Shown here one piece after another: positions 1 through 64,000 of a stretch of DNA of 64,000 nt. Location: positions 1 to 64,000 of the forward strand of contig JAFVZB010000094.1 of NCBI GenBank assembly GCA_017508385.1. Reading direction: 5' to 3'. Numbering within the stretch: the stretch's first letter is position 1; the number at the start of each line of letters is the position of its first letter. This DNA comes from Lentisphaeria bacterium (GTDB lineage: Bacteria > Verrucomicrobiota > Lentisphaeria > Victivallales > Victivallaceae). Below the pieces are notes generated by a model, which did not search any database, had not been told where the DNA came from, and was given only the letters and a program-made list of their open reading frames with translations. The position numbers were made by a program, and so were the translations under genes.

Positions 1-1031
1 CATATAATATAGCACACTTCTCAAACTCTACAAGCCCCAACAGCGGATCCCCGTTCCTTCTCCGGACTAAGAATATAGCACACTTCTCAAACTCTACAAG
101 CCCCAACCCGGTATTGAGATTTTCCCAAAAAACGGAAAATATAGCACACTTCTCAAACTCTACAAGCCCCAACTTTGTGGCAATAGATACGGCTTTTGGG
201 GTTAATATAGCACACTTCTCAAACTCTACAAGCCCCAACCGAGACGTGCGATTACTACCAACAACGGAAAATATAGCACACTTCTCAAACTCTACAAGCC
301 CCAACTATATTAGACGGGGAAAGAGTTCTCCGTAAAATATAGCACACTTCTCAAACTCTACAAGCCCCAACGAAGAGGTGGAAGATGCTGAAAATTGAAA
401 AAATATAGCACACTTCTCAAACTCTACAAGCCCCAACCGTTATATTATACAGTAGATGGTAAAAGTTAATATAGCACACTTCTCAAACTCTACAAGCCCC
501 AACGCGGGGGACGCTTCCGGTTGACAGATTTTGAATATAGCACACTTCTCAAACTCTACAAGCCCCAACGAATTCATGCGCCGACCGTAAAGCGCGGCTA
601 ATATAGCACACTTCTCAAACTCTACAAGCCCCAACACCTGACCGCCGGAAGAAACAAGATTGAAAAATATAGCACACTTCTCAAACTCTACAAGCCCCAA
701 CATAAGTCAAGGGGTGAAGCCGGAGGGCTGTAATATAGCACACTTCTCAAACTCTACAAGCCCCAACTCAGTATTCGTTACGGATACCGCCATCCGAAAT
801 ATAGCACACTTCTCAAACTCTACAAGCCCCAACCCACTGCCCGCTTGGTATCAGACCGGAGACAATATAGCACACTTCTCAAACTCTACAAGCCCCAACC
901 CAATGGCAGGTAACATAATAGCGGCAACAAATATAGCACACTTCTCAAACTCTACAAGCCCCAACAGGAGCTCAAACCCTTGCAGACTCCGAAAGAATAT
1001 AGCACACTTCTCAAACTCTACAAGCCCCAGC
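1..1031 (-). CRISPR. CRISPR array, type II-C-like, truncated by window start
   Basis: There are sixteen 36-bp direct repeats starting at 6, 72, 138 and so on every 66 bp to 996, separated by fifteen unique 30-bp spacers with no length variation. On the plus strand each repeat begins AATATAGCACAC and ends AAGCCCCAAC. On the minus strand it begins GTTGGGGCTTG and ends GTGTGCTATATT, an extended -10 element like the one closing Neisseria type II-C repeats. Transcription is therefore inferred leftward, starting inside each spacer. The last copy (996-1031) carries A to G at 1030, the only change seen, which marks this as an array end. Bases 1-5 are the tail of a further spacer, so the array continues to the left, where cas9, cas1, cas2 and the tracrRNA would be expected. 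Type II is inferred from the 36+30 geometry and the repeat promoter, not from cas genes. Confidence 0.95.
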
Positions 1032-1077
1032 TCCACGTTCACGCCGGTGATTGGAAGAGTTGATTTTTCGTGTGACT

Positions 1078-2859
1078 TTAACGGTGGACGTCTACTACGT
1101 CTCCTCCGAAAAGTTCGAGGATCTCTGCTACTTCCGGGTCGTCGGAAATTTCACGCTTTACGTTTACTGAGTCGTTGATGATGCTGCGGCGCGGCTTTTT
1201 GGATTCAGGAGCAAGCAACTTGGAGTTGTTCTCTTCTGCAAGTTTTTCCATGATAACACTGTTATCAAGATTGTGATTTATCCGGATATCCTCTGCGGCA
1301 GGGTCATTGCCGTCATCATCCATTATCATCACAGTCTCCTCGGCCGGCTCTGTCACCTGCACGGCAGGTTTCTGCTGAACTTTTATCTGAGTTGCAAGCA
1401 CTTCCTCAGGGTCTGGCTCATCAAAGGTTCTTTCCACTTCTACCGTTCCAACAACCGGCTCAGGCTTTATTTCAACCGGAGTTTCGCTTATCGGCTCAGG
1501 TTTTATTTCAACCGGAGTTTCGCTTATCGGCTCAGGTTTTATTTCAGGCTTTGGCGGTTCAACTGCTTTGACCGGTTCTGAAATCGCAGTATGTCCGGAT
1601 TCCTCCGGAGCTGACATCCTGCTTTTGATATCCACAGGTTCTGACGGCTGAACCGGAGCGTTTTCCCGCACTGCCGCAGGAAGTGTATCAAGGAACTTCA
1701 ACTCCCCTGCTCCACGCAGTTGATTGAGCCGGTTCAGGATATCACTTACACGCACGGCGTGAGCTTCACGCATGGCTTTGAGCAAAATCGTTTCAAGATA
1801 CACCTGTTTATTCAGTGCATCGTGCAGGACTCTGCCCACAGGAGAAACCGTCTCAAGCAGTATTTGCAGGGTCTCACGGTCAGTGGTCAAAGCTATTTGT
1901 TTCCAGCGGGCAATAGTTTCCTGACTTTCATCAAGCAAGTCCGACGGGTCCGGCATGATGGAGCAAAGATGCACAGCTCTCAGCATCGAGAGCAGGTCGT
2001 CAAAGAGCGTCTCAAGGTTTTTTCCCCGCTTTGCAAGTGCCCCTATAACGGAAACCACATCCGCAGGTTTATTGCGAATCATCGACTCAAGCAGAAGCTC
2101 AAGGTCTCCGCTGTTGGTGAGTCCGAAAAGTGTCAAAACCTGCTGTTCGGTTATCTGCTGACCATCCATCGAGAAATAGGCGATCATCTGGTCGAGCAAG
2201 CTCTGAGCATCACGCATTCCGCCCTCAGCGGCACGGGCGATGGCATTGATAGCGTTATCATCCAGATTGACGTGCTCTGTTTCGGCAATAAGTTTCAACC
2301 GCTCTGATATCAATTTCGTCGGAATCGGCAGCAGATCAAATCTCTGGCAACGGGATATGATGGTCGGGAGCACCTGGTGAACCTCTGTCGTCGCAAAGAT
2401 AAATTTGACGTGTTCCGGAGGCTCTTCAACGGTTTTAAGCAAAACGTTCCATGCCGCCTTGCTGAGCATGTGCACCTCGTCGATGATATATATTTTGTAT
2501 CTTCCTGAACTCGGACGGGTCAAAACATCCTCAGAAAGCTCTCTCATATCATTGGTGGAGTTGCGGCTGGCGGCGTCAACTTCGATAACATCAAGACTGC
2601 GCTCCTCAAAAATGGCACGGCAGCTTTCGCACTCACAACAGGGCTCTCCGTTACGATCATCCAGGCAGTTCATCGCCTTGGCAAAAATTCGGGCCAGCGT
2701 TGTTTTACCCACTCCACGGGGACCGACAAACAAGTAAGCGTGAGCTGTGCGCTTGCTTTCAATGGCATTGAGCAGAGTACGCACTACATGCTGCTGACCG
2801 ACAACGTCGGAAAACTTTGCCGGACGCCACTTTCTGGCTATTACCTGATACTCAGCCAT
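1078..2859 (-). CDS. dnaX: DNA polymerase III subunit gamma/tau
   Basis: This is the clamp-loader ATPase of the replicative polymerase. Visible features in the 593-residue protein are Walker A GPRGVGKTT (about 46-54), a zinc-binding cysteine cluster (C65, C74/75, C77, C80), Walker B IIDEVH (125-130) and the sensor motif SRC (169-171). A long Pro/Glu-rich linker at about 430-500 separates the ATPase core from an acidic C-terminal tail. The ATG at 2859 is chosen because GGAG lies 11 bases upstream and the family starts MAEYQVIARKWRP; an in-frame TTG at 2868 sits too close to that site. It begins 2 bp after the rph stop codon, so the two are co-transcribed. I see no convincing frameshift site for a short gamma form. 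Confidence 0.96.
   Translation of the reverse strand: MAEYQVIARKWRPAKFSDVVGQQHVVRTLLNAIESKRTAHAYLFVGPRGVGKTTLARIFAKAMNCLDDRNGEPCCECESCRAIFEERSLDVIEVDAASRNSTNDMRELSEDVLTRPSSGRYKIYIIDEVHMLSKAAWNVLLKTVEEPPEHVKFIFATTEVHQVLPTIISRCQRFDLLPIPTKLISERLKLIAETEHVNLDDNAINAIARAAEGGMRDAQSLLDQMIAYFSMDGQQITEQQVLTLFGLTNSGDLELLLESMIRNKPADVVSVIGALAKRGKNLETLFDDLLSMLRAVHLCSIMPDPSDLLDESQETIARWKQIALTTDRETLQILLETVSPVGRVLHDALNKQVYLETILLKAMREAHAVRVSDILNRLNQLRGAGELKFLDTLPAAVRENAPVQPSEPVDIKSRMSAPEESGHTAISEPVKAVEPPKPEIKPEPISETPVEIKPEPISETPVEIKPEPVVGTVEVERTFDEPDPEEVLATQIKVQQKPAVQVTEPAEETVMIMDDDGNDPAAEDIRINHNLDNSVIMEKLAEENNSKLLAPESKKPRRSIINDSVNVKREISDDPEVAEILELFGGDVVDVHR
1457..1545 (-). repeat. 36-bp tandem repeat inside dnaX linker
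   Basis: Two and a half copies of a 36-bp unit (1457-1492, 1493-1528, partial 1529-1545) encode a 12-residue repeat, EIKPEPISETPV. The two full copies differ at one base (C/T), which suggests a recent duplication in the tau linker. Confidence 0.85.
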
Positions 2860-2861
2860 AA

Positions 2862-3572
2862 TCAGCAATTCTCCAATATGCTGCGCTGAAGGGCAAATAT
2901 CTGTTTTGCTCCGTGCCCGGCAAGATCAAGCAGCTCATTGAGCTGACTTCTGGAAAAGGGTTTATCCTCGGCAGTACCCTGCACCTCGATGAGTTTGCCG
3001 CTCTCAGTCATAACGACATTCATATCCACCTCGGCGGCGGAATCCTCTTCGTAACAGAGGTCGAGCATGGCAACGCCGTTGACTATGCCGACGCTGACTG
3101 CCGCCACCATCTCTTTGAATGCCGGAATATCATTTCTCTTGCACGCCATCGCCAAAGCAAGGGCTCCTCCGGAAATACTGGCGCAACGGGTTCCTCCGTC
3201 GGCATCGATCACATCGCAATCGACAAGGCATGTACGCTCACCGAGAGCGACAAGGTCGGTCGCCATACGCAGGGATCGTCCGATAAGCCGCTGTATCTCA
3301 ACGGTTCTTCCGGATTGTTTGCCGGATGAGGCTTCGCGTTTGACACGCTCACCGGTAGCCGACGGCAACATTCCATACTCTCCGGTGACCCAGCCGCCTG
3401 CAACTTTCTGATTTTTCATCCACTGCGGAACTTTATCTTCGAGCGTCGCAGCGCAAATGACTCTGGTATTGCCGCAGGAAACAAGCACCGACCCTGCCGG
3501 ATGTTTGAGGTAATTCGGAATTATACTCCACTCACGGAGCTGTTCTGGTGTTCTGCCGTCACATCTTGTCAT
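2862..3572 (-). CDS. rph: Ribonuclease PH
   Basis: RNase PH is a phosphorolytic 3'-to-5' exoribonuclease that trims tRNA precursors. The 236-residue product matches the usual length and starts [13 protein letters not shown], typical of the family. It has the conserved [20 protein letters not shown] segment and ends near FALQ. The start at 3572 is supported by CAGGA six bases upstream; the frame is open for 52 more codons, but that part overlaps the SRP RNA and lacks similarity. The gene lies downstream of ffs and just ahead of dnaX, giving the order ffs-rph-dnaX. Confidence 0.95.
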
Positions 3573-3608
3573 AATATTCCTGCCTTTTCTGCAATGTATT
3601 TCCGCAAC

Positions 3609-3625
3609 AAAAAAAGAGCCGCCGG
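3609..3625 (-). terminator. Intrinsic terminator of SRP RNA
   Basis: The closing arm of the SRP terminal stem (CCGGCGGC) is followed by TC and seven T at 3615-3609. The RNA's long hairpin plus U-tract would terminate transcription, although rph and dnaX downstream would then need read-through or another promoter. Confidence 0.7.
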
Positions 3626-3726
3626 AACAGATTACTCGCGGCCTGTCAAAAAACGCGTAGGGCTGCTTGGTTCCCCACCTGACCCGGTTGGCGCTTTTGA
3701 CAACGCACGAGGTCCATCCCGGCGGC
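3616..3726 (-). ncRNA. ffs: Signal recognition particle RNA (4.5S type)
   Basis: On the minus strand the gap between accD and rph carries the universal SRP domain IV: GGGTCAGG, an apical loop region with GGGGAACC, then AAGCAGCCC. The ends pair perfectly (GCCGCCGG at 3726-3719 with CCGGCGGC at 3625-3618). Inner stems CTCG/CGAG and TTGTCAAAA-GCG/CGCG-TTTTTTGACAG extend the hairpin. At about 111 nt it is the small bacterial form without an Alu domain. A run of seven T follows. It pairs with Ffh to target membrane proteins. Its own promoter is not obvious, so it could be processed from an accD transcript. Confidence 0.93.
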
Positions 3727-3779
3727 AAAAAATCGTCTTAACTGGTCGTCATCAAATGACAACATTTACATAATGTACA

Positions 3780-4631
3780 TTACTTTTTGAAAATTTCAAG
3801 TAGTAAAGCGAGTTCCTTGCGAAGATTTTTTCTTTCCACCACCCGATCTATCAATCCCTTTTCGACCAGAAACTCCGCAGTCTGAAATCCCGGAGGTAAT
3901 TTGGCATTGGTTGTTTCCTGAATCACACGCGGACCGGCGAAGCCGATCATAGCTCCCGGTTCTGCGATCATTATGTCGCTTACAGTGGCAAAACTTGCGG
4001 TAACGCCTCCGTAAGTCGGATTGGTCAAAATAGTAATATACGGTAATTTCGCCTCGTTGTGACGGGAAACTGCTCCGCAGGTCTTTGCCATCTGCATCAG
4101 GCTCAAAATACCCTCCTGCATACGGGCTCCGCCTGATGCGGTCACCAGCACCATCGGCAACTTCTCGGCGGTGGCGGCTTCGATGGTGCGGGTAATTTTT
4201 TCGCCCACGACTGCCCCCATGGATGCTCCCATAAAACGGAAGTCCATCACGGCGATATAATAAGCATGACCATCGACCGCAGTTTTTCCGCAGATGACTG
4301 CTTCGTTCATGCCGGTCTTTTTGATGCTCTCGGCAAGTCTTGCCGTGTACGGCTTGCTGTCGGTGAACTTCAAAGCATCGACCGAACGCAGATTGCTGAA
4401 CATCTCAACAAAACTGCCTTCGTCGCTCAACATGGCAATTCGCTCCGGAGCAGTCATCGGAAGATGCGCTCCGCAGTTCCAGCAAACCTGCAGAGTATCT
4501 GCCAGACGATCCGTGTACAGGGTTTGTGAGCAATTTTTGCATTTGACCCATGAACCGTCAGGAATCACCATACGGCTTTCACCGGTACGCTTTTTCAAGG
4601 TTGAATATTTTCCGCTGCTGAACAATGACAT
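3780..4631 (-). CDS. accD: Acetyl-CoA carboxylase carboxyltransferase subunit beta
   Basis: AccD transfers the carboxyl group from biotin to acetyl-CoA in the first step of fatty acid synthesis, together with AccA. The 283-residue protein has an N-terminal zinc ribbon (C31, C34, C50, C53), a carboxyltransferase core with VTASGGARMQEG, and the C-terminal GFAGPRVIQET typical of the beta subunit. The ATG at 4631 is preferred because GGAGG lies 8 bases upstream; an in-frame GTG at 4640 is itself part of that site. accA is not in the window. The gene lies between purQ and the SRP RNA, with a 23-bp gap to purQ. Confidence 0.95.
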   Translation of the reverse strand: MSLFSSGKYSTLKKRTGESRMVIPDGSWVKCKNCSQTLYTDRLADTLQVCWNCGAHLPMTAPERIAMLSDEGSFVEMFSNLRSVDALKFTDSKPYTARLAESIKKTGMNEAVICGKTAVDGHAYYIAVMDFRFMGASMGAVVGEKITRTIEAATAEKLPMVLVTASGGARMQEGILSLMQMAKTCGAVSRHNEAKLPYITILTNPTYGGVTASFATVSDIMIAEPGAMIGFAGPRVIQETTNAKLPPGFQTAEFLVEKGLIDRVVERKNLRKELALLLEIFKK

Positions 4632-4654
4632 TTTGTTCACCTCCGCAGTTTGGA

Positions 4655-5464
4655 TTAGAAATTCTTTTCGAGGTACTCTGCCGCATTGCGGAAGAATACG
4701 ACTCCGTCGCCATCTTCCGGAAGTTTACCGTTTTCAGCCATCTGACGGGTCCAGTCAGGAGCGTTGTACGGTGAGAGGAATGCCTCGGGGTGCGGCATCA
4801 GACCGAAAACTCTTCCGGTCGGGTCGCAAATTCCGGCAATCGAGTTGAGTGAGCCGTTGGGATTGGCAGGAAACTCGGTCGCAAACGAACCATCGGCGTT
4901 GGCATAACGGACAGCAACCAAGTTGCGCTCCTCGATCTCTGCGAGCACCTCAGGTGAAGCAACGAACTTGCCCTCTCCGTGGCGCAGAGGCAGACGGATC
5001 ATATCAACTCCCTTAGTGAAGACGCAGGGACTCTTTTCATTGGCTTTGAGACGGCACCAGTCATCACGGAACACTCCTGAATCGTTGTGCGCCAATGCCG
5101 CAGTCTGAGTGAAGTAATCACCGTTGAGAGCGGGAACCATGCCGAGACGGGTGAGAGTCTGGAATCCGTTGCAGATACCGATGACCAGTTTGCCGTCAGC
5201 AACAAATTTCTCGAGCTGATCTCTCAGAGAAAACTTTACACGGTTGGCAAAAACGGTTCCTGAACCGAGGTGGTCTCCGAAAGAGAAGCCGCCGATGAAA
5301 CAGAGAAAATGGTACTCGTCAAGAGTGTGTTTCCCTGAGATCAGGTCGTTGAGGTGGATTTGCTCGGGAGTAAGTCCCGCAAGTTTGCACGCAGCAGCGG
5401 TCTCTTTTTCGCAATTGAGACCGAAGCCCGTGATCACCAGTGCTTTGATGTCTGATTTTTTCAT
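4655..5464 (-). CDS. purQ: Phosphoribosylformylglycinamidine synthase, glutaminase subunit
   Basis: PurQ releases ammonia from glutamine for formylglycinamidine ribonucleotide synthesis in purine biosynthesis. The 269-residue protein is a class I glutamine amidotransferase with the nucleophile C98 in GICNGFQTL and the His/Glu pair in PHPEAF (H225, E227). It is longer than the classic 220-residue PurQ and resembles the amidotransferase part of large PurL proteins, as in other lineages with PurL and PurQ split. It starts 7 bp after the argJ stop codon, without a clear ribosome binding site, so translational coupling to argJ is likely. purL and purS are not present here. Confidence 0.92.
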   Translation of the reverse strand: MKKSDIKALVITGFGLNCEKETAAACKLAGLTPEQIHLNDLISGKHTLDEYHFLCFIGGFSFGDHLGSGTVFANRVKFSLRDQLEKFVADGKLVIGICNGFQTLTRLGMVPALNGDYFTQTAALAHNDSGVFRDDWCRLKANEKSPCVFTKGVDMIRLPLRHGEGKFVASPEVLAEIEERNLVAVRYANADGSFATEFPANPNGSLNSIAGICDPTGRVFGLMPHPEAFLSPYNAPDWTRQMAENGKLPEDGDGVVFFRNAAEYLEKNF

Positions 5465-5471
5465 GATGGTA

Positions 5472-6698
5472 TTATGTGTGATAATCTGCGTTGATTTTTA
5501 CATATTCATAGGATATATCGCTGCTCCAGACCCAATAGTCGGAACCGCCCTCTTTGAAATCACAACGGATAGTGAATGAATCCTTTTTGACAATATCCGC
5601 CAAATCAGACTCAGGAGTTCCGGCATCGCCGCCATCGGTGACGACCGGCACACCGTCGTAATAAATATCGCAAAGTTCAGGATCGAAATCTGCTCCGGAG
5701 TATCCGAGAGCTGCGACCACCCTGCCCCAGTTGGGGTCATTGCCGAACCACGCCGTCTTGCAGAGCAGAGAGTTTGCAACCGCCTCAGCGGCAAGTTTTG
5801 CATCTTTGACACTTTTGGCATTGACAACCTCAACAGTGACAACTTTTGTTGCACCCTCTCCGTCAGTGACCATCTTGCGGGCAAGAGTCTGCATCACTTC
5901 GAGCAGGGCTGCTTTGAAGAGCTTTTCATTCTCACTGCCGGGAACGATCTCGACTTGTGATTTGCCGTTGGCAAGCATGAGAACAGTATCGTTGGTACTC
6001 ATGTCACCGTCAACGGTAATGCGGTTGAATGAGTCATCGGCATTTACCTCAAGCATCGCCTGCAATGTGGCGTTATCCGCCTTGACATCGGTGGTGATAA
6101 AGCAGAGCATTGTCGCATGGAGTCCGACCAGATGGGGGTCGATCATACCTGCGCCCTTGGTCATTGCTCCGATGGTGACTTTTTTGCCATCGAGTTCAAG
6201 TTCAACTGCGACCGCTTTCGGAACGGTATCGGTGGTCATGATCGCCTGAGCAGCGTTGTTTCCGCCATCGGCACTCAAAGCTGCGACCGCAAGATCGAGT
6301 CCTTTTTCAATGGTATCCATCGGCATCTGAACACCGATGCGTCCGGTGGAACCGACTGCCACTTCATCAGGAGTGATCCCGAGACGGGCTGCTGCCATTG
6401 CGCAGGTGAGTCTTGCGTTGTCAAGTCCCGCCTTGCCGGTACAGGCGTTGGCGTTGCCGCTGTTCACGGCGACCGCTGAAAGGGTTCCACCGTTTTTCAC
6501 CCGCTCACGACAGAGACGTACCGGAGCTGCGGCGAATGTGCAGCTGGTAAAAACTCCGGCGAAATTGGCAGGAGTATCTGACACGAGAAGAGCAAAATCA
6601 GGTGCTCCGCTGCGTTTGAATCCGGCTGTAACTCCGGCTGCCCGGAATCCCGGAACGCTGGTCGTACTGCCGTTTTCGATAAATTTGAAGTTACCCAT
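5472..6698 (-). CDS. argJ: Bifunctional glutamate N-acetyltransferase / ornithine acetyltransferase
   Basis: ArgJ recycles the acetyl group between N-acetylornithine and glutamate in arginine synthesis. The precursor self-cleaves before a threonine; here the motif KGAGMIDPHL...HATML is present, with T196 as the predicted new N-terminal nucleophile. The length of 408 residues is normal. The ATG at 6698 has GGAG nine bases upstream and overlaps the queF stop (ATGGGTAA), so the two genes are translationally coupled. argG is about 12 kb away on the same strand; other arg genes are absent. Confidence 0.95.
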   Translation of the reverse strand: MGNFKFIENGSTTSVPGFRAAGVTAGFKRSGAPDFALLVSDTPANFAGVFTSCTFAAAPVRLCRERVKNGGTLSAVAVNSGNANACTGKAGLDNARLTCAMAAARLGITPDEVAVGSTGRIGVQMPMDTIEKGLDLAVAALSADGGNNAAQAIMTTDTVPKAVAVELELDGKKVTIGAMTKGAGMIDPHLVGLHATMLCFITTDVKADNATLQAMLEVNADDSFNRITVDGDMSTNDTVLMLANGKSQVEIVPGSENEKLFKAALLEVMQTLARKMVTDGEGATKVVTVEVVNAKSVKDAKLAAEAVANSLLCKTAWFGNDPNWGRVVAALGYSGADFDPELCDIYYDGVPVVTDGGDAGTPESDLADIVKKDSFTIRCDFKEGGSDYWVWSSDISYEYVKINADYHT

Positions 6699-7122
6699 TG
6701 ATAGCATCTCCATAAGTTGCCTTGACGTTGATCGCTATTCCGCCGCGGGGACGGAAACGCCCCACGACCTCTGCACGACGGGGAGCACACGCCTTGACTA
6801 TGGCATCAAGAATATGGTTGACCGCCTCTTCATGGAACGTATTTGAGTTGCGGAACGAGTAGAGAAAAAGTTTAAGGCTCTTGCTCTCAATACACTTTTT
6901 ATCTGCCACATAACGGATGATTATATGCCCGAAATCCGGCTGTCCGGTAACGGGACACAGAGAGGTGTACTCAGGACAGTCGAACTCAATGATATAATCA
7001 CGGTCGGCATAAAGATTGTCAAAGGTCTCAAGCTGCGCTTCCCCCGGTGCTGTCGGATACCTGGTGTTTCCGGCAGTAAGCAAAGTAAGCTTGCTGAAAC
7101 GCTCTTTTGAATTCATTTCCAT
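6691..7122 (-). CDS. queF: NADPH-dependent 7-cyano-7-deazaguanine reductase
   Basis: QueF reduces preQ0 to preQ1 in queuosine biosynthesis. It is the short (type I) form, about 143 residues, with catalytic C56 in SLCPVTGQPDFG and the signature ESKSLKLFL (79-87). Two starts are possible. A GTG at 7158 would put the start codon about 4 bases after the predicted transcription start, so the ATG at 7122 (or the ATG two codons later) is preferred, even though its Shine-Dalgarno (TGGAA) is weak. tgt, which inserts preQ1 into tRNA, lies in the same window at 34189-35298. Confidence 0.93.
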   Translation of the reverse strand: MEMNSKERFSKLTLLTAGNTRYPTAPGEAQLETFDNLYADRDYIIEFDCPEYTSLCPVTGQPDFGHIIIRYVADKKCIESKSLKLFLYSFRNSNTFHEEAVNHILDAIVKACAPRRAEVVGRFRPRGGIAINVKATYGDAING

Positions 7123-7168
7123 AATATATTCCAGTACATTATCGTCAATAGACTGCACACACTTTATT

Positions 7169-7197
7169 AATATAGCACACTATTTATCATTTCGCAA
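7169..7197 (-). promoter_or_regulatory. Promoter of queF operon
   Basis: On the minus strand, -35 TTGCGA (7197-7192), a 17-bp spacer and -10 TATATT (7174-7169), with TGC just before the -10. The 12 bases GTGTGCTATATT are identical to the end of the CRISPR repeat. Confidence 0.8.
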
Positions 7198-7216
7198 CTT
7201 GATTTTTTCAACCTGT

Positions 7217-9631
7217 TCATCTGCCGCACAACTTTTGTGCCGCACGGACGGAATCCATGGGAGTATTACCGTAAACTGCGCCTATCATTTCAGCAAAAGT
7301 CTCATCGACAACAGCTCCGCCGACAATGAAATCAATATCAAGTTTACGCTCTTTTGCGAGAGCCACCACCTCTTGCATACTGCCCATCGTAGTTGTCATA
7401 AGAGCAGAAAGCAGAACGACCTTGACACCTTTTTCGACAGCAGTATCAAGTATGCGTTCCGCCGGAACATCTTTTCCGAGGTCTATTACGTCAAAATCAT
7501 AATTTTTCAACATCACCGCCACGATGTTTTTACCGATATCATGGATATCGCCTTTTACAGTTGCGATGATGACCGGAGTCTTTGTTATGTTTCCCGAACC
7601 TGAAAGCATGAAGGGTTCGAGATACTCCATCGCCTTTTGCATAGTCCGGGCACTGCTGATGAGCTGAGGCAGAAAATACTCTTTTCGACTGTATTTTTCA
7701 CCTACTTCGGTTATTGCAGGAATCAGTATGCTGTCGATCATATCCTGAACACTCTTTTCCGCCATGACGGCACCGCACAGTCCGTCGATATTGGAACTGT
7801 TGCCCTGCATGACCGCCTGATACAATCTCTCTCCTGCACTCAACTTCTCTGTATCAGCAACTTTGACTGCCGCTGAAACATCGGCGTATCTGCCAATGAA
7901 ACGGGAAAAATCCAAATCATTTCCGGTAAGGACATCCCTGGAATTTATCAGCTCGGTTATATCCGAAAAGAGCGGATTGGCAATAGCCATGTTCAATCCC
8001 CTGCCCATCGCCATACCGAGAAAAGTCTTATTGATCAGCTGACGTGCAGGAAGTCCGAAACTCACGTTGGATAATCCGCAAACAGTATTCAATCCCCGCC
8101 TGCTGCAGCACTCAATAACATCGAGAGCTGTCTTTGCCGCCGATGGGTCGGCAGAAACTGTCATAACAAGAGCATCCACACAGATATCTTTTTCAGAATA
8201 TCCCAGCTCCGCCGCCTGAGCGATTATTTTATCCACGATTTCCATGCGTTCACGGGCAGTTTTCGGAATACCGTCATCGGTAAGCGGCAGAACTATCAGC
8301 ATTGCTCCATATTTTTTTGCGATCGGCAGAGTCTTTTCCAAACGCACCTTTTCCGCCGAAATCGAATTGAGCAGCGCCCTTCCGGGATAGAGACGCAATG
8401 CGGCTTCCACGGTTTCCGGGTCGGTGGAGTCTATGCAAAGTATTCCATTCGTACCCTGCACCAGACGGCGTACGGCACTTTGCATCATCTCTTTTTCATT
8501 TATTCCTGATAATCCCATATTGACATCAAGGACATGTGCTCCGGAGGATATCTGCTGCATGGCAAAATCAAATACCATATCAAGTTTACCCTCACGCAGC
8601 TCGGCTTGGAGTGCCTTTTTGCCGGTCGGATTTATTCTCTCTCCGATAAGGGTAAATGGGGCATCAACCGAAATTGCCCGGTAATCAGACGGAGATGCAA
8701 TGACACTTCCGGTGTATTCTCTCTTTTCGGGAAGCTCTGTTTTTTCAAGCGTTTTTGCCAATGCGGCAATGTGCGCCGGAGTCGTTCCGCAACAGCCGCC
8801 GAGAATAGTTGCTCCGGCTTCGATCAGACATGGAGCGTATGAGGCAAACTCCTCTGCCGCCATCGGAAAAACCGTTCTGCCGTTTTCAAACTTCGGCAAT
8901 CCGGCATTAGGTTTGGCAATCAGCGGGATTTTGGCGTACGGAGCCATTTGAGATATGACTAGCGCCATATCATCCGGCCCGGTTGAACAATTGCATCCGA
9001 AAGCATCGGCTCCGAGAGCTTGAAGCGTGACCAGAGCTGATACCGGATGAACTCCGGTGAGAGTCCGTCCGGTATTTTCAAAGGTCATGGTCACGATACA
9101 GGGCAAATCCGGAGCTGCCTCTTTGCATCCGATGAGAGCGGCTCTTGACTCCTGCAAATCCATCATGGTTTCGATGGCAAACCCGTCTGCTCCATTGGCG
9201 GCAAGTATCTCTGCAAGGCGGCGGAACACTGACACTGCCTCTTCAAACGGCATATCACCGAACGGCTCGATAAATCTTCCAGTCGGAGCGATATCTCCGA
9301 ACACAAAAACTCCTTTGGAAGAAGCGTTCTCTTTGGTGATGCGCATCAGAGAACCGATTATTTCTTCCTGACGTCTGGCGAGTCCGAACTCCTCAAGTTT
9401 GCAGGAGTTTCCTCCGAATGTAGGAGCATAAACAATGTTGCTTCCTGCTGCAATATAGGCATTGTGCACACTTATTATCGAGTCAGGATTTTCATAAATC
9501 CAAAGTTCCGGAGCAACTCCGGCAGGCATACCGGATTTGCTCAGTTCTGTTCCGGTGGCTCCATCGAGCACCACTGCTTTTTTTGTCAATTCACAAAATT
9601 CACGTTTGGTCATAAACGGCTCTGCTTTCAT
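7217..9631 (-). CDS. metH: Cobalamin-dependent methionine synthase lacking the activation domain
   Basis: MetH moves a methyl group from methyltetrahydrofolate via cobalamin to homocysteine. Domains in the 804-residue protein are: homocysteine binding with zinc cysteines C215, C280 and C281 (1-300), pterin binding starting at TLIGERINPTGKK (about 327-580), B12 cap (about 595-680) and B12 binding with DIHDIG, H697 being the cobalt ligand (685-804). The usual C-terminal SAM-binding reactivation domain is missing, and the protein stops where full-length MetH (about 1200 residues) would enter it. That domain is encoded by the upstream gene, overlapping by 4 bp (ATGA). Confidence 0.95.
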   Translation of the reverse strand: MKAEPFMTKREFCELTKKAVVLDGATGTELSKSGMPAGVAPELWIYENPDSIISVHNAYIAAGSNIVYAPTFGGNSCKLEEFGLARRQEEIIGSLMRITKENASSKGVFVFGDIAPTGRFIEPFGDMPFEEAVSVFRRLAEILAANGADGFAIETMMDLQESRAALIGCKEAAPDLPCIVTMTFENTGRTLTGVHPVSALVTLQALGADAFGCNCSTGPDDMALVISQMAPYAKIPLIAKPNAGLPKFENGRTVFPMAAEEFASYAPCLIEAGATILGGCCGTTPAHIAALAKTLEKTELPEKREYTGSVIASPSDYRAISVDAPFTLIGERINPTGKKALQAELREGKLDMVFDFAMQQISSGAHVLDVNMGLSGINEKEMMQSAVRRLVQGTNGILCIDSTDPETVEAALRLYPGRALLNSISAEKVRLEKTLPIAKKYGAMLIVLPLTDDGIPKTARERMEIVDKIIAQAAELGYSEKDICVDALVMTVSADPSAAKTALDVIECCSRRGLNTVCGLSNVSFGLPARQLINKTFLGMAMGRGLNMAIANPLFSDITELINSRDVLTGNDLDFSRFIGRYADVSAAVKVADTEKLSAGERLYQAVMQGNSSNIDGLCGAVMAEKSVQDMIDSILIPAITEVGEKYSRKEYFLPQLISSARTMQKAMEYLEPFMLSGSGNITKTPVIIATVKGDIHDIGKNIVAVMLKNYDFDVIDLGKDVPAERILDTAVEKGVKVVLLSALMTTTMGSMQEVVALAKERKLDIDFIVGGAVVDETFAEMIGAVYGNTPMDSVRAAQKLCGR

Positions 9632-10248
9632 TGTTTTTGCAGCATGACAGGCGCAACTGCCGTCACACTTTTTTCAGGTATCATAAAACAGTTTTCAGTA
9701 AGAGTTATTCCCATATCCTGCATTTCCAGAATGCGGTAAAACACTTTTTGTTCCTCAAGCGGCATATCGCCGTAGCCGGGAGAGTATCGTCTTGACTCCA
9801 GCACTCCGCCAAATCTGGCAAGATGAGCGAATGTCATTTTCTGCAGCATATCCATAGTTTCATCTGCCATCTCACTTGCGACTGCATCATAAACTGCCGC
9901 CGCAGAAATATCATTCAAGCTGTCGCGAGCTTCAACGATTTCCCCGCCGACAGTTACCGCCGCAAACCAGACGTATCCTGCCTCTGAGAGCCGGTCAGCA
10001 AACATTTTTCCGTGAAGGATATTGCCATCAGTGAAATAAATTGCACCATCTTTTATTGAGTATGTCTTCTTTATCATCCACCTGCCCTGAGGATGACAGA
10101 GAGTATATGCCTCTGCTGCAAGTTTGCTGTAACGTGCATGCTCCGCATCGCTCAATTCAGTAAGCGCGACGTTGCCGCCGAGACGGAAAAACACCGCCTT
10201 TTCAGGATAAACAACATTGAGTTGCGGATATGTGTGAAGACGCTCCAT
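9628..10248 (-). CDS. Stand-alone methionine synthase activation domain protein
   Basis: The 206-residue protein ends with the MetH activation-domain signature: RRYSPGYGDMPLEEQK, then GITLTENCFMIPEKSVTAV (compare RxSPGYxxxPxxxQ and GIxLTExxMMxPxxSxS). In full-length MetH this domain binds S-adenosylmethionine and re-methylates oxidised cob(II)alamin, so here it probably reactivates the adjacent short MetH in trans. Known examples of such a split are the Thermotoga-type proteins. The ATG at 10248 directly follows the phosphatase stop codon (TGAATATG). Its stop overlaps the metH start. Confidence 0.9.
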   Translation of the reverse strand: MERLHTYPQLNVVYPEKAVFFRLGGNVALTELSDAEHARYSKLAAEAYTLCHPQGRWMIKKTYSIKDGAIYFTDGNILHGKMFADRLSEAGYVWFAAVTVGGEIVEARDSLNDISAAAVYDAVASEMADETMDMLQKMTFAHLARFGGVLESRRYSPGYGDMPLEEQKVFYRILEMQDMGITLTENCFMIPEKSVTAVAPVMLQKQ

Positions 10249-10250
10249 AT

Positions 10251-10703
10251 TCAGTAACCGCAGGACTCCAGAAGTTTTTTGCATCCGGCAAGGATATCGT
10301 TGTAAGTTGTTTCAAAGTCTCCGGTGTACCACGGGTCTGCCACTTCACGGTTTGAGCCGCAGTAGCTCATGAGCATCCTCAGTTTATCATCAGGATCACC
10401 GCCCCAGAAGTTTCGCATATTGCGCATATTGGCGTTATCCATGCCGATTATCAAATCAAACTCTGCGTAATCTGCGGCAGTTATTCTTCTTGCCCGCTTG
10501 CCGGAACAATCGATACCGATATTGCCGAGCAGTCGCTTTACCGGAGGATACACTCCGTTGCCGAGCTCTTCGCAACTGGTGGCTGCAGAGGCTATGAAAA
10601 ATTCATCAGCCGCTCCGTTATTTGAAACGAGCTCTTTCATCACGAACTCAGCCATCGGACTGCGGCAGATATTGCCATGACAAACAAAAAGTATCTTTAT
10701 CAT
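10251..10703 (-). CDS. Low-molecular-weight protein tyrosine phosphatase
   Basis: The small Cys-based phosphatase fold is clear: the P-loop CHGNICRS at residues 8-15 near the N-terminus (C8 nucleophile, R14) and the general-acid motif DPWYTGDF near the C-terminus. The length of 150 residues is standard. The start at 10703 has AGGAG five bases upstream. Family members dephosphorylate tyrosine kinases of exopolysaccharide systems or arginine-phosphorylated proteins; neither partner is visible nearby. The gene sits between a membrane transporter and the MetH activation protein, so the operon gives no functional clue. Confidence 0.93.
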   Translation of the reverse strand: MIKILFVCHGNICRSPMAEFVMKELVSNNGAADEFFIASAATSCEELGNGVYPPVKRLLGNIGIDCSGKRARRITAADYAEFDLIIGMDNANMRNMRNFWGGDPDDKLRMLMSYCGSNREVADPWYTGDFETTYNDILAGCKKLLESCGY

Positions 10704-10713
10704 ATTGCTCCTG

Positions 10714-11706
10714 TTATTTTGCGCACTTGACAACTCCTGTTACGATAGCGGCGCACCAGACACTTGAGAGTATCAGCCAGAGGATGATACCGTGGATGAC
10801 CGGCTTGAAACCGAGCTCACGGAGCTTATCTTTGCTCAGGTTTGCTCCGATAAAAAAGAGGGTCAAAACCATAAGATTTTTGGATACGGACTTCAAAAAC
10901 TTGCCAACATCTGCGACAAACGGCAGGTGTTCAGGCAGAAAAGTGTAAATTGCAGCTGCGATGATAAAACCGGGAATGAACCACGACACTTTGAGTTTTA
11001 TGCTCTTTTTTTCGTCCTCCCCGGCGGCTCCGACAAAGCAGGAAAGGAAGAGAGTCACAGGAACGATCCACAACGCCCGGGCCAGCTTCACGGTCGTACC
11101 GACTTCAAGTGCGGTACTGCCGTACTGGAGCGTTGCACCGACAACACTGCTGGTGTCGTGAATGGCAAGCGCAGCCCAATAGCCGAACTGTATCTCATCC
11201 ATATTCAACGCTCTGCCGATGACGGGAAATATCAGCAGGGCAACGGCGTTGAGGGTAAAAACTGTTGCTCCGGCGATAGCGATATCGTGAGCTTTGGCTT
11301 TCAATGCGGGAGCGGCGGAGGCGATGGCACTGCCTCCGCAAATCGATGTTCCGACACTTATCAGATACATCACGTTGCGTTCGAGTTTGAGTTTTTTACC
11401 GAAGAAAACTCCTAACCAGAGTCCTGCGGCGATACCGATGAAAGTATAGATAAAACCGTTTGCACCTGCTTTCAGCACGGCAATAAGATCCATAGCGCAT
11501 CCCATTCCGACAATGGCGGCTCCGAGCAGGAAACTTGTGTACTTGCCGGTAAGTTTTTCAAAGGGATTGCCGATGGTTACGGCAAAAATTATTCCGGTTA
11601 TGACTGCCGCTCCCGGAGCGTAATCGGCAGCGGCTTTACAAAACGCCGGAAGCAGAAAAAATGCGGCTCCGACCAATATAAATGCTGTTTTTTTTATCAT
11701 TTTCAT
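10714..11706 (-). CDS. YeiH/UPF0324 family membrane transporter
   Basis: A 330-residue polytopic membrane protein with about 9-10 hydrophobic helices. It shows the UPF0324 (Cons_hypoth698) signatures GTSICGGSAIASAAP and the later AIHDTSSVVGA. Relatives are called putative sulfate exporters, but the substrate is not established. The ATG at 11706 has AAGGGGA six bases upstream. It lies 10 bp before the phosphatase start and just after the secreted protein gene, so it belongs to the long minus-strand run that continues from fbpC. Confidence 0.85.
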   Translation of the reverse strand: MKMIKKTAFILVGAAFFLLPAFCKAAADYAPGAAVITGIIFAVTIGNPFEKLTGKYTSFLLGAAIVGMGCAMDLIAVLKAGANGFIYTFIGIAAGLWLGVFFGKKLKLERNVMYLISVGTSICGGSAIASAAPALKAKAHDIAIAGATVFTLNAVALLIFPVIGRALNMDEIQFGYWAALAIHDTSSVVGATLQYGSTALEVGTTVKLARALWIVPVTLFLSCFVGAAGEDEKKSIKLKVSWFIPGFIIAAAIYTFLPEHLPFVADVGKFLKSVSKNLMVLTLFFIGANLSKDKLRELGFKPVIHGIILWLILSSVWCAAIVTGVVKCAK

Positions 11707-11716
11707 GAAATTCCCC

Positions 11717-12412
11717 TTACTTTTTCAAATAAAAAAATCCAGTTCCGTCATCGGAAAAACTTACCAGAAGTATTCCCTTTTTTTTGCCGAGCAGCATTGC
11801 ACCTCTGCCGTTGGACATCAAACTCTCATCGGCGGAAACACTCCACTCATCAGAGAGATTGCTCAAGACTGCACGCAGATTTCCCTGCGCCGTGCCGAAA
11901 GCGTTGTTGAACATACCGAAAACAGCGTTGCGGCGGGGAAGCTCCAAAACCAGCTCGCTCTTTGCTCCGCCCGGTAACGGAGGCAACTGGTCATGCCACA
12001 TCTTTCCGGCGGCAAAATTCTGCGGCAGCAGTATCCGGAATATCACTGTTCCATTACCACTGTCGGCAAACAAAAGATGCTCCACCATTTTATTCGGCAA
12101 TTCACAGCGGTAACGGATAAGTTTGCCGTTTGAAATCAGCTGAGACTGCTTATTGAGACGCTCTTTGAGTTTGCGGTATATATCGCTGACAAGCTCCCGG
12201 CTGTTGTATATTTCAAGCTCAAAACGTCTGCCATTGGTACGGACTTCTTCGACGTGAAGCGGAGAAGATTCATTGCCGATAAAATTGCCGATAACAGACC
12301 CTGCTGAGCCGCTGCCTCTGCCAAGCAAATAAACCTCGGCGCGGAGCGGCTGCCACGGAGTCAACACCAGAGACAACAAAATCAAAAATAATGTGATTTT
12401 TTTTCTTTTCAT
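11717..12412 (-). CDS. Secreted protein of unknown function
   Basis: A 231-residue protein with a clear signal peptide: MKRKK, a hydrophobic core (LFLILLSLVL) and a probable cleavage site after PLRA near residue 24. I do not recognise the mature domain; it is mixed alpha/beta in character with several Gly/Ser turns and no enzyme motif. The start at 12412 is chosen because the signal peptide begins there and because the upstream small ORF ends in an ATGA overlap with it. The gene follows an Fbp-type iron importer operon, so a periplasmic accessory role is possible but not shown. Confidence 0.7.
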   Translation of the reverse strand: MKRKKITLFLILLSLVLTPWQPLRAEVYLLGRGSGSAGSVIGNFIGNESSPLHVEEVRTNGRRFELEIYNSRELVSDIYRKLKERLNKQSQLISNGKLIRYRCELPNKMVEHLLFADSGNGTVIFRILLPQNFAAGKMWHDQLPPLPGGAKSELVLELPRRNAVFGMFNNAFGTAQGNLRAVLSNLSDEWSVSADESLMSNGRGAMLLGKKKGILLVSFSDDGTGFFYLKK

Positions 12413-12549
12413 CGTGTCCACTTCACCCAGATATATCCCGGAGCCTGCGGTATTTCGACCAGTGCAGTTCCTCTGCCGGTAATTGTGCATTTGCCTGAAC
12501 CTGCCAGCGTTTCCGGAACAACGTCTTTATGATTCAACAAGATATCCAT
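12409..12549 (-). CDS. 46-residue small ORF coupled to the secreted protein
   Basis: A short frame lies between fbpB and the secreted-protein gene. It begins ATG at 12549 with a strong AAAGGAAAG site about 6 bases upstream and ends TGA at 12411-12409, overlapping the next ATG by four bases. The peptide begins MDILLNHKDVV and ends PGYIWVKWTR, with one cysteine, a Gly-rich middle (GSGKCTITGRG) and no membrane segment or signal. The good ribosome site, tight coupling and lack of any other use for this 150-bp gap support real translation. No family is recognised; it could also act as a leader peptide. Confidence 0.6.
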   Translation of the reverse strand: MDILLNHKDVVPETLAGSGKCTITGRGTALVEIPQAPGYIWVKWTR

Positions 12550-12564
12550 AAAATCTTTCCTTTA

Positions 12565-14238
12565 TCAGAATTTGAATATTGCACCGATTTTTTTACCGAG
12601 CAGGATTCCTGCGGCGGCAAGCGTTGCCGCCAGAAACAACATCGCCCAGACACCGAATGCACATGCAATACTTGAACCTGCTCCGAGAATCTGCGAGAGG
12701 TCATACAGAGCTTTGGTAATGGGATAAAACTGAGCTTTCTGCGCCAGGATGAGGGAGTCCGAAACTTCAAGCATGGAAAAACTGAATGCAAACAATCCGC
12801 CGACAAGCATATTGGCGGCAATGAGCGGAATGGTTATTTTGGCAAGTATCTTGAACGGACCTGCACCGAAATTTTTGGCGGCATTTTCCAACTCCTCAGG
12901 AGTCTGTTCAAGTCCTGACGAAACTGAACGCACCACATAAGGAATACGTCTGACCGCATAAGCTATTCCCAGAAGCCAGAGGGGATTTTCCACCGGGTTG
13001 AAACACTTTGCCGCCCAGTCGTAACGCACTGACATACTGAGAAATCCGAATGCGACCACCACTCCGGGAACGGCAAGCGGAAGCATGGCAAGAACGTCTG
13101 CCGCCGCTGAAAAACGCAGTTTCCAGCGAACCGAGGCGAGCGCAACCGCCAAGCCGCACAAGGTGGCAATGACCATGGCAAGCAAACTGTAACGCAAACT
13201 GTTGACGATGGAAGGCAGAACAAGTGAGTTTGAAAGTGCCTCTTCAAAATACTCAAGAGTAAATCCCTCAGGCAGCACCGTGCCGTAATATCTCTTGCTG
13301 AACGCCGAAAACATCAGTGCAAGATGCGGCAGAGCGGCACAGAAGGTGACTATTCCGAATACGACCGGAGGAATAAAACGTGCCGTTCCCGACAATACCA
13401 CTCCGCGGCTGCCCATCGTACCTTTGCCGGAAGCGGCTGTGTTTCTGCCCAGCACAAGTTTGGAAAAGGCGTAGAGTGCCGCAGAAAATACCAGCATGAC
13501 CAGCACCAGAGCATAGGGTACGGGATTACTCTCAAGCTCGGTCAACCCGTTCAATATCTGAACAGCAGTCGTGCGGGTGTAGCCGAACATCAAAGGAGTA
13601 CCGAGTTCGGTAAAACTCCAAACCAGAACGATGCTGCCGCCGGCAAGTATTCCTGATTTGAGCAGCGGCAGTTTGATGGTGACAAAACGTTTCCACCTCC
13701 CGGCTCCGAGATTGGCTGCCGCCTCATCGAGAGCGGGGTCCATATTGCCGAGAGAGGTCACCAGATTCAAGTAGAATATCGGATACAAATGCAGTGCCTC
13801 AATGGCGCAAACTGACCAGAATTTATACTCAGAACCGAGAAAATCGACTCTGGAAAATCCGAGTTTGACCAGCAGAGTGTTCAAAATGCCGTAGTGACCG
13901 AGTATCTGCTGAAATCCCAGAGCTCCGACAAACGGAGGAAGTATCATGGGAACAAGCATCAGCAATCCGCACCACTCTTTGCCGGGAAATTCAAACCGGT
14001 CGTAGAGAAGTGCCAGAGCAAGACTCATCACAAATACGATGAGTGTCGTTGTGACTGCTATCTTCAAACTGTTTATCAACCCCTGAACATAGATGGGATT
14101 GCGGAACACTTCACAAATAAGTTTCCAATCACATCCGACGCCGATGACGGTGAAAATTGGGAGCAACAGAAAAACGCCGAGGAATGCGGCGATAAGTGCG
14201 AGAATAAAATACTCTCCGGTTCGTCTTAACTTCATCAT
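12565..14238 (-). CDS. Iron(III)-type ABC importer, fused permease (FbpB/AfuB-like)
   Basis: A 557-residue inner-membrane protein made of two fused permease halves, about 12 helices in all. Each half carries the cytoplasmic EAA loop that docks the ATPase: DEAAANLGAGRWKRF near residue 170 and ENAAKNFGAGPFK near 440. This arrangement is typical of FbpB, AfuB and ThiP importers. Its start overlaps the end of the binding-protein gene by 4 bp (ATGA). With the neighbouring periplasmic protein and ATPase it forms a complete importer for ferric iron or a similar anionic or metal complex; the substrate is inferred only. Confidence 0.88.
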   Translation of the reverse strand: MMKLRRTGEYFILALIAAFLGVFLLLPIFTVIGVGCDWKLICEVFRNPIYVQGLINSLKIAVTTTLIVFVMSLALALLYDRFEFPGKEWCGLLMLVPMILPPFVGALGFQQILGHYGILNTLLVKLGFSRVDFLGSEYKFWSVCAIEALHLYPIFYLNLVTSLGNMDPALDEAAANLGAGRWKRFVTIKLPLLKSGILAGGSIVLVWSFTELGTPLMFGYTRTTAVQILNGLTELESNPVPYALVLVMLVFSAALYAFSKLVLGRNTAASGKGTMGSRGVVLSGTARFIPPVVFGIVTFCAALPHLALMFSAFSKRYYGTVLPEGFTLEYFEEALSNSLVLPSIVNSLRYSLLAMVIATLCGLAVALASVRWKLRFSAAADVLAMLPLAVPGVVVAFGFLSMSVRYDWAAKCFNPVENPLWLLGIAYAVRRIPYVVRSVSSGLEQTPEELENAAKNFGAGPFKILAKITIPLIAANMLVGGLFAFSFSMLEVSDSLILAQKAQFYPITKALYDLSQILGAGSSIACAFGVWAMLFLAATLAAAGILLGKKIGAIFKF

Positions 14239-15824
14239 TTTGCAACTCCTGAAACACTTTTCAGCGCAATTTCACGGGCTTTGCGCAGATTGTTGCGTGA
14301 AAACTCACTCCATGAACGGTATATCGCTGCCAACTCTGCTCCGCTGCGGGCGGAACGCAGTTTTGCCGCCGCCTCAGCCGCCTCATCGTAAGTAAAGGGA
14401 ATGGCGTTGAAATATCTCATTGCCTCCGGAACTTTTTCCGGTCCGCCGGCTGCGATGATCGCCTGCCATGCGGATTTGAGCTCCTCTTCGGTGTCGAGCA
14501 TGGTGCACTTCAAAAGGGCACGCAGCAGACTGTAATAACGTCCGGTCAACTTGGGACGATAAGTAAAATCAGCTCCGGAACGGTATGGGTTGTAGCCTTT
14601 CTGGAAGTAGAACTCCTCATATTTTTTATCGTACAGCTCTTTGCGGACAGGCGGTCTGTTGAGAGCGTGAAGGACAGGACCTCCCGGAGTTCCCGGTTTG
14701 AATGCGTGGAGCATCTGCCCCTCTTTTGAAAGCAGGAAATCAACAAATCTCTCTGCAACCACCCGATTGGGAGCTCCGCGCAATATCTGCACCGGGTCGG
14801 CTGAAACCGCAGTTCCCCCTCTGGGAGTTATATAGGCAAGATGGTCAACTCCGTCAAAACGGCTGCGCACCCATGCGGCTTCGCTCAAGGCGTAGGTATC
14901 TATCGCCATTCCGCAGGCGGCGTCTCCGGTGGCGACATCACGGACGACTTTGCTGGCGGAATCGGTCACACTGCGGGCGTTGGCAAATATCCTGCGGCAG
15001 ACGGCAAGTCCGTTGTACCAGCCTTCGGCAAAAGTTTTTGCCTCAGCCATTTCCTGCTGAATAAGTATCTCAAAACACTTGTTGGCTGAACCTGATTTTG
15101 ACGGGTCTGCAACACTTATTTTGTTGTAAAAACGTATATCGCCAAGCTCACGCCATGTTTGCGGGAGCTTTCCGCCCATCTCTTTGAGACGGTCGAGATT
15201 GCAGCATATCCCGAACGTTGACAGAACGACTCCGTAATATCTGCCCTGCGGGTCGCAGATGTTGTCTCCGCCGAAACTCATCGGAAAGTGTTCAAAATAC
15301 TCCGGATGACGCTCTTTCACTTTTCCGTCAACGGCAAAACCTCTCTGCGCCATGCGGGAGTGTTCAAAAGTTCCGCCGCCGGCAAAAACATCTATACCGA
15401 TGCCGACATTGGAATTGAGGAATTTTTTGCGCACGCTGACCAGTTCCGGATCTGCTCCTTTGCGGTCGAGGGAGGCATCTGAAAAACGGGCGTACTCTTT
15501 TTTCCACTTGCCGTTTGCCGGGTCACTTTCAAAATAACGTCTGAACTCGGCCTCAAAACGGTCGGGAATATAGCGGGCGATATCAGATGTTCCGCCGGGA
15601 GAACGGAAGTCTATTTCCACCTCACGATTGAACTTTTCAAGATAATATTTTTTGAATGCGGTAACATACTCGTCACGCATAGCTTTGTTATGAGCCGAAA
15701 CGACCACAACTTTATCAGGATTGCCGCTGTTCACCGCTCCTGCCGCCTTTTCCGGACGCAGGCAGAACGGAAGCGCAAGCAAGGCGGCAAGCACCAGTAT
15801 GCAGTAAAAGAGACGCTTAAACAT
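14235..15824 (-). CDS. ABC transporter periplasmic binding protein (FbpA/AfuA-like)
   Basis: A 529-residue secreted protein with an N-terminal signal (hydrophobic stretch at about residues 6-22). The body resembles type II periplasmic binding proteins of the iron(III)/phosphonate class: VVVVSAHN near the start, and later a FVDFLLSKEGQ motif typical of Fe3+ and spermidine-type binding proteins. It is much longer than FbpA (about 310), with an extended C-terminal region, so the ligand may differ from plain ferric iron. Its ATG shares one base with the fbpC-like stop codon (TGATG), and it overlaps the permease gene by 4 bp. Confidence 0.82.
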   Translation of the reverse strand: MFKRLFYCILVLAALLALPFCLRPEKAAGAVNSGNPDKVVVVSAHNKAMRDEYVTAFKKYYLEKFNREVEIDFRSPGGTSDIARYIPDRFEAEFRRYFESDPANGKWKKEYARFSDASLDRKGADPELVSVRKKFLNSNVGIGIDVFAGGGTFEHSRMAQRGFAVDGKVKERHPEYFEHFPMSFGGDNICDPQGRYYGVVLSTFGICCNLDRLKEMGGKLPQTWRELGDIRFYNKISVADPSKSGSANKCFEILIQQEMAEAKTFAEGWYNGLAVCRRIFANARSVTDSASKVVRDVATGDAACGMAIDTYALSEAAWVRSRFDGVDHLAYITPRGGTAVSADPVQILRGAPNRVVAERFVDFLLSKEGQMLHAFKPGTPGGPVLHALNRPPVRKELYDKKYEEFYFQKGYNPYRSGADFTYRPKLTGRYYSLLRALLKCTMLDTEEELKSAWQAIIAAGGPEKVPEAMRYFNAIPFTYDEAAEAAAKLRSARSGAELAAIYRSWSEFSRNNLRKAREIALKSVSGVAK

Positions 15825-16861
15825 CAGTCACGCTCCGGAACTATCTGGAAAAATCCATCGTCAAACTTCAGCATCACTTCGCTGCCGAGAGTGCGGGAAC
15901 GGGGAGCACTCTCTCTGATGGTAAATTTCACTCCGTTTGCCTCGGCAAGATAGTCGCAGCTTTCGCCGAGGAAAGTTTTGCTCACGAGAGTTGCTTTGAA
16001 CACCCCATCTCCGCAGGAATCGGCAAAACGTATCCGTTCAGGTCTGATTATGCCGCAGCACTTGTCGGAATCGTATCTCTTGACTGCCGCAAAGTTGCCG
16101 AGCGGAGTTGTAAACACTCCATTCTTTTCTTTTCCCGGAATGATATTGATGTCACCGAGGAACTCTGCACAGAAGCGGTCTGCCGGGAAATTATACAGCT
16201 CCTCAGGAGTTCCCAGCTGACGTATCTTGCCATCTTTGAGCACGGCAAGACGGTCTGCCATACTCAACGCCTCCTGACGGTCATGAGTGACGTAGAGAGC
16301 AGTTTGATTGCGGCGGGCACAGATGTTGCTTATCTCGTTGCGCATGGCATCACGCAAACGGGCATCGAGATTGGATAACGGTTCATCGAGCAGCAGAAGA
16401 TAGGGTTCCACCGCCAGGGCACGGGCAAGGGCAATACGCTGCTGCTGACCTCCTGAAAGTGACGGAACTTTTCTTTTTGCACAATCGGCAAGACGGACAA
16501 GTTCGAGCGACTCCATGACTCTTTTTTTCAATTCACTGCCTTTGACATTGGCATTGCGCAGACCGAAAGCCACGTTTTCAAAGACATCAAGATGCGGCCA
16601 GAGGGCGTAATTCTGAAATACCATAGCTGCTCTGCGCTTTTCAGGCGGAAGATTGGTGATATCAACGCCGTCAAAACTTATACTTCCGCTATCCTGAGTC
16701 ACCAGACCGGCCAGAATGCGCAGAAGCGTGGATTTTCCGCATCCTGATGGTCCCAGAAGAAAAAACATCTCTCCTGATTCGATTTCCAAATCAAGAGCAT
16801 CGAGAACTTTGGTTTTGCCGTCGTAACTTTTGGATATATTATTGATGACTACCTTTGCCAT
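15824..16861 (-). CDS. ABC importer ATPase (FbpC/PotA-like)
   Basis: A 344-residue ATPase with Walker A GPSGCGKST, signature LSGGQQQRIALARAL, Walker B LLLLDEPLSNLD and the switch histidine in VTHDRQEA, followed by a TOBE-type C-terminal domain (about 240-344). It energises the adjacent FbpA/FbpB-like importer. The start at 16861 has GGAGGT nine bases upstream; the longer frame begins inside the sigma gene and is not credible. The gap to the sigma factor is 46 bp with no terminator seen, so co-transcription is possible. Confidence 0.93.
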   Translation of the reverse strand: MAKVVINNISKSYDGKTKVLDALDLEIESGEMFFLLGPSGCGKSTLLRILAGLVTQDSGSISFDGVDITNLPPEKRRAAMVFQNYALWPHLDVFENVAFGLRNANVKGSELKKRVMESLELVRLADCAKRKVPSLSGGQQQRIALARALAVEPYLLLLDEPLSNLDARLRDAMRNEISNICARRNQTALYVTHDRQEALSMADRLAVLKDGKIRQLGTPEELYNFPADRFCAEFLGDINIIPGKEKNGVFTTPLGNFAAVKRYDSDKCCGIIRPERIRFADSCGDGVFKATLVSKTFLGESCDYLAEANGVKFTIRESAPRSRTLGSEVMLKFDDGFFQIVPERD

Positions 16862-16907
16862 AGTATATGGACCTCCGGCTTTATGCTGTTTTATATTTTT
16901 ACCGAAA

Positions 16908-18245
16908 TCATCTGTCGTCAAGCTGACGGAGTTTTTCGGGAGAACGCAAATACTTCATTATACGCATTTCAAGCTGCCGTATGCGTTCACGGCTGAGGTT
17001 GAAACGGTGACTTATTTCATCGAGCGCAAGCACCGGCTGACCGAAGAGACCGTAACGCCATATCACGATCTGCTGTTCACGGTCGGGAAGTGTACGCAGT
17101 ATTTCATACAATTTGTCATAGAGTGCAGTGCGGCTCATTTCCTCACCGGGGAGTTCCACAGTTGTGTCGGATAAGACATCCTCAAAAACTCCGTAATCAT
17201 CGCCGTTGCCGAGAGCTGCCTGAAGGGAGATGCTTTGACAAGCCATCTTGCGGATGGCATTCACTCTCGCCGGAGGCAAGCCGACCTCAGCCGCCAGCTC
17301 ATCTACTTCGGGAGTCCTGCCGCAAAGCTGCACAAAGTTCTGTTCGGCACGATTGATGGTCGTTATCTGCTGGATCATGTGCATCGGCAGACGCACCACT
17401 CTTGACTGTTCTGAAAGTGCACGCATTATGCTGTTTTTTATCCACCAGATAGCGTAGGTACTGAATTTGTTGCCAAGTTTGTAATCGTAACGGTGGAGAG
17501 CACGCAAAAGACCGATATTACCCTCCTGTATCAGGTCATTGAACGGAACTCCGCGGTTGCGGAATTTTGAAGCGACACTCACAACCAGCCGCAGATTGGC
17601 TTCGACCGCCCTGCCCTCGAGTTCGCTCAGGTTTTTCTGTTCTACTTCCAGTTTGGTCAATTCACTTTCAAACTCATCGGAAGTCATGAAAAAACGTAAT
17701 GCCACAAAATCAGCCGACTTCGGGTCACTTTTATACATCTGAAAGTAGTTTGATGCAAGAACTGAGTATTCATCCACCAGTGTTCCATTCAAATCCAGAT
17801 ACTCAAGCTCATTTGCTATTTTGTTTCGCAAAAGTGAACACTCTGCGTAATTTCCGGCGGAAAACGCTTCTGAAAGTTCCTTGACCGTTTTTTCCACAGC
17901 GCACTGACTGCGGGTTATTCCCACAAGAAAATCATCTCCCTGAGGGAAAGACTTCTTTACGGAAGATGGAGTAAAGTAGTCAAGATATGCTGACTTTGAA
18001 CCATCGAGTATTATATCCGAGCATATCCTCAAATACTCATTTGCAACAAAAGGCAAACGCCGCAAATGACATCTTAACGTATCATACGCGGCGTCGATTT
18101 CTGCAAAAAGCTCGGTCACTTCGTTTCCGGACAACATTTCCATATCTCCGATTTCCCGGAAATAACGCACCAAAGACCCGGAAAAATCACTGAAAATGAC
18201 TCCTTCCTGAGCTTTGTGCGGAGTGTTTGTGTTGTCAGTCGTCAT
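16908..18245 (-). CDS. RNA polymerase sigma factor, RpoD/sigma-70 family
   Basis: A 445-residue sigma factor. Region 1.2 is visible near the N-terminus (VRYFREIGDMEMLS), region 2 with NLRLVVSVASKF, DLIQEGNIGLLRAL and the -10 recognition helix FSTYAIWWIKNSI, region 3 after LPMHMI, and region 4 with a helix-turn-helix (FNLSRERIRQLE). A nonconserved stretch of about 150 residues separates 1.2 from 2. There is no acidic region 1.1. The region 2.4 sequence differs from the primary consensus YATWWIRQAI, so this may be a group 2 sigma factor instead of the main one. The start at 18245 follows GGGGAG; upstream extension is unsupported. Confidence 0.9.
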   Translation of the reverse strand: MTTDNTNTPHKAQEGVIFSDFSGSLVRYFREIGDMEMLSGNEVTELFAEIDAAYDTLRCHLRRLPFVANEYLRICSDIILDGSKSAYLDYFTPSSVKKSFPQGDDFLVGITRSQCAVEKTVKELSEAFSAGNYAECSLLRNKIANELEYLDLNGTLVDEYSVLASNYFQMYKSDPKSADFVALRFFMTSDEFESELTKLEVEQKNLSELEGRAVEANLRLVVSVASKFRNRGVPFNDLIQEGNIGLLRALHRYDYKLGNKFSTYAIWWIKNSIMRALSEQSRVVRLPMHMIQQITTINRAEQNFVQLCGRTPEVDELAAEVGLPPARVNAIRKMACQSISLQAALGNGDDYGVFEDVLSDTTVELPGEEMSRTALYDKLYEILRTLPDREQQIVIWRYGLFGQPVLALDEISHRFNLSRERIRQLEMRIMKYLRSPEKLRQLDDR

Positions 18246-18315
18246 AAGCTCCCCGAACTTTTTGCAACTGCACCCGGCAGCGCAAAAAATATGCGCTGTC
18301 AGGCGGCATAGTGTA

Positions 18316-19518
18316 TCAGTAACGTTTCTGCTTGCTGGCAGCGAGAACACGCAGACGCAGGGCGTTGAGACGGATAAATCCGGCTGCATCCTTGTGGTCG
18401 TAGCAATCGGCATCCTCGAAGCTGGCGATCGCATCGTCGTAGAGACTGTACTCACTGCGGCGTCCGGTAACGTGGCAGGCACCCTTGAAGAGTTTGACAC
18501 GGACTTCACCGGTGACATACTTCTGGCTCTCGGTGATCATAACCTGGAGCATCTCACGCTCGGGAGCGAACCAGAAACCGTTGTAGATCATATCCGCATA
18601 GCGGGGAATGAGGCTGTCACGCAGGTGCATGACTTCACGGTCGAGGGTGATTTCCTCAAGTCCGCGGTGAGCCTTCTGGAGAATGGTTCCGGCGGGAGTC
18701 TCATAGATGCCGCGGCTCTTCATTCCGACGAAACGGTTCTCAACGATGTCAACTCTGCCGACAGCGTGTTTTTTACCCATCTCGTTGAGCTTGCGCATGA
18801 TGTTTGCGGGTGAGTACTCGACTCCGTCGATCTTGACGGGGATACCCTTTTCAAAAGTGATGATGACATCATCGGCAGTATCGGCTGCTTTGGAAAGCGG
18901 CTCGGTCATAACGGCGATATCCTCGGGGAACTCCTGCCAGGGGTCTTCGAGAATTCCGCCCTCGAAGCTGATGTGCAGAAGATTGCGGTCCATGCTGTAA
19001 GGTTTCTTGGCGGAAACGCTGACCGGAATATTGTGTTTCTTGGCATACTCGATCATATCGAGACGGCCGGTGAAGTGCCAGTTGGGATCTCTCCATGCGG
19101 CGATGATTTTGATTGAGGGATCGATAGCGTTGGCGTTCAACTCAAAACGCACCTGATCGTTTCCTTTGCCGGTTGCTCCGTGGCAAATGGCATCAGCTCC
19201 CTCAGCCTTGGCGACCTCGACCAGACGTTTGGCGATGAGCGGACGGGCGATGGAGGTTCCGAGAAGATAGTTGTTCTCGTAGATTGCCTCTCCCTGAAGC
19301 ATCGGGAAGATGAAGTCTTTGGCGAACTCTTCGTTGAGATCGTCAATGATGCACTTGCTGGCACCGGTGGCGATTGCTTTTGCCTCGAGACCGTCAAGCT
19401 CCTCCTGCTGGCCCACATCGGCACAGTAGCAGATGACCTCTGCGTTATAGGTCTCTTTTACCCATCTGACGATCACGGAGGTATCCAGACCGCCCGAATA
19501 AGCGACGACTACTTTCAT
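18316..19518 (-). CDS. argG: Argininosuccinate synthase
   Basis: ArgG joins citrulline and aspartate with ATP in the penultimate step of arginine synthesis. The 400-residue protein has the P-loop-like AYSGGLDTS at residues 7-15 and conserved motifs [14 protein letters not shown] and SYSMDRNL-like (here [11 protein letters not shown]). The ATG at 19518 has AGGAG seven bases upstream and a 73-nt leader from the predicted promoter. The gene is divergent from the uracil-DNA glycosylase gene, and the two promoters overlap. Confidence 0.97.
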
Positions 19519-19566
19519 TTTTTTACTCCTGTTATTAGGTTTGCGGAAAAATTTTCCGTTATTCGA

Positions 19567-19595
19567 TTGCAACGTTAACAAAACACGTCTATATT
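19567..19595 (+). promoter_or_regulatory. Promoter of uracil-DNA glycosylase operon
   Basis: -35 TTGCAA (19567-19572), 17-bp spacer, -10 TATATT (19590-19595). The predicted start near 19602 gives a 26-nt leader. The -10 elements of this and the argG promoter are two bases apart on opposite strands. Confidence 0.75.
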
Positions 19596-19597
19596 AG

Positions 19598-19626
19598 AAT
19601 ATAACACAGGAATTTATTTTTAACAA
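19598..19626 (-). promoter_or_regulatory. Promoter of argG
   Basis: Minus-strand -35 TTGTTA (19626-19621), 17-bp spacer, extended -10 TGT-TATATT (hexamer 19603-19598). The -35 reaches to two bases before the start codon of the divergent glycosylase gene. Confidence 0.75.
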
Positions 19627-19627
19627 G

Positions 19628-20494
19628 ATGTCAGACGATATTTTTAATCAAATCGGCAGGATTATTGCAAAAAAAAGTCATTCCGGAGTGTCAAAGGACG
19701 CTGCGGAATGGATATCTTTTCTCGAAAACACTCCGAATAAGGCGGCTGAACCGGCGGCTGAACCGGCGGCTGAACCGGCGGCAAAAGTGCAAAACGCTCC
19801 TGCCGCAGACAGAAATTTCAAACCTGTTCCGCGCCCGGTTCAACAGCCGTTTGTACAGAGAGCTCCGGAACCCGCCGTTCCTGCTCAACAGCCGTTGGCA
19901 GAGAGAGCCGCTGAACCGCAGGAGTTTCACGTCAACTCTCTCGAAGAGTTGCACCGCATGGTTTCAGGATGCCGCCGCTGCCCGCTGGCAAACAGCAGAA
20001 ACAATCTTGTATTCGGTGAGGGAAATCCACATGCGGAACTCATGTTTATCGGCGAAGCTCCGGGAGCTGATGAGGATGCTACGGGGCGTCCGTTCGTCGG
20101 AAAAGCGGGGCAGCTGCTGGATAAGATGATAACTGCCATGCAGTTTTCCCGTCAGGAGATCTATATTGCCAATATCCTCAAATGCCGTCCTCCGTACAAC
20201 CGCAATCCCGAACCGGGAGAAGCGGCGTGCTGTATTGCTTATCTCGAGGAGCAGATAAGATTGGTAAATCCGAAATACATCGTACTTCTCGGAGCTGTCG
20301 CCACCAGATTTCTGCTCAAATACGACGGCCCTGTCGGCAGGATACGGGGAACCTGGCAAAATTACAAAAACATACCGGTGATGGTCACCTATCACCCCTC
20401 GTTTCTGTTGAGAACCGCCGATGCCAAAAAAGAGGCGTGGAGTGATTTGCAGCAGGTCATGGCGAAGTTTGGAAAATTCCACAAAAAAGGATAA
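19628..20494 (+). CDS. Uracil-DNA glycosylase, family 4 (Fe-S type)
   Basis: This enzyme removes uracil from DNA and starts base excision repair. The C-terminal 190 residues carry the family 4 motifs: FIGEAPGADEDATGRPFVG, NILKCRPPYNRNP, and HPSFLLR near the end. Four cysteines suited to a 4Fe-4S cluster are visible in CRRCPL, at KCRPP and in AACC. The first 95 residues are a low-complexity Ala/Pro/Glu extension with a 12-bp tandem repeat, longer than in most relatives. No Shine-Dalgarno is evident before the ATG. The gene heads a plus-strand operon with the ABC pair. Confidence 0.92.
   Translation: MSDDIFNQIGRIIAKKSHSGVSKDAAEWISFLENTPNKAAEPAAEPAAEPAAKVQNAPAADRNFKPVPRPVQQPFVQRAPEPAVPAQQPLAERAAEPQEFHVNSLEELHRMVSGCRRCPLANSRNNLVFGEGNPHAELMFIGEAPGADEDATGRPFVGKAGQLLDKMITAMQFSRQEIYIANILKCRPPYNRNPEPGEAACCIAYLEEQIRLVNPKYIVLLGAVATRFLLKYDGPVGRIRGTWQNYKNIPVMVTYHPSFLLRTADAKKEAWSDLQQVMAKFGKFHKKG
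19741..19782 (+). repeat. 12-bp tandem repeat in glycosylase N-terminus
   Basis: Three and a half perfect copies of GGCGGCTGAACC encode an AAEP repeat in the disordered N-terminal extension. Such a tract can change length by slippage without breaking the frame. Confidence 0.85.
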
Positions 20495-20497
20495 ACT

Positions 20498-21436
20498 ATG
20501 CTTCTGGAAGTAAAAAATCTGGTCAAATCGTTCGGCAGTACGATTGCTGTCAACGACGCTTCGTTCTCTATTCCGGAAGGAAAAATTTACGGTTTCATCG
20601 GTCCTAACGGCGCAGGAAAGTCAACGACTCTGCGCATAATTGCAGGGTTGGAAGAGCCGGACTCAGGAGACGTTCTCTTCGATGGTGCCTCAGCGGTAGA
20701 TTTCCCTGAAAAACTGCGCAGAAGCATCGGTTTTATGCCCGATACCCTGCCCGATGTCAACGACCTGAGGGTAAAAGAGTTTATCGATTTTTACGCTTCC
20801 GCTTTCGGATTGAAAGGCGAAGAAAGAAGCCTGAGAATCAAAAAAATCCACGAACTCACCCGTCTCGGAGAGCTTCAGGAAAAGTTTATCAGTCAGTTAT
20901 CCAAGGGGATGAAGCAGAGGGTAAATCTGGCAAGAATACTCATTCACGACCCGAAGCTGCTGCTGCTTGATGAACCTGCCGCCGGTCTCGACCCCATGAC
21001 CCGCATCGAGATGAGGGATATTTTCAAATCACTTGCCGCAGAGGGCAAAACGATTTTTCTTTCGTCACACATTCTCAGTGAACTTGAAGAGATGGTATCA
21101 GGAATTGTCATCATCGAAAAGGGAAAAATCCTGCGCCACGGTTCAGTTGAACAGTTATCCAACGCTCCGGAAGAGCAGGAAAGCGTTATTGTCAATACGA
21201 TTCCCGGTACCGACAATTCACTCCTGCTTGAGCACATAAAACAAGTTCCGGCGGTTCGGTCGGTCAGATTGACCACCAACGGCGCAGTCGAGATAATCAC
21301 AGAAACGGCAAAATTCCATGAGTTGATGCAATTTTTTGCCGAAAGCCGTTTTCCGCTTGCCTCATTGCAAAGGAAAAATTTCTCGGCATCACTCGAAGAT
21401 ATTTTCATCAAAAATACGTCCGGAGAGGTTCAATAA
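20498..21436 (+). CDS. ABC-2 type exporter ATPase
   Basis: A 312-residue ATPase with Walker A GPNGAGKST (35-43), signature LSKGMKQRVNLARIL, Walker B LLLLDEPAAGLDP and switch histidine SSHIL. The C-terminal 80 residues are typical of CcmA/NodI-type exporters. AAGGATAAA lies just before the ATG, and only 3 bp separate it from the glycosylase stop. The stop codon overlaps the start of the permease gene by one base. Together the two genes form a heteromeric exporter whose substrate cannot be told from sequence. Confidence 0.9.
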   Translation: MLLEVKNLVKSFGSTIAVNDASFSIPEGKIYGFIGPNGAGKSTTLRIIAGLEEPDSGDVLFDGASAVDFPEKLRRSIGFMPDTLPDVNDLRVKEFIDFYASAFGLKGEERSLRIKKIHELTRLGELQEKFISQLSKGMKQRVNLARILIHDPKLLLLDEPAAGLDPMTRIEMRDIFKSLAAEGKTIFLSSHILSELEEMVSGIVIIEKGKILRHGSVEQLSNAPEEQESVIVNTIPGTDNSLLLEHIKQVPAVRSVRLTTNGAVEIITETAKFHELMQFFAESRFPLASLQRKNFSASLEDIFIKNTSGEVQ

Positions 21437-22689
21437 TGCTCAGTGTATTTATCAAAGAACTGCGTCAGTTCAGCCACTCTCAAACTACAATCGTCATGCT
21501 GTTTGTATCTGTGATGCTTTCCATTGTCGCCGCCGTCACAGGAAACTCCGATAAATTCAACAAAATTCTGCCATGGCTGCTCGCTGCCGGAGCCCAGCTG
21601 GTTTCTGGAATATACCAACTGACCGTCATTGCCATTGCCGGCAGCCGGTGGAAGAATGAAAACGGAGACGGCAGTATAGATATTGTACGCACCACTCCGA
21701 TATCACCTTTGAGTGTCACCTGCGCAAAAATGGCGGCAACGCTGCTGGTCTCATATCCGGCGTTCGCACTGACAACGATCACCACGCTCAGCATCTTTCC
21801 TAAACAAATTTCACTCACTCACCTTCTGGTGACCGCATTTATGCAAACAACTTCCATTTGCGCCGTTTCACTCGGATGCGCAACATTCCAGGAAAGAAAA
21901 AAGGGCTCTTTCGACTGGGGAATGCTGGCTGCGATCATTGCCGCATTTCCTGTGGTATCAATGGTATTTCAGGGTTTTTCCAAGACCGTTTCCACCGATG
22001 ACTTCATTGCCGCCAATGCCGGTCTTGCTGCCGTTTCAGCTTTCGGAACAGCACTCTGTGTTTGCGGAACATCTCCCAAAAGTTCCGACCGGGCATTTGT
22101 GCTGAAACTGGTGGTTTTATTCATCGCGATCGCGCTTCCGATCACATACAAATACACATCAATGAAGCATATTTCCACCGGAAAACTGCTTGGAACATCG
22201 CTCTTTTTCGCCGCTGTTTTTATCCTTGCCGGAGCTCTCTTTGAAAGAACAAGGCAGAGCAGAAGAGTTCTTTCCAACAAAGTCAGCAAGCTGCTGTTTC
22301 TCTTCAACACCGGAGCGGCGAATTCGTTTTTTCTCTACTTAATTCTTTCAGCAGTGGCAATTATACTATCCAGCGACCGGCAGACATCAGCAGGAACGCT
22401 GGCAAAAATTTTGTTTTTCACCGGCATCTGTCAGATATCGAGAGATAAAAAAGAGAACAAATTTCCGTTTATCGCCTGCGTTGTAACAGTTGTTTTCATC
22501 CCGGCAGCGGCTCTTGCCAGATACTTCATCGCCGAACCGAATAAATGGATAGTTGATCTTATTCTGCCGAACACAGAAACTCCGATCTGGGTAACAGCAG
22601 TTTTCGCACTGGCTGGAACTGCATTGTACGCACCTTTTATAAAAACATTTATAAAACAATATCTTCCGGGAAAAGCAAAAAATGATTGA
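21436..22689 (+). CDS. ABC-2 type exporter permease
   Basis: A 417-residue integral membrane protein with about 10-12 hydrophobic segments and an N-terminal amphipathic start (MLSVFIKELRQFSHSQ) like other ABC-2 permeases. The conserved patch GSRWKNENGDGSIDIVRTTP (about 71-90) corresponds to the cytoplasmic coupling region, with Glu/Asp-rich residues near the ATPase. It starts within the stop codon of the ATPase gene and overlaps the following phosphatase by 8 bp. The substrate is unknown. Confidence 0.82.
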   Translation: MLSVFIKELRQFSHSQTTIVMLFVSVMLSIVAAVTGNSDKFNKILPWLLAAGAQLVSGIYQLTVIAIAGSRWKNENGDGSIDIVRTTPISPLSVTCAKMAATLLVSYPAFALTTITTLSIFPKQISLTHLLVTAFMQTTSICAVSLGCATFQERKKGSFDWGMLAAIIAAFPVVSMVFQGFSKTVSTDDFIAANAGLAAVSAFGTALCVCGTSPKSSDRAFVLKLVVLFIAIALPITYKYTSMKHISTGKLLGTSLFFAAVFILAGALFERTRQSRRVLSNKVSKLLFLFNTGAANSFFLYLILSAVAIILSSDRQTSAGTLAKILFFTGICQISRDKKENKFPFIACVVTVVFIPAAALARYFIAEPNKWIVDLILPNTETPIWVTAVFALAGTALYAPFIKTFIKQYLPGKAKND

Positions 22690-23449
22690 TTTCATCAAAG
22701 ACCTCGCCAAGCGGGCGGGAGACAAAAGTCTGGAATATTTCGGAAAACTTTCCGACAGCGATGTTTCAGGCAAAGCCACCAAAAAGGATTTGGTTTCCAT
22801 CGCCGATAAAGCGGTCGAACAATTCATAATAACCGAGATAAAAAAGCGTTACCCCGACCACGGAGTTTTCGGCGAAGAGAGCGGACGCAGTGATTCCGAC
22901 TCACCGTACTGCTGGGTGATCGACCCGATCGACGGGACTCAGAATTTTGTCAACAGCCATCCGTTTTACTGCATATCGATAGCTCTCTTTTACAACGGTT
23001 CTCCCATCGCCGGAAGTATTTGTGCTCCGGTGCTCGGCAAACTTTTTTATGCAGAAAAGGGCAAGGGAGCTTTTGAAAACGGCAAAAAGCTCTCGGTATC
23101 GGTTTGTCACACACTCGATACCGCAAGCGTGGCTACCGGATTTGCAGAGCTCAGACAGAACCGTCCTGAGCCGACGCTCTCAAGATTTTGCAAAATTGCT
23201 CCGATGCTGAGGGATGTCAAACGGTGCGGCTCAGCCGCCATCGATCTCGCATTCGTAGCCGCAGGTATTTACGACGGCTTCTGGGAAGAGGGTCTCGCTC
23301 TTTACGATGTCGGAGCCGGTATACTCATGGTAACTGAGGCAGGAGGAGTCGTTTGTGACTTCAACGGCAAAGATGACGTTCCGGGAAGCGGTGTCATCGC
23401 CGCCTCTCCGGAACTTGCAGTTCAGATACGTTCAGCGTTGCAGCTGTAA
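22682..23449 (+). CDS. Inositol monophosphatase family protein
   Basis: A 255-residue Mg-dependent sugar phosphatase of the SuhB/CysQ/HisN superfamily. The metal ligands are present: GEES (E65, E66) and DPIDGTQNF (81-89, D81 and D84). The usual C-terminal WDxAAG is changed to LYDVGAG, keeping the aspartate but losing the tryptophan. Possible substrates are inositol phosphate, histidinol phosphate (HisN) or 3'-phosphoadenosine phosphate; nothing nearby decides it. It ends 3 bp from the convergent btuF-like gene. Confidence 0.87.
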   Translation: MIDFIKDLAKRAGDKSLEYFGKLSDSDVSGKATKKDLVSIADKAVEQFIITEIKKRYPDHGVFGEESGRSDSDSPYCWVIDPIDGTQNFVNSHPFYCISIALFYNGSPIAGSICAPVLGKLFYAEKGKGAFENGKKLSVSVCHTLDTASVATGFAELRQNRPEPTLSRFCKIAPMLRDVKRCGSAAIDLAFVAAGIYDGFWEEGLALYDVGAGILMVTEAGGVVCDFNGKDDVPGSGVIAASPELAVQIRSALQL

Positions 23450-23452
23450 CAC

Positions 23453-24274
23453 TCATTTACAATATTTTCTGCACTCGCTCATCAGCAACTCTATCGCAAG
23501 CGGAGTTCTCGGTGACAAACGGCAGAACAACTCATTGGGAACCGTGTCGATAATGGCACGGTTCTTTATAAATCCAAGTTTACGCCACACCCGCATCTCT
23601 TCAACTGCACGACGGAAATCACCTGACATTCCGGTCAATATGACCACGTCGGGATTTTTTTCCACAACAAACTCAGGTGAGAGTACAAAATAGGTACGTG
23701 ACACATTTCCTGCGATATTGGAAACACCGGCGATATCGAGCATCTCGCCGATAAAAGATGGGTTGTTGCAGCTGACCAGCGGATTTATTCCCAAAAGTAC
23801 AAGTGCTTTCGGAGACCCGGCGGATGAACTTTGTTTTTTCAAACGGGTCATCTCTGAATAAAAACGGTTACACTCCGTTTCAGCCTCAGCCGTTCTGCCG
23901 AGGACTTTGCCGATTACACTTACGTTGCGGCGGTACATCGATATTTTTTCCGCCTTGAGCAAAATAACTTTGACACCCATTTTTCTGAGAGTGTTCCAAT
24001 CGGCTCCCGGAACGGCGATATCACTTATCACCACGTCGGCACGCAGCTTGGATATGACTTCGATATTCGGTTCGCCAAGTTTTCCGGCAACCGGAAGGGT
24101 CTTTACGTTTTCAGGATAATCGCATGCATTGCTTCTTGCAACGAGATTTCCCCTGCCTCCGATGGCACACACTATCTCGGTGACAGCCGGAGAGAGCGAC
24201 ACCACCCTGAGTGGTTCTGCCGCCGTCAAGAGGATGCAGACAAATGAGAGTATGACAAAAACAATCTTTTTCAT
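23453..24274 (-). CDS. BtuF-like periplasmic cobalamin-binding protein
   Basis: A 273-residue secreted protein: signal peptide in residues 1-19, then a class III periplasmic binding fold (RVVSLSPAVTEIVCAIG, LVARSNACDYP, KPDVVI-type segment VEKNPDVVILTG) as in BtuF, HutB and FepB. The vitamin B12 assignment rests on the cobalamin riboswitch at the head of its transcription unit; sequence alone would also allow heme or siderophore. The start lies 4 bp after the pseudopilin stop codon, so coupling is likely. The matching permease and ATPase are not in the window. Confidence 0.85.
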   Translation of the reverse strand: MKKIVFVILSFVCILLTAAEPLRVVSLSPAVTEIVCAIGGRGNLVARSNACDYPENVKTLPVAGKLGEPNIEVISKLRADVVISDIAVPGADWNTLRKMGVKVILLKAEKISMYRRNVSVIGKVLGRTAEAETECNRFYSEMTRLKKQSSSAGSPKALVLLGINPLVSCNNPSFIGEMLDIAGVSNIAGNVSRTYFVLSPEFVVEKNPDVVILTGMSGDFRRAVEEMRVWRKLGFIKNRAIIDTVPNELFCRLSPRTPLAIELLMSECRKYCK

Positions 24275-24278
24275 AACT

Positions 24279-25070
24279 CTACTTCACCACAAACGTTGGG
24301 TCATAAGCCAAATTGTCATCCGACCAATAACCGATGTTCAACTCGGGAACTCCTCCGTAAATCGTTCCGCTCTGCGCAGTGTGTCCATCGGCAAAACATC
24401 CGTTTGCTCTTGTATTGTGGCGGAAGTGGATAAAACCTCCGCTCTGGCGGCTCTTTATTCCATCCGGAGAATAGAGGAAACTTGTCGGAATCAATTTTTT
24501 ATTATCATTATAGTCCTGCACCGCAGAATCTGCAAACATCAATGTTCCCGACGGCTTACGCAATTTTGCGGTTTTGATGCCCCGATAACCGTTGAACGGT
24601 TCGTAACCCAGAAACTCATTGTAGCCGTAACCTGAATTCTGCGCCGCAACACCGGCTTTATCCAAATCGTTTTCCGGACAGTTGTGCACTCCTGAGTTTT
24701 TGCCCCGCATATTGAGTGCCCGGGCAAGTATTCCTGATGAGTTCTCTTTATCTTCGCTCCATGAACTATCCTGAGCCCAGTCCCAGTAGGTCATCACCCA
24801 ACTGCTGTCGCAGTAGTACACAGGACAAAAATATCCGTCAAAAAAATCAGTGTACTGAGTCTGCATGACTCCCAGCTGTTTCAGATTGGATATGCACGAG
24901 GCACTTCTTCCCCTCGCCCGTGCAGACGCCAGAGCCGGCATAAGTATTCCGGCTAAAATTGCAATGATGGCGATAACAACAAGCAGTTCGATCAGGGTGA
25001 AACATCGTTTCGATGCTTGCGGCGGCTCCGTTGGCAGGCAACGGCGTACTTTTTGACACGATACGGTCAT
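24279..25070 (-). CDS. Prepilin-like protein with H-X9-DG motif (DUF1559-like)
   Basis: A 263-residue pseudopilin. After a basic leader of about 21 residues comes the type IV/type II secretion N-methylation sequence ([19 protein letters not shown]), then a globular domain ending in [16 protein letters not shown], the H-X9-DG motif. Such proteins are expanded in Planctomycetes, Verrucomicrobia and Lentisphaerae, which supports the lineage call. The residue before Phe is Cys instead of the usual Gly of prepilin cleavage sites. The ATG at 25070 follows GAGAGGA. Unusually, it sits between a cobalamin riboswitch and a btuF-like gene. Confidence 0.85.
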
Positions 25071-25082
25071 AATAAAAATCCT

Positions 25083-25105
25083 CTCTCCTGTCATGCGCAG
25101 GAAAA
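25083..25105 (-). promoter_or_regulatory. Hairpin covering the pseudopilin ribosome binding site
   Basis: On the minus strand TTTTCCTG (25105-25098), loop CGCATGA and CAGGAGAG (25090-25083) form an 8-bp stem with two G-U pairs. The 3' arm contains most of the ribosome binding site (AGGAGAGAGGA). This would be the expression platform by which the upstream riboswitch blocks translation. Confidence 0.6.
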
Positions 25106-25126
25106 GTTGTAACGGCAATGCTTTAA

Positions 25127-25229
25127 TCCGGAAGTTGAGGATCTGGCTCGGCAGAATTTTCATTCAGCCATCACAGTTGCGCGACAGCTCCCGATTTTCA
25201 CGGGATTCACTCAAAATATTTGTTCCGGA
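25127..25229 (-). promoter_or_regulatory. Cobalamin (B12) riboswitch
   Basis: The minus-strand leader contains the B12-box core: GAATCCCGTGAAAATCGGGA, then GCTGTCGCGCAACTGTGATGG, and downstream GAGCCAGATCC, matching the family's conserved AGCCAGnnnACC. A closing stem pairs TCCGGAA (25229-25223) with TTCCGGA (25133-25127). At about 103 nt it is a compact form. The transcription start predicted from the -10 at 25250-25245 falls just upstream. Bound cobalamin would lower expression of the pseudopilin and btuF-like genes, probably at translation. Confidence 0.9.
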
Positions 25230-25244
25230 ACCGTCGATGCTCAT

Positions 25245-25273
25245 AATATAGCATAAAATCGCCTGATTACCAG
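25245..25273 (-). promoter_or_regulatory. Promoter of riboswitch operon
   Basis: Extended -10 ATGC-TATATT on the minus strand (hexamer 25250-25245). The -35 position holds CTGGTA, a poor match, so the TGC extension probably carries recognition. The leader to the ATG is about 168 nt. Confidence 0.7.
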
Positions 25274-25293
25274 AAGAAAAACATACATTGTGC

Positions 25294-25322
25294 TTGAAAA
25301 ACTGAGCAAAAAGTGTTATGTT
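25294..25322 (+). promoter_or_regulatory. Promoter of DUF368 operon
   Basis: -35 TTGAAA (25294-25299), 17-bp spacer, extended -10 TGT-TATGTT (hexamer 25317-25322), giving a leader of about 26 nt. Confidence 0.7.
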
Positions 25323-25354
25323 TCACAGCGACATTTTTTTTGAAAGGATGTAGA

Positions 25355-26296
25355 ATGAAAAATATTATAAAAAAATACGCCTCTATCGTCGGAATCGGTT
25401 TTGCCATGGGAAGTGCCAATGTAATTCCCGGAGTCTCCGGCGGCACGATCGCTTTTATCTCGGGAATTTATGAAGAACTCATCAACTCCATCCGTCAATG
25501 CGTATCACCCGCAACGCTGAAAATGGCGGTAAAGTTTGACTTCAAAGGCTTATACAACACTCTGCCGTGGAAATTTCTCCTTGCACTCTGCATCGGTGTT
25601 GCCCTCTCTTTTGCCACCATGGCGAAATTCTTTGTCTGGATGCTGGAAAAGCATCCGCAAATAACCTACGCCTTCTTCTTCGGACTCATCCTTGCCAGCA
25701 TCTTCACCATGGCGAAAAAAGTTGACAAGTGGAGTGCTTCTGTCATAATATCTGCCATCGGTGGCGCAGCGGCAGCTTACGCTGTCATCACCATGGTTCC
25801 CATGTCAACACCTAACACCTGGTGGATGATGTTCCTCTGCGGATTTATCTGCATCGTTGCGATGATACTTCCGGGATTATCCGGCTCTTTTCTCATGCTC
25901 ATTCTCGGTCAGTATGAGAGAGTCTGGAAAGCAGTTGCCGATGTCTGCGCCTTCAAATTTTCCGCCGATGATATCGTTATGATTTTCTGGCTCGCCATCG
26001 GATGCGGTGCGGGGCTCGGCAGTTTTGTGCATCTGCTCAACTATCTCATGCGCAAATTCAAGGATGCCACCACTGCCGCTCTCATCGGCTTCATGGTCGG
26101 AACACTGCCAAGAATCTGGCCCTACATCAAAGAGACCGATTTTGTGTTGAAGAAAGGCAAACTCGTTGCAACAAAGTTCAAATGCTGCGCTCCTGAGTGG
26201 AACATCACTCTGCTCTGGGTATTGCTCGTGGCAATTTTCGGTTTTGCAATCGTCATTATCATGGAAAAACTCGCCTCCGCAAATCAGGAAAAATAA
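25355..26296 (+). CDS. DUF368 polyprenyl-phosphate transporter family protein
   Basis: A 313-residue membrane protein with about 8-9 helices and two inverted signature loops: NVIPGVSGGTIAFISGIYEELI near residue 23 and PGLSGSFLMLILGQYE near 175. DUF368 proteins (PopT) have been reported to return undecaprenyl phosphate to the inner face of the membrane for reuse in wall and polysaccharide synthesis. The start at 25355 has AAAGGA upstream; the frame extends 14 codons further but without a ribosome site. It heads a plus-strand operon with lgt. Confidence 0.88.
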   Translation: MKNIIKKYASIVGIGFAMGSANVIPGVSGGTIAFISGIYEELINSIRQCVSPATLKMAVKFDFKGLYNTLPWKFLLALCIGVALSFATMAKFFVWMLEKHPQITYAFFFGLILASIFTMAKKVDKWSASVIISAIGGAAAAYAVITMVPMSTPNTWWMMFLCGFICIVAMILPGLSGSFLMLILGQYERVWKAVADVCAFKFSADDIVMIFWLAIGCGAGLGSFVHLLNYLMRKFKDATTAALIGFMVGTLPRIWPYIKETDFVLKKGKLVATKFKCCAPEWNITLLWVLLVAIFGFAIVIIMEKLASANQEK

Positions 26297-26299
26297 ACT

Positions 26300-27067
26300 A
26301 TGCAACCTATCGCTCTGCAAATCGGTTCGTTTGCCATACGCTGGTATGGAGTCATGGCGGCTGTTGGCTTTCTGCTCGGCAGCTGGGTACTTTTCAAAAA
26401 CAAAAAAGCCGCAGGACTCAACGATGACACCTGCTCAGGCGTATTGCTGACTGCAATGATAGCCGGTATTGCCGGAGCAAGAATTTTTTACGTTGTCCAA
26501 TTTTTCGACCACTACCGAAATAATCTTATAAGCATCATACGCATCGACCAGGGCGGACTGGTATTTTACGGCGGATTTATTCTTGCAGTAATATCCATTG
26601 CTGTTTACTGCAAGATACACAAAATAGATTTCATCAGACTGCTCGACTTTTTCACTCCGGCTATCGCCATCGCCCACGCCTGCGGAAGAGTCGGCTGTTT
26701 TCTCAACTGCTGCTGTTACGGCAGACCGTCAGACAGTATTTTCGCCGTCACATATCCGGCAGGAAGCGAAGCTCAGTTGCGCTATCCGGGAGCCGCAGTA
26801 ACTCCGATACAGCTCATCGAAGCCGGAGAAAACATCATTGCGTTCTTCATCTTCTATCAGTTGGTACGCAAAACCAAAAGGGGTGTTGCCACCTCGTGCT
26901 ACTTCATCTCTTACGGAGTATTGCGTTTCATCAACGAATACTGGCGTGGCGACAATCCGAAAATCTGGGGACTCCTCACTCCGGCACAGCTCATCGGCGC
27001 TGTTCTTGTTCCCGCCGGAATAGCCGCTCTTATCTGGTTCAGTAAACATGACGCCAAAAAAGATTGA
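26300..27067 (+). CDS. lgt: Prolipoprotein diacylglyceryl transferase
   Basis: Lgt attaches diacylglycerol from phosphatidylglycerol to the lipobox cysteine of prelipoproteins. The 255-residue membrane protein shows FAIRWYGVMAAVGF at the N-terminus, GGLVFYGGFI, and the family signature AHACGRVGCFLNCCCYG, then FINEYWRGD. The signature has C in place of the usual first G of HGRxGCFxxGCC, within known variation. It starts 3 bp after the DUF368 gene and overlaps the pseudouridine synthase by 20 bp. At least two likely lipoprotein substrates are encoded at 56453 and 57265. Confidence 0.95.
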   Translation: MQPIALQIGSFAIRWYGVMAAVGFLLGSWVLFKNKKAAGLNDDTCSGVLLTAMIAGIAGARIFYVVQFFDHYRNNLISIIRIDQGGLVFYGGFILAVISIAVYCKIHKIDFIRLLDFFTPAIAIAHACGRVGCFLNCCCYGRPSDSIFAVTYPAGSEAQLRYPGAAVTPIQLIEAGENIIAFFIFYQLVRKTKRGVATSCYFISYGVLRFINEYWRGDNPKIWGLLTPAQLIGAVLVPAGIAALIWFSKHDAKKD

Positions 27068-28004
27068 ATTTACCGTCAGTGAAAATGACAACAACTCAAG
27101 GCTTGACAAGGTTCTCTCTGCTCAAGTCGATGGTTCATCACGCTCTTTTTTGCAGGAACTTATAAAAGCCGGAAGCGTATCTGTAAACGGCAAAACTATC
27201 ACCCTGCCCCGTTTTGCCGTCAAAGCGGGAATGTGCATTGAAGTAACTATTCCTGAGCCCGAGGCAGAAGATACTCTTGCCGTTGAATCTGATTTTGATT
27301 TTGACATCATCTATGAAGATGAATCAATGCTGGTCATCAACAAACCTGCTGGAGTCGCAGTTCACCCGGGAGCAGGCAATCCTGACGGAACTATCGTCAA
27401 CGCCCTGCTCGGACGTTACCCGGGGTTTGCCGGAGTGTTTCCTGATTCCGACGTCCGACCCGGCATCGTGCACAGACTTGACAAAGATACTTCCGGATGT
27501 CTCGTCATAGCCAAAACTCCGCAGGCTATGTATAAACTCAGCGAAGCGTTTGCCATGCGTGAGACCAAAAAGAAATATCTCGCACTGGTACGCGGCATTC
27601 CTGCGCAAAACACAATGGAGATAAACAATTTTATCGGGCGTCATCCTGTCAACCGTCAGAAGATGGCAGTCGTTGACCGTGGCGGGAAAAATGCTGTTTC
27701 CCGCTACCGGGTGTTGAATTCAGGAGTCATCGGCAAAGAAAAAATCTCTCTCGTGGAAGTCGCCATCTTCACCGGACGAACCCACCAGATAAGAGTTCAC
27801 ATGGCTCACATCGGTCATCCGGTACTCGGTGACGAAGTTTACGGAGGCAGCCGCACAGTTATCGAAAATGTCGGTCGGCAGATGCTCCACGCTTACAGCA
27901 TTGAAATTCCCCATCCGCTCTCAGGTAAAAATATGGTTTTCAAAGCCGAGTTGCCGGATGATTTTCAAAATATCAGTTCTTTGATTACCGGAGCTGCTTT
28001 ATGA
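27048..28004 (+). CDS. RluA/RluD family 23S rRNA pseudouridine synthase
   Basis: A 318-residue enzyme with an N-terminal S4 RNA-binding domain (about 15-75: SRLDKVLSAQ...SVSVNGK) and a catalytic domain holding HRLDKDTSGCLVIAK, in which the Asp is the nucleophile. Other conserved blocks are VVNKPAGV-like VINKPAGVAVHPG and GRTHQIRVHMAHIGHPVLGD. It is probably the RluD type modifying 23S rRNA helix 69, but RluC-type specificity cannot be excluded. It overlaps lgt at its 5' end and the MFS gene by 4 bp at its 3' end. Confidence 0.93.
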   Translation: MTPKKIEFTVSENDNNSRLDKVLSAQVDGSSRSFLQELIKAGSVSVNGKTITLPRFAVKAGMCIEVTIPEPEAEDTLAVESDFDFDIIYEDESMLVINKPAGVAVHPGAGNPDGTIVNALLGRYPGFAGVFPDSDVRPGIVHRLDKDTSGCLVIAKTPQAMYKLSEAFAMRETKKKYLALVRGIPAQNTMEINNFIGRHPVNRQKMAVVDRGGKNAVSRYRVLNSGVIGKEKISLVEVAIFTGRTHQIRVHMAHIGHPVLGDEVYGGSRTVIENVGRQMLHAYSIEIPHPLSGKNMVFKAELPDDFQNISSLITGAAL

Positions 28005-29230
28005 ATGTATCCACGCTTTACCGGAAAATAAAAAACGACAAGGGCATCACTCTTGCTGCCACCTGGAGCTTCAATCAGCTCGCATACGCTATCGTCTATC
28101 CTTTTATTCCGCTGTATCTTGCGCAAGAGAGAGCAATAGCCTACACCACTGTGAGCCTGATTTTTCCTTTGATGGGTTTGGCTGTCTCTCTTGCCCCCCT
28201 GCCCTGCGGCTGGATGACCGATAAGTTCGGACGCTCGTTTATGATGCTTTTCGGACAAGCCGGAAGAGCTGCGATATTTTTTGCGCTTGCTGTATTTGTC
28301 TATTTCAATGCTCCATTCTGGCTGTTTGCCATATTTCTCATGCTCAACTCTGCCGTAGGAGTAGCGTTTCAGGTGGGAGCCGATGCCTATCTTGCCGATA
28401 TCACAACTCCGGAAGAGCGTCCGCAGTATTACAGCAAAATCAGAATAGGTTACAACGTCGGCTGGGCATTGGGTCCGATGCTCGGAGCGTTTTTCGCCAA
28501 GACTCCGTTCTGGCTCTTCTTCTTTATTACCGGTATATTATGTATTGCAGGAACAATATACACCAAGCTCGCCTGCTTCAGGTATGATACAGGCGTTCAG
28601 TCATCCAAGTCAGTCAAAGAGAAAACGCCTGACGATTTCAGCATTGTCAACAATGTACTTAAAAACTTCAACTTCATGATGCTGCTTACAGGAACACTGC
28701 TTCTTATGCTGCTGGCTTCGCAACTTTACTCGACACTGTCAGCGTATTCCACGCAGAGAGTGGAAATCAGCAAAGAAGCTCTGGGGTCAATCTACTCACT
28801 CAACGGCTTTATGGTGCTTGCATTGCAAATTCCGATCGTCGCCATCCTGAAAAAATTAAAAGTTCCGGTACTTATCCAGCTGGTAAGCGGCACAATGATT
28901 TACGCCGTCAGCTATTTCTTTATCGGTTTTGCAGCAGGTGCTGCTGCACTCGCCGTATCGGTGGCTGCAATAACTTTGGGGGAAATCGTCGTTCAGCCTG
29001 CATTATACACCGCTGTTTCAAGTGAATCCAAAGGAAATTATGCGGGAAGAATGCTCTCGATGTACTCGCTGATGCGGGGTATAGGCTATTCCGTTGGTCC
29101 GTGGTTCGGAGCGATGATTTTTGAATCGACGAAATCCGGTCCGGTACTCTGGGGAATACTTTCGATGTTTGCAGTCTGCTCGGCAATCGTATTTGCACTT
29201 ACAGGAAAATCAAAAACACAACAAATATAA
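28001..29230 (+). CDS. Major facilitator superfamily transporter
   Basis: A 409-residue protein with about 12 membrane helices. The loop between helices 2 and 3 carries the MFS motif A form GWMTDKFGRS, repeated weakly in the second half. Helix 5 has the GYNVGWALGPMLGAFF element common in drug-efflux MFS members. The substrate is not evident. The ATGA overlap with the pseudouridine synthase shows translational coupling. It lies ahead of putP, separated by 11 bp with a GGGGGA ribosome site for the latter. Confidence 0.88.
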   Translation: MNVSTLYRKIKNDKGITLAATWSFNQLAYAIVYPFIPLYLAQERAIAYTTVSLIFPLMGLAVSLAPLPCGWMTDKFGRSFMMLFGQAGRAAIFFALAVFVYFNAPFWLFAIFLMLNSAVGVAFQVGADAYLADITTPEERPQYYSKIRIGYNVGWALGPMLGAFFAKTPFWLFFFITGILCIAGTIYTKLACFRYDTGVQSSKSVKEKTPDDFSIVNNVLKNFNFMMLLTGTLLLMLLASQLYSTLSAYSTQRVEISKEALGSIYSLNGFMVLALQIPIVAILKKLKVPVLIQLVSGTMIYAVSYFFIGFAAGAAALAVSVAAITLGEIVVQPALYTAVSSESKGNYAGRMLSMYSLMRGIGYSVGPWFGAMIFESTKSGPVLWGILSMFAVCSAIVFALTGKSKTQQI

Positions 29231-29241
29231 TTGGGGGAATC

Positions 29242-30717
29242 ATGGTAGAAACTTATGTAACATTTGCACTTTATCTGGTATTTATGATTTCAGTCGGAGT
29301 GTATTTCTTCTTCAAATCCAAAAGCGTATCTGATTATCTGCTCGGAGGCAGAGGCATCGGCAGCTGGGTAACTGCCCTGTCGGCTCAGGCAAGCGATATG
29401 AGCGGATGGCTGCTCATGGGACTCCCCGGAGCCATTTATCTTGCCGGTATCGGAGAAGTCTGGATCGCTATCGGTCTCGGACTCGGAACACTGCTCAACT
29501 GGCTCATTGTCGCTCCGCGCCTCAGAGTATATACAGAAAAGACCAACTCCATGACCCTTGCGGCGTTTTTCAGTAAGCGGTTCAAAGATCCGACCGGATG
29601 TCTGAGGGTATTCTCTGCCATCATCACGCTCTTTTTCTTCACTATTTATGCCGCAAGCGGACTCAATGCCACCGGCAATCTCTTTGAGGAAATGTTCAAT
29701 ATTCCATACAGCTATGCGGTCATCATCGGCGCAGCGGTACTGCTCATATACACCTTCCTCGGCGGATATCTCGCCGTTTGCTGGACCGATCTTTTTCAGG
29801 GATTTCTGATGTTTTTCGCTTTGATTGCCATTCCCTTTTTCGCTTACAAATATGCCGGCGGAGCAGAAGCCATAACAACTGCTATGCAAAACAAAGGACT
29901 GACGAACTCGCTCATTCCACAAGCAGACAACACTATTCTCGCCGTTGCCGGAATATTTTCTGCCGCTGCATGGGGCTTCGGATATTTTGGTCAACCCCAT
30001 ATTCTCGTGCGTTTCATGAGCATAAAATCGGTCAAACTCCTGCCGAAGACCATCACCATTGCCATGATTTGGGTGATTTTCTCTCTTGCCGCAGCAGTGT
30101 TCATCGGCTTTGTCGCCATGCCGCTTTTCCCCGGACTCGACAAACAATCCTGCGAAAAGGTGTTCATCTACATGGTGAGAAACAAAGAGATATTCAATCC
30201 GTGGCTGGGCGGAGTCATGCTTGCCGCCATCCTCGCAGCTATCATGTCAACCATCGACTCTCAGCTGTTGGTATCAAGTACGACACTCACAGAGGATTTT
30301 TACAAATTCCTCCATGTTGATGCCTCTCAGAAAGTGCTCATGCAGATGAGCAGGATGTTCGTCGTGCTCATCACGGCTGTCGCCTGCGGACTTGCTTTGA
30401 TGCGCACCGAAACGATTTTCAGTCTGGTCAAATTCGCATGGGGAGGTTTCGGAGCTGCGTTCGGTCCGGTCGTACTCATGTCGCTGTATTCCAGAAAGAC
30501 CAGCTGGCAATCAGCTTTTGCCGGAATGATCCTCGGTACGGCGACGATGCTTGGGTGGTACGTTCTCGGCTTCGGCAAGTATATGTATGAAATCGTCCCG
30601 GGATTTCTCTGCGGACTTGTCACCATTGCCGTGATGAACAAATTCTTTCCACAGAAAGACCAGAAAATCATCGACGAGTTCGACGAAGTGGTTTGCAATG
30701 CAAAAATCCTGAAATAA
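29242..30717 (+). CDS. putP: Sodium/proline symporter
   Basis: A 491-residue member of the sodium:solute symporter family (LeuT fold, 13 helices). Conserved features include DYLLGGRGIGSWVTALSAQASDMSGWLLMGLPG near the N-terminus and GYFGQPHILVRFMS in the middle, both matching PutP closely. The sodium-site helix AILAAIMSTIDSQLLVSST is intact. The ribosome site GGGGGA lies before the ATG. It would bring in proline (or a similar amino acid) with sodium. A putA gene is not in the window. Confidence 0.9.
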   Translation: MVETYVTFALYLVFMISVGVYFFFKSKSVSDYLLGGRGIGSWVTALSAQASDMSGWLLMGLPGAIYLAGIGEVWIAIGLGLGTLLNWLIVAPRLRVYTEKTNSMTLAAFFSKRFKDPTGCLRVFSAIITLFFFTIYAASGLNATGNLFEEMFNIPYSYAVIIGAAVLLIYTFLGGYLAVCWTDLFQGFLMFFALIAIPFFAYKYAGGAEAITTAMQNKGLTNSLIPQADNTILAVAGIFSAAAWGFGYFGQPHILVRFMSIKSVKLLPKTITIAMIWVIFSLAAAVFIGFVAMPLFPGLDKQSCEKVFIYMVRNKEIFNPWLGGVMLAAILAAIMSTIDSQLLVSSTTLTEDFYKFLHVDASQKVLMQMSRMFVVLITAVACGLALMRTETIFSLVKFAWGGFGAAFGPVVLMSLYSRKTSWQSAFAGMILGTATMLGWYVLGFGKYMYEIVPGFLCGLVTIAVMNKFFPQKDQKIIDEFDEVVCNAKILK

Positions 30718-30730
30718 TATGCAAACAGGC

Positions 30731-30759
30731 TTGTTTTAATCGATTCCTTACGCTATATT
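30731..30759 (+). promoter_or_regulatory. Promoter of DUF1846 gene
   Basis: -35 TTGTTT (30731-30736), 17-bp spacer, -10 TATATT (30754-30759). The predicted leader is about 44 nt. Confidence 0.75.
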
Positions 30760-30809
30760 AAGCAGGATTGATATGTTAAAAACAAAATTCCGGAAACGAG
30801 AACGTTAAA

Positions 30810-32324
30810 ATGAATACAGGTTTTGACAGTGACAAATACTTGAAAGAGCAATCCGCAGCAATTTTGGAGCGTGCGGCAAAATTCGGCGACAAACTCTATT
30901 TGGAGTTCGGCGGAAAACTCATCTGTGATTTTCATGCTGCCCGTGTACTGCCGGGTTTTGACCCTGATGCAAAAATCAAACTGCTTCAACGTCTCAAAGA
31001 CAAAGTCGATATCATCATCTGTATCCACGCCGGAGCAATCGAAGAGAAAAAAATGCGTGCCGATTTCGGCGTCTCCTATGACATCGATACGCTCCGCACC
31101 ATCGACGACCTCAGAACCTGGGGATTGGATGTGCGGGCGGTCGTCGTCACAAGGTATTGCGACCAGCCTGCGGTCAAAGTATTTCTCAACCGTCTCAAAC
31201 GCCGGGGTATCAAAGTTTACACCCACCGTCCGATAGATGGATATCCCACCGATGTTGACACCATTGCAAGCGACAAGGGATATGGAGCAAATGCCTATAT
31301 TGAAACCGAAAGACCCATTGTTGTTGTAACCGGTCCCGGCTCGAACTCGGGAAAGATGGCGACTTGTCTCAGCCAGGTTTATCACGAATACAAAAGAGGA
31401 ATCAAGGCGGGTTACGCCAAATTTGAGACCTTCCCCGTCTGGAATCTGCCGCTGAAACACCCGGTAAACCTCGCCTATGAAGCGGCTACTGCCGATGTCG
31501 GTGATGTGAACATGGTCGATCCGTTCCAGCTCGATGCCAGAAATGAGATGGCAGTAAACTACAACCGTGACATTGAAATTTTCCCGGTCGTGCGGCGTAT
31601 CTGTGCCAGAATAATGGCTCCGGAGCAGCTCTATGTTTCACCAACTGAGATGGGAGTAAATCAGGTAGGCTTTGCAATCACTGACGACAAAATCGTAAGA
31701 GATGCCGCTGTTCAGGAAATCATCAGGCGTTATTTCAGAGCTCTCTGTGATTATGCCACCGGAGATTGCGACAAAGAGACCGCAGACCGTATAAAACTGC
31801 TTCTCGATGAACTCGGAGTAACCGATACCGACCGCAAAGTTGTGCTTCCGGCAAGAAGGGCGGCTGAGCTCGCTTCAAAACAGCCTGATAAGGGAAGTGA
31901 CAACATCTACTGCGGAGCCGCAATCGAACTTGCAGATGGCAAAATTATTACCGGAAAAAACTCTCCGCTGCTTCATGCCGCTTCAAGCTGTGTACTCAAC
32001 GCTATAAAGTACCTTGCCGGACTCCCTGATAATCTGCCGCTGCTCTCGGATAACGTGCTGGAATCAGTTGGCAAACTCAAAAAAGATGTCTTCCGCAACC
32101 GTCAGATAAGTCTCTCTCTCAATGAGACACTGGTTGCATTGAGTGTTTCCGGCCCTGCAAATCCGGCGGCGAGAATGGCGATGGCGGTTCTGCCGCAGCT
32201 TTCAGGATGCGAGATGCACACCAGCCATATTCCTGCGGCAGGAGACGAGCTTGGCTTGCGCCGTCTCGGAATCCATCTCACCAGTGACCCGCAATTCACC
32301 AGCCGCAACCTGTTCATGGAATAA
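30810..32324 (+). CDS. DUF1846 family protein
   Basis: A 504-residue cytoplasmic protein of the DUF1846 family, whose structure is known from Streptococcus but whose function is not. Recognisable conserved pieces are FGGKLICDFHAARVLPGFDP near the N-terminus, THRPIDGYPTDVDTI, and the nucleotide-loop-like VVVTGPGSNSGKMATCLSQ, followed by KAGYAKFETFPVWNLPLKHP. The length matches the family. It has its own promoter and is followed by 3 bp to the GT-C gene, so it may also drive that and the tautomerase gene. No functional statement beyond family membership is justified. Confidence 0.88.
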   Translation: MNTGFDSDKYLKEQSAAILERAAKFGDKLYLEFGGKLICDFHAARVLPGFDPDAKIKLLQRLKDKVDIIICIHAGAIEEKKMRADFGVSYDIDTLRTIDDLRTWGLDVRAVVVTRYCDQPAVKVFLNRLKRRGIKVYTHRPIDGYPTDVDTIASDKGYGANAYIETERPIVVVTGPGSNSGKMATCLSQVYHEYKRGIKAGYAKFETFPVWNLPLKHPVNLAYEAATADVGDVNMVDPFQLDARNEMAVNYNRDIEIFPVVRRICARIMAPEQLYVSPTEMGVNQVGFAITDDKIVRDAAVQEIIRRYFRALCDYATGDCDKETADRIKLLLDELGVTDTDRKVVLPARRAAELASKQPDKGSDNIYCGAAIELADGKIITGKNSPLLHAASSCVLNAIKYLAGLPDNLPLLSDNVLESVGKLKKDVFRNRQISLSLNETLVALSVSGPANPAARMAMAVLPQLSGCEMHTSHIPAAGDELGLRRLGIHLTSDPQFTSRNLFME

Positions 32325-32327
32325 ATC

Positions 32328-33848
32328 TTGGATAAACTCAATCAGCAGAAGTTCATCAGACTTTCGGCGGTCGGCTTCTTACTTGTCGCCGCGGCTTTGC
32401 GTTTGTCTCTCTTGTACCGCAGTCTGCAATATGATGAGTTATGGAGTTGGCAATTCTTTGCTCCGCTGGGTTTGAAGTCCATTCTTTTTGACTTGTCTCT
32501 GCCGAACAACCATCCGCTCAATACGCTCGGAATAAAGTTGATTACAGCTGTCACGGATGATATTTTTCTTATCAGAACGCTGCCGTTTATATGCGGAACA
32601 CTCCTGCCGTTTCCGCTGTACTTTGCGGTATCAACGTGGTGCAATGACAAGCGCACCGGATTTTTATCGGCAATACTTGCCGCTTTTTCTGCTCCGGCAA
32701 TAGTTTACAGTGCCCTCGCCCGCGGGTACATCATTCAGGCGTTTTTCTTTGTGCTCACCGCCGCCGGTTTTGCCTGTTTTTCCTCCAAACACGTCGATAA
32801 ACACGCAAAAAACGGATTTTTCCTTATCATCGCAGGCGGAATCGGAACTGTTTTGAGCGTTCCGACAGGAATAGTCTTTCTTGCCGCCCTGCTCTTGGCG
32901 GTGTGGCTTCACTCAGAAAAGAAAAAACCACACAAACTTTTACTTTATTCCCTGATTGCCGGAGCAATAATTTCTGTACTTTATTACTCAAAAATCTACT
33001 CATCTCTTACCGCCGCTCAAAAGTGGAGCGTTGGAGGAAACTATTTTTACGGATGCGGAAAAATACTCTTTCACACATCGACGGGGTGTATTGTTGCAAC
33101 GCTTACGGCACTGGTGACTACTCCGAAAAAAAGTGTTCCGCTGTTGGCAATTCCGGTTATCGTGCTTCTGAGCGGAGTTTTTACCGGTCTTGGTCCTGAC
33201 CGCACATATATTATCTTTTCCATCGTCTTTTCCGTACTTTGTACAATCGCAGTCACCGAATTTTACGGACGCAAAGCATGGGGAAAACTCTTTGCCGCAG
33301 TTTTGCTGCTGCTCTTTGCCGCAGGTCAGATATACAACGTCAAAAACTTTATTCTGCCTGACTGGAAAATGGCTGATGTCCGCAACTCTGCCACTACTGT
33401 CGCTGTTTATCAGGCAAACAGCAGTTATCCTCTGCTGTGGAATCTCGGAACGGAGTTTCTTGCAGATTACCAGAACTCGGTCGGCAAAAGTTATCTTGAT
33501 ACCGTCAAAGTGTATGCGGATAACGGCGTATTCAACGGCATGGATTCATCTTTCGGAGAGAAGCAAATCAAAACCAATCTGAAAGGAACTCCGGGATATG
33601 ACAGGGTACTGGGAGTATTTCACACTTACCGTCTTGAACCCTGCAGCAGTGCCGCTCCTGACGGCAGCTGTTATCTTGTGGCATACCCGAAAGAGAGTTT
33701 CCCGGTAACCGCTCCTGAAAACGCACTCAGACTCAATCCGCACTTTGAATCATCGGTTGACAAGCAGGGCAGATGCGCTCTTTATTTTACTGAAAAATAT
33801 CCGGAGTCTCTCTCCGGAGCGAACATATTTTTAATAAAAGGAATATAA
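32328..33848 (+). CDS. GT-C fold membrane glycosyltransferase-like protein (GT39/DUF-type)
   Basis: A 506-residue protein with about 10-11 membrane helices in the first 350 residues and a soluble C-terminal domain. The first loop carries LQYDELWSW, where the Asp-Glu pair fits the catalytic DE motif of GT-C enzymes such as the ArnT and PMT families that use lipid-linked sugars. NNHPLNTLG in the same loop is also usual for these proteins. The start codon is TTG at 32328, three bases after the DUF1846 stop, with GGA about eight bases upstream. Acceptor and donor are unknown. Confidence 0.72.
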   Translation: MDKLNQQKFIRLSAVGFLLVAAALRLSLLYRSLQYDELWSWQFFAPLGLKSILFDLSLPNNHPLNTLGIKLITAVTDDIFLIRTLPFICGTLLPFPLYFAVSTWCNDKRTGFLSAILAAFSAPAIVYSALARGYIIQAFFFVLTAAGFACFSSKHVDKHAKNGFFLIIAGGIGTVLSVPTGIVFLAALLLAVWLHSEKKKPHKLLLYSLIAGAIISVLYYSKIYSSLTAAQKWSVGGNYFYGCGKILFHTSTGCIVATLTALVTTPKKSVPLLAIPVIVLLSGVFTGLGPDRTYIIFSIVFSVLCTIAVTEFYGRKAWGKLFAAVLLLLFAAGQIYNVKNFILPDWKMADVRNSATTVAVYQANSSYPLLWNLGTEFLADYQNSVGKSYLDTVKVYADNGVFNGMDSSFGEKQIKTNLKGTPGYDRVLGVFHTYRLEPCSSAAPDGSCYLVAYPKESFPVTAPENALRLNPHFESSVDKQGRCALYFTEKYPESLSGANIFLIKGI

Positions 33849-33850
33849 AA

Positions 33851-34186
33851 ATGCCGTCAATCAAATTTGAAACATCCGTCGTACTCTCAAAAGAAGCGGA
33901 ACAGAAACTTGCTCTTGAAATCGCAACTCTCGCCTCCTTGGAACTCAACAAGCCTCTGGAGGTCGTTCAGGTGCGTATTCAGAGTGCAATGACCGTCTCA
34001 TTCGGCAACAGCTGCCGCACGAACTCGGCTTTTCTGCACCTCGCACTGATTGGTAAAATCGCTCCTGAAGTAAAAGCGGAACTGCCGAAAAAGTTTGCCG
34101 CTTTGCTGAAAGAGTACGGAGTGGAAGAAAAATATCTTTTCCTCCACTACACTGAAACTGCTCCCGATGCCTGGGGCTGGCTGTAA
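33851..34186 (+). CDS. MIF / phenylpyruvate tautomerase family protein
   Basis: A 111-residue protein of the tautomerase superfamily, macrophage-migration-inhibitory-factor type. Pro2, the catalytic base after Met removal, is present (MPSIKFETS). The C-terminus DAWGW matches the MIF ending NWGWNGSTF in truncated form. The length is close to the MIF norm (114). It probably forms a trimer, and its physiological substrate in bacteria is not known. It starts 2 bp after the GT-C stop and ends 2 bp from the convergent tgt gene. Confidence 0.85.
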   Translation: MPSIKFETSVVLSKEAEQKLALEIATLASLELNKPLEVVQVRIQSAMTVSFGNSCRTNSAFLHLALIGKIAPEVKAELPKKFAALLKEYGVEEKYLFLHYTETAPDAWGWL

Positions 34187-34188
34187 GT

Positions 34189-35301
<1,113 letters not shown>

Positions 35302-35847
35302 TCACCTCTCGAACATCATGGCACGCAGGCACTCTGAAGCATCAACGCCGAGAGCTTCAGCTACTTTTGAGGCGAAATCAAAGACCGCCCCCGGTCCTTT
35401 GCCGGTCACGATGTTGCCGTCACGCACGGCAATGTCAGAACACGGAGTATTTCCGAAAGCAAGAAAATCATTCATTCCCGGATACATGGTGAATTTTTTA
35501 CCATTGAGCACTCCGCACTTGGAAAGCACCATCGGAGCTGCGCAGATGGCACTGACTACTTTGCCTGCCGCCGCCATTTTTGAAACCAGAGCGCAGACCC
35601 GCGCATCATCACGCAAATTGGTGGAGCCCGGCATTCCTCCCGGCAGAAAAACTGCATCGAAATCAAGTTCTTTGACTTCGTCGAGAAGAGCATCGGATTC
35701 GACGACTATTCCGTGGGCTCCTGTAATCTGCATATCATCAAGTCCTGCAATCGTTACTTTGAAACCCAGACGTCTCCAGATATCGCTCGGAGCTGTCGCT
35801 TCGATCTCTTCAAATCCGGATGCAAGTATCACCAGTATATCAGCCAT
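35302..35847 (-). CDS. DJ-1/PfpI family protein
   Basis: A 181-residue protein of the DJ-1/ThiJ/PfpI superfamily. The key residues are seen: the glutamate in GFEEIEA near residue 15 and the nucleophilic cysteine in AICAAPMVL near 102. Overall it resembles YajL/DJ-1 more than the intracellular protease PfpI. Members act as glyoxalases, deglycases or redox chaperones, and the exact role is debated. GAGGTT precedes the chosen ATG at 35847; the longer frame adds 18 residues without a ribosome site. Only 3 bp separate it from tgt. Confidence 0.88.
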   Translation of the reverse strand: MADILVILASGFEEIEATAPSDIWRRLGFKVTIAGLDDMQITGAHGIVVESDALLDEVKELDFDAVFLPGGMPGSTNLRDDARVCALVSKMAAAGKVVSAICAAPMVLSKCGVLNGKKFTMYPGMNDFLAFGNTPCSDIAVRDGNIVTGKGPGAVFDFASKVAEALGVDASECLRAMMFER

Positions 35848-35889
35848 ATTCAACCTCATATTATTTGTAAATCTGTTTGCTTTTTTTAT

Positions 35890-35918
35890 AAAGTACAACA
35901 AATATCCGCTAAAAGCAA
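35890..35918 (-). promoter_or_regulatory. Promoter of DJ-1/tgt unit
   Basis: Minus-strand -35 TTGCTT (35918-35913), 17-bp spacer, -10 TACTTT (35895-35890). Leader of about 36 nt. Confidence 0.5.
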
Positions 35919-35926
35919 GTTATCCC

Positions 35927-35955
35927 TTGCGAAAGTACAATAAATGAGTTATATT
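35927..35955 (+). promoter_or_regulatory. Promoter of the 79-residue protein / exporter operon
   Basis: -35 TTGCGA (35927-35932), 17-bp spacer, -10 TATATT (35950-35955). Both hexamers equal those of the queF promoter. Confidence 0.75.
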
Positions 35956-35988
35956 ATTATTGTGTAAGTGTAATTCGGAGATTTTTCT

Positions 35989-36228
35989 ATGCGCAACAAT
36001 CAAGATCAGGCTTCCCTGCTCGGTGTGGGATTCGACAACACCGACGGTCACAAAAGAGTCACTAAAGGCGACAACTTCTATCTCGTCGGCGGCTCGGAGG
36101 AAACTCATGAAAAGATGGCTGAAACAGCTATCAAATTCAATGAAAAATTATCCCGCAGAGGCAAAAGAATGGATGAACTCTCGCAAGAGGAGTTCCGTGA
36201 TATGATAAGAGAGGCTTCAGGAAAGTAA
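35989..36228 (+). CDS. 79-residue protein of unknown function
   Basis: A small soluble charged protein. The N-terminal part is Gly/Asp-rich (LLGVGFDNTDGHKRVTKG), followed by YLVGGSEETH and a predicted helical C-terminus rich in Glu, Lys and Arg (EKLSRRGKRMDELSQEEF). It has its own promoter, a good ribosome site (CGGAG) and a 10-bp gap to the exporter permease gene, all of which favour a real gene. No family was recognised and no metal, nucleotide or DNA-binding motif is seen. Its place at the head of the exporter operon is the only functional hint. Confidence 0.75.
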   Translation: MRNNQDQASLLGVGFDNTDGHKRVTKGDNFYLVGGSEETHEKMAETAIKFNEKLSRRGKRMDELSQEEFRDMIREASGK

Positions 36229-36238
36229 AATCTATCCG

Positions 36239-37069
36239 ATGAAAGAGCTTATCAACATCCTCAACCCCGTTCCGGGAATAAAACTCATCTGCCGCAACCG
36301 CACTCTGCTCAAACAGATGGTCAGGCGCAATGTGCAGTCAAAATATCAGGGGTCCGCACTCGGCATCGCCTGGAGCGTTATTCATCCGTTGATGATGCTC
36401 ATCATATACACCTACGTTTTCAGCGTTGTGTTCAAAGCCCGCTGGGGCGTTCAAAACGCCAGTGAAACAAAAGGAGCTTTTGCCATAATCCTATTTTGCG
36501 GAATGGCGGTCTATTCGATTTTTTCAGAGGCAGTGTCTCTATCGGCAACTCAGATTACAGGCAACGCAAACTATGTAAAAAAGGTTGTTTTTCCGCTTCC
36601 TCTGCTTCCGGTATCGCAAGTAGTATCAAGTTTTGTTCAGGGGTTGGTTTGGGTCGTTCTTCTGCTGCTCGGTGCAATTTTCATTTACGGCAACATCAGT
36701 TGGACTATGCTTTTGCTTCCGCTGGTGTGGCTGCCGCTCTTTCTTTTTACGATGGGAATTTCCTGTTTCGTGGCTTCACTCGGAGTTTATTTCAGAGATA
36801 CTCCGTATGTGCTGCAAGTAATTTTGCAGGTACTGTTTTTCATCACTCCGATATTTTATCCAATTTCGGCTGTGCCCGAAAAGTTGCAGATTCTGCTCAA
36901 AGTCAATCCGCTTACCATGATGATCGAAGAGACCCGGAAGGTGCTCCTCTACGCTCAGGTGCCGGACTGGAAATTTTTTGCCGTTTCCCTCGCCGTTGGC
37001 ATCGCCGTTTTCATTCTCGGCTTTGCGTGGTTCAACAAAACTCAAAAGGGGTTTGCCGATGTTCTCTGA
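36239..37069 (+). CDS. Wzm/TagG-like polysaccharide ABC exporter permease
   Basis: A 276-residue ABC-2 permease with six helices. The family hallmarks are present: an N-terminal amphipathic segment LKQMVRRNVQSKYQGSALGIAWSVIHPL, central GNANYVKKVVFPLPLLPVSQV, and C-terminal ITPIFYPISAVPE followed by NPLTMMIEETRKVLL. These proteins export undecaprenyl-linked O-antigen, teichoic acid or capsule chains. It overlaps the ATPase gene by 11 bp. The ATPase has a C-terminal carbohydrate-binding-like domain, which points to O-antigen-type export of a finished, capped chain. Confidence 0.92.
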   Translation: MKELINILNPVPGIKLICRNRTLLKQMVRRNVQSKYQGSALGIAWSVIHPLMMLIIYTYVFSVVFKARWGVQNASETKGAFAIILFCGMAVYSIFSEAVSLSATQITGNANYVKKVVFPLPLLPVSQVVSSFVQGLVWVVLLLLGAIFIYGNISWTMLLLPLVWLPLFLFTMGISCFVASLGVYFRDTPYVLQVILQVLFFITPIFYPISAVPEKLQILLKVNPLTMMIEETRKVLLYAQVPDWKFFAVSLAVGIAVFILGFAWFNKTQKGFADVL

Positions 37070-38360
37070 AACTGCTGTATCAGTTAAAAATATATGCAAA
37101 TGTTTTGAGATATACGACAAGCCGTTCCACCGGCTGTGGCAGATGCTTTTCGCCGGTAAAAAACGCTTTTACAAGGAGTTCCATGCGCTCAAAGATGTGA
37201 GCTTCGATGTCAAACGCGGTGAGTGTGTCGGCATCATCGGACGAAACGGAGCGGGCAAATCCACTCTGCTGCAAATCATTACCGGAACTTTACAACCAAC
37301 TTCGGGAACTGTCGAAACCTATGGCAGAATAACCGCCCTGCTCGAACTTGGCAGCGGATTCAATCCTGAGTTTTCCGGACGTGACAATGTTTGGATGAAC
37401 GCCGCTGTACTCGGTTTTGCCGATGCTGATATCAAAGCGAAATATCAGGAAATCGTCGAGTTTGCCGATATCGGTGATTTTATAGACCAACCGGTAAAAA
37501 CCTATTCCAGCGGAATGATGGTGCGGTTGGCATTTGCAGTCCAAGTTATGCTCGACCCGGATATTCTCATCGTTGACGAGGCACTCTCTGTCGGAGATAT
37601 GTTTTTCCAGCAAAAGTGTCTTGAACGGCTGAAAAAACTCCTCGACCGGGGAACCACGATTTTGTTTGTCAGCCATGACACTGCTCTGGTACGGGCGATG
37701 TGCGACAAGGCGGCTTATCTCAAAAACGGAACTCTCGCCGCATACGGCACATCTAAAGATATTTGCGAAATGTATCAGAATGACAGTACGGCGGCAGGTT
37801 CGGCAGCAGGGCAGTGGGTCACGCATAAAACTAACGTATCCACAGCTCCGTCTGAAAACGCTCTGTTCAGAATTGACGATGAGCTCGACAAAAAAGTAAC
37901 AGAACGCTCCGGCAGCCGTGAATTGGAAGTAACGGCATTTGATTTATACGATATGTCAGGCAGAAGAATTCAGGAGTGTCCGGTAGGTGAGCGGGTGAAA
38001 CTGGTGATCAGCCTTGCCGCCAATGCGGATATTCCTGCCGGAGCGCAAATCGGAGTTTTATGCCGTGATGAGCGGGGCAATGATATTTTTACCACCAATT
38101 TAGTCAATTTCCAAAAATTTCTTCCCGGAATTTCCGCAGGTTCAAGAGGCACTGTTGAATGGGAATTCGTCATGCCGGTTTTCGGAACATTCTTTTTCAG
38201 TATGGGCATAAAACCCGACAAACTCTCAAACAACTTTTACGACCGTCCGTTCAATGCCGCAACATTGAAAACAATCAAAAGCGACCCGCTCGATACGACC
38301 GGCGCATTACTCTCGATTGCTCCTGAAAACTTCAAGATAAACATGGGGTACATATCATGA
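37059..38360 (+). CDS. Wzt-like polysaccharide ABC exporter ATPase with C-terminal domain
   Basis: A 433-residue ATPase. The first 250 residues carry Walker A GRNGAGKST, the family-specific LELGSGFNPEFSGRDN, signature YSSGMMVRLAFA and Walker B ILIVDEALSVGD. Residues about 290-433 form an added beta-rich domain (LEVTAFDLYDMSGRR, GTVEWEFVMPVFGTFFFSMG) like Wzt C-terminal domains, which bind the modified non-reducing end of the O-polysaccharide and couple capping to export. The ATG at 37059 has AAGGGG upstream. It overlaps the following glycosyltransferase gene by 4 bp. Confidence 0.92.
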   Translation: MFSETAVSVKNICKCFEIYDKPFHRLWQMLFAGKKRFYKEFHALKDVSFDVKRGECVGIIGRNGAGKSTLLQIITGTLQPTSGTVETYGRITALLELGSGFNPEFSGRDNVWMNAAVLGFADADIKAKYQEIVEFADIGDFIDQPVKTYSSGMMVRLAFAVQVMLDPDILIVDEALSVGDMFFQQKCLERLKKLLDRGTTILFVSHDTALVRAMCDKAAYLKNGTLAAYGTSKDICEMYQNDSTAAGSAAGQWVTHKTNVSTAPSENALFRIDDELDKKVTERSGSRELEVTAFDLYDMSGRRIQECPVGERVKLVISLAANADIPAGAQIGVLCRDERGNDIFTTNLVNFQKFLPGISAGSRGTVEWEFVMPVFGTFFFSMGIKPDKLSNNFYDRPFNAATLKTIKSDPLDTTGALLSIAPENFKINMGYIS

Positions 38361-41300
38361 TCGTTGCCATTTCCCTGCCCTACAACGCAAGATATCACAA
38401 GGAGTTCGGTGCTCAGCTCTGGTTTTTCTACAAACAGCTCGGGGATTTTGCCAATCATCTTGACCACCTCACATTTATCGGCTGGGAAAAAAATCACATT
38501 TCTCCTGAGCTGCTGCCGGAAATTTGCTGGGAAAAAGAAGCCTCAACTCACGAAAAACTTGAATTTTCCATTCCGTCGGCAGAAACGGTAAAAAAAGCCA
38601 ACGTTCACTATGTTGACCAGAGTATATTTGAAGAACTGGAAGAAAAATTCAAATCAAATAATCTGGTCTGGCAATATCTGATGACCCGTGAACACGCTCC
38701 GCTCGTGGATTTTTTACGCAAGACTTTTGAAAAAATCCAACAGACGGAAAGTATCGATGCCATAATCCTCAACTGCAATCTGCCATCTGCAAAAGCGGCG
38801 GCAAAAGAGTTCGGAATTCCGGTTATCCACACTGAAATAGGTCCGACAAGAAAACCGCAGTATTTCCAGACCGCCTACTGGGATCTTTGCGGAGTCAACG
38901 GAAACACTGAAGCGGCAGAAAGATTTGAAAAGGCGGCAGATGAACTTGATGAAACTCTGCTTTCCAAAAAGGAACTGCTTGCGCTTTTCATGAGTGGGAA
39001 ACATTTTGCAGAAGCCAATACCATTGCAGATGCCCCCGATTACGAAGTCGGAGTGGCTGGTCAGGTTGATGACGACAGCAATATAATCGCCTACTCAAAC
39101 GGTTTCAACAATCTTGAGGTACTGCGATACGCAAATTTTCACTTCGGAGAAAAAAACGTTTTATTCAGAAGTCACCCGGCAGCTCAGAGCTACTTCACGG
39201 CAACCCTTGACCGTTCACCCTCGACAGTACACTTTTTCAAACGTATTGAAAAACTCGTTACCATCAATTCAAGCATGGCTCTTGAGGCGTGTTTGTTCAA
39301 CAAGCCAGTCATGGTCATGGGGGACTCTCCGTTCAAAATTCTTTCGGACGACCTTGTTTCAGGAAATATCCAAGATGATGGTCATATAAGGGAATTGAAC
39401 TTTTTATTGCTCAACTATATCATTCCATACGAGCTGATTTTTGATTATGACTATATTTTCCGGCGTTTGAGCAATCCGTCGGAAAGTGAAATCAGACAAT
39501 ACCATCTTGACTTTTACATCCGCAAAAAAGGATTTTCCTCACTGCAGGAATTTAAAAACTCGATTGTTTCAGAACAGAATAAAGATATTTGTTCAGAAAA
39601 AAATCCGGTTCTCAAACTTAGAGCTTGCGATATTCCTGACCGTCTCCTGCATGAGGAGGATTTGGAAAAATGGTGCAAAAAACTGGAAGATACGATATCA
39701 TCACTCGAAGAAAAGTGTCGAAAATTGCAGTTTATGCCTCAGGAACAAAATGCTCCGCAATCGGCAAAAATTGAAAGCAAGTTCGATAAACAGCCAGAAA
39801 CACCCACACTGCAAACTCTTGATTGGCAGACGCTTTTACAGCTTGCCCCCGAGCAATTTTCCAATGAGGATGATTTTACTCCCCGAATATCTCGTACCCT
39901 TATTCCCGCAAGCGGCAAAAAGATAAAAACAATCGCTGTTTACTACTACCGTTTGCACAATGGAGGTGTTGAAAAAAACATCTCCATGACGTTGAAGGTG
40001 CTCAACCAAATGGGGTATAAAACCATTTTGCTGACCGACACACCAACAGATGAACAAGCGTATCAAATTCCACCGGAAACTGTGCATAAGTTTTTCTCTT
40101 CAGGGGATATCCGGAAGATGAAAGCAGCTGATACGCCTGCACGCATTAACGAATGGAAAGCATTTATCGAGAGCGAAAAAATCGATGCCGTTATATACAA
40201 TGCCTCTCTTGAGCAACACGCCATTTGGGATTTACTTGCGGTCAAACTTTCAGGAGCGCATTTCATTGTGCACTCGCACGAAACGTGCATAATGAAGATG
40301 TTTTCACGGACAAAATTCAATGCCCTGCACAACTGGAAACTTGCCGATGCTCTCATCTGTTTGTCAAGGGTGGATGCCGCATGGTGGAAAACTCTCGGCT
40401 GTAACGCAAAATATATTCCAAATTTCGTAGAGGACACATCGGAGGGAACGGTCGATTTTTCACGTTCCGGAAACGATATTTTATGGATAGGACGCATCAG
40501 CGAAGAAAAATCCCCTGCCGATGCCGTCAGATGTTTGAAACTGGTACTGTCAAAAGTTCCGGATGCACGTCTGATTTTTGTCGGTAAGCCGGAAAAAGAG
40601 AATGATCAGGTTTATATTGACCTGCTCAGCTGCATCAAAGAAAATCATCTCGAAAAGCAAGTCATCTTCACCGGTTTCACTCTCGATGTCGAAAAATACT
40701 ATCGTCAGGCTGCCGTACATATATCAACATCGGCACACGAAAGTTTCTCACTCACTGTACTTGAAGCAAAAATTTTCGGAATTCCGACCGTCGCTTATGA
40801 TTTGCCGAACATTGAACCTTTCCGGCACGGCAAAGGGCACATCACTGTTGAGCGTGGAAATATTCAGGCATTGGCAGACAACATCATTACCCTGCTCTCA
40901 GACCGCCGTTTGCGTGAAGAAATGGGCAGAGAGGCTTTTGAGAGTTTGGATTATTTCCGCAACTTCCCCTATGAACAGGAGTGGAAAAAATGTTTTGAAG
41001 CAGTGGAAGAAAACATTTCCGCTGACTCTGCAACTCCTGAATACGAAGATCTTGCCATAGCAGTCAGGGAGATAATGAGCGAAGGCGAAAGCATTTTTAT
41101 TGACAACTCAAATGAATTGATACGTCTATCTGACAAACTTGTTTATGAAACAGGTTATTATCAACATATGCTCTCCATGCGCAACAGTGAGTTTTCAGAG
41201 TTGCAAGAGGCTTACAACTTCAATAAAACTGAGGCAGAGCACTACAAGAAGCTGTGGGAGTATCAGACTCAGGAGACCGCCAACTTCAAGCAGGCTTACG

Positions 41301-41554
41301 AATACAACGAGAGCGAAGCAAAACGGCTTGCCGGTGTGGTGGAAGATCTCAGAGAAAAAGAGTCCGCTTTGCTGGCTGATATGGCTAAACTCAACTACTC
41401 CTTTGAAAGTGAACGCAGAAGCGTTGAAAGTCAACTTCAACAGGCTCAACTCAAGCAGACGGAACTTGAAAAAACTCTTGACAGAAAGTTGGTGAAACTG
41501 GCAATCAGCGTGAGCAACATCCTGAAAAGTGTAAAAAAGTTCCTTAAAAAATAG
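38357..41554 (+). CDS. Two-domain glycosyltransferase with coiled-coil tail
   Basis: A 1065-residue soluble protein. Residues 1-430 are a GT-B-like domain with FRSHPAAQSY and TINSSMALEACLFNKPVMVMG (about 300-320), which resembles capsule/Kdo transferases of the KpsC/KpsS and GT99 kind. Residues about 430-520 contain a helical linker. Residues 525-900 form a GT4 domain (NGGVEKNISMTL, WIGRISEEKSP, and the E-X7-E motif in HESFSLTVLEAK near 795-803). Residues about 930-1050 are a Gln/Glu/Lys-rich coiled coil, ending in a basic amphipathic helix that could touch the membrane. Context with Wzm/Wzt suggests it builds and possibly caps the exported glycan. The Kdo assignment is inference. Confidence 0.78.
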   Translation: MIVAISLPYNARYHKEFGAQLWFFYKQLGDFANHLDHLTFIGWEKNHISPELLPEICWEKEASTHEKLEFSIPSAETVKKANVHYVDQSIFEELEEKFKSNNLVWQYLMTREHAPLVDFLRKTFEKIQQTESIDAIILNCNLPSAKAAAKEFGIPVIHTEIGPTRKPQYFQTAYWDLCGVNGNTEAAERFEKAADELDETLLSKKELLALFMSGKHFAEANTIADAPDYEVGVAGQVDDDSNIIAYSNGFNNLEVLRYANFHFGEKNVLFRSHPAAQSYFTATLDRSPSTVHFFKRIEKLVTINSSMALEACLFNKPVMVMGDSPFKILSDDLVSGNIQDDGHIRELNFLLLNYIIPYELIFDYDYIFRRLSNPSESEIRQYHLDFYIRKKGFSSLQEFKNSIVSEQNKDICSEKNPVLKLRACDIPDRLLHEEDLEKWCKKLEDTISSLEEKCRKLQFMPQEQNAPQSAKIESKFDKQPETPTLQTLDWQTLLQLAPEQFSNEDDFTPRISRTLIPASGKKIKTIAVYYYRLHNGGVEKNISMTLKVLNQMGYKTILLTDTPTDEQAYQIPPETVHKFFSSGDIRKMKAADTPARINEWKAFIESEKIDAVIYNASLEQHAIWDLLAVKLSGAHFIVHSHETCIMKMFSRTKFNALHNWKLADALICLSRVDAAWWKTLGCNAKYIPNFVEDTSEGTVDFSRSGNDILWIGRISEEKSPADAVRCLKLVLSKVPDARLIFVGKPEKENDQVYIDLLSCIKENHLEKQVIFTGFTLDVEKYYRQAAVHISTSAHESFSLTVLEAKIFGIPTVAYDLPNIEPFRHGKGHITVERGNIQALADNIITLLSDRRLREEMGREAFESLDYFRNFPYEQEWKKCFEAVEENISADSATPEYEDLAIAVREIMSEGESIFIDNSNELIRLSDKLVYETGYYQHMLSMRNSEFSELQEAYNFNKTEAEHYKKLWEYQTQETANFKQAYEYNESEAKRLAGVVEDLREKESALLADMAKLNYSFESERRSVESQLQQAQLKQTELEKTLDRKLVKLAISVSNILKSVKKFLKK

Positions 41555-41574
41555 CTCCATTTTCAACTTGATTC

Positions 41575-41603
41575 TTGATTTTTTGAGCAAAAAAGTGTAT
41601 CTT
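41575..41603 (+). promoter_or_regulatory. Promoter of ddh
   Basis: -35 TTGATT (41575-41580), 17-bp spacer, -10 TATCTT (41598-41603). The spacer TGAGCAAAAAAGTGT closely resembles the DUF368 promoter spacer TGAGCAAAAAGTGT. Confidence 0.65.
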
Positions 41604-41644
41604 ATAACAACAAAATATCAAGAACTCAAGGAGTGTTTTTCATC

Positions 41645-42643
41645 ATGGAAAAAGTAAGAGTAGTTATTTCAGGTTTCGGCAACGTCGGTCGCGGCGTTGT
41701 CGCTTCTCTCAAACGCAATACGGATATGGAGCTTGCGGGTATTTTGAGCCGCAATCCGGCAAGAGTCAAAAAAGAGGTCAGCGATGTTCCCGTCATGGAC
41801 GTCAATGACTCCGATGCGTGGCTTGCCGCACTCAAACCCGATGTAGTCATCCTCTGCGGAGGCTCTAAAAACGACCTGCCTGAGTGGGGTCCCAAAATGG
41901 CGAAGCTGGTCAACACCGTTGACAGTTTTGACAATCACTCACAGGTTCCGGAATACTTCAAAGCCATCAACGAAGCAGCAAACTCTTCGGGTCACGTTTC
42001 CGTCATTTCCACCGGATGGGATCCGGGAATTTTCTCGCTTGAAAGAGTGCTTGCCAATGCGTTTATCCCCGGCGCAAGAGCTTACGGTTTCTACGGTCTC
42101 GGCGAAAAGGGCGGTCTCAGCATGGGTCACAGCGATGCTCTGCGCACCATCAAGGGCGTGAAAGATGCCAGACAGTACACTCACGCAATTCCTGAGGCTA
42201 TTGATGAAATACGCGATGGTAAAAATCCCGCATTCCAACCGGGAGATATGCACACCAGAGAGTGTTTTGTCGTTGCCGAAGATGGAGCAGACAAAGATGA
42301 AATCGTCAAAGCCATCAAGGAGATGCCGGGATACTTTGCTCCGTACAAAACCAACGTCACCTTTGTTTCCCAGCAGGAACTTGACACCAAATATGCCGGT
42401 TTCCCCCACGATGGTCTCGCCATCGCCGCAGGAACCACCGGTGACAACAACAGCGCCAGGGTGGAATACCGTTGCGTTTGGGGAAGCAATCCTGAAGCAA
42501 CCGCCAACGTTCTGGTCGCCCACGCAAGAGCCGTTGCCCGTCTCGCTAAAGAGGGCAAAAAAGGTGCTATGACCATTCTCGATATTCCTCCGAGCTACTT
42601 CTCGACCCTCGACCGTGAAGAGCTGCTCAAACACTGGATTTAA
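41645..42643 (+). CDS. ddh: meso-Diaminopimelate D-dehydrogenase
   Basis: Ddh makes meso-diaminopimelate from tetrahydrodipicolinate in a single NADPH-dependent step for lysine and peptidoglycan. The 332-residue protein opens with a Rossmann loop (VVISGFGNVGRGV) and shows the family blocks NTVDSFDNHSQVPEY, VISTGWDPGIFSLERV, SMGHSDALRTIKGVKDARQYT and ECFVVAEDGAD. The ATG at 41645 has GGAG 11 bases upstream; a GTG at 41633 overlaps the ribosome site and is rejected. The gene has its own promoter and is followed by xseB after 4 bp. Confidence 0.95.
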   Translation: MEKVRVVISGFGNVGRGVVASLKRNTDMELAGILSRNPARVKKEVSDVPVMDVNDSDAWLAALKPDVVILCGGSKNDLPEWGPKMAKLVNTVDSFDNHSQVPEYFKAINEAANSSGHVSVISTGWDPGIFSLERVLANAFIPGARAYGFYGLGEKGGLSMGHSDALRTIKGVKDARQYTHAIPEAIDEIRDGKNPAFQPGDMHTRECFVVAEDGADKDEIVKAIKEMPGYFAPYKTNVTFVSQQELDTKYAGFPHDGLAIAAGTTGDNNSARVEYRCVWGSNPEATANVLVAHARAVARLAKEGKKGAMTILDIPPSYFSTLDREELLKHWI

Positions 42644-42647
42644 TACT

Positions 42648-42905
42648 ATGTCTGAAAACAATACCATAGACACAGAAAACCTCACTTTTGAGGAGGCGAT
42701 GAGCAAACTCGAAGCCATAGCAGCTGATATGGAAAGCGGAAACATGCCGCTGGATAAACTTATCAGCTCCTATGAGCAGGGAAGTATTCTGGTGAAATTC
42801 TGCCGCACCAAGCTGGCAAAACTTGAAAACCGCATAGAGATACTTTCGAAAGATGACGGAAACTCAGGAGAATGGAGTCCGTTCAACGCCGAAAACAACC
42901 GGTAA
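42648..42905 (+). CDS. xseB: Exodeoxyribonuclease VII small subunit
   Basis: An 85-residue helical protein matching XseB: LTFEEAMSKLEAIAADMESGNMPLD followed by YEQGSILVKFCRTKLAKLENRIEIL. It assembles in several copies on XseA to form exonuclease VII, which degrades single-stranded DNA. xseA is not in the window. The start at 42648 lies 4 bp after the ddh stop; an upstream extension inside ddh is not credible. It ends 31 bp from the convergent pdxR-like gene. Confidence 0.9.
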   Translation: MSENNTIDTENLTFEEAMSKLEAIAADMESGNMPLDKLISSYEQGSILVKFCRTKLAKLENRIEILSKDDGNSGEWSPFNAENNR

Positions 42906-42936
42906 ACGAGTAAAAACGCTCCCGCTTGGACTCAAC

Positions 42937-44349
42937 TCACTGTTTTTCAAGACGGGAAATCACCTTTTTTACCACTGTCAGTGCGGTTTGCAGCCGGGTT
43001 TCGCTTTCCGGAGACGATATCGCAAGGCGGATATATTTTTCCGGATGGTGCATCACTTCAAAACGGTGTGAACCGCAAACGCTCACGCCGTGCGACAACA
43101 GCTCTTTTTCAAGTGTTATTGTGTCAACTGCAGTATCCGGCAACGGCAACCAGCGAAAAAATGCCGCCGGAGTGCCGGGAGTCACAGCTTCGGGGAAAAT
43201 CCTGTCGAAAAGCTGATTTCTCCGGCAGGCAAGAGAGGTTTTCTGTTCCAGTATTCTGGCGGCTTTTCCGCTCAGGATAAGCTCAGTCATGATCTCTGCA
43301 TCGAGAGAGGATGTTTTGATATTCAAATGAAACTGGGCGTTGAGCAGTTTTTCCCGGAACTTTTCCGGAAATGCGGCAAATGTCACCCTCAATCCGTTAC
43401 ACAACACCATCGTTGAGTTACCGATATAAACAGTCTGCTCAGGCAGACGGGAAAACATCGAGTGGTAATTACTGCGTTTTTCAGGTAAAATCCCGGTATT
43501 ATCATCCTCAATGAGTATCAAATTGTGGCGTGCTATGACTTCAGCAAGTTCATCTTTGCGCTTTTCGGAAATACTCAGTGTCGTGGGATTGGCACAATTC
43601 GGCATCAGAAAAACGCCCTGAACACCCTCACGCAGACAAGTTTGTTCAAGCTCCTGAGGTTCCATTCCATCACCGTCGCCGTGTACAGGAACCAGACGGA
43701 TGTGCGACAGACGGGCTGTTCCTATCAAATTGGAATAGGTATATTCATCGACCGCAAGTTTGTCACCCAGTTTGAAAAGCGACAGCAAGGCGGTACTTAT
43801 CACATTTTGAGCTCCAGAAAATATCGCCGTATGCTCACTGTCGGTATGAACATCCATACAGCTCATCCAGTGGGCTCCGGCGGCACGCTGGTGCAGATGT
43901 CCTGCCACGTCGGCGTAGGAGTAAAGCTCACCGATGTACCCCTTTTTCAACACATTTTCGCTTGCTTCGATTATCGGAGCCTTTATACTGTCAAAACCTT
44001 TTACCAGGGCAAGTTCGATAACTCTGCCGCTTGCTATTGCGGTGTTGTCTTGCGGTATTCCTGCGGCAGGAGAGACAAATGTTCCTCTGCCGGTAATGCC
44101 GTAAATCAATCCTTTTTCCCGACAGAGTTCGTATGTTCTCGTCACTGTGGTAAAGTTCAAATCAAGGTAATCTGCCAACTCACGCTGAGGAGGCAGACGG
44201 GTTCCGGAAGCAAGTTTTCCTGCAGAGATATCCTCTTCAAGTGCATTGGCAAGGGTGAGATAATACGGGCGTTTCAGTTTGCTTTTATCGGGTATCCAGC
44301 TCAAGTGGAAGTTTTCAAAAGAGTTTTTCGGCATTTTATTGTATTCCAT
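42937..44349 (-). CDS. pdxR: PdxR-like MocR/GntR transcription regulator, PLP lysine replaced
   Basis: A 470-residue regulator: an N-terminal GntR winged helix (about 25-95, LPPQRELADYLDLNFTTVTRTYE, GRGTFV) fused to an aminotransferase-like domain (about 115-470). Divergence from pdxS strongly suggests the PdxR role, activating pdxST when pyridoxal phosphate is low. The usual S-K-T-L-x-P-G-L-R segment reads T-M-V-L-C-N-G-L-R here, so the PLP-binding lysine is Met314. The aspartate region IEDDNTG (280-286) is kept in part. An alternative ATG at 44334 gives a 465-residue product; neither start has a Shine-Dalgarno. Confidence 0.85.
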   Translation of the reverse strand: MEYNKMPKNSFENFHLSWIPDKSKLKRPYYLTLANALEEDISAGKLASGTRLPPQRELADYLDLNFTTVTRTYELCREKGLIYGITGRGTFVSPAAGIPQDNTAIASGRVIELALVKGFDSIKAPIIEASENVLKKGYIGELYSYADVAGHLHQRAAGAHWMSCMDVHTDSEHTAIFSGAQNVISTALLSLFKLGDKLAVDEYTYSNLIGTARLSHIRLVPVHGDGDGMEPQELEQTCLREGVQGVFLMPNCANPTTLSISEKRKDELAEVIARHNLILIEDDNTGILPEKRSNYHSMFSRLPEQTVYIGNSTMVLCNGLRVTFAAFPEKFREKLLNAQFHLNIKTSSLDAEIMTELILSGKAARILEQKTSLACRRNQLFDRIFPEAVTPGTPAAFFRWLPLPDTAVDTITLEKELLSHGVSVCGSHRFEVMHHPEKYIRLAISSPESETRLQTALTVVKKVISRLEKQ

Positions 44350-44362
44350 ACAATTTTATCAT

Positions 44363-44391
44363 TTGTATTGAATATAGCACACGATTATATT
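44363..44391 (+). promoter_or_regulatory. Promoter of pdxST
   Basis: -35 TTGTAT (44363-44368), 17-bp spacer, -10 TATATT (44386-44391). Start near 44398, leader about 34 nt, with AAAAGGAG before the ATG. Confidence 0.75.
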
Positions 44392-44399
44392 AAAATCAA
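44371..44399 (-). promoter_or_regulatory. Promoter of pdxR-like gene
   Basis: Minus-strand -35 TTGATT (44399-44394), 17-bp spacer, extended -10 TGC-TATATT (hexamer 44376-44371). The sequence GTGTGCTATATT is again identical to the end of the CRISPR repeat. It overlaps the pdxST promoter almost completely. Confidence 0.75.
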
Positions 44400-44431
44400 A
44401 TGTTCGATACAACAAAAAGGAGATTTTCAAA

Positions 44432-45307
44432 ATGGATGAACAGCAATATCTTTTGAACTGTGACCTTGCCCGGATGCTCAAGGGCGGCGTTATTATGGAT
44501 GTAACCACTCCGGAACAGGCGAAAATAGCCGAGGATGCGGGAGCTTGTGCCGTCATGGCACTGGAGCGTATTCCGGCAGATATCCGTGCCGCAGGAGGCG
44601 TCTCACGCATGAGCGATCCCGGAATGATTAAAGAGATACAGCAGGCGGTCACAATTCCGGTAATGGCGAAATGCAGGATAGGACACATTGCAGAAGCGAG
44701 AATTCTTGAAGCTATCGAAATCGACTACATTGATGAAAGCGAAGTCCTCTCACCAGCTGATGACATTTACCATGTGGATAAACGGCAGTTCAAAGTTCCT
44801 TTCGTCTGCGGAGCCCGCGACCTCGGAGAGGCATTGCGCAGAATCAATGAGGGAGCGGCAATGATCCGTACCAAAGGCGAGCCCGGAACGGGTGACATCG
44901 TACAGGCGGTGAGGCACATGCGCAAAATGACTCAGGAAATCAGAAGGGTTGCCAATATGGCGGATGATGAACTCTTTGAAGCTGCAAAACAGCTGCAAGT
45001 TCCGTATGAACTTCTGAAATCCGTGCACGAAAACGGCAAGCTCCCGGTGGTAAATTTCGCCGCCGGAGGAGTAGCCACTCCGGCAGATGCCGCACTGATG
45101 ATGCTTCTCGGTGCTGAAGGAGTATTTGTCGGCTCAGGAATATTCAAATCAGGTGATCCGGCACAGCGTGCATCCGCCATTGTCAAAGCTGTCACCAATT
45201 ATCAGGATTTCAAGATGCTGGCAGAACTTTCAAGCGGTCTCGGTGAAGCCATGGTGGGAATAAATCCGCAGGAAATCAAAACCATCATGGAAGAGCGGGG
45301 CATTTGA
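44432..45307 (+). CDS. pdxS: Pyridoxal 5'-phosphate synthase subunit PdxS
   Basis: PdxS condenses ribose 5-phosphate, glyceraldehyde 3-phosphate and ammonia into PLP. The 291-residue TIM-barrel protein is highly conserved: [38 protein letters not shown], the Schiff-base lysine in MAKCRIGH and the second lysine in [10 protein letters not shown]. The length is normal. Its stop codon shares one base with the pdxT start (TGATG). It is transcribed divergently from the pdxR-like gene. Confidence 0.98.
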
Positions 45308-45888
45308 TGAAAGCAGCAGTTTTGGCAGTTCAGGGAGATTTTGCCGAACATGAAAATGTATTCCGCAAACTTGGCTGCGACACCTTGCAAATCAGGCAGA
45401 AGCGTGACCTTGAACAGAGTTTTGATGCTCTGATCCTGCCGGGAGGAGAGAGCACTGTTCAGGGTAAACTGCTGAGAGAACTTGATATGTTCGACACCAT
45501 CCGCACACGTATTCTTGACGGTCTTCCGGTAATGGCGACTTGCGCAGGAACGATTCTATTGGCAAAACAGCTGCTTGATGACCCGACAATTCATCTGGGA
45601 ACACTTGATATTGCCGTCAGGCGCAACGCCTACGGCAGGCAGCTCGCAAGTTTTCATATTTCCGGCTCTTTCGGAACGTCAAAAGATGTTTCCATGAGTT
45701 TTATCCGTGCTCCGCAAATAGAGTTTTGCGCACCCGGGATCGAAGTGCTTTCAGAGCATCAGGGCAGAATAACCGCTGTACGCCAAAACAATCAGCTGGC
45801 GATGACCTTTCATCCTGAGCTTGGCACTGACCTGCGGGTGGCGCAGTATTTTCTCGATGTCTGTGTATCAGGAAAAACTACTTGTTGA
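45307..45888 (+). CDS. pdxT: Pyridoxal 5'-phosphate synthase glutaminase subunit PdxT
   Basis: PdxT hydrolyses glutamine and channels ammonia to PdxS. The 193-residue class I amidotransferase has LPGGESTVQGKL, the nucleophile cysteine in ATCAGTILLA (usually GTCAG) and the His/Glu pair in FHPELGTD. The start is the ATG at 45307 within the pdxS stop. Its last 11 bp overlap the end of the convergent YejM-like gene. Confidence 0.95.
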   Translation: MKAAVLAVQGDFAEHENVFRKLGCDTLQIRQKRDLEQSFDALILPGGESTVQGKLLRELDMFDTIRTRILDGLPVMATCAGTILLAKQLLDDPTIHLGTLDIAVRRNAYGRQLASFHISGSFGTSKDVSMSFIRAPQIEFCAPGIEVLSEHQGRITAVRQNNQLAMTFHPELGTDLRVAQYFLDVCVSGKTTC

Positions 45889-47752
45889 AGCGCTGACTGT
45901 CTATCTGGATCTTCATCAGAGTTGAAACATTGTCAGAAAAGAACTTGTCTTTTCCTTCGACAACGTTATCATTTATGTCATAGAGTTTGGTGGTAGCTGC
46001 TGAAACCGAAGTGGTCGGCAGAAGTATTTTGTGCTGTTTACCGACAAAGAAGAGTTCGTTCCAGCTGGATACAACACTGTAATTACGCTCACTTTTTCCA
46101 TCAAGAAGATTGTAACCGAGAGAGTAATCCTCAGCAGGAGATGTCACTCCGAAGTATGGTGCCAGCATGGGAACGATATCCAGGTGACTGCTCATTTTGT
46201 CGTAAGTTCCCGGTGCAACGCCGGGAATGTATATCATAAGCGGAGTATGCAGCTGCTCACGGGAAAAAGTTGAATTGTGTCCGAGTCTGCCCTTTTCAAA
46301 AAACTCTTCGCCGTGGTCACCGACCAGTACAACTATTGTGTTGTTCTGCAAACCGCACTTTTCAATGGTGGAGAACACCTCGGCAAGTCTTGAATCGAGA
46401 TGATTGCAGGAATTCATGTAACGCCGTTTAAGTGCAGGCCCGTCTGCTTTGCTCACGGAAGCGTAATTTATTGTCTTGGGATAATCCTTTTCCAACTCAT
46501 TTTCCGCCGGGAACTCATACGGAGCGTGGGGAGACTCGAAAAACATGAAGCTGAAAAATGGTCCTTTTTTACTGTTTTCGGCAATAAAATCACACAATCT
46601 CTTTACGTTTCTGCGGTCACGTTCCCACGTCAAGCCTTTGTCATCGCTGAAGAGATGCTCCGATTTTATCTTGGCAAAAACAGTGTGGTCGAACTCAGGA
46701 TAGGTGAACTTTGCACTGGTAATGCAGAAGAATTTGTAACCATCCTCGAGCAGCCAATCGAGAAAAACCGGTCCGCAGCTGCTGCGCAACACCGGATGCC
46801 AGTAGTTGCCGTACAGACCGTAGAACATGGAAAAAACACCCATTCTTGTTCCGTTTCCACCGGAATAATGATTGGTGAAACGCAATGCCTTCTGAGACAT
46901 TTTCCAGGCGTTGGGCATAACTTTTTCATTGAGCATATCTCCACGCCACGACTCACAGGCGAGCCATATCACGTTGTATTTTTTATTCACTCCGTTGCGG
47001 GAAATCTTCTTTGCCGGATACTGCAACTCATTTGCTGAAGTATTCTGCATCAATATCTCGTGACGTTCAGGAGCTTTGACTCCCATATCTTTGAGCAGAC
47101 TCTTCATTGATACCGGAATGTAAAGCGGCACGACTTCGGCTGTTTCGAGCAATTCCGGCTTCATCATGTAACTTTCATAACCGTACCACAGCAAATTGGT
47201 GACAAAGGAAAGTATTATGACAACAGCAATAACCGCTGCTCTCAGAGGTTTGAAAACCGCCTCTGCCGCTTTTTGAAGCAGATTTGAACGCCATGAAGCG
47301 ACTCCGGCGGCAGCGAACACGCCGGCGACAAGCAGGATTCCCAGCACGAGCGGAATCACACTTGAAGTGCGCAAACCCATTGAGGCGAAACCTCCCGGAG
47401 TGGTCAGAAGATTATAAACCAGCGGATTGAAGTGGAATCCCCAGCCACGGTACAAGCCGAGGTCAAATAAAAGAAGCTGTACAGTCACAAAAGCCGATGC
47501 AACCAAAACTCCGTGCACTATTTTGTTGCGTAACTGTGCATTTTTCATCCGGAACAAAATTAAAAGTACAATTCCGGCAATTGCAAGTGAGGGAACCATA
47601 TACAAAAATGAATAACTCAACATGACACAAAAAGCAAAGAGCAGAGATTTCCAACTTCCCCAATCAGACAAACAGAAAAAAAGCAACAGAACCACAGCAT
47701 TTGCAATGTAAAACAAACCGGCAAAACTCAATGTCTTCAAATAATTTTTCAT
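45878..47752 (-). CDS. YejM/PbgA-like inner membrane sulfatase-fold protein
   Basis: A 624-residue protein with five N-terminal helices (about 10-200) and a periplasmic alkaline-phosphatase/sulfatase-fold domain (about 255-600). The N-terminal YGFHFN-type motif (GWGFHFNPLVYNLLTTPGG) and the overall plan match YejM (LapC/PbgA), which senses lipopolysaccharide and controls LpxC turnover in Enterobacteria; LtaS-type lipid transferases share the plan. The domain keeps WLACESWRGD, HYSGGNGTRMG and VLVGDHGEEF, so metal ligands may be intact, which would fit an active phosphotransferase. A promoter lies 41 bp upstream. Confidence 0.82.
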   Translation of the reverse strand: MKNYLKTLSFAGLFYIANAVVLLLFFCLSDWGSWKSLLFAFCVMLSYSFLYMVPSLAIAGIVLLILFRMKNAQLRNKIVHGVLVASAFVTVQLLLFDLGLYRGWGFHFNPLVYNLLTTPGGFASMGLRTSSVIPLVLGILLVAGVFAAAGVASWRSNLLQKAAEAVFKPLRAAVIAVVIILSFVTNLLWYGYESYMMKPELLETAEVVPLYIPVSMKSLLKDMGVKAPERHEILMQNTSANELQYPAKKISRNGVNKKYNVIWLACESWRGDMLNEKVMPNAWKMSQKALRFTNHYSGGNGTRMGVFSMFYGLYGNYWHPVLRSSCGPVFLDWLLEDGYKFFCITSAKFTYPEFDHTVFAKIKSEHLFSDDKGLTWERDRRNVKRLCDFIAENSKKGPFFSFMFFESPHAPYEFPAENELEKDYPKTINYASVSKADGPALKRRYMNSCNHLDSRLAEVFSTIEKCGLQNNTIVVLVGDHGEEFFEKGRLGHNSTFSREQLHTPLMIYIPGVAPGTYDKMSSHLDIVPMLAPYFGVTSPAEDYSLGYNLLDGKSERNYSVVSSWNELFFVGKQHKILLPTTSVSAATTKLYDINDNVVEGKDKFFSDNVSTLMKIQIDSQRFNK

Positions 47753-47792
47753 AGTATTCTTCCAAGATAAAAAAACAACACACGATTAAATT

Positions 47793-47821
47793 AATATACT
47801 ATCGTGCATTGTGATTTACAA
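47793..47821 (-). promoter_or_regulatory. Promoter of YejM-like gene
   Basis: Minus-strand -35 TTGTAA (47821-47816), 17-bp spacer, -10 TATATT (47798-47793). Leader of about 34 nt. Confidence 0.75.
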
Positions 47822-47860
47822 CATCGAAGTGTATGTAATTGTATTAAGTTTATGTTAAAC

Positions 47861-48586
47861 TTATTTGAGTTTCCCGTCAGGTCCGGTCTCGCTGGATTGC
47901 TGAACGATACCTTTTGAGGTTTTTCCGATATATTTCAACACGGCTTCTGTAATAAATTGCGCCTGCTGTTCCTTGCCTTTGCCAACAAAATGGTAATTAT
48001 CCCGCCACATCTTTTTGCTCCATTTTGAGCAGAAAGAATTGATATCGACCAGCGGCAAATTGCGCTCTTTGGCAATTTCCGAGGTCAGTTTATTTATCTC
48101 ATCCACCCTTTTGTCATCGTCTTTCTTCGGAGTGGAATTCAACAGTACGATACGGGTTTCAGGAACTTTGACGGCAAGATAATCCAGAGCCATGCTGTAC
48201 GCTTTTTTCCACGCTTTTCTGTCGGTTGACAAGCTGTGCAGACCATTATTGAAAATAATAAGATCAAATCTGCCGCCATCGAGAATGACATCGAACATCC
48301 GCAGATATGCGGGGTCTGTGATGCAATAACTTGTTGCCCAGAAAGTCATATTGACTTTCTCACCGAGTTTGCTGCGTACCAGTTTCTGATATCCGTTGCA
48401 GATGGAGTCGCCCACCAGCAGAACACGCGGAGAAGAGACATCACGGGCATTGTAACAGTATGTGACGTTCCAAACGATATTTTCGCTCTTTTTCACCTGT
48501 TTTTCAAAGCTGTATTTGCGATAATCGACTTTTCCAGCCGCAACCAGAAGCGGCAGAAAAACAAAAAGTAAAAGAGTGTTTTTCAT
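47861..48586 (-). CDS. Secreted SGNH/GDSL hydrolase family protein
   Basis: A 241-residue secreted protein: short signal peptide (hydrophobic residues 4-16), then the SGNH fold with block I VLLVGDSICNGY (serine nucleophile), block III-like FNNGLHSL and block V DNYHFVG (Asp/His). Such enzymes remove acyl groups from polysaccharides or act as carbohydrate esterases. It is the last gene of the minus-strand glycosidase run and overlaps the HAD gene by 4 bp, which fits a role in glycan breakdown. Confidence 0.85.
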   Translation of the reverse strand: MKNTLLLFVFLPLLVAAGKVDYRKYSFEKQVKKSENIVWNVTYCYNARDVSSPRVLLVGDSICNGYQKLVRSKLGEKVNMTFWATSYCITDPAYLRMFDVILDGGRFDLIIFNNGLHSLSTDRKAWKKAYSMALDYLAVKVPETRIVLLNSTPKKDDDKRVDEINKLTSEIAKERNLPLVDINSFCSKWSKKMWRDNYHFVGKGKEQQAQFITEAVLKYIGKTSKGIVQQSSETGPDGKLK

Positions 48587-49413
48587 GATAAACGGTCAAC
48601 AATCAAATCGGGTTTGAACTCAGGAGCAGCCTCTTCGGCATCCTTTCGGCTGGATAATCCGGTGAGAACAAGACATGAACCGAGTCCTGAACGGTTTGCA
48701 CCATAGATATCGCTGTTGAGCCAGTCGCCGACTGCGAGGTGTTTTTTTGACGGCTCTTCGCCCTCCCCCAGACGTGAGATCGCTTCACGGTATATAGGAG
48801 CGTAAGGTTTACCGAAAAAGATGCGCTCTTTTTCTATTCCACGCTCACGCAACAGACGGATGACCAATTCCATCTGACCGTTTGAACAGATGGAAAAACC
48901 ATCTTTGACCGGGTTGAGTATATCCGGGTTGCACACAATAAACGGCTTTTCAGGGAACTTGATAAAGAAATTCACGATTGCGGTCATAGTGGTCAGCCAG
49001 TCGTATTTTCCGCCGTTGTGGAGGACTCCGTCGCACTCCATAATTTTTGCAGGGTCGCTTTCAAAATTTATCACGCCCGGAATATCGGTTTGACGTCCGA
49101 TAAGGAAATATTTCCACGCTTTGCCGCTGGTGTTGTTCTTCCGGAAATACTTGTGCACGGGGTCAGCGCAGGAGACGATTTCATCCGGCTCGGAATAAAT
49201 CCCAATCTTATCCAGACGTCCGACTATCTCTTCGTGAGTGTTGGTGGAGTTGTTGGTGAGAAAGAAAAACGGAACTTTATCTTCCCTCAATATACTGAGG
49301 AACTTTGCGGCACCGGGTATTGGAGCGTTTCCTAAAAGCAACGTTCCATCAATGTCAAACATATACGATTTGAAACGCTTTGGATTTTCGCGGTAAAGAT
49401 CAAGTAAAGTCAT
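48583..49413 (-). CDS. HAD superfamily phosphatase, subfamily IIA (NagD-like)
   Basis: A 276-residue phosphatase with HAD motif I FDIDGTLLLG (nucleophile Asp near residue 20), motif II FFLTNNSTNT, a type IIA cap, motif III lysine in FFGKPYAPIY and motif IV VGDWLNSDIYGANRSGLGS. Relatives dephosphorylate nucleotides or sugar phosphates (NagD, AraL). Placement among GH3, GH39 and an esterase suggests a sugar phosphate. No strong ribosome binding site is visible before the ATG at 49413. Confidence 0.88.
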   Translation of the reverse strand: MTLLDLYRENPKRFKSYMFDIDGTLLLGNAPIPGAAKFLSILREDKVPFFFLTNNSTNTHEEIVGRLDKIGIYSEPDEIVSCADPVHKYFRKNNTSGKAWKYFLIGRQTDIPGVINFESDPAKIMECDGVLHNGGKYDWLTTMTAIVNFFIKFPEKPFIVCNPDILNPVKDGFSICSNGQMELVIRLLRERGIEKERIFFGKPYAPIYREAISRLGEGEEPSKKHLAVGDWLNSDIYGANRSGLGSCLVLTGLSSRKDAEEAAPEFKPDLIVDRLS

Positions 49414-49426
49414 AATTCAATTTTTC

Positions 49427-50749
49427 TCAGTTATTTTTCGTTGCCAGCAGTACACTGTTGGGCAACAGTTCTATTTGAAGTGTTCCATCACTGTCTGAAG
49501 CTATATTTATCTCTTCAAAGTCGAGATTTTTATCCAGCAGTTTGAAACTGTACTTGCTGAAATCATCTCCGCTCAGAGTTATTCCACGGCTGCGGGCACG
49601 GTCGTCATCGGTATAATATACGACCATCACTGCACGATCAGAATCTCCACCGGCAGCGGTGACAAAAACATCTTCGTCATCGGATGATGAAAAACAGTGA
49701 TTTCCAATTTTGTACAACTCATTGAATGCAACAAACGGATAATATCCTTTGAGCGGCTTCAATGTGTAGAAATCAAACATTCCGTTGAACGGGCATGGAC
49801 GGGCATCGTAATACATGAGCATATCAAGTCCGGCATTCTGACAGGCGCACATACATCCTGCCGTAAACGCCGCACCTTTGATACCGATTATCTGTTCGAT
49901 TGAGTAGGTAAAGTCCTCAGACCACCCCTTGACGTAGTTGTATTCGTTGAGGATACTCTCAGTATCGACAAATCCTGCCGCATCAAGTTTTCTGCGCACA
50001 AGCTGATGGCGTTCAATGACATTTTTCACCGATGTGGAATAAGCATGCCAGCTGCAGAAATCAAGCGGAGCATTGTTCTCTTTCACAGACTTTATAAAGC
50101 CATCCAGCCACTCATCGACACGGAATGCCAGAGCAGGCCCGCCGACTTTAATGTACGGAAAACACTTTTTAAGATGTTTTGCCGTAATCGAATAAAGCTC
50201 GTAATACTGTTCCGGAGTACCGCTCCAACAGCGGAAATCCGTTCTCCCCGGCTCAGCATCGAGATCGGGTTCGTTCCAAATTTCCCAATAGGTGATATTA
50301 TAGTGAAATCCATCTGCCCATCCCTCGTTGTAGTGGCGTATGATGTGCTCGCAAATGCGTGCCCATTTATTGAAATCAGCCGGAGGATGGATGTTGTATT
50401 TTTTTATTCCGTGCTCGATTTTGGAACCGAGACGGTAAAAGGTCTCACTTCCGGCTTCGAGTGTATCATGAATATATTTGTCAGTCATGGCAAAATCATA
50501 GGCTGAGGCATCTTCCGGGTCTCCGGAAAAATCAGGGAAGATGAAAGAAACATCGACAGTGTGCTCTCCGCCATAGGCAGCACAAAACGAGGCATCGTGG
50601 TTGCGGACAAAAGGTATGCCCGCAGCCTTACAGTATGCAAGATTGCCCCTGGTCTGATCACGGCGTCCTATGATCGGACCATTGTTAACGCAGTGCATTG
50701 GTTTGATGATGCCGATATTTCCGGTAAAATCAATCGACAGATTTGCCAT
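49427..50749 (-). CDS. Glycoside hydrolase family 39-like protein
   Basis: A 440-residue clan A TIM-barrel hydrolase. The acid/base glutamate lies in NITYWEIWNEPDLD (near residue 155) and the nucleophile glutamate in ESILNEYNYVKG (near 268), the pattern of GH39 beta-xylosidases and iduronidases. There is no signal peptide, so it acts in the cytoplasm on imported oligosaccharides. AAGGG lies before the ATG. It follows the GH3 gene by 13 bp. Substrate is not determined; xylosides or uronides are possible. Confidence 0.82.
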   Translation of the reverse strand: MANLSIDFTGNIGIIKPMHCVNNGPIIGRRDQTRGNLAYCKAAGIPFVRNHDASFCAAYGGEHTVDVSFIFPDFSGDPEDASAYDFAMTDKYIHDTLEAGSETFYRLGSKIEHGIKKYNIHPPADFNKWARICEHIIRHYNEGWADGFHYNITYWEIWNEPDLDAEPGRTDFRCWSGTPEQYYELYSITAKHLKKCFPYIKVGGPALAFRVDEWLDGFIKSVKENNAPLDFCSWHAYSTSVKNVIERHQLVRRKLDAAGFVDTESILNEYNYVKGWSEDFTYSIEQIIGIKGAAFTAGCMCACQNAGLDMLMYYDARPCPFNGMFDFYTLKPLKGYYPFVAFNELYKIGNHCFSSSDDEDVFVTAAGGDSDRAVMVVYYTDDDRARSRGITLSGDDFSKYSFKLLDKNLDFEEINIASDSDGTLQIELLPNSVLLATKNN

Positions 50750-50762
50750 GAGTTGAAAACCC

Positions 50763-52394
50763 TTACTTTATGTTGATATCAACAGGCGGAACTGCATTGC
50801 CTTCCAAGTCGCCGGAAATAACTGAGACTGCGGCATACATTGAAGCAGCTACTGCTCCGTAGGTGCAGATGTAGTTGTCGCACTCATCGAGCACTTCGTA
50901 ATCGTAGGGAGAATCCATGGCGACCACGATGACCCGCTTGTTTTCAAGTTTCAGTATGGCATTGATGAGCTCAGCCTGCTCTTTATAGAGAATTGCATTG
51001 ACCGCACCGAAAATGATGGTGTCATAATTGGCTGCAGCTGCAACTATTCTCTTATGCTCAAGCTCGGTCGGACGCAGATGAGTGGTCATGCAATCCGAAA
51101 GCGGATACTCGAGACGGACTGCCTGATAGAGCATATCCACAGACTGTTCAGGATCCATGGCGGCTAGTATCTTCTGCGGCTCTGCACAAACAGTGAGGAT
51201 ATCAGCTCCCTTGGCAAGCGGAAGGTCTTTGCCTTTGAGCAGAGTAACTGAACGCTCTGCCAGTTCGTCAGCCAGCTCTTTGTGCTCCTCACAGCCGACG
51301 ATGAGGTCTGCCGCTTCGGGGTCAACACAAGGTTTGTCGAGAAGTCCGATTCCGTTCTTTTTGGTGAGAATACGGCGGACGGCTGCGTTGATGATATCTT
51401 CGCTGATCTTGCCTGATTTTGCCGCTTCAAGAATGGCAAAATAGCCATCTTCAAAGTGTTTGATATCTCCACGGAGCAGAACGAGGTCACAACCGGCAAG
51501 AACTGCTTTCACGCTGGCTTCGCCCGTGCCGTACTTGTTCTGGATGGCAGGCATACGCATGGCATCGGTTTCAACGAGTCCGTCAAATCCGAGCTTGTTG
51601 CGCAGATACTCAGTGATCATCTTGTATGACATGGTGGCAGGATATTCGTCATCAACGCAGTGGGTGAGAACGTGTCCGGTCATAACGCCGTCAACTCCGT
51701 TGGCAAAGAGCGTCTTCATGGGAGCGATATCGGTAGCATCGAGCTCCTCGAAACTCTTGACGATTTCTGAGAGTCCCTTGTGGGCATCGGTCGCAACAGA
51801 ACCGTATCCGGGGAAATGTTTTGCCATGCTGGCGATACCTGCATCTTTGAAACCCTTCATCATCGCAAGTGCATGCTGAGTAACCTTTTCGACATCCTGA
51901 CCGAAACTTGCGGACTTCATGGTTTTGCGTCCGCTCTGAGTGAGAACATCGACGATCGGAGCCTGCACCAGATTGATACCCATGGCGGCAAACTCTCTGC
52001 CGGTGGCGTAGGCGACACGGTAGGTGAGATCATAATCAGCTGCTGCTCCGAAAGACATGTGGCCGCTGTATGCGAATGCTCCGGCACGGTTGACATCGTT
52101 GCGGATGCTGCCTTCCTGATCGACAGCGATAAAAAGCGGAATTTTCGCTTTCTGCTGGATGGAATTCATAAACTCCGCCATTCCGGAGGGGCTGTAATAA
52201 TAGTTGGGCTCACCCACCAGCTCACTGTTTCCATCGTACTCCGCATTGGGGCAGTAACGCAGCATACCGACATTGTATTTGGTGATACATTTTTCGATAT
52301 CTTCGGTGAGCTCTCCCTTCTGGAGAATCGGAACACACATCTGACCTACTTTTTCTTCGAGGGTCATTGACGAAAGAAGTTTTTCAATATCCAT
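50763..52394 (-). CDS. Glycoside hydrolase family 3 protein (NagZ-like)
   Basis: A 543-residue GH3 enzyme without signal peptide. The N-terminal TIM barrel holds AVDQEGS, KHFPGYGSVATDAHKGL and the nucleophile aspartate in GLVETDAMRM; a second alpha/beta domain follows from about residue 390. The Asp-X-His pair in TDAH is the acid/base dyad typical of GH3 beta-N-acetylhexosaminidases, so it probably cleaves GlcNAc-type residues. The usual HFPGHG is HFPGYG here, a change next to the substrate site. AAGGGA precedes the ATG. It starts 4 bp before the HAD gene's stop side. Confidence 0.85.
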   Translation of the reverse strand: MDIEKLLSSMTLEEKVGQMCVPILQKGELTEDIEKCITKYNVGMLRYCPNAEYDGNSELVGEPNYYYSPSGMAEFMNSIQQKAKIPLFIAVDQEGSIRNDVNRAGAFAYSGHMSFGAAADYDLTYRVAYATGREFAAMGINLVQAPIVDVLTQSGRKTMKSASFGQDVEKVTQHALAMMKGFKDAGIASMAKHFPGYGSVATDAHKGLSEIVKSFEELDATDIAPMKTLFANGVDGVMTGHVLTHCVDDEYPATMSYKMITEYLRNKLGFDGLVETDAMRMPAIQNKYGTGEASVKAVLAGCDLVLLRGDIKHFEDGYFAILEAAKSGKISEDIINAAVRRILTKKNGIGLLDKPCVDPEAADLIVGCEEHKELADELAERSVTLLKGKDLPLAKGADILTVCAEPQKILAAMDPEQSVDMLYQAVRLEYPLSDCMTTHLRPTELEHKRIVAAAANYDTIIFGAVNAILYKEQAELINAILKLENKRVIVVAMDSPYDYEVLDECDNYICTYGAVAASMYAAVSVISGDLEGNAVPPVDINIK

Positions 52395-52397
52395 TTT

Positions 52398-53210
52398 TTA
52401 TCCCTTTATTGCTGAGTAAAATTTATCGAGAAGTTCATCCTGCACGGCAGTTGTGAAATTTCCGCCGAGATAGATATCAAGGTATTTATCGTAAAGCTCC
52501 TGCCATGACTGCTCCTCCCTGCCGGGTATCATCGGGTAGAACCAGGCGTTGGCGGACTCTGCCGCTTCATGGTCGCCTTTTGCATCGCCGATCATAAGTT
52601 TGCATCCATCCTGATACTTGCCGTCGGTCGCTGCTTTGAGCTGGGCTTTTTTGTTGCCGAACTCCTGCCCGTACACCTGAGAGACACAATCAAGAAGAGC
52701 ATCTTTTTTCCAGTCGCTTTCCAAACTCTGCATACTGGCACTGGATATCACGGCGATATCAGCTGACGGGAAAGCTTTTTCGAGAGCAGTTTTGACCATC
52801 TTGAAAGGCATGAGAGACTCAACTTCCTGCTGAAAAACGACATCGGCATTTTTGCTCCAGACAAGAACGTCCTGCAGAAAAGCATCATCGTGCTGCTCAA
52901 GATAAGCAGTGAGAGTCGCATTCGAGAGCTTGCCGGCATCACGCAGAAAGCCATCTATTGCCGAATAATCCGGAACCGGTATTCCGGCAGCTTTGAAGCT
53001 GTCAAAGGTCACTTTCAATCCGGAAAAACGGTCTATTCCACGGGTGGGACTGTAAAGATTGATATACTCGCAAATTTCAAACACTTTATCTGAATATTCC
53101 TCAAGATGCCACACTTTCAGCATCTCGGGAATAAACGCCTTGCGGTGTTTGATGGTCATACTGTCAAACGCAGTACCGTCGGAATCGATTCCGATAAAAT
53201 ACTTTTTCAT
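52398..53210 (-). CDS. HAD superfamily hydrolase
   Basis: A 270-residue protein with HAD motif I GIDSDGTAFD at residues 6-15 (second Asp is the general acid), motif II VISSASM, a lysine in the FGNKKAQL segment and motif IV MIGDAKGDHEAA. An alpha-helical cap lies between about 20 and 135. This points to a small-molecule phosphatase of unknown substrate. The ATG at 53210 has GGAG eight bases upstream. It heads the GH3-GH39-HAD-esterase group, following thioredoxin by 29 bp. Confidence 0.82.
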   Translation of the reverse strand: MKKYFIGIDSDGTAFDSMTIKHRKAFIPEMLKVWHLEEYSDKVFEICEYINLYSPTRGIDRFSGLKVTFDSFKAAGIPVPDYSAIDGFLRDAGKLSNATLTAYLEQHDDAFLQDVLVWSKNADVVFQQEVESLMPFKMVKTALEKAFPSADIAVISSASMQSLESDWKKDALLDCVSQVYGQEFGNKKAQLKAATDGKYQDGCKLMIGDAKGDHEAAESANAWFYPMIPGREEQSWQELYDKYLDIYLGGNFTTAVQDELLDKFYSAIKG

Positions 53211-53239
53211 TGATATCTCCAATTAAAAAAATTGCTTTT

Positions 53240-53563
53240 TCAAAGTGAAAGTTTTTCCTCGATTTCAGAGCTGGTCATATATCCGAGCAGTTTTTTTGCC
53301 AGCTTTCCGTCTTTGTAATAGAAAAGGGCGGGAATAGTATCGACTCCGAGAGATACGGCGATATTTATCAACTCTCCGTTGGTACCGGAAACATCTATCT
53401 TGCCGATTATCAAATCAGGATGGGCAGCGGCAAGTTTTTCCAGTTCAGGAGAAAGACGCTTGCAGGGACCGCACCACTCAGCCCAGAAATCTATCAGCAC
53501 GGCTTTTTCACTCTGGTTGGTGAGTTTATCGAATGACTCTTTGTTGAGGTGAAGTATTTCCAT
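53240..53563 (-). CDS. trxA: Thioredoxin
   Basis: A 107-residue thioredoxin with the redox site AEWCGPCKRLSP near residue 30 and the cis-proline in DTIPALFYYKDGKL. The length and fold are standard, with no signal peptide, so it acts in the cytoplasm. The gene directly follows a small ferredoxin-thioredoxin reductase catalytic subunit gene (3-bp gap), which probably reduces it. A classic NADPH-dependent thioredoxin reductase gene is not in the window. Confidence 0.95.
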   Translation of the reverse strand: MEILHLNKESFDKLTNQSEKAVLIDFWAEWCGPCKRLSPELEKLAAAHPDLIIGKIDVSGTNGELINIAVSLGVDTIPALFYYKDGKLAKKLLGYMTSSEIEEKLSL

Positions 53564-53566
53564 AAA

Positions 53567-53779
53567 TCATTTTTCCTTATAGTAAAGTTTACAGTAGCAA
53601 TATCCTTCAAAATCCGGATCTGCGATCTGCTCTTTGAACTCCTGACAGATGCAGATGTTTTCAGGTATCCGCTTTAAACGGCAGGGACAGTATCCGCCCT
53701 TCATTTCAAGAGCGGCAAGAATCTTTTTCGCCATATCGGCATCCGGATTAAGATGAACGTTCGGCGGAAGTTCAGTCAT
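53567..53779 (-). CDS. Ferredoxin-thioredoxin reductase catalytic subunit-like protein
   Basis: A 70-residue protein with three CxC motifs, CPCR, CICQEF and CYCKLYY, the arrangement that binds the 4Fe-4S cluster and the redox disulfide in the catalytic (beta) subunit of ferredoxin-thioredoxin reductase. It is shorter than the plant protein (about 110) and has a 9-residue gap between the first two motifs, like other small bacterial forms. The start at 53779 has GAGGAG eight bases upstream. It lies just before trxA. A variable (alpha) subunit is not seen. Confidence 0.88.
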   Translation of the reverse strand: MTELPPNVHLNPDADMAKKILAALEMKGGYCPCRLKRIPENICICQEFKEQIADPDFEGYCYCKLYYKEK

Positions 53780-53860
53780 AATAAAATCTCCTCTGAAAAT
53801 TTGTCTTTGGAGTAATATAACCGCATTCTGCCTGCTATTCAAGCTCGTGAGCAGATAAAA

Positions 53861-55558
53861 TCACCCATAAACATAGAGACGGCGGCGTATATTAAGTGTA
53901 TCTTTCGCCGCTGACTCCTGATCGGCAACTCCGACTTCGATCCGGCTGGTCTTGCAGACCGGGAGATATTCGACCCACTCGACAGGAACATTGTGCCATT
54001 TGCCATCGTTACCGTAAACTGAGACATACTCTGTATGTTCAACTCCGCGAAATCCATGTGCTTCGACCACAACAGTACCATCCTCAGACGGATAGCAATC
54101 GGAAGCCTTGAGGATATTGGATGTGACGGAGTTCTTGTGACGGAAACGCTGCTCTCCGAGATAGTTGACAAAACTCTCGGTTTCCCAGAACGAGACATTT
54201 TCCCGGTCAAAATCGCCGTATATCGAACTGAAAGTTCTGGTTTGCTGGTACAACGGAACCGTCAGCAGCGGAGCGAATGAGAAATACATCGCCTTGAAGT
54301 ATTCATTTGTGCGCTCAACGAAAAATTCTTTTATCCGGTCAAACGAATAATGAGTGAACTGCTGAGGATCAACGTCGATGTCGATATTATCCAGATGCAG
54401 GGGATAAAGCATATTGATTTTGCGCTGCTTCAGGAAAGTGAAATCATCACCGTAACCGTGTTCTTTGTCGTTGAGCAGTCTCACCATCTGCTGCTGGGCA
54501 AGCGGAGTAAAGAGCAGACGGAACTGAATCTCATCACTCCGGTCTTCGGCATGGAACAGCACCTCGAACTCCTTGTTGCTCATCATGGTGAAATTGGAGT
54601 CATCATCGAGGTTTCTGGCAAGTTTTTCCAGCTTTTTCAACTCACTTTTTTTAGCCAGATTGCTGAAAAATCCATCCTCTCCGGAAAACTCAGACGGTTC
54701 TCTCGAAAAGGTCAGCTCAGGAGCGGCATCGTTACCGTATATCACCGCACTGCGGTCAACGTATTCCGGAATCGGTTTGGTAACGCTGGCTACGAGAGTT
54801 TGTGTACGCATTTCACGGTGCATTTTGCCATCTGAGCCCCGCACCATCTCATAATAGGTTATGACCTTTTCACCGTAGTAGGTCTTTTGTCCCCAGACCT
54901 GGCGTCTGAACTTGCACACAACAAACGGATTGTCATTTATCACTCCGCTGTGGGCAAACAGAATGGATATATCATTGTTGAAACTGCTGTTCCAATCAAA
55001 GGAGTTTTCCAGCTCCTCCACCCTGCCCCGGCAGAAGTACGGGTCAAACTCCAGACGGGGAACGCACTCGCTCATCATCTTCGGCAGAAGATCCCAGGTA
55101 AAAAGGCGGTTCAATGAAGCCATCTGGCTGTATGCAAGAGAAATAAGGTTTTCGATTTCCTGCTTCAACTCTTCTATTTTGCGGCCGAGTCCTGATATTG
55201 CCGGGTGTATCCACTTGAGAAGCAAAATCAAAGAGAGTATAAAACCGGAAATTGCTCCGATTTTATTTTCCACCGGAGCATCGGTATCGCCGAAAAAGCA
55301 GTACAACGCATAGACCGCAGATATTGCGACAGCTATCCATAAAATAACCGCCAGGAACACCAGAAGGGAGTGCTTGCCCTCCAAGCCGTTTTTTTTCTTT
55401 TCCGCCTCACCGATATCAGCAACCGTCTTGCGGTTTGCGGCTATGTCAATGCCGGAGCGGGTGACCAGCTCTTCAAAGGTACGGGAGGATATTTCCGCAA
55501 ATTTATCTTTGAATTCGCTTGCGTACCGCTCCAGCGGCTCGTAGATATCCTCTTTCAA
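53861..55558 (-). CDS. LemA-associated large membrane protein of unknown function
   Basis: A 565-residue protein with two close membrane helices (about residues 63-90 and 100-118), an N-terminal cytoplasmic helix rich in Glu/Lys and a long C-terminal soluble region. No enzyme motif is recognised. It overlaps lemA by 4 bp (ATGA), and pairing of LemA with a protein of this layout is common in other bacteria, so the two probably work together at the membrane. DUF3137-like proteins share the plan, but I cannot confirm that family from sequence alone. Confidence 0.7.
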   Translation of the reverse strand: MKEDIYEPLERYASEFKDKFAEISSRTFEELVTRSGIDIAANRKTVADIGEAEKKKNGLEGKHSLLVFLAVILWIAVAISAVYALYCFFGDTDAPVENKIGAISGFILSLILLLKWIHPAISGLGRKIEELKQEIENLISLAYSQMASLNRLFTWDLLPKMMSECVPRLEFDPYFCRGRVEELENSFDWNSSFNNDISILFAHSGVINDNPFVVCKFRRQVWGQKTYYGEKVITYYEMVRGSDGKMHREMRTQTLVASVTKPIPEYVDRSAVIYGNDAAPELTFSREPSEFSGEDGFFSNLAKKSELKKLEKLARNLDDDSNFTMMSNKEFEVLFHAEDRSDEIQFRLLFTPLAQQQMVRLLNDKEHGYGDDFTFLKQRKINMLYPLHLDNIDIDVDPQQFTHYSFDRIKEFFVERTNEYFKAMYFSFAPLLTVPLYQQTRTFSSIYGDFDRENVSFWETESFVNYLGEQRFRHKNSVTSNILKASDCYPSEDGTVVVEAHGFRGVEHTEYVSVYGNDGKWHNVPVEWVEYLPVCKTSRIEVGVADQESAAKDTLNIRRRLYVYG

Positions 55559-56217
55559 AAGAACACTCCGCGCGCCTGAGCTTTGACCTCAGCGGATGCT
55601 GTAAAGGGAATACGGGTGGTATATCCGGCTCTGGCGGCAACGATCATCTTGGTCGGCCATGCGTAGATATCAGTGTTCCACTGATTGACGGTATCATTGT
55701 AAAGAGTCCTTGCGGCAGTGATCTCTTTCTGGAGATAGCTGTTCTGCTGCATGGCATCAGCTATTGCTGCGTGAGCTTTCAGCTCGGGGTATGCTTCAAC
55801 CTGCGGAAACAGACGGGCAAAAGCTCCGTCGAGTTGACGGGATACCTCGTTGCGGTCTGCATCGGGATCGACTCCTCCACGGAACGCCGCAACGCTCTTC
55901 ATCACATCTTTATCAAGGTCGATCGCCTTTTCAAGCAGCGGAGCAACATTCTGCAAAATCTGAACACGCTGCTCAAGATAGTTATCGATTTGAGAGGCGT
56001 CTGCCTGTATCTTTTGCTGAAGCTGACGGAAATAGTTTGCCGCATTGACCTTCATAAAAAGAAAAATCAATCCGGGAAGGATTCCCAACACCCAGAGCAT
56101 GATTTCAAACAATACCGAACCGAAACCGATTTTCACAGGAAGCTGTTTTTCGATAACGTTGATGTCACGTCCATTCTGATTTACAAAACCGGTCATTTCG
56201 TCAAGTTCATTTGCCAT
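55555..56217 (-). CDS. LemA family protein
   Basis: A 220-residue LemA protein. One membrane helix (about 32-55) precedes a long helical domain with YPELKAHAAIADAMQQNSYLQKEITAARTLYNDTVNQWN, the LemA signature. In LemA proteins the N-terminal end is usually outside or at the membrane, and the helical part is a bundle; the function is unknown, though membrane-stress roles are proposed in some species. GGAGGG lies before the ATG, and a promoter is found about 40 bp upstream. It overlaps the large membrane partner by 4 bp. Confidence 0.92.
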   Translation of the reverse strand: MANELDEMTGFVNQNGRDINVIEKQLPVKIGFGSVLFEIMLWVLGILPGLIFLFMKVNAANYFRQLQQKIQADASQIDNYLEQRVQILQNVAPLLEKAIDLDKDVMKSVAAFRGGVDPDADRNEVSRQLDGAFARLFPQVEAYPELKAHAAIADAMQQNSYLQKEITAARTLYNDTVNQWNTDIYAWPTKMIVAARAGYTTRIPFTASAEVKAQARGVFF

Positions 56218-56257
56218 GATATTTTCCCTCCTTCTGGCTTATGTCTGAAACTGGTAT

Positions 56258-56286
56258 ATAATACAACAGCTTTGCGGTTTATTCAA
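56258..56286 (-). promoter_or_regulatory. Promoter of lemA unit
   Basis: Minus-strand -35 TTGAAT (56286-56281), 17-bp spacer, -10 TATTAT (56263-56258). Leader of about 34 nt. Confidence 0.65.
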
Positions 56287-56372
56287 GTGAATTATTGACA
56301 AATTTTTGATTACAAGTACTGTTGCCGCCTCTTTTTCACATAAAAATATCGAAAAATAAAATATTCCACCCC

Positions 56373-56401
56373 TTGAATTATTCAGAAAGCCAATATATAT
56401 T
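56373..56401 (+). promoter_or_regulatory. Promoter of sugar ABC importer operon
   Basis: -35 TTGAAT (56373-56378), 17-bp spacer, -10 TATATT (56396-56401). Leader of about 45 nt, in an AT-rich stretch of about 235 bp between the divergent lemA and TPR-like genes. No operator palindrome was clear. Confidence 0.75.
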
Positions 56402-56452
56402 AGGTTAATATTAAGGTAAACCTGATTGTTACAAAAACACAAGGATCATAAA

Positions 56453-57268
56453 ATGAAATGTGCAGCACTATCCGCCCTGCTGGTGTTTGGTTGCACGCTG
56501 TACGGTGCTGAAAAGCAGGAACGTGACACCGAAAATGCCATGCTCGCCGCTTACAGTAACCTGCAATACAGCGAAGCCAGACGCCTTGCGGCGAAATCCG
56601 ACCGTCCGGAATTCAAGCTGATTTCAGCGTTGTGCGATGTTTTCGACCGCCGGACTCAAAATCTCAAGCGGGGAATGCCCGAACTTGAAAGACTCTCAAA
56701 ATCTCAGGAACTGCCTGAACGTTACCGCAGCATGGCTAAACTCGCTTACGCACGGGCAAATCACACGCTTGCGTTGAGAGAAAGAGTCTACAAGGATGCA
56801 GGAAAAGTGAATCCTGTACCAATCTACGAAGAGATAATTAAAACCTATCCTGAGAGTCTGGAAAGTATAAGTGCCGTCGTTTACCGCGCACAATACTTTA
56901 TGGAAGAGAGAAATTTTCAGGAGGCTATCCAATTTACCGAGAATTTCATCAACTCATACAAAGGCAAAAACCGCCGTCTGCTCTGCCCTCTGCATCTGAT
57001 GCTGAAAGATTTCTATATCTTATGCTTCAGAGACTACAAAAACGCCATGAGGCACGCAAAAATCGCAAGAGAGCTGAGACCTGCCAACCCGAGGATGGCG
57101 CAGAGGCTGGACTTTCAGATAGCCCGTATATATGATGTTTATCTCAAAGATGACGTCAACGCCGAAAAAGAGTATCTCTCTTTTATTGAAAAACATCCGG
57201 ATACTTCTGAGGCAACTCCGGCAAAACGTTACCTCAAAGAGCTCAGAGAGAGGAAAGCCAAAAAATGA
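56453..57268 (+). CDS. TPR-like secreted protein or lipoprotein
   Basis: A 271-residue exported protein. It starts MKCAALSALLVFGC; VFGC is a possible lipobox with Cys14, and LYGA a possible signal peptidase I site. The mature part is all helical with TPR-like repeats (about 30-265), including YEEIIKTYPESLESISAVVYRAQYF and EKEYLSFIEKHPDTSEATPAKRYL. Such modules mediate protein contacts. It is the first gene of the importer operon and overlaps the binding-protein start by 4 bp, so it may assist that protein. AAGGAT precedes the ATG. Confidence 0.75.
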   Translation: MKCAALSALLVFGCTLYGAEKQERDTENAMLAAYSNLQYSEARRLAAKSDRPEFKLISALCDVFDRRTQNLKRGMPELERLSKSQELPERYRSMAKLAYARANHTLALRERVYKDAGKVNPVPIYEEIIKTYPESLESISAVVYRAQYFMEERNFQEAIQFTENFINSYKGKNRRLLCPLHLMLKDFYILCFRDYKNAMRHAKIARELRPANPRMAQRLDFQIARIYDVYLKDDVNAEKEYLSFIEKHPDTSEATPAKRYLKELRERKAKK

Positions 57269-58977
57269 AAGAGAAAAACACTGATAACAACCGCAGAAAA
57301 AAGATAATTTCTGCTTTGGGCGGAATTCTCGCATTGACTTTCTATATAATATCCTGCTTTGTGGTGGCACACAACAATTCAGTTGCAGGCAGCAAAAACA
57401 AAAAGTCCCCCGAGAGTGCCGCAAAAACTATAACCATTGCTCACTGGCAGCTTGAGGATGGCTTCCGTGAGGGAATCGACTACGCTATAAAAGAGTTTGA
57501 AAAACTCAAAGCGGAACAGGGTGAACGGGTGAAAGTTATCCAGAACGCCATTCCGTCACGAGGATATTCCCAATGGTACATAACCCAGCTCATCAGCGGA
57601 AATCCCGCCGATGTTATCGAACTCACTCCGTCACCGGAGATACAGAGCCGCTACTTTATGCCGCTCTCAGAGCATATTGTGAAACCCAATCCGTTCAACA
57701 AAGGTACGCCTTGCGAAAAAATCGCCTGGAAAGACACCTTCACTGACGGAATGGATGGTGCACTCAACCCCATCTTTGCTGAATACTTCGGGGCGGGAAT
57801 TTTCCGTCACTGCCAGAGGGTATATGTCAACCTAGATCTGCTCAAAGCTGCTACCGGAAGCGAAAAGACTCCGGAAACTCTTGAAGAGTGGATAGAGTGC
57901 TGCAAAAAAATTGAAGAGTACGGTCAAAAGATAAACAAACCGCTTATTCCCATCGGAGTCCGGGGCATAGGCAAAACCACTGTCGGTATGTTCTTCTCCC
58001 GCTATTTCGCACAGACCAACAACCACTACAATGATACGCTCTCACTTTTCGGTGATGCAAGGATTCCCAACCTTGAAATGTTCTCTGCTTTCGGAGAGGG
58101 AAAACTTGATATCGACCGCATGCTTGCTCCGGTCGAAATGATGCATGAAATCGGCAAGTACTTTTCAGAAGGATTTACCACGACTGACTCACAGCAGACT
58201 AAATTCCTGTTCTTCACCGGAAACGTCTGCTTCTTCCCCGAAGGAACCTGGGATGCCTGGAGTATGGTGAACAATACTCCGTTCAAAGTAAAAATCATAC
58301 CCATGCCCTCAATATCGCCGACCGGCAAGTACAAGAATATTTACTCCGGCAGAATTTATGAAAATGCTTTCGGTGTCTCCGGAAAATTCGGAATCACCAA
58401 AGCCAGCCGCCATCCTGAACTCGCATTGGAATTCCTGCAATTCCTGACCAGTTGGAAGATAAATCAGAAAACCATGATGGAATTCTGCAAATGGCCCGCA
58501 GTTGTCATCAACACTGAATACACCGGGTTCCTTGAAGCGATGAAGCCTGAAATCGGAGATTCCAAAAGCAGCTTGCAGTGTCCGTTCTTCTTCAACGAAA
58601 AATCAAGAATGAAGGCTCTCGAAAGCATTGAACGGATCATTACCGAACAGCCGGAAAATGCAAAAGTCACTTTTGCAAAAGATGTTGTGAAAAATGTTCC
58701 CATTCTCAAAGATGAATTTGAAAATGTCTCATCAGATTATGAACGGCAGCTTTTTGATATGGAGGGCAACCGCACAACCATTGCCTGCAATATACTGCGC
58801 AGCGATTTAAGCGATGCCGCCAGAAAAAACCAGAATATACGAGCTCTGATTGCAATCGAAAACACTATTGCCCGTGAGCTTGAGAGAAGGCGAACCATTG
58901 CAGCTTACAACTCGATGGATAAGATAAAAGAGCAGCTTGAGGATTATATCTCAAATAACGAAGAGAGTGTGGAATAA
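57265..58977 (+). CDS. Sugar ABC importer binding lipoprotein (family 1)
   Basis: A 570-residue extracellular solute-binding protein. A basic N-terminus and hydrophobic segment end in IISC, a good lipobox (Cys31), so it is probably a lipoprotein. Typical family 1 elements follow: TITIAHWQLEDGF, ISGNPADVIELTP and FPEGTWDAW. An unusual C-terminal extension of about 130 residues, rich in helices (KNQNIRALIAIENTIARELERRR), goes beyond normal MalE length (about 400). It overlaps the TPR-like gene by 4 bp and the permease gene by one base. Substrate is unknown, probably an oligosaccharide. Confidence 0.87.
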   Translation: MKEKNTDNNRRKKIISALGGILALTFYIISCFVVAHNNSVAGSKNKKSPESAAKTITIAHWQLEDGFREGIDYAIKEFEKLKAEQGERVKVIQNAIPSRGYSQWYITQLISGNPADVIELTPSPEIQSRYFMPLSEHIVKPNPFNKGTPCEKIAWKDTFTDGMDGALNPIFAEYFGAGIFRHCQRVYVNLDLLKAATGSEKTPETLEEWIECCKKIEEYGQKINKPLIPIGVRGIGKTTVGMFFSRYFAQTNNHYNDTLSLFGDARIPNLEMFSAFGEGKLDIDRMLAPVEMMHEIGKYFSEGFTTTDSQQTKFLFFTGNVCFFPEGTWDAWSMVNNTPFKVKIIPMPSISPTGKYKNIYSGRIYENAFGVSGKFGITKASRHPELALEFLQFLTSWKINQKTMMEFCKWPAVVINTEYTGFLEAMKPEIGDSKSSLQCPFFFNEKSRMKALESIERIITEQPENAKVTFAKDVVKNVPILKDEFENVSSDYERQLFDMEGNRTTIACNILRSDLSDAARKNQNIRALIAIENTIARELERRRTIAAYNSMDKIKEQLEDYISNNEESVE

Positions 58978-59879
58978 TGGCTACTGAGATTTCTGTAAAA
59001 AAACTGCGGTTCTACTGGGGCATTTATGCTCTGGTGCTCATTCCGCTGGCATTGGTGTTGCTCTTCAATTACTATCCGATTTTCAACGGTTTCATTCACA
59101 TCTTCTACCAGTGGGATGGAGATGCAGTCGAAGAGTTCACCGGTTTGGAAAACCTCAAAAATGTACTGACCGATATCCAAGTCTGGAAAAGTTTTCTGGT
59201 CGTCAGCATATTTGTGGTATCAAACTTGTTCAAAATGATCATTCCGATAACGGCGGCAGTCGTATTGCACCACGTTATAAACAACCGGGCAAATTATGTT
59301 TACCGTGTGATGTTTGTGATTCCGATGGTCATTCCCTCCATGGTGGGACTGCTGCTGTGGAAATACTTTTACGAGCCCAATCAGGGTATTCTCAACGGAA
59401 TTTTGCGCAGTCTCGGAGTAATTTCCGACACTGACACGATTTTGTGGCTGTCTGATAAAATGTTGACCATCCCGAGTCTGGTGTTTGCCGGATTTCCGTA
59501 TGTCGGAGCTTTCGGCGTGCTCATCTACCTCGCCGGATTACAGAACATTCCTGAAGAGGTTTATGAAGCGGCAAGGGTTGACGGAGCGTCTCCGCTGAGG
59601 ATTTTCTTCTCAATCGAACTGCCGCTGATCATGACTCAGGTGCGTATCAATCTGATTTTGATGATCATTCAGACCATTCAGGGATGGCAGAACGTGTATC
59701 TCTATGTGGGAGATAGCGGTGGTCCTGACGGAGTGGCAACTGTGCCCGGTCTGCTGATTTTCAGAGAGGCGTTCCGCCACGGACTCTTCGGTTACGGTTG
59801 TGCGATCGGATTTCTCATATTCCTGATCACGCTGCTGCTCACTTTCATCAACAATAAATTTGTCAGAACGGAAAAATAA
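58977..59879 (+). CDS. Sugar ABC importer permease, MalF-like
   Basis: A 300-residue permease with six helices. The cytoplasmic EAA loop is EVYEAARVDGASPLRIFFSIELPLI near residues 198-222, the site that contacts the MalK-type ATPase. The N-terminal part carries YYPIFNGFIHIFYQW, common in MalF/UgpA-type proteins. The ATG shares a base with the upstream stop codon (TAATG), and the MalG-like gene follows after 2 bp. It forms the heterodimeric channel with that protein. Confidence 0.93.
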   Translation: MATEISVKKLRFYWGIYALVLIPLALVLLFNYYPIFNGFIHIFYQWDGDAVEEFTGLENLKNVLTDIQVWKSFLVVSIFVVSNLFKMIIPITAAVVLHHVINNRANYVYRVMFVIPMVIPSMVGLLLWKYFYEPNQGILNGILRSLGVISDTDTILWLSDKMLTIPSLVFAGFPYVGAFGVLIYLAGLQNIPEEVYEAARVDGASPLRIFFSIELPLIMTQVRINLILMIIQTIQGWQNVYLYVGDSGGPDGVATVPGLLIFREAFRHGLFGYGCAIGFLIFLITLLLTFINNKFVRTEK

Positions 59880-59881
59880 TC

Positions 59882-60712
59882 ATGAAATACAAGACCAAAC
59901 AAAAAATATGCGAGTTTTGGAAACACCTCTTTCTCTGGAGTGTATTTTTCTTCACTTTCATGCCGCTCTATCTGATGCTCAATATATCCCTCAAGGATAA
60001 TGAGCAGTTCGCACGGAATCCGTGGTTTCCGGAGGCTCCTTTCCACTGGGAAAACTATGTTGTCGGATGGCAGCACATCGGCGATAAAATTTTCAATACA
60101 ACTTTCGTTGCATTCACAACAGTGGTGCTGAGTCTGGGTATCGCTGTTCTCGGAGCGTTCTTCTTCGCCCGTTACAAGATGCCAGGTTCCAAATTTCTGT
60201 TTGCAGTATTCATGGTGCTCATGATGTATCCCGGTGTGGCAAATATGGTTCCGGTGTTCAAACTCATCACTTCGCTTGGTCTCTACAACTCGCACTGGGC
60301 ACTGATTCTGAGCGGAGTTGCCGCAGGTCAGGCGATGGCGATATATGTTTTGAGAAACTTCATCGAGGATATTCCCAAAGACCTCTTCGATGCAGTCGAG
60401 ATCGATGGCGGAAGAGTCTGGCACCAGATATGGCACATCGTGATCCCCATGTCAATGCCCATCATCGGAACTCTGGCGATTTTGAAAATCATCGGCAGCT
60501 GGAACAACTTTGTGGGACCGCTGCTCTATATCCGTGATGCAAACCGTCAGATGCTCTCTGTCGCTCTGCTTTACATGGATGGTGAATACACCAAACAGTG
60601 GGGAGAACTCATGGCAGGTTACACCATTGCAAGTCTGCCGCTGATCGTTCTGTTTCTTTTCTGTATGAGATTGTTTGTAAAAGGTCTGACCGCCGGTGCG
60701 GTCAAAGGTTGA
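59882..60712 (+). CDS. Sugar ABC importer permease, MalG-like
   Basis: A 276-residue six-helix permease of the MalG/UgpE family. It has FMPLYLMLNISLKDNEQF at the first periplasmic loop and the EAA loop DLFDAVEIDGGRVWHQIWHIVIPMSMP (about 165-191). The C-terminus FVKGLTAGAVKG is the classic MalG ending that reaches the ATPase. It partners with the MalF-like permease encoded 2 bp upstream; the ATPase gene follows after 12 bp. Confidence 0.93.
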   Translation: MKYKTKQKICEFWKHLFLWSVFFFTFMPLYLMLNISLKDNEQFARNPWFPEAPFHWENYVVGWQHIGDKIFNTTFVAFTTVVLSLGIAVLGAFFFARYKMPGSKFLFAVFMVLMMYPGVANMVPVFKLITSLGLYNSHWALILSGVAAGQAMAIYVLRNFIEDIPKDLFDAVEIDGGRVWHQIWHIVIPMSMPIIGTLAILKIIGSWNNFVGPLLYIRDANRQMLSVALLYMDGEYTKQWGELMAGYTIASLPLIVLFLFCMRLFVKGLTAGAVKG

Positions 60713-60724
60713 GAGGTATTTATT

Positions 60725-61819
60725 ATGGCAAGTGTTACTCTTAAAGATGTATGCAAAATCTATGACAACAGTGTCATGGCGGTAAAACACGTTGATCTTG
60801 AGATCCGTGACAAGGAGTTCATGGTATTGGTCGGTCCGTCAGGATGCGGTAAATCCACCACATTGAGAATGATCGCCGGTCTTGAGGAAATATCTCTCGG
60901 AACTATCTCTATCGGAGACCGCATCGTGAATGATGTGCCGCCCAAAGACAGGGATATCGCCATGGTATTCCAGAACTATGCGCTTTATCCGCACATGACG
61001 GTTTACGACAACATGGCTTTTGCTCTCAAACTGCGGGGATTTTCCAAAGAGGAAATCAAAAAACGTGTTCTGGAAGCGGCTGAGATCCTCGGAATCACAG
61101 AGTATCTCGAGCGTCGCCCCAAAGCTCTTTCAGGCGGTCAGCGTCAGCGTGTCGCCGTCGGACGTGCCATCGTGCGCAAACCATCGGTGTTCCTCTTCGA
61201 TGAGCCGCTCTCGAACCTTGATGCAAAAATGCGTGTCCAGATGCGCACTGAGATCGCAAAGCTCCACCACCGTCTCGACACCACCATGATCTACGTCACT
61301 CACGACCAGATCGAAGCGATGACCATGGGAACAAGGATTTGTGTGATGAAAGACGGAATCATCCAGCAGATCGCAACTCCGCTTGAGATTTATGACAACC
61401 CAGCCAACGTTTTTGTTGCAGGATTTATCGGAACTCCGCCGGCAAACCTCATCGAGGGTGAGTTCAATATCGAAAACGGCAAACTCTTGTTCAAGAGCGA
61501 AAAATGCTCTTTCAGAATGCCTGATGAGTGGATAAGCAAACTTGAAGCTGCCAACGCCAAACAGAAAGTCGTGTTCGGAATCCGTCCGGAATCTCTCGGC
61601 TCTCCTGAGGCGGAAAGAAATCCTGATGCCGTCAGAATCAAATCAAAAATCGACGTTGTCGAGCCGATGGGTGCGGAAACATTTCTTTATCTTGACAAAG
61701 GTTTTATTTCACGCATCGACCCGCACCGCAGCTGCAAACAGGGTGAGGAAATCGAGCTTGCCATGGATCAAACCAAAGCTCACCTCTTCGACGCCGAAAG
61801 CGGTATGAGAATAATCTGA
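60725..61819 (+). CDS. Sugar ABC importer ATPase, MalK/UgpC-like
   Basis: A 364-residue ATPase with Walker A GPSGCGKST, Q-loop VFQNYALYPHMTV, signature LSGGQRQRVAVGRAI, Walker B VFLFDEPLSNLDAKMR and switch histidine VTHDQIEAMTMG. The C-terminal TOBE/MalK regulatory domain (about 235-364) includes FGIRPE. GAGAGG lies before the ATG. ATPases of this class can serve several importers; here it is encoded with a full binding-protein and permease set. Confidence 0.95.
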   Translation: MASVTLKDVCKIYDNSVMAVKHVDLEIRDKEFMVLVGPSGCGKSTTLRMIAGLEEISLGTISIGDRIVNDVPPKDRDIAMVFQNYALYPHMTVYDNMAFALKLRGFSKEEIKKRVLEAAEILGITEYLERRPKALSGGQRQRVAVGRAIVRKPSVFLFDEPLSNLDAKMRVQMRTEIAKLHHRLDTTMIYVTHDQIEAMTMGTRICVMKDGIIQQIATPLEIYDNPANVFVAGFIGTPPANLIEGEFNIENGKLLFKSEKCSFRMPDEWISKLEAANAKQKVVFGIRPESLGSPEAERNPDAVRIKSKIDVVEPMGAETFLYLDKGFISRIDPHRSCKQGEEIELAMDQTKAHLFDAESGMRII

Positions 61820-61842
61820 AGCTGAAATTTCCACAACACTGC

Positions 61843-61871
61843 TTGATTTATCTTCTTTGCGGATATACATT
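61843..61871 (+). promoter_or_regulatory. Promoter of TIM-barrel isomerase gene
   Basis: -35 TTGATT (61843-61848), 17-bp spacer, -10 TACATT (61866-61871). Leader of about 27 nt. The gene could also be read from the importer operon. Confidence 0.6.
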
Positions 61872-61904
61872 AGAGTAAATTACCCGTAAAAAAGGAGATG
61901 AAAA

Positions 61905-62741
61905 ATGGCACATCAATGGGCGTTGTCGGTATCGCAGGATAACGTTGCAAAAGAGGCTTGGATAAAGCGCATGAGTGAATCGAAGTTTGAACACTTTGAA
62001 TACTCATGCGGAGCTTTTCCCAACCGCCGCAGTGCGGAGGAAAAACTTGCGGTACTCGCTTCGGAAATTGCCAAAAAAAGCATCAACTTCACCAGTCTGC
62101 ATTTGCCTTTTTACTGGGATGCTGAAAGACCGACTCAAACGTTTGATGTTGAACGCCGCATCTGTGCAGAGAGATTGGCAAACTGCATTGAGTTTTTCGC
62201 TCCTCTCGGAATGAAACATCTGACTCTTCATGCAGGCAGTCCATGCGCAGGAAGCACAAGAGAACAAGCCGTCGAGAGTGTCCGGGACGTGGTAAAATAC
62301 CTTGTACCGTATGCTCAGAAAGTCGGAGCTAAACTCAATGTTGAAGTTTGTCCGAGAACTTCGACCGGAAAAACTCCTGACGAGATGCTCGCCATTATGG
62401 ATGGTATGCCCGATTGTGTCGGAGTCTGCTTTGACGTCAATCACGCCAACGAGCATTATGCCGAAGTGCCTGAGTGGATAACAAAACTCGGCAAACGCAT
62501 AAACACGTTCCATATTTCAGATTGCGATGAACTTGATGAGTGTCACTGGGTTCCCGGTGTCGGAGTTCTCGATTGGCAAGCCATTATGGATGCAATCAAC
62601 GCTCTCGACCACGACTGCCTGCTGATTTACGAGGTATCTCAAGACGGATATAAAGCTCCTGCGTTTGAAAACCGCGAAGCCGACCCGGTCTGGTTCATCA
62701 GACAGCTTGAGAAAAATATGCAGTGGTTGAGCTCACTTTGA
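61905..62741 (+). CDS. Sugar phosphate isomerase/epimerase family TIM-barrel protein
   Basis: A 278-residue AP-endonuclease-2-like TIM barrel (xylose-isomerase-like family). Metal-ligand candidates are seen at TLHAGSPC, NVEVCP (Glu), CFDVNHANEHY (Asp and His), TFHISDCDE (His) and IYEVSQDG (Glu), the expected spacing. Such proteins isomerise or epimerise keto sugars, inositols or sugar phosphates. AAAGGAG lies before the ATG. Its place behind a sugar importer suggests it acts on the imported sugar. Its last 9 bp overlap the convergent lyase gene. Confidence 0.85.
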   Translation: MAHQWALSVSQDNVAKEAWIKRMSESKFEHFEYSCGAFPNRRSAEEKLAVLASEIAKKSINFTSLHLPFYWDAERPTQTFDVERRICAERLANCIEFFAPLGMKHLTLHAGSPCAGSTREQAVESVRDVVKYLVPYAQKVGAKLNVEVCPRTSTGKTPDEMLAIMDGMPDCVGVCFDVNHANEHYAEVPEWITKLGKRINTFHISDCDELDECHWVPGVGVLDWQAIMDAINALDHDCLLIYEVSQDGYKAPAFENREADPVWFIRQLEKNMQWLSSL

Positions 62742-64000
62742 GAGCGTCACACTCTTTCCGGCATAAACTCCTGATGGAGTGACGAACTTGTAAAGTTTGT
62801 CATTCAAACTGATATTGACAACACGATTTTTCTGCTGAACATCGGCAACGGTCAATGTATCTTTTTTTAGCATGACCGCTGCTTTTTTATCGCTTGAAAG
62901 TTTGCCGACTCCGGGAATATCCATCTCGCCGGGAACAAAAAAGTACGCCCAGCAGGTATCATTTCTGCTATCTTTGACAACGTGTCCGCACTTGTTGAAA
63001 ATGGTTTTCACTCCGGTGTTTTCACCGGCAGGAGCAATCATGTAGCTCAAACGCTCATTTTTTGCTTTCACTCCGTGATTTACATAGATGGTCACGGTTT
63101 TACCCTTTTGCACTCCTTTGGCATGAATGGTCACACTCTTCCACGGAACGCTTTTTTCCTCAATGGCTAGCGTGAGGTTTTGCGGCTTCAAAAAGGTGTA
63201 TGCCACATTGTCGTGGATGATTTTTTCAACCTTTTCGAGTTTGTGTGTGCCATTTTCGTAAACTTGCTTTTTACCTGCGCTCACGACTTCGACCGGAGTG
63301 CGGTACAAACGGCTGTCGATGGTGGTGTTGACCGGGGATTTGGTCTTGTTTACGACGTTGTTCAAGTTGAATACCACACATTTATCAATGGCGGTAACGC
63401 TCTTGAAATATCCGATTTTACTGGAACTGCAACCCATCATCACTCCGGTATTGACCTCATCGGTGACGGCTCCGACGGTCGATGAGATGTTGGTCTTTTT
63501 ACGGGCACGCGAGGCGTTGAGACTATCATTATCGTAAACTGCGGTCAAGCCGGGAAGTCTGCGCCAATCCCACAATGCTGCCATATTGTCGTACTCTGAG
63601 CCATCTGTTTTGTATTGCATGACTCCACAGCCGAGGTAGAGTCCCTGTAAATTCTCTTTGTTTATCGTCTCACTGCCGATGACTCTTGATGAACACATCT
63701 TGTATGAGAAGTAGAAATCCTTGCGGCGGTGGATGAGATAGTCACTGCGGAAAAAGTAGCGGCTGCCTTCAAGTGAAGCATCATTCCTACTGACGGCTTC
63801 AACGATATCACGCTTTTCTTTGCTGTTGTTGAAACGGCGTGAATACCCCTTTATCTGGCGGCATTTGCCATACGGAGCATCGTGGGTGATCTGTCTGCCG
63901 CAGGCGAGATAATCCATCTGATTTTTGAAGAGAGTCCAGCGCAAACCGCAGTAAAAGTAATTCCAGATAAGCTCCTGCTGGGCTTTGCTGAAAGCGTATT
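62733..64000 (-). CDS. Polysaccharide lyase family 8 protein, partial (5' end beyond window)
   Basis: The frame is open from the stop at 62733 to the window end (about 422 residues). Matches to PL8 (chondroitin, hyaluronan and xanthan lyases) are MDYLACGRQITHD, ENLQGLYLGCGVMQYKTDGSEYDNMAALWDWRRLPGLTA and the following super-sandwich domain with GKTVTIYVNHG-type strands. The catalytic Asn/His/Tyr part would lie upstream, outside the window. A TTG at 63944 is not a credible start because homology continues before it. It probably depolymerises host glycosaminoglycans outside the cell. Confidence 0.87.
   Translation of the reverse strand, partial: YAFSKAQQELIWNYFYCGLRWTLFKNQMDYLACGRQITHDAPYGKCRQIKGYSRRFNNSKEKRDIVEAVSRNDASLEGSRYFFRSDYLIHRRKDFYFSYKMCSSRVIGSETINKENLQGLYLGCGVMQYKTDGSEYDNMAALWDWRRLPGLTAVYDNDSLNASRARKKTNISSTVGAVTDEVNTGVMMGCSSSKIGYFKSVTAIDKCVVFNLNNVVNKTKSPVNTTIDSRLYRTPVEVVSAGKKQVYENGTHKLEKVEKIIHDNVAYTFLKPQNLTLAIEEKSVPWKSVTIHAKGVQKGKTVTIYVNHGVKAKNERLSYMIAPAGENTGVKTIFNKCGHVVKDSRNDTCWAYFFVPGEMDIPGVGKLSSDKKAAVMLKKDTLTVADVQQKNRVVNISLNDKLYKFVTPSGVYAGKSVTLSK

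Follow-up and report, generated by a model that had tools for sequence, protein, structure and literature searches.

Repeat-embedded extended -10 promoters were reportedly described by Zhang et al. in 2013 for the type II-C system of Neisseria meningitidis. Accounts of that system (PMC5006608, PMC7038990) place such promoters within its repeats, and in Campylobacter jejuni 5'-RACE puts a sigma-70 -10 of the form gnTAnAAT at the 3' end of each II-C repeat (PMC4607530). Among 132 type II systems, one survey described the 3' -10 of II-C repeats, the convergent orientation and the degenerate state of the far repeat; repeats and cas genes clustered alike, and transfer of whole units was deduced there (PMC4607530). 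Repeat-borne promoters are now taken as the II-C norm, with mutations reported in "extra" repeats (PMC12080349), and exceptions are recorded in Bacteroidota (PMC5006608). For Flavobacterium columnare and F. psychrophilum, the authors deduced a host-style TTG 33-35 bp upstream of each spacer (PMC8092290, PMC10309648). A literature search, with most subscription journals outside its scope, turned up no paper in which the two repeat halves are treated separately or the repeat -10 is set against the host -10.

The window analysed here is a stretch of 64,000 nucleotides, the first 64 kb of contig C69 in a host assembly of 94 contigs (86% complete). Window position 1 is the contig start, which truncates a CRISPR array:

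6-1031, minus strand: CRISPR array, 16 repeats of 36 bp (GTTGGGGCTTGTAGAGTTTGAGAAGTGTGCTATATT) and 15 full spacers
996-1031, minus strand: terminal repeat (leader-distal, presumed oldest, "extra"), T2>C variant
996-1007, minus strand: GTGTGCTATATT, an extended -10 (TGnTATATT) at the repeat 3' end
930-941, 864-875, 798-809, 732-743, 666-677, 600-611, 534-545, 468-479, 402-413, 336-347, 270-281, 204-215, 138-149, 72-83 and 6-17, minus strand: further array copies of GTGTGCTATATT
1018-1023, minus strand: candidate -35 TTGTAG at repeat positions 9-14, 16-bp spacer to TATATT, equal offset in all repeats
1078-2868, minus strand: dnaX-like gene (DNA polymerase III gamma/tau), on the array strand

Repeats start 66 bp apart (from 6-41 to 996-1031, window coordinates, minus strand), all 15 full spacers are 30 nt long, and 15 of the 16 repeats are identical, the one at 996-1031 differing by the single change T2>C. 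As the original prediction held, an extended -10 lies at the repeat-spacer border: the 16 window repeats all end in GTGTGCTATATT, as do all 26 array repeats once those on contig C53 are included. The candidate -35 sits within the tracrRNA-pairing half of the repeat and, with its 16-bp spacer, is weaker than the host norm. Elsewhere in the window, a bacterial small SRP RNA was found at 3622-3719 (minus strand, 61.6 bits) and a cobalamin riboswitch at 25084-25208 (minus strand, 31.5 bits, exactly the Rfam cut-off).

Contig C53 opens (1-651) with 10 more repeats, oriented as expected if the reverse complement of C69 runs into C53. The identical repeat, the position of both contig ends inside an array and the matching orientation suggest that the array probably continues from one contig onto the other; the partial spacers at the two ends (5 and 22 nt) do not overlap and are compatible with one 30-nt spacer minus 3 nt. 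The rest of the locus follows on C53:

751-1077, strand opposite the array: cas2 (TIGR01573)
1081-1986, strand opposite the array: cas1 (TIGR03639, type II/NMENI, 253 bits)
1952-5005, strand opposite the array: cas9, 1017 aa (TIGR01865, 629 bits)
near 5108-5180, plus strand: tracrRNA, divergent from cas9, with anti-repeat AACTCTACAAGTCCTGAT
5164-5182: intrinsic terminator of the tracrRNA

The cas complement is thus cas9, cas1 and cas2 in a row, without csn2 (II-A) or cas4 (II-B); the three genes are convergent with the array, which lies downstream of cas2, and the reading frame past the tracrRNA is glycosidase-like. Cas9 falls slightly under the II-C range of 1,077 +/- 49 aa (PMC4607530). Its closest named relatives, 75% and 73% identical, are in Lentisphaerota genomes, and relatives from a plasmid collection are at most 35% identical. 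The anti-repeat forms 18 continuous pairs with repeat nt 1-18 (-25.8 kcal/mol), which fixes the crRNA strand independently of any promoter; a plus-strand crRNA would not pair, so the minus-strand direction first proposed is borne out, and the proposed search for cas genes and a tracrRNA near the array has found both, with cas genes of type II. (For L003, L051 and L090, the top match of an anti-repeat scan across loci was not a tracrRNA but an array repeat, variant or degenerate in sequence.) Judged from its sequence, this is an ordinary and complete type II-C locus, probably cut in two by a break in the assembly, and its array would be transcribed antisense to the cas genes. The promoters of cas9 (TTGACA-17-TATATT) and of the tracrRNA (TTGAAA-16-TATATT) both use the -10 TATATT.

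Like the N. meningitidis locus, this one has cas9-cas1-cas2, a convergent array and an extended -10 in the last nine bases of the repeat; unlike it, the hexamer is TATATT, the host's own preferred -10, and the promoter is a prediction from sequence. Promoter position, convergent direction, a tracrRNA with its own -10 and a degenerate far-end repeat are shared with C. jejuni, although the tracrRNA is found downstream of the array there but here upstream of cas9, from which it diverges, and the -10 hexamer differs. The view that such an arrangement would be rare is not supported, since repeat-borne promoters are the published II-C norm (PMC4607530, PMC12080349) and II-C loci are common in the phylum.

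The T2>C repeat at 996-1031 equals the repeat consensus of a relative (L085, genome G326) and forms one C-A mismatch with its own tracrRNA, giving a duplex of -23.5 kcal/mol against -25.8 for the standard repeat; the tracrRNA of the relative has G at the site where the present one has A. For these reasons the repeat looks like a fossil that predates a matched change in repeat and tracrRNA, or else a mutation of the kind reported for "extra" II-C repeats (PMC12080349). A scan of eight spacer seeds against viral contigs, for direction and PAM, yielded no PAM and a single 21-nt match, in two contigs: the 3' 21 nt of the cas2-nearest spacer are exact in a gene of L182 and L183 (IMG/VR contigs, metagenome 3300006428). 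The remaining 9 nt differ at 8 places, and the match may be chance.

The 12 bases at the 3' end of the repeat recur at host genes. The window holds 18 copies of GTGTGCTATATT, 16 in the array and two elsewhere, vs none in 100 shuffles:

7169-7180, minus strand: GTGTGCTATATT as host -10 region of the queF promoter (-35 TTGCGA, 17-bp spacer)
44371-44382, minus strand: GTGTGCTATATT as host -10 region of the promoter of a PdxR-like GntR/aminotransferase gene (-35 TTGATT, 17-bp spacer)
44386-44391, plus strand: divergent host -10 TATATT of a PdxS-type gene promoter (-35 TTGTAT, 17-bp spacer)

Both gene names given at the outset stand, the first encoding QueF (PF14489) and the second a PdxR-like regulator (PF00392+PF00155) divergent from the gene for a PdxS-type SOR/SNZ protein, and the exact recurrence of the 12-mer at their promoters is likewise confirmed. 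Genome-wide there are 33 copies, 26 of them in the array and seven elsewhere. Six of these seven were inspected; their surroundings are AT-rich, and most have both a -35 of the TTG type and a start codon a short way downstream. One of the six lies upstream of rpmF (reading frame MAVPKRKTSRAQ).

A survey of host -10 elements covered 483 kb of host DNA with the array masked and counted TANNNT preceded by TTG at a 16-18-bp spacer in sense-upstream windows. TATATT led with 44 sites, followed by TATCTT (12), TATAAT (10) and TACAAT (1). The spacer is 17 bp in 37 of the 44 TATATT sites, the median distance to the start codon is 42 nt, the commonest -35 is TTGAAA, and the consensus ahead of the hexamer is TGTGn. 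TGTGnTATATT is the host promoter consensus, and GTGTGCTATATT recurs far above shuffled chance because it approximates that consensus. What had seemed special about queF and pdxR dissolves accordingly: they are two among dozens of host promoters with TATATT, and a particular link between these genes and the array is rejected.

The preference extends beyond this genome. Here the pattern TTGAN{15,17}TGNTATATT occurs 74 times vs 10 for its TAYAAT version and 2 for a reversed control; in a scan of 388 genomes of the phylum, other genomes of the same genus gave 9-148 vs 0-12 for TTGAN{15,17}TGNTAYAAT per genome. These counts include array copies in lineage-B genomes, the repeats of which match the patterns; the lineage-A repeats of the present host (TTGT) do not match. 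Same-genus genomes with no detectable Cas9 have a like preference. Genomes of family f39 mostly show the reverse, with TAYAAT above TATATT, and their upstream regions hold TATAAT 16 times, TACAAT five times and TATATT never. For most hosts of the other outside families (f20, f22, f25, f32, f36), the patterns tried gave no host -10; in f25, repeats have TAGGTT or TAGGCT, and TAGGTT counts are low in the hosts. Two other genomes of the genus deserve mention. In G016, a near-identical full promoter, TTGACAAAATATAACSAATGTGCTATATT, occurs about 20-30 times genome-wide, for example at L164:8121-8149, where an aldo/keto-reductase-like gene follows about 125 bp downstream; the copies could represent a regulon or a dispersed repeat that bears a promoter. 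G253 has 24 copies of GTGTGCTATATT (5 forward, 19 reverse) and no Cas9 match at the threshold used, and is probably a case of a II-C array with its cas genes absent from the assembly or lost.

The new element here is comparative: unrelated Cas9 systems in related hosts carry the same host-style -10 box. Repeats were compared across 44 loci, 24 from the family of the host or the sister family (f1/f2) and 20 from other families. Hosts in f1/f2 hold three separate Cas9/Cas1 lineages, which differ in the 5', tracrRNA-pairing half of the repeat:

Lineage A: repeat start GCTGGGGCTTGTAGAG, Cas9 of about 1,020 aa
Lineage B: repeat start GTTGTGATTTGATG, Cas9 of about 1,230 aa
Lineage C: repeat start GTTTTGATTTGAGTG, Cas9 of about 1,040 aa

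TATATT is present in the repeat at 21 of 24 f1/f2 loci, spread over all three lineages, vs 0 of 20 loci elsewhere (Fisher value 1e-9, which ignores relatedness); the counts omit L130 and similar loci and enter L117 as outside without TATATT. These two exemplify lineages with a 1,270-1,480-aa Cas9, the repeats of which are without a 3'-end -10 and of uncertain orientation. Outside f1/f2, a lineage-A repeat has TACAGT (L089) and lineage-B repeats have TACAAT (L106, L114), AACAGT (L107) and TACACT (L136). Between lineages A and B, identity over the last 12 nt is 0.79 if both hosts belong to f1/f2 and 0.43-0.48 otherwise; over the first 16 nt it is 0.36-0.50 whatever the host families. The promoter is complete inside the repeat in all three lineages: A and B have TTG at repeat positions 9-11 and a 16-bp spacer; C has its -10 placed 4 nt earlier, TTG at positions 4-6 and a 17-bp spacer, and its tracrRNA promoters likewise end in TGCTATATT.

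The repeat looks, from these comparisons, like two modules, the 5' one set by Cas9 and tracrRNA and the 3' one by the host RNA polymerase. We consider it likely that this split II-C locus has such a repeat, its first part following the Cas9/tracrRNA lineage and its promoter -10 following the host. Repeat nt 1-18 would pair with the tracrRNA and hence follow its lineage; nt 9-36 would form the promoter TTGTAG-N16-TATATT with TGTGn upstream of the hexamer, firing at the repeat-spacer border. RNA polymerase with the housekeeping sigma factor would bind every repeat, and each crRNA would begin about 6-7 nt past the border with the following spacer. Made up of about 23-24 nt of guide plus the next repeat, it would pair with tracrRNA and then load Cas9; we infer both the individual transcription of repeats and this start site. 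The last, cas2-adjacent repeat would be the acquisition end, and the far one at 996-1031 the oldest. The -10 module would follow the host in that it equals the consensus of the main sigma factor at the host's own genes; from this match, the 12-mer that the repeat has in common with queF and pdxR can be read as shared design for one polymerase. That the repeat was tuned to the host's sigma factor, one of the options raised in the original prediction, gains comparative support from the family counts.

The Cas1 tree offers only three well-supported independent contrasts, which go in the predicted direction; of random pairings, nearly all run that way and none the opposite. The sign test gives p 0.25, and 0.05 is out of reach at three contrasts. 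Three f1/f2 loci are exceptions. L090 (TACATT) and L109 (TATAGT) have hosts with roughly equal use of TATATT and TAYAAT. L096 (genome G109, positions 6562-10098) has a lineage-A Cas9, a tracrRNA and six repeats ending in GTACACTTGATT in a host that strongly prefers TATATT, and is one clear counterexample to the host rule; cas1 and cas2 were sought beside it and not found, and the locus is perhaps decaying.

The simplest alternative is a standard II-C array, the likeness of which to host promoters is just general sigma-70 similarity with no host-specific tuning. The 3' gnTAnaaT is indeed given as general for II-C repeats (PMC4607530), and many outside repeats among the 44 loci also end TANNNT, but the choice of hexamer departs from random: repeats with TATATT occur in f1/f2 hosts only, and in f39, where hosts use TATAAT/TACAAT, two lineage-B repeats end TACAAT. 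We regard this alternative as unlikely.

Host tuning could also be mimicked by recombination, if a resident CRISPR donated its repeat 3' half to incoming systems, so that lineages A and B share GTGTGC and TATATT by copying. Some A and B repeats do share an identical 12-mer, beyond the -10 alone, and both lineages occur in one genus (L003, L108, L124). However, TGTGn is the host consensus ahead of TATATT anyway, and in lineage A the six bases before the hexamer vary (GTGTGC, GTATGC, TGATGC, CAATGC, TGAGGC, ATCGAC) while TATATT is constant; nor would copying of 3' ends be expected to yield the 4-nt shift in lineage C with TTG at a matching 17 bp. Copying seems quite improbable to us, and we infer that selection rather than recombination put the host -10 into each lineage, though exchange between co-resident arrays may have helped a host-style 3' end to spread.

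It is very unlikely, in our estimate, that one promoter outside the array drives it, for example by read-through from dnaX, and that the -10-like repeat ends are idle. The dnaX-like gene is on the array strand and stops about 47 bp short of the repeat at 996-1031, a search between the two found no terminator-like site, and some II-C arrays, as in Riemerella, are without recognisable repeat promoters (PMC5006608). Against this, nearly all 26 repeats preserve TTG-N3-N16-TATATT together with TGTGC, as do, in varied form, those of relatives across long divergence, and the repeat at 996-1031 is mismatched to the tracrRNA, a feature reported for "extra" repeats where arrays are transcribed internally (PMC12080349). 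A shared integrase with Cas1-Cas2 reading the leader-side (3') repeat end, suggested by II-C spacer entry at the last repeat (PMC12080349), by which the 3' end borders the leader, is rejected by the Cas1 phylogeny and hardly credible: lineages are set apart by both the Cas1 and the Cas9 tree, with Cas1 tracking Cas9 and not the 3' end (A and B lie in separate clades), a single Cas1 clade for all lineage-A and -B TATATT repeats is rejected (p-AU 0.0003), and the sister Cas9 pair L087 (f1 host, TATATT) and L089 (f20 host, TACAGT) is split.

With the host-tuned reading preferred, II-C repeats in general may be chimeras, the 5' part co-evolving with Cas9 and tracrRNA and the 3' part repeatedly retuned to the -10 of the current host, such that a horizontally acquired array would need repeat turnover (new spacers copying a mutated leader-side repeat) before good expression; the case for and against this wider proposal strikes us as evenly balanced. 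The Bacteroides uniformis repeat (PMC5609589) may offer a second example of host tuning, from another phylum: it starts GTTGTGATTTG, like lineage B, and, going by the printed repeat, holds TTG-N19-TATCTTTG, in keeping with the Bacteroidetes promoter TAnnTTTG. It is 47 bp long vs 36 here and serves a different sigma-factor consensus.

The system itself is ordinary; the comparison yields a testable rule, that in II-C repeats the promoter half goes with the sigma preference of the host even where Cas9 lineages differ. If true, repeat 3' ends could aid host prediction for unassigned CRISPR arrays, and the rule would help explain why certain II-C arrays seem promoterless when scored with the E. coli consensus. 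A by-product is a -10 consensus, TGTGnTATATT, for a clade of Lentisphaerota on whose promoters we found no published data. The rule would also identify a barrier to the horizontal transfer of CRISPR systems.
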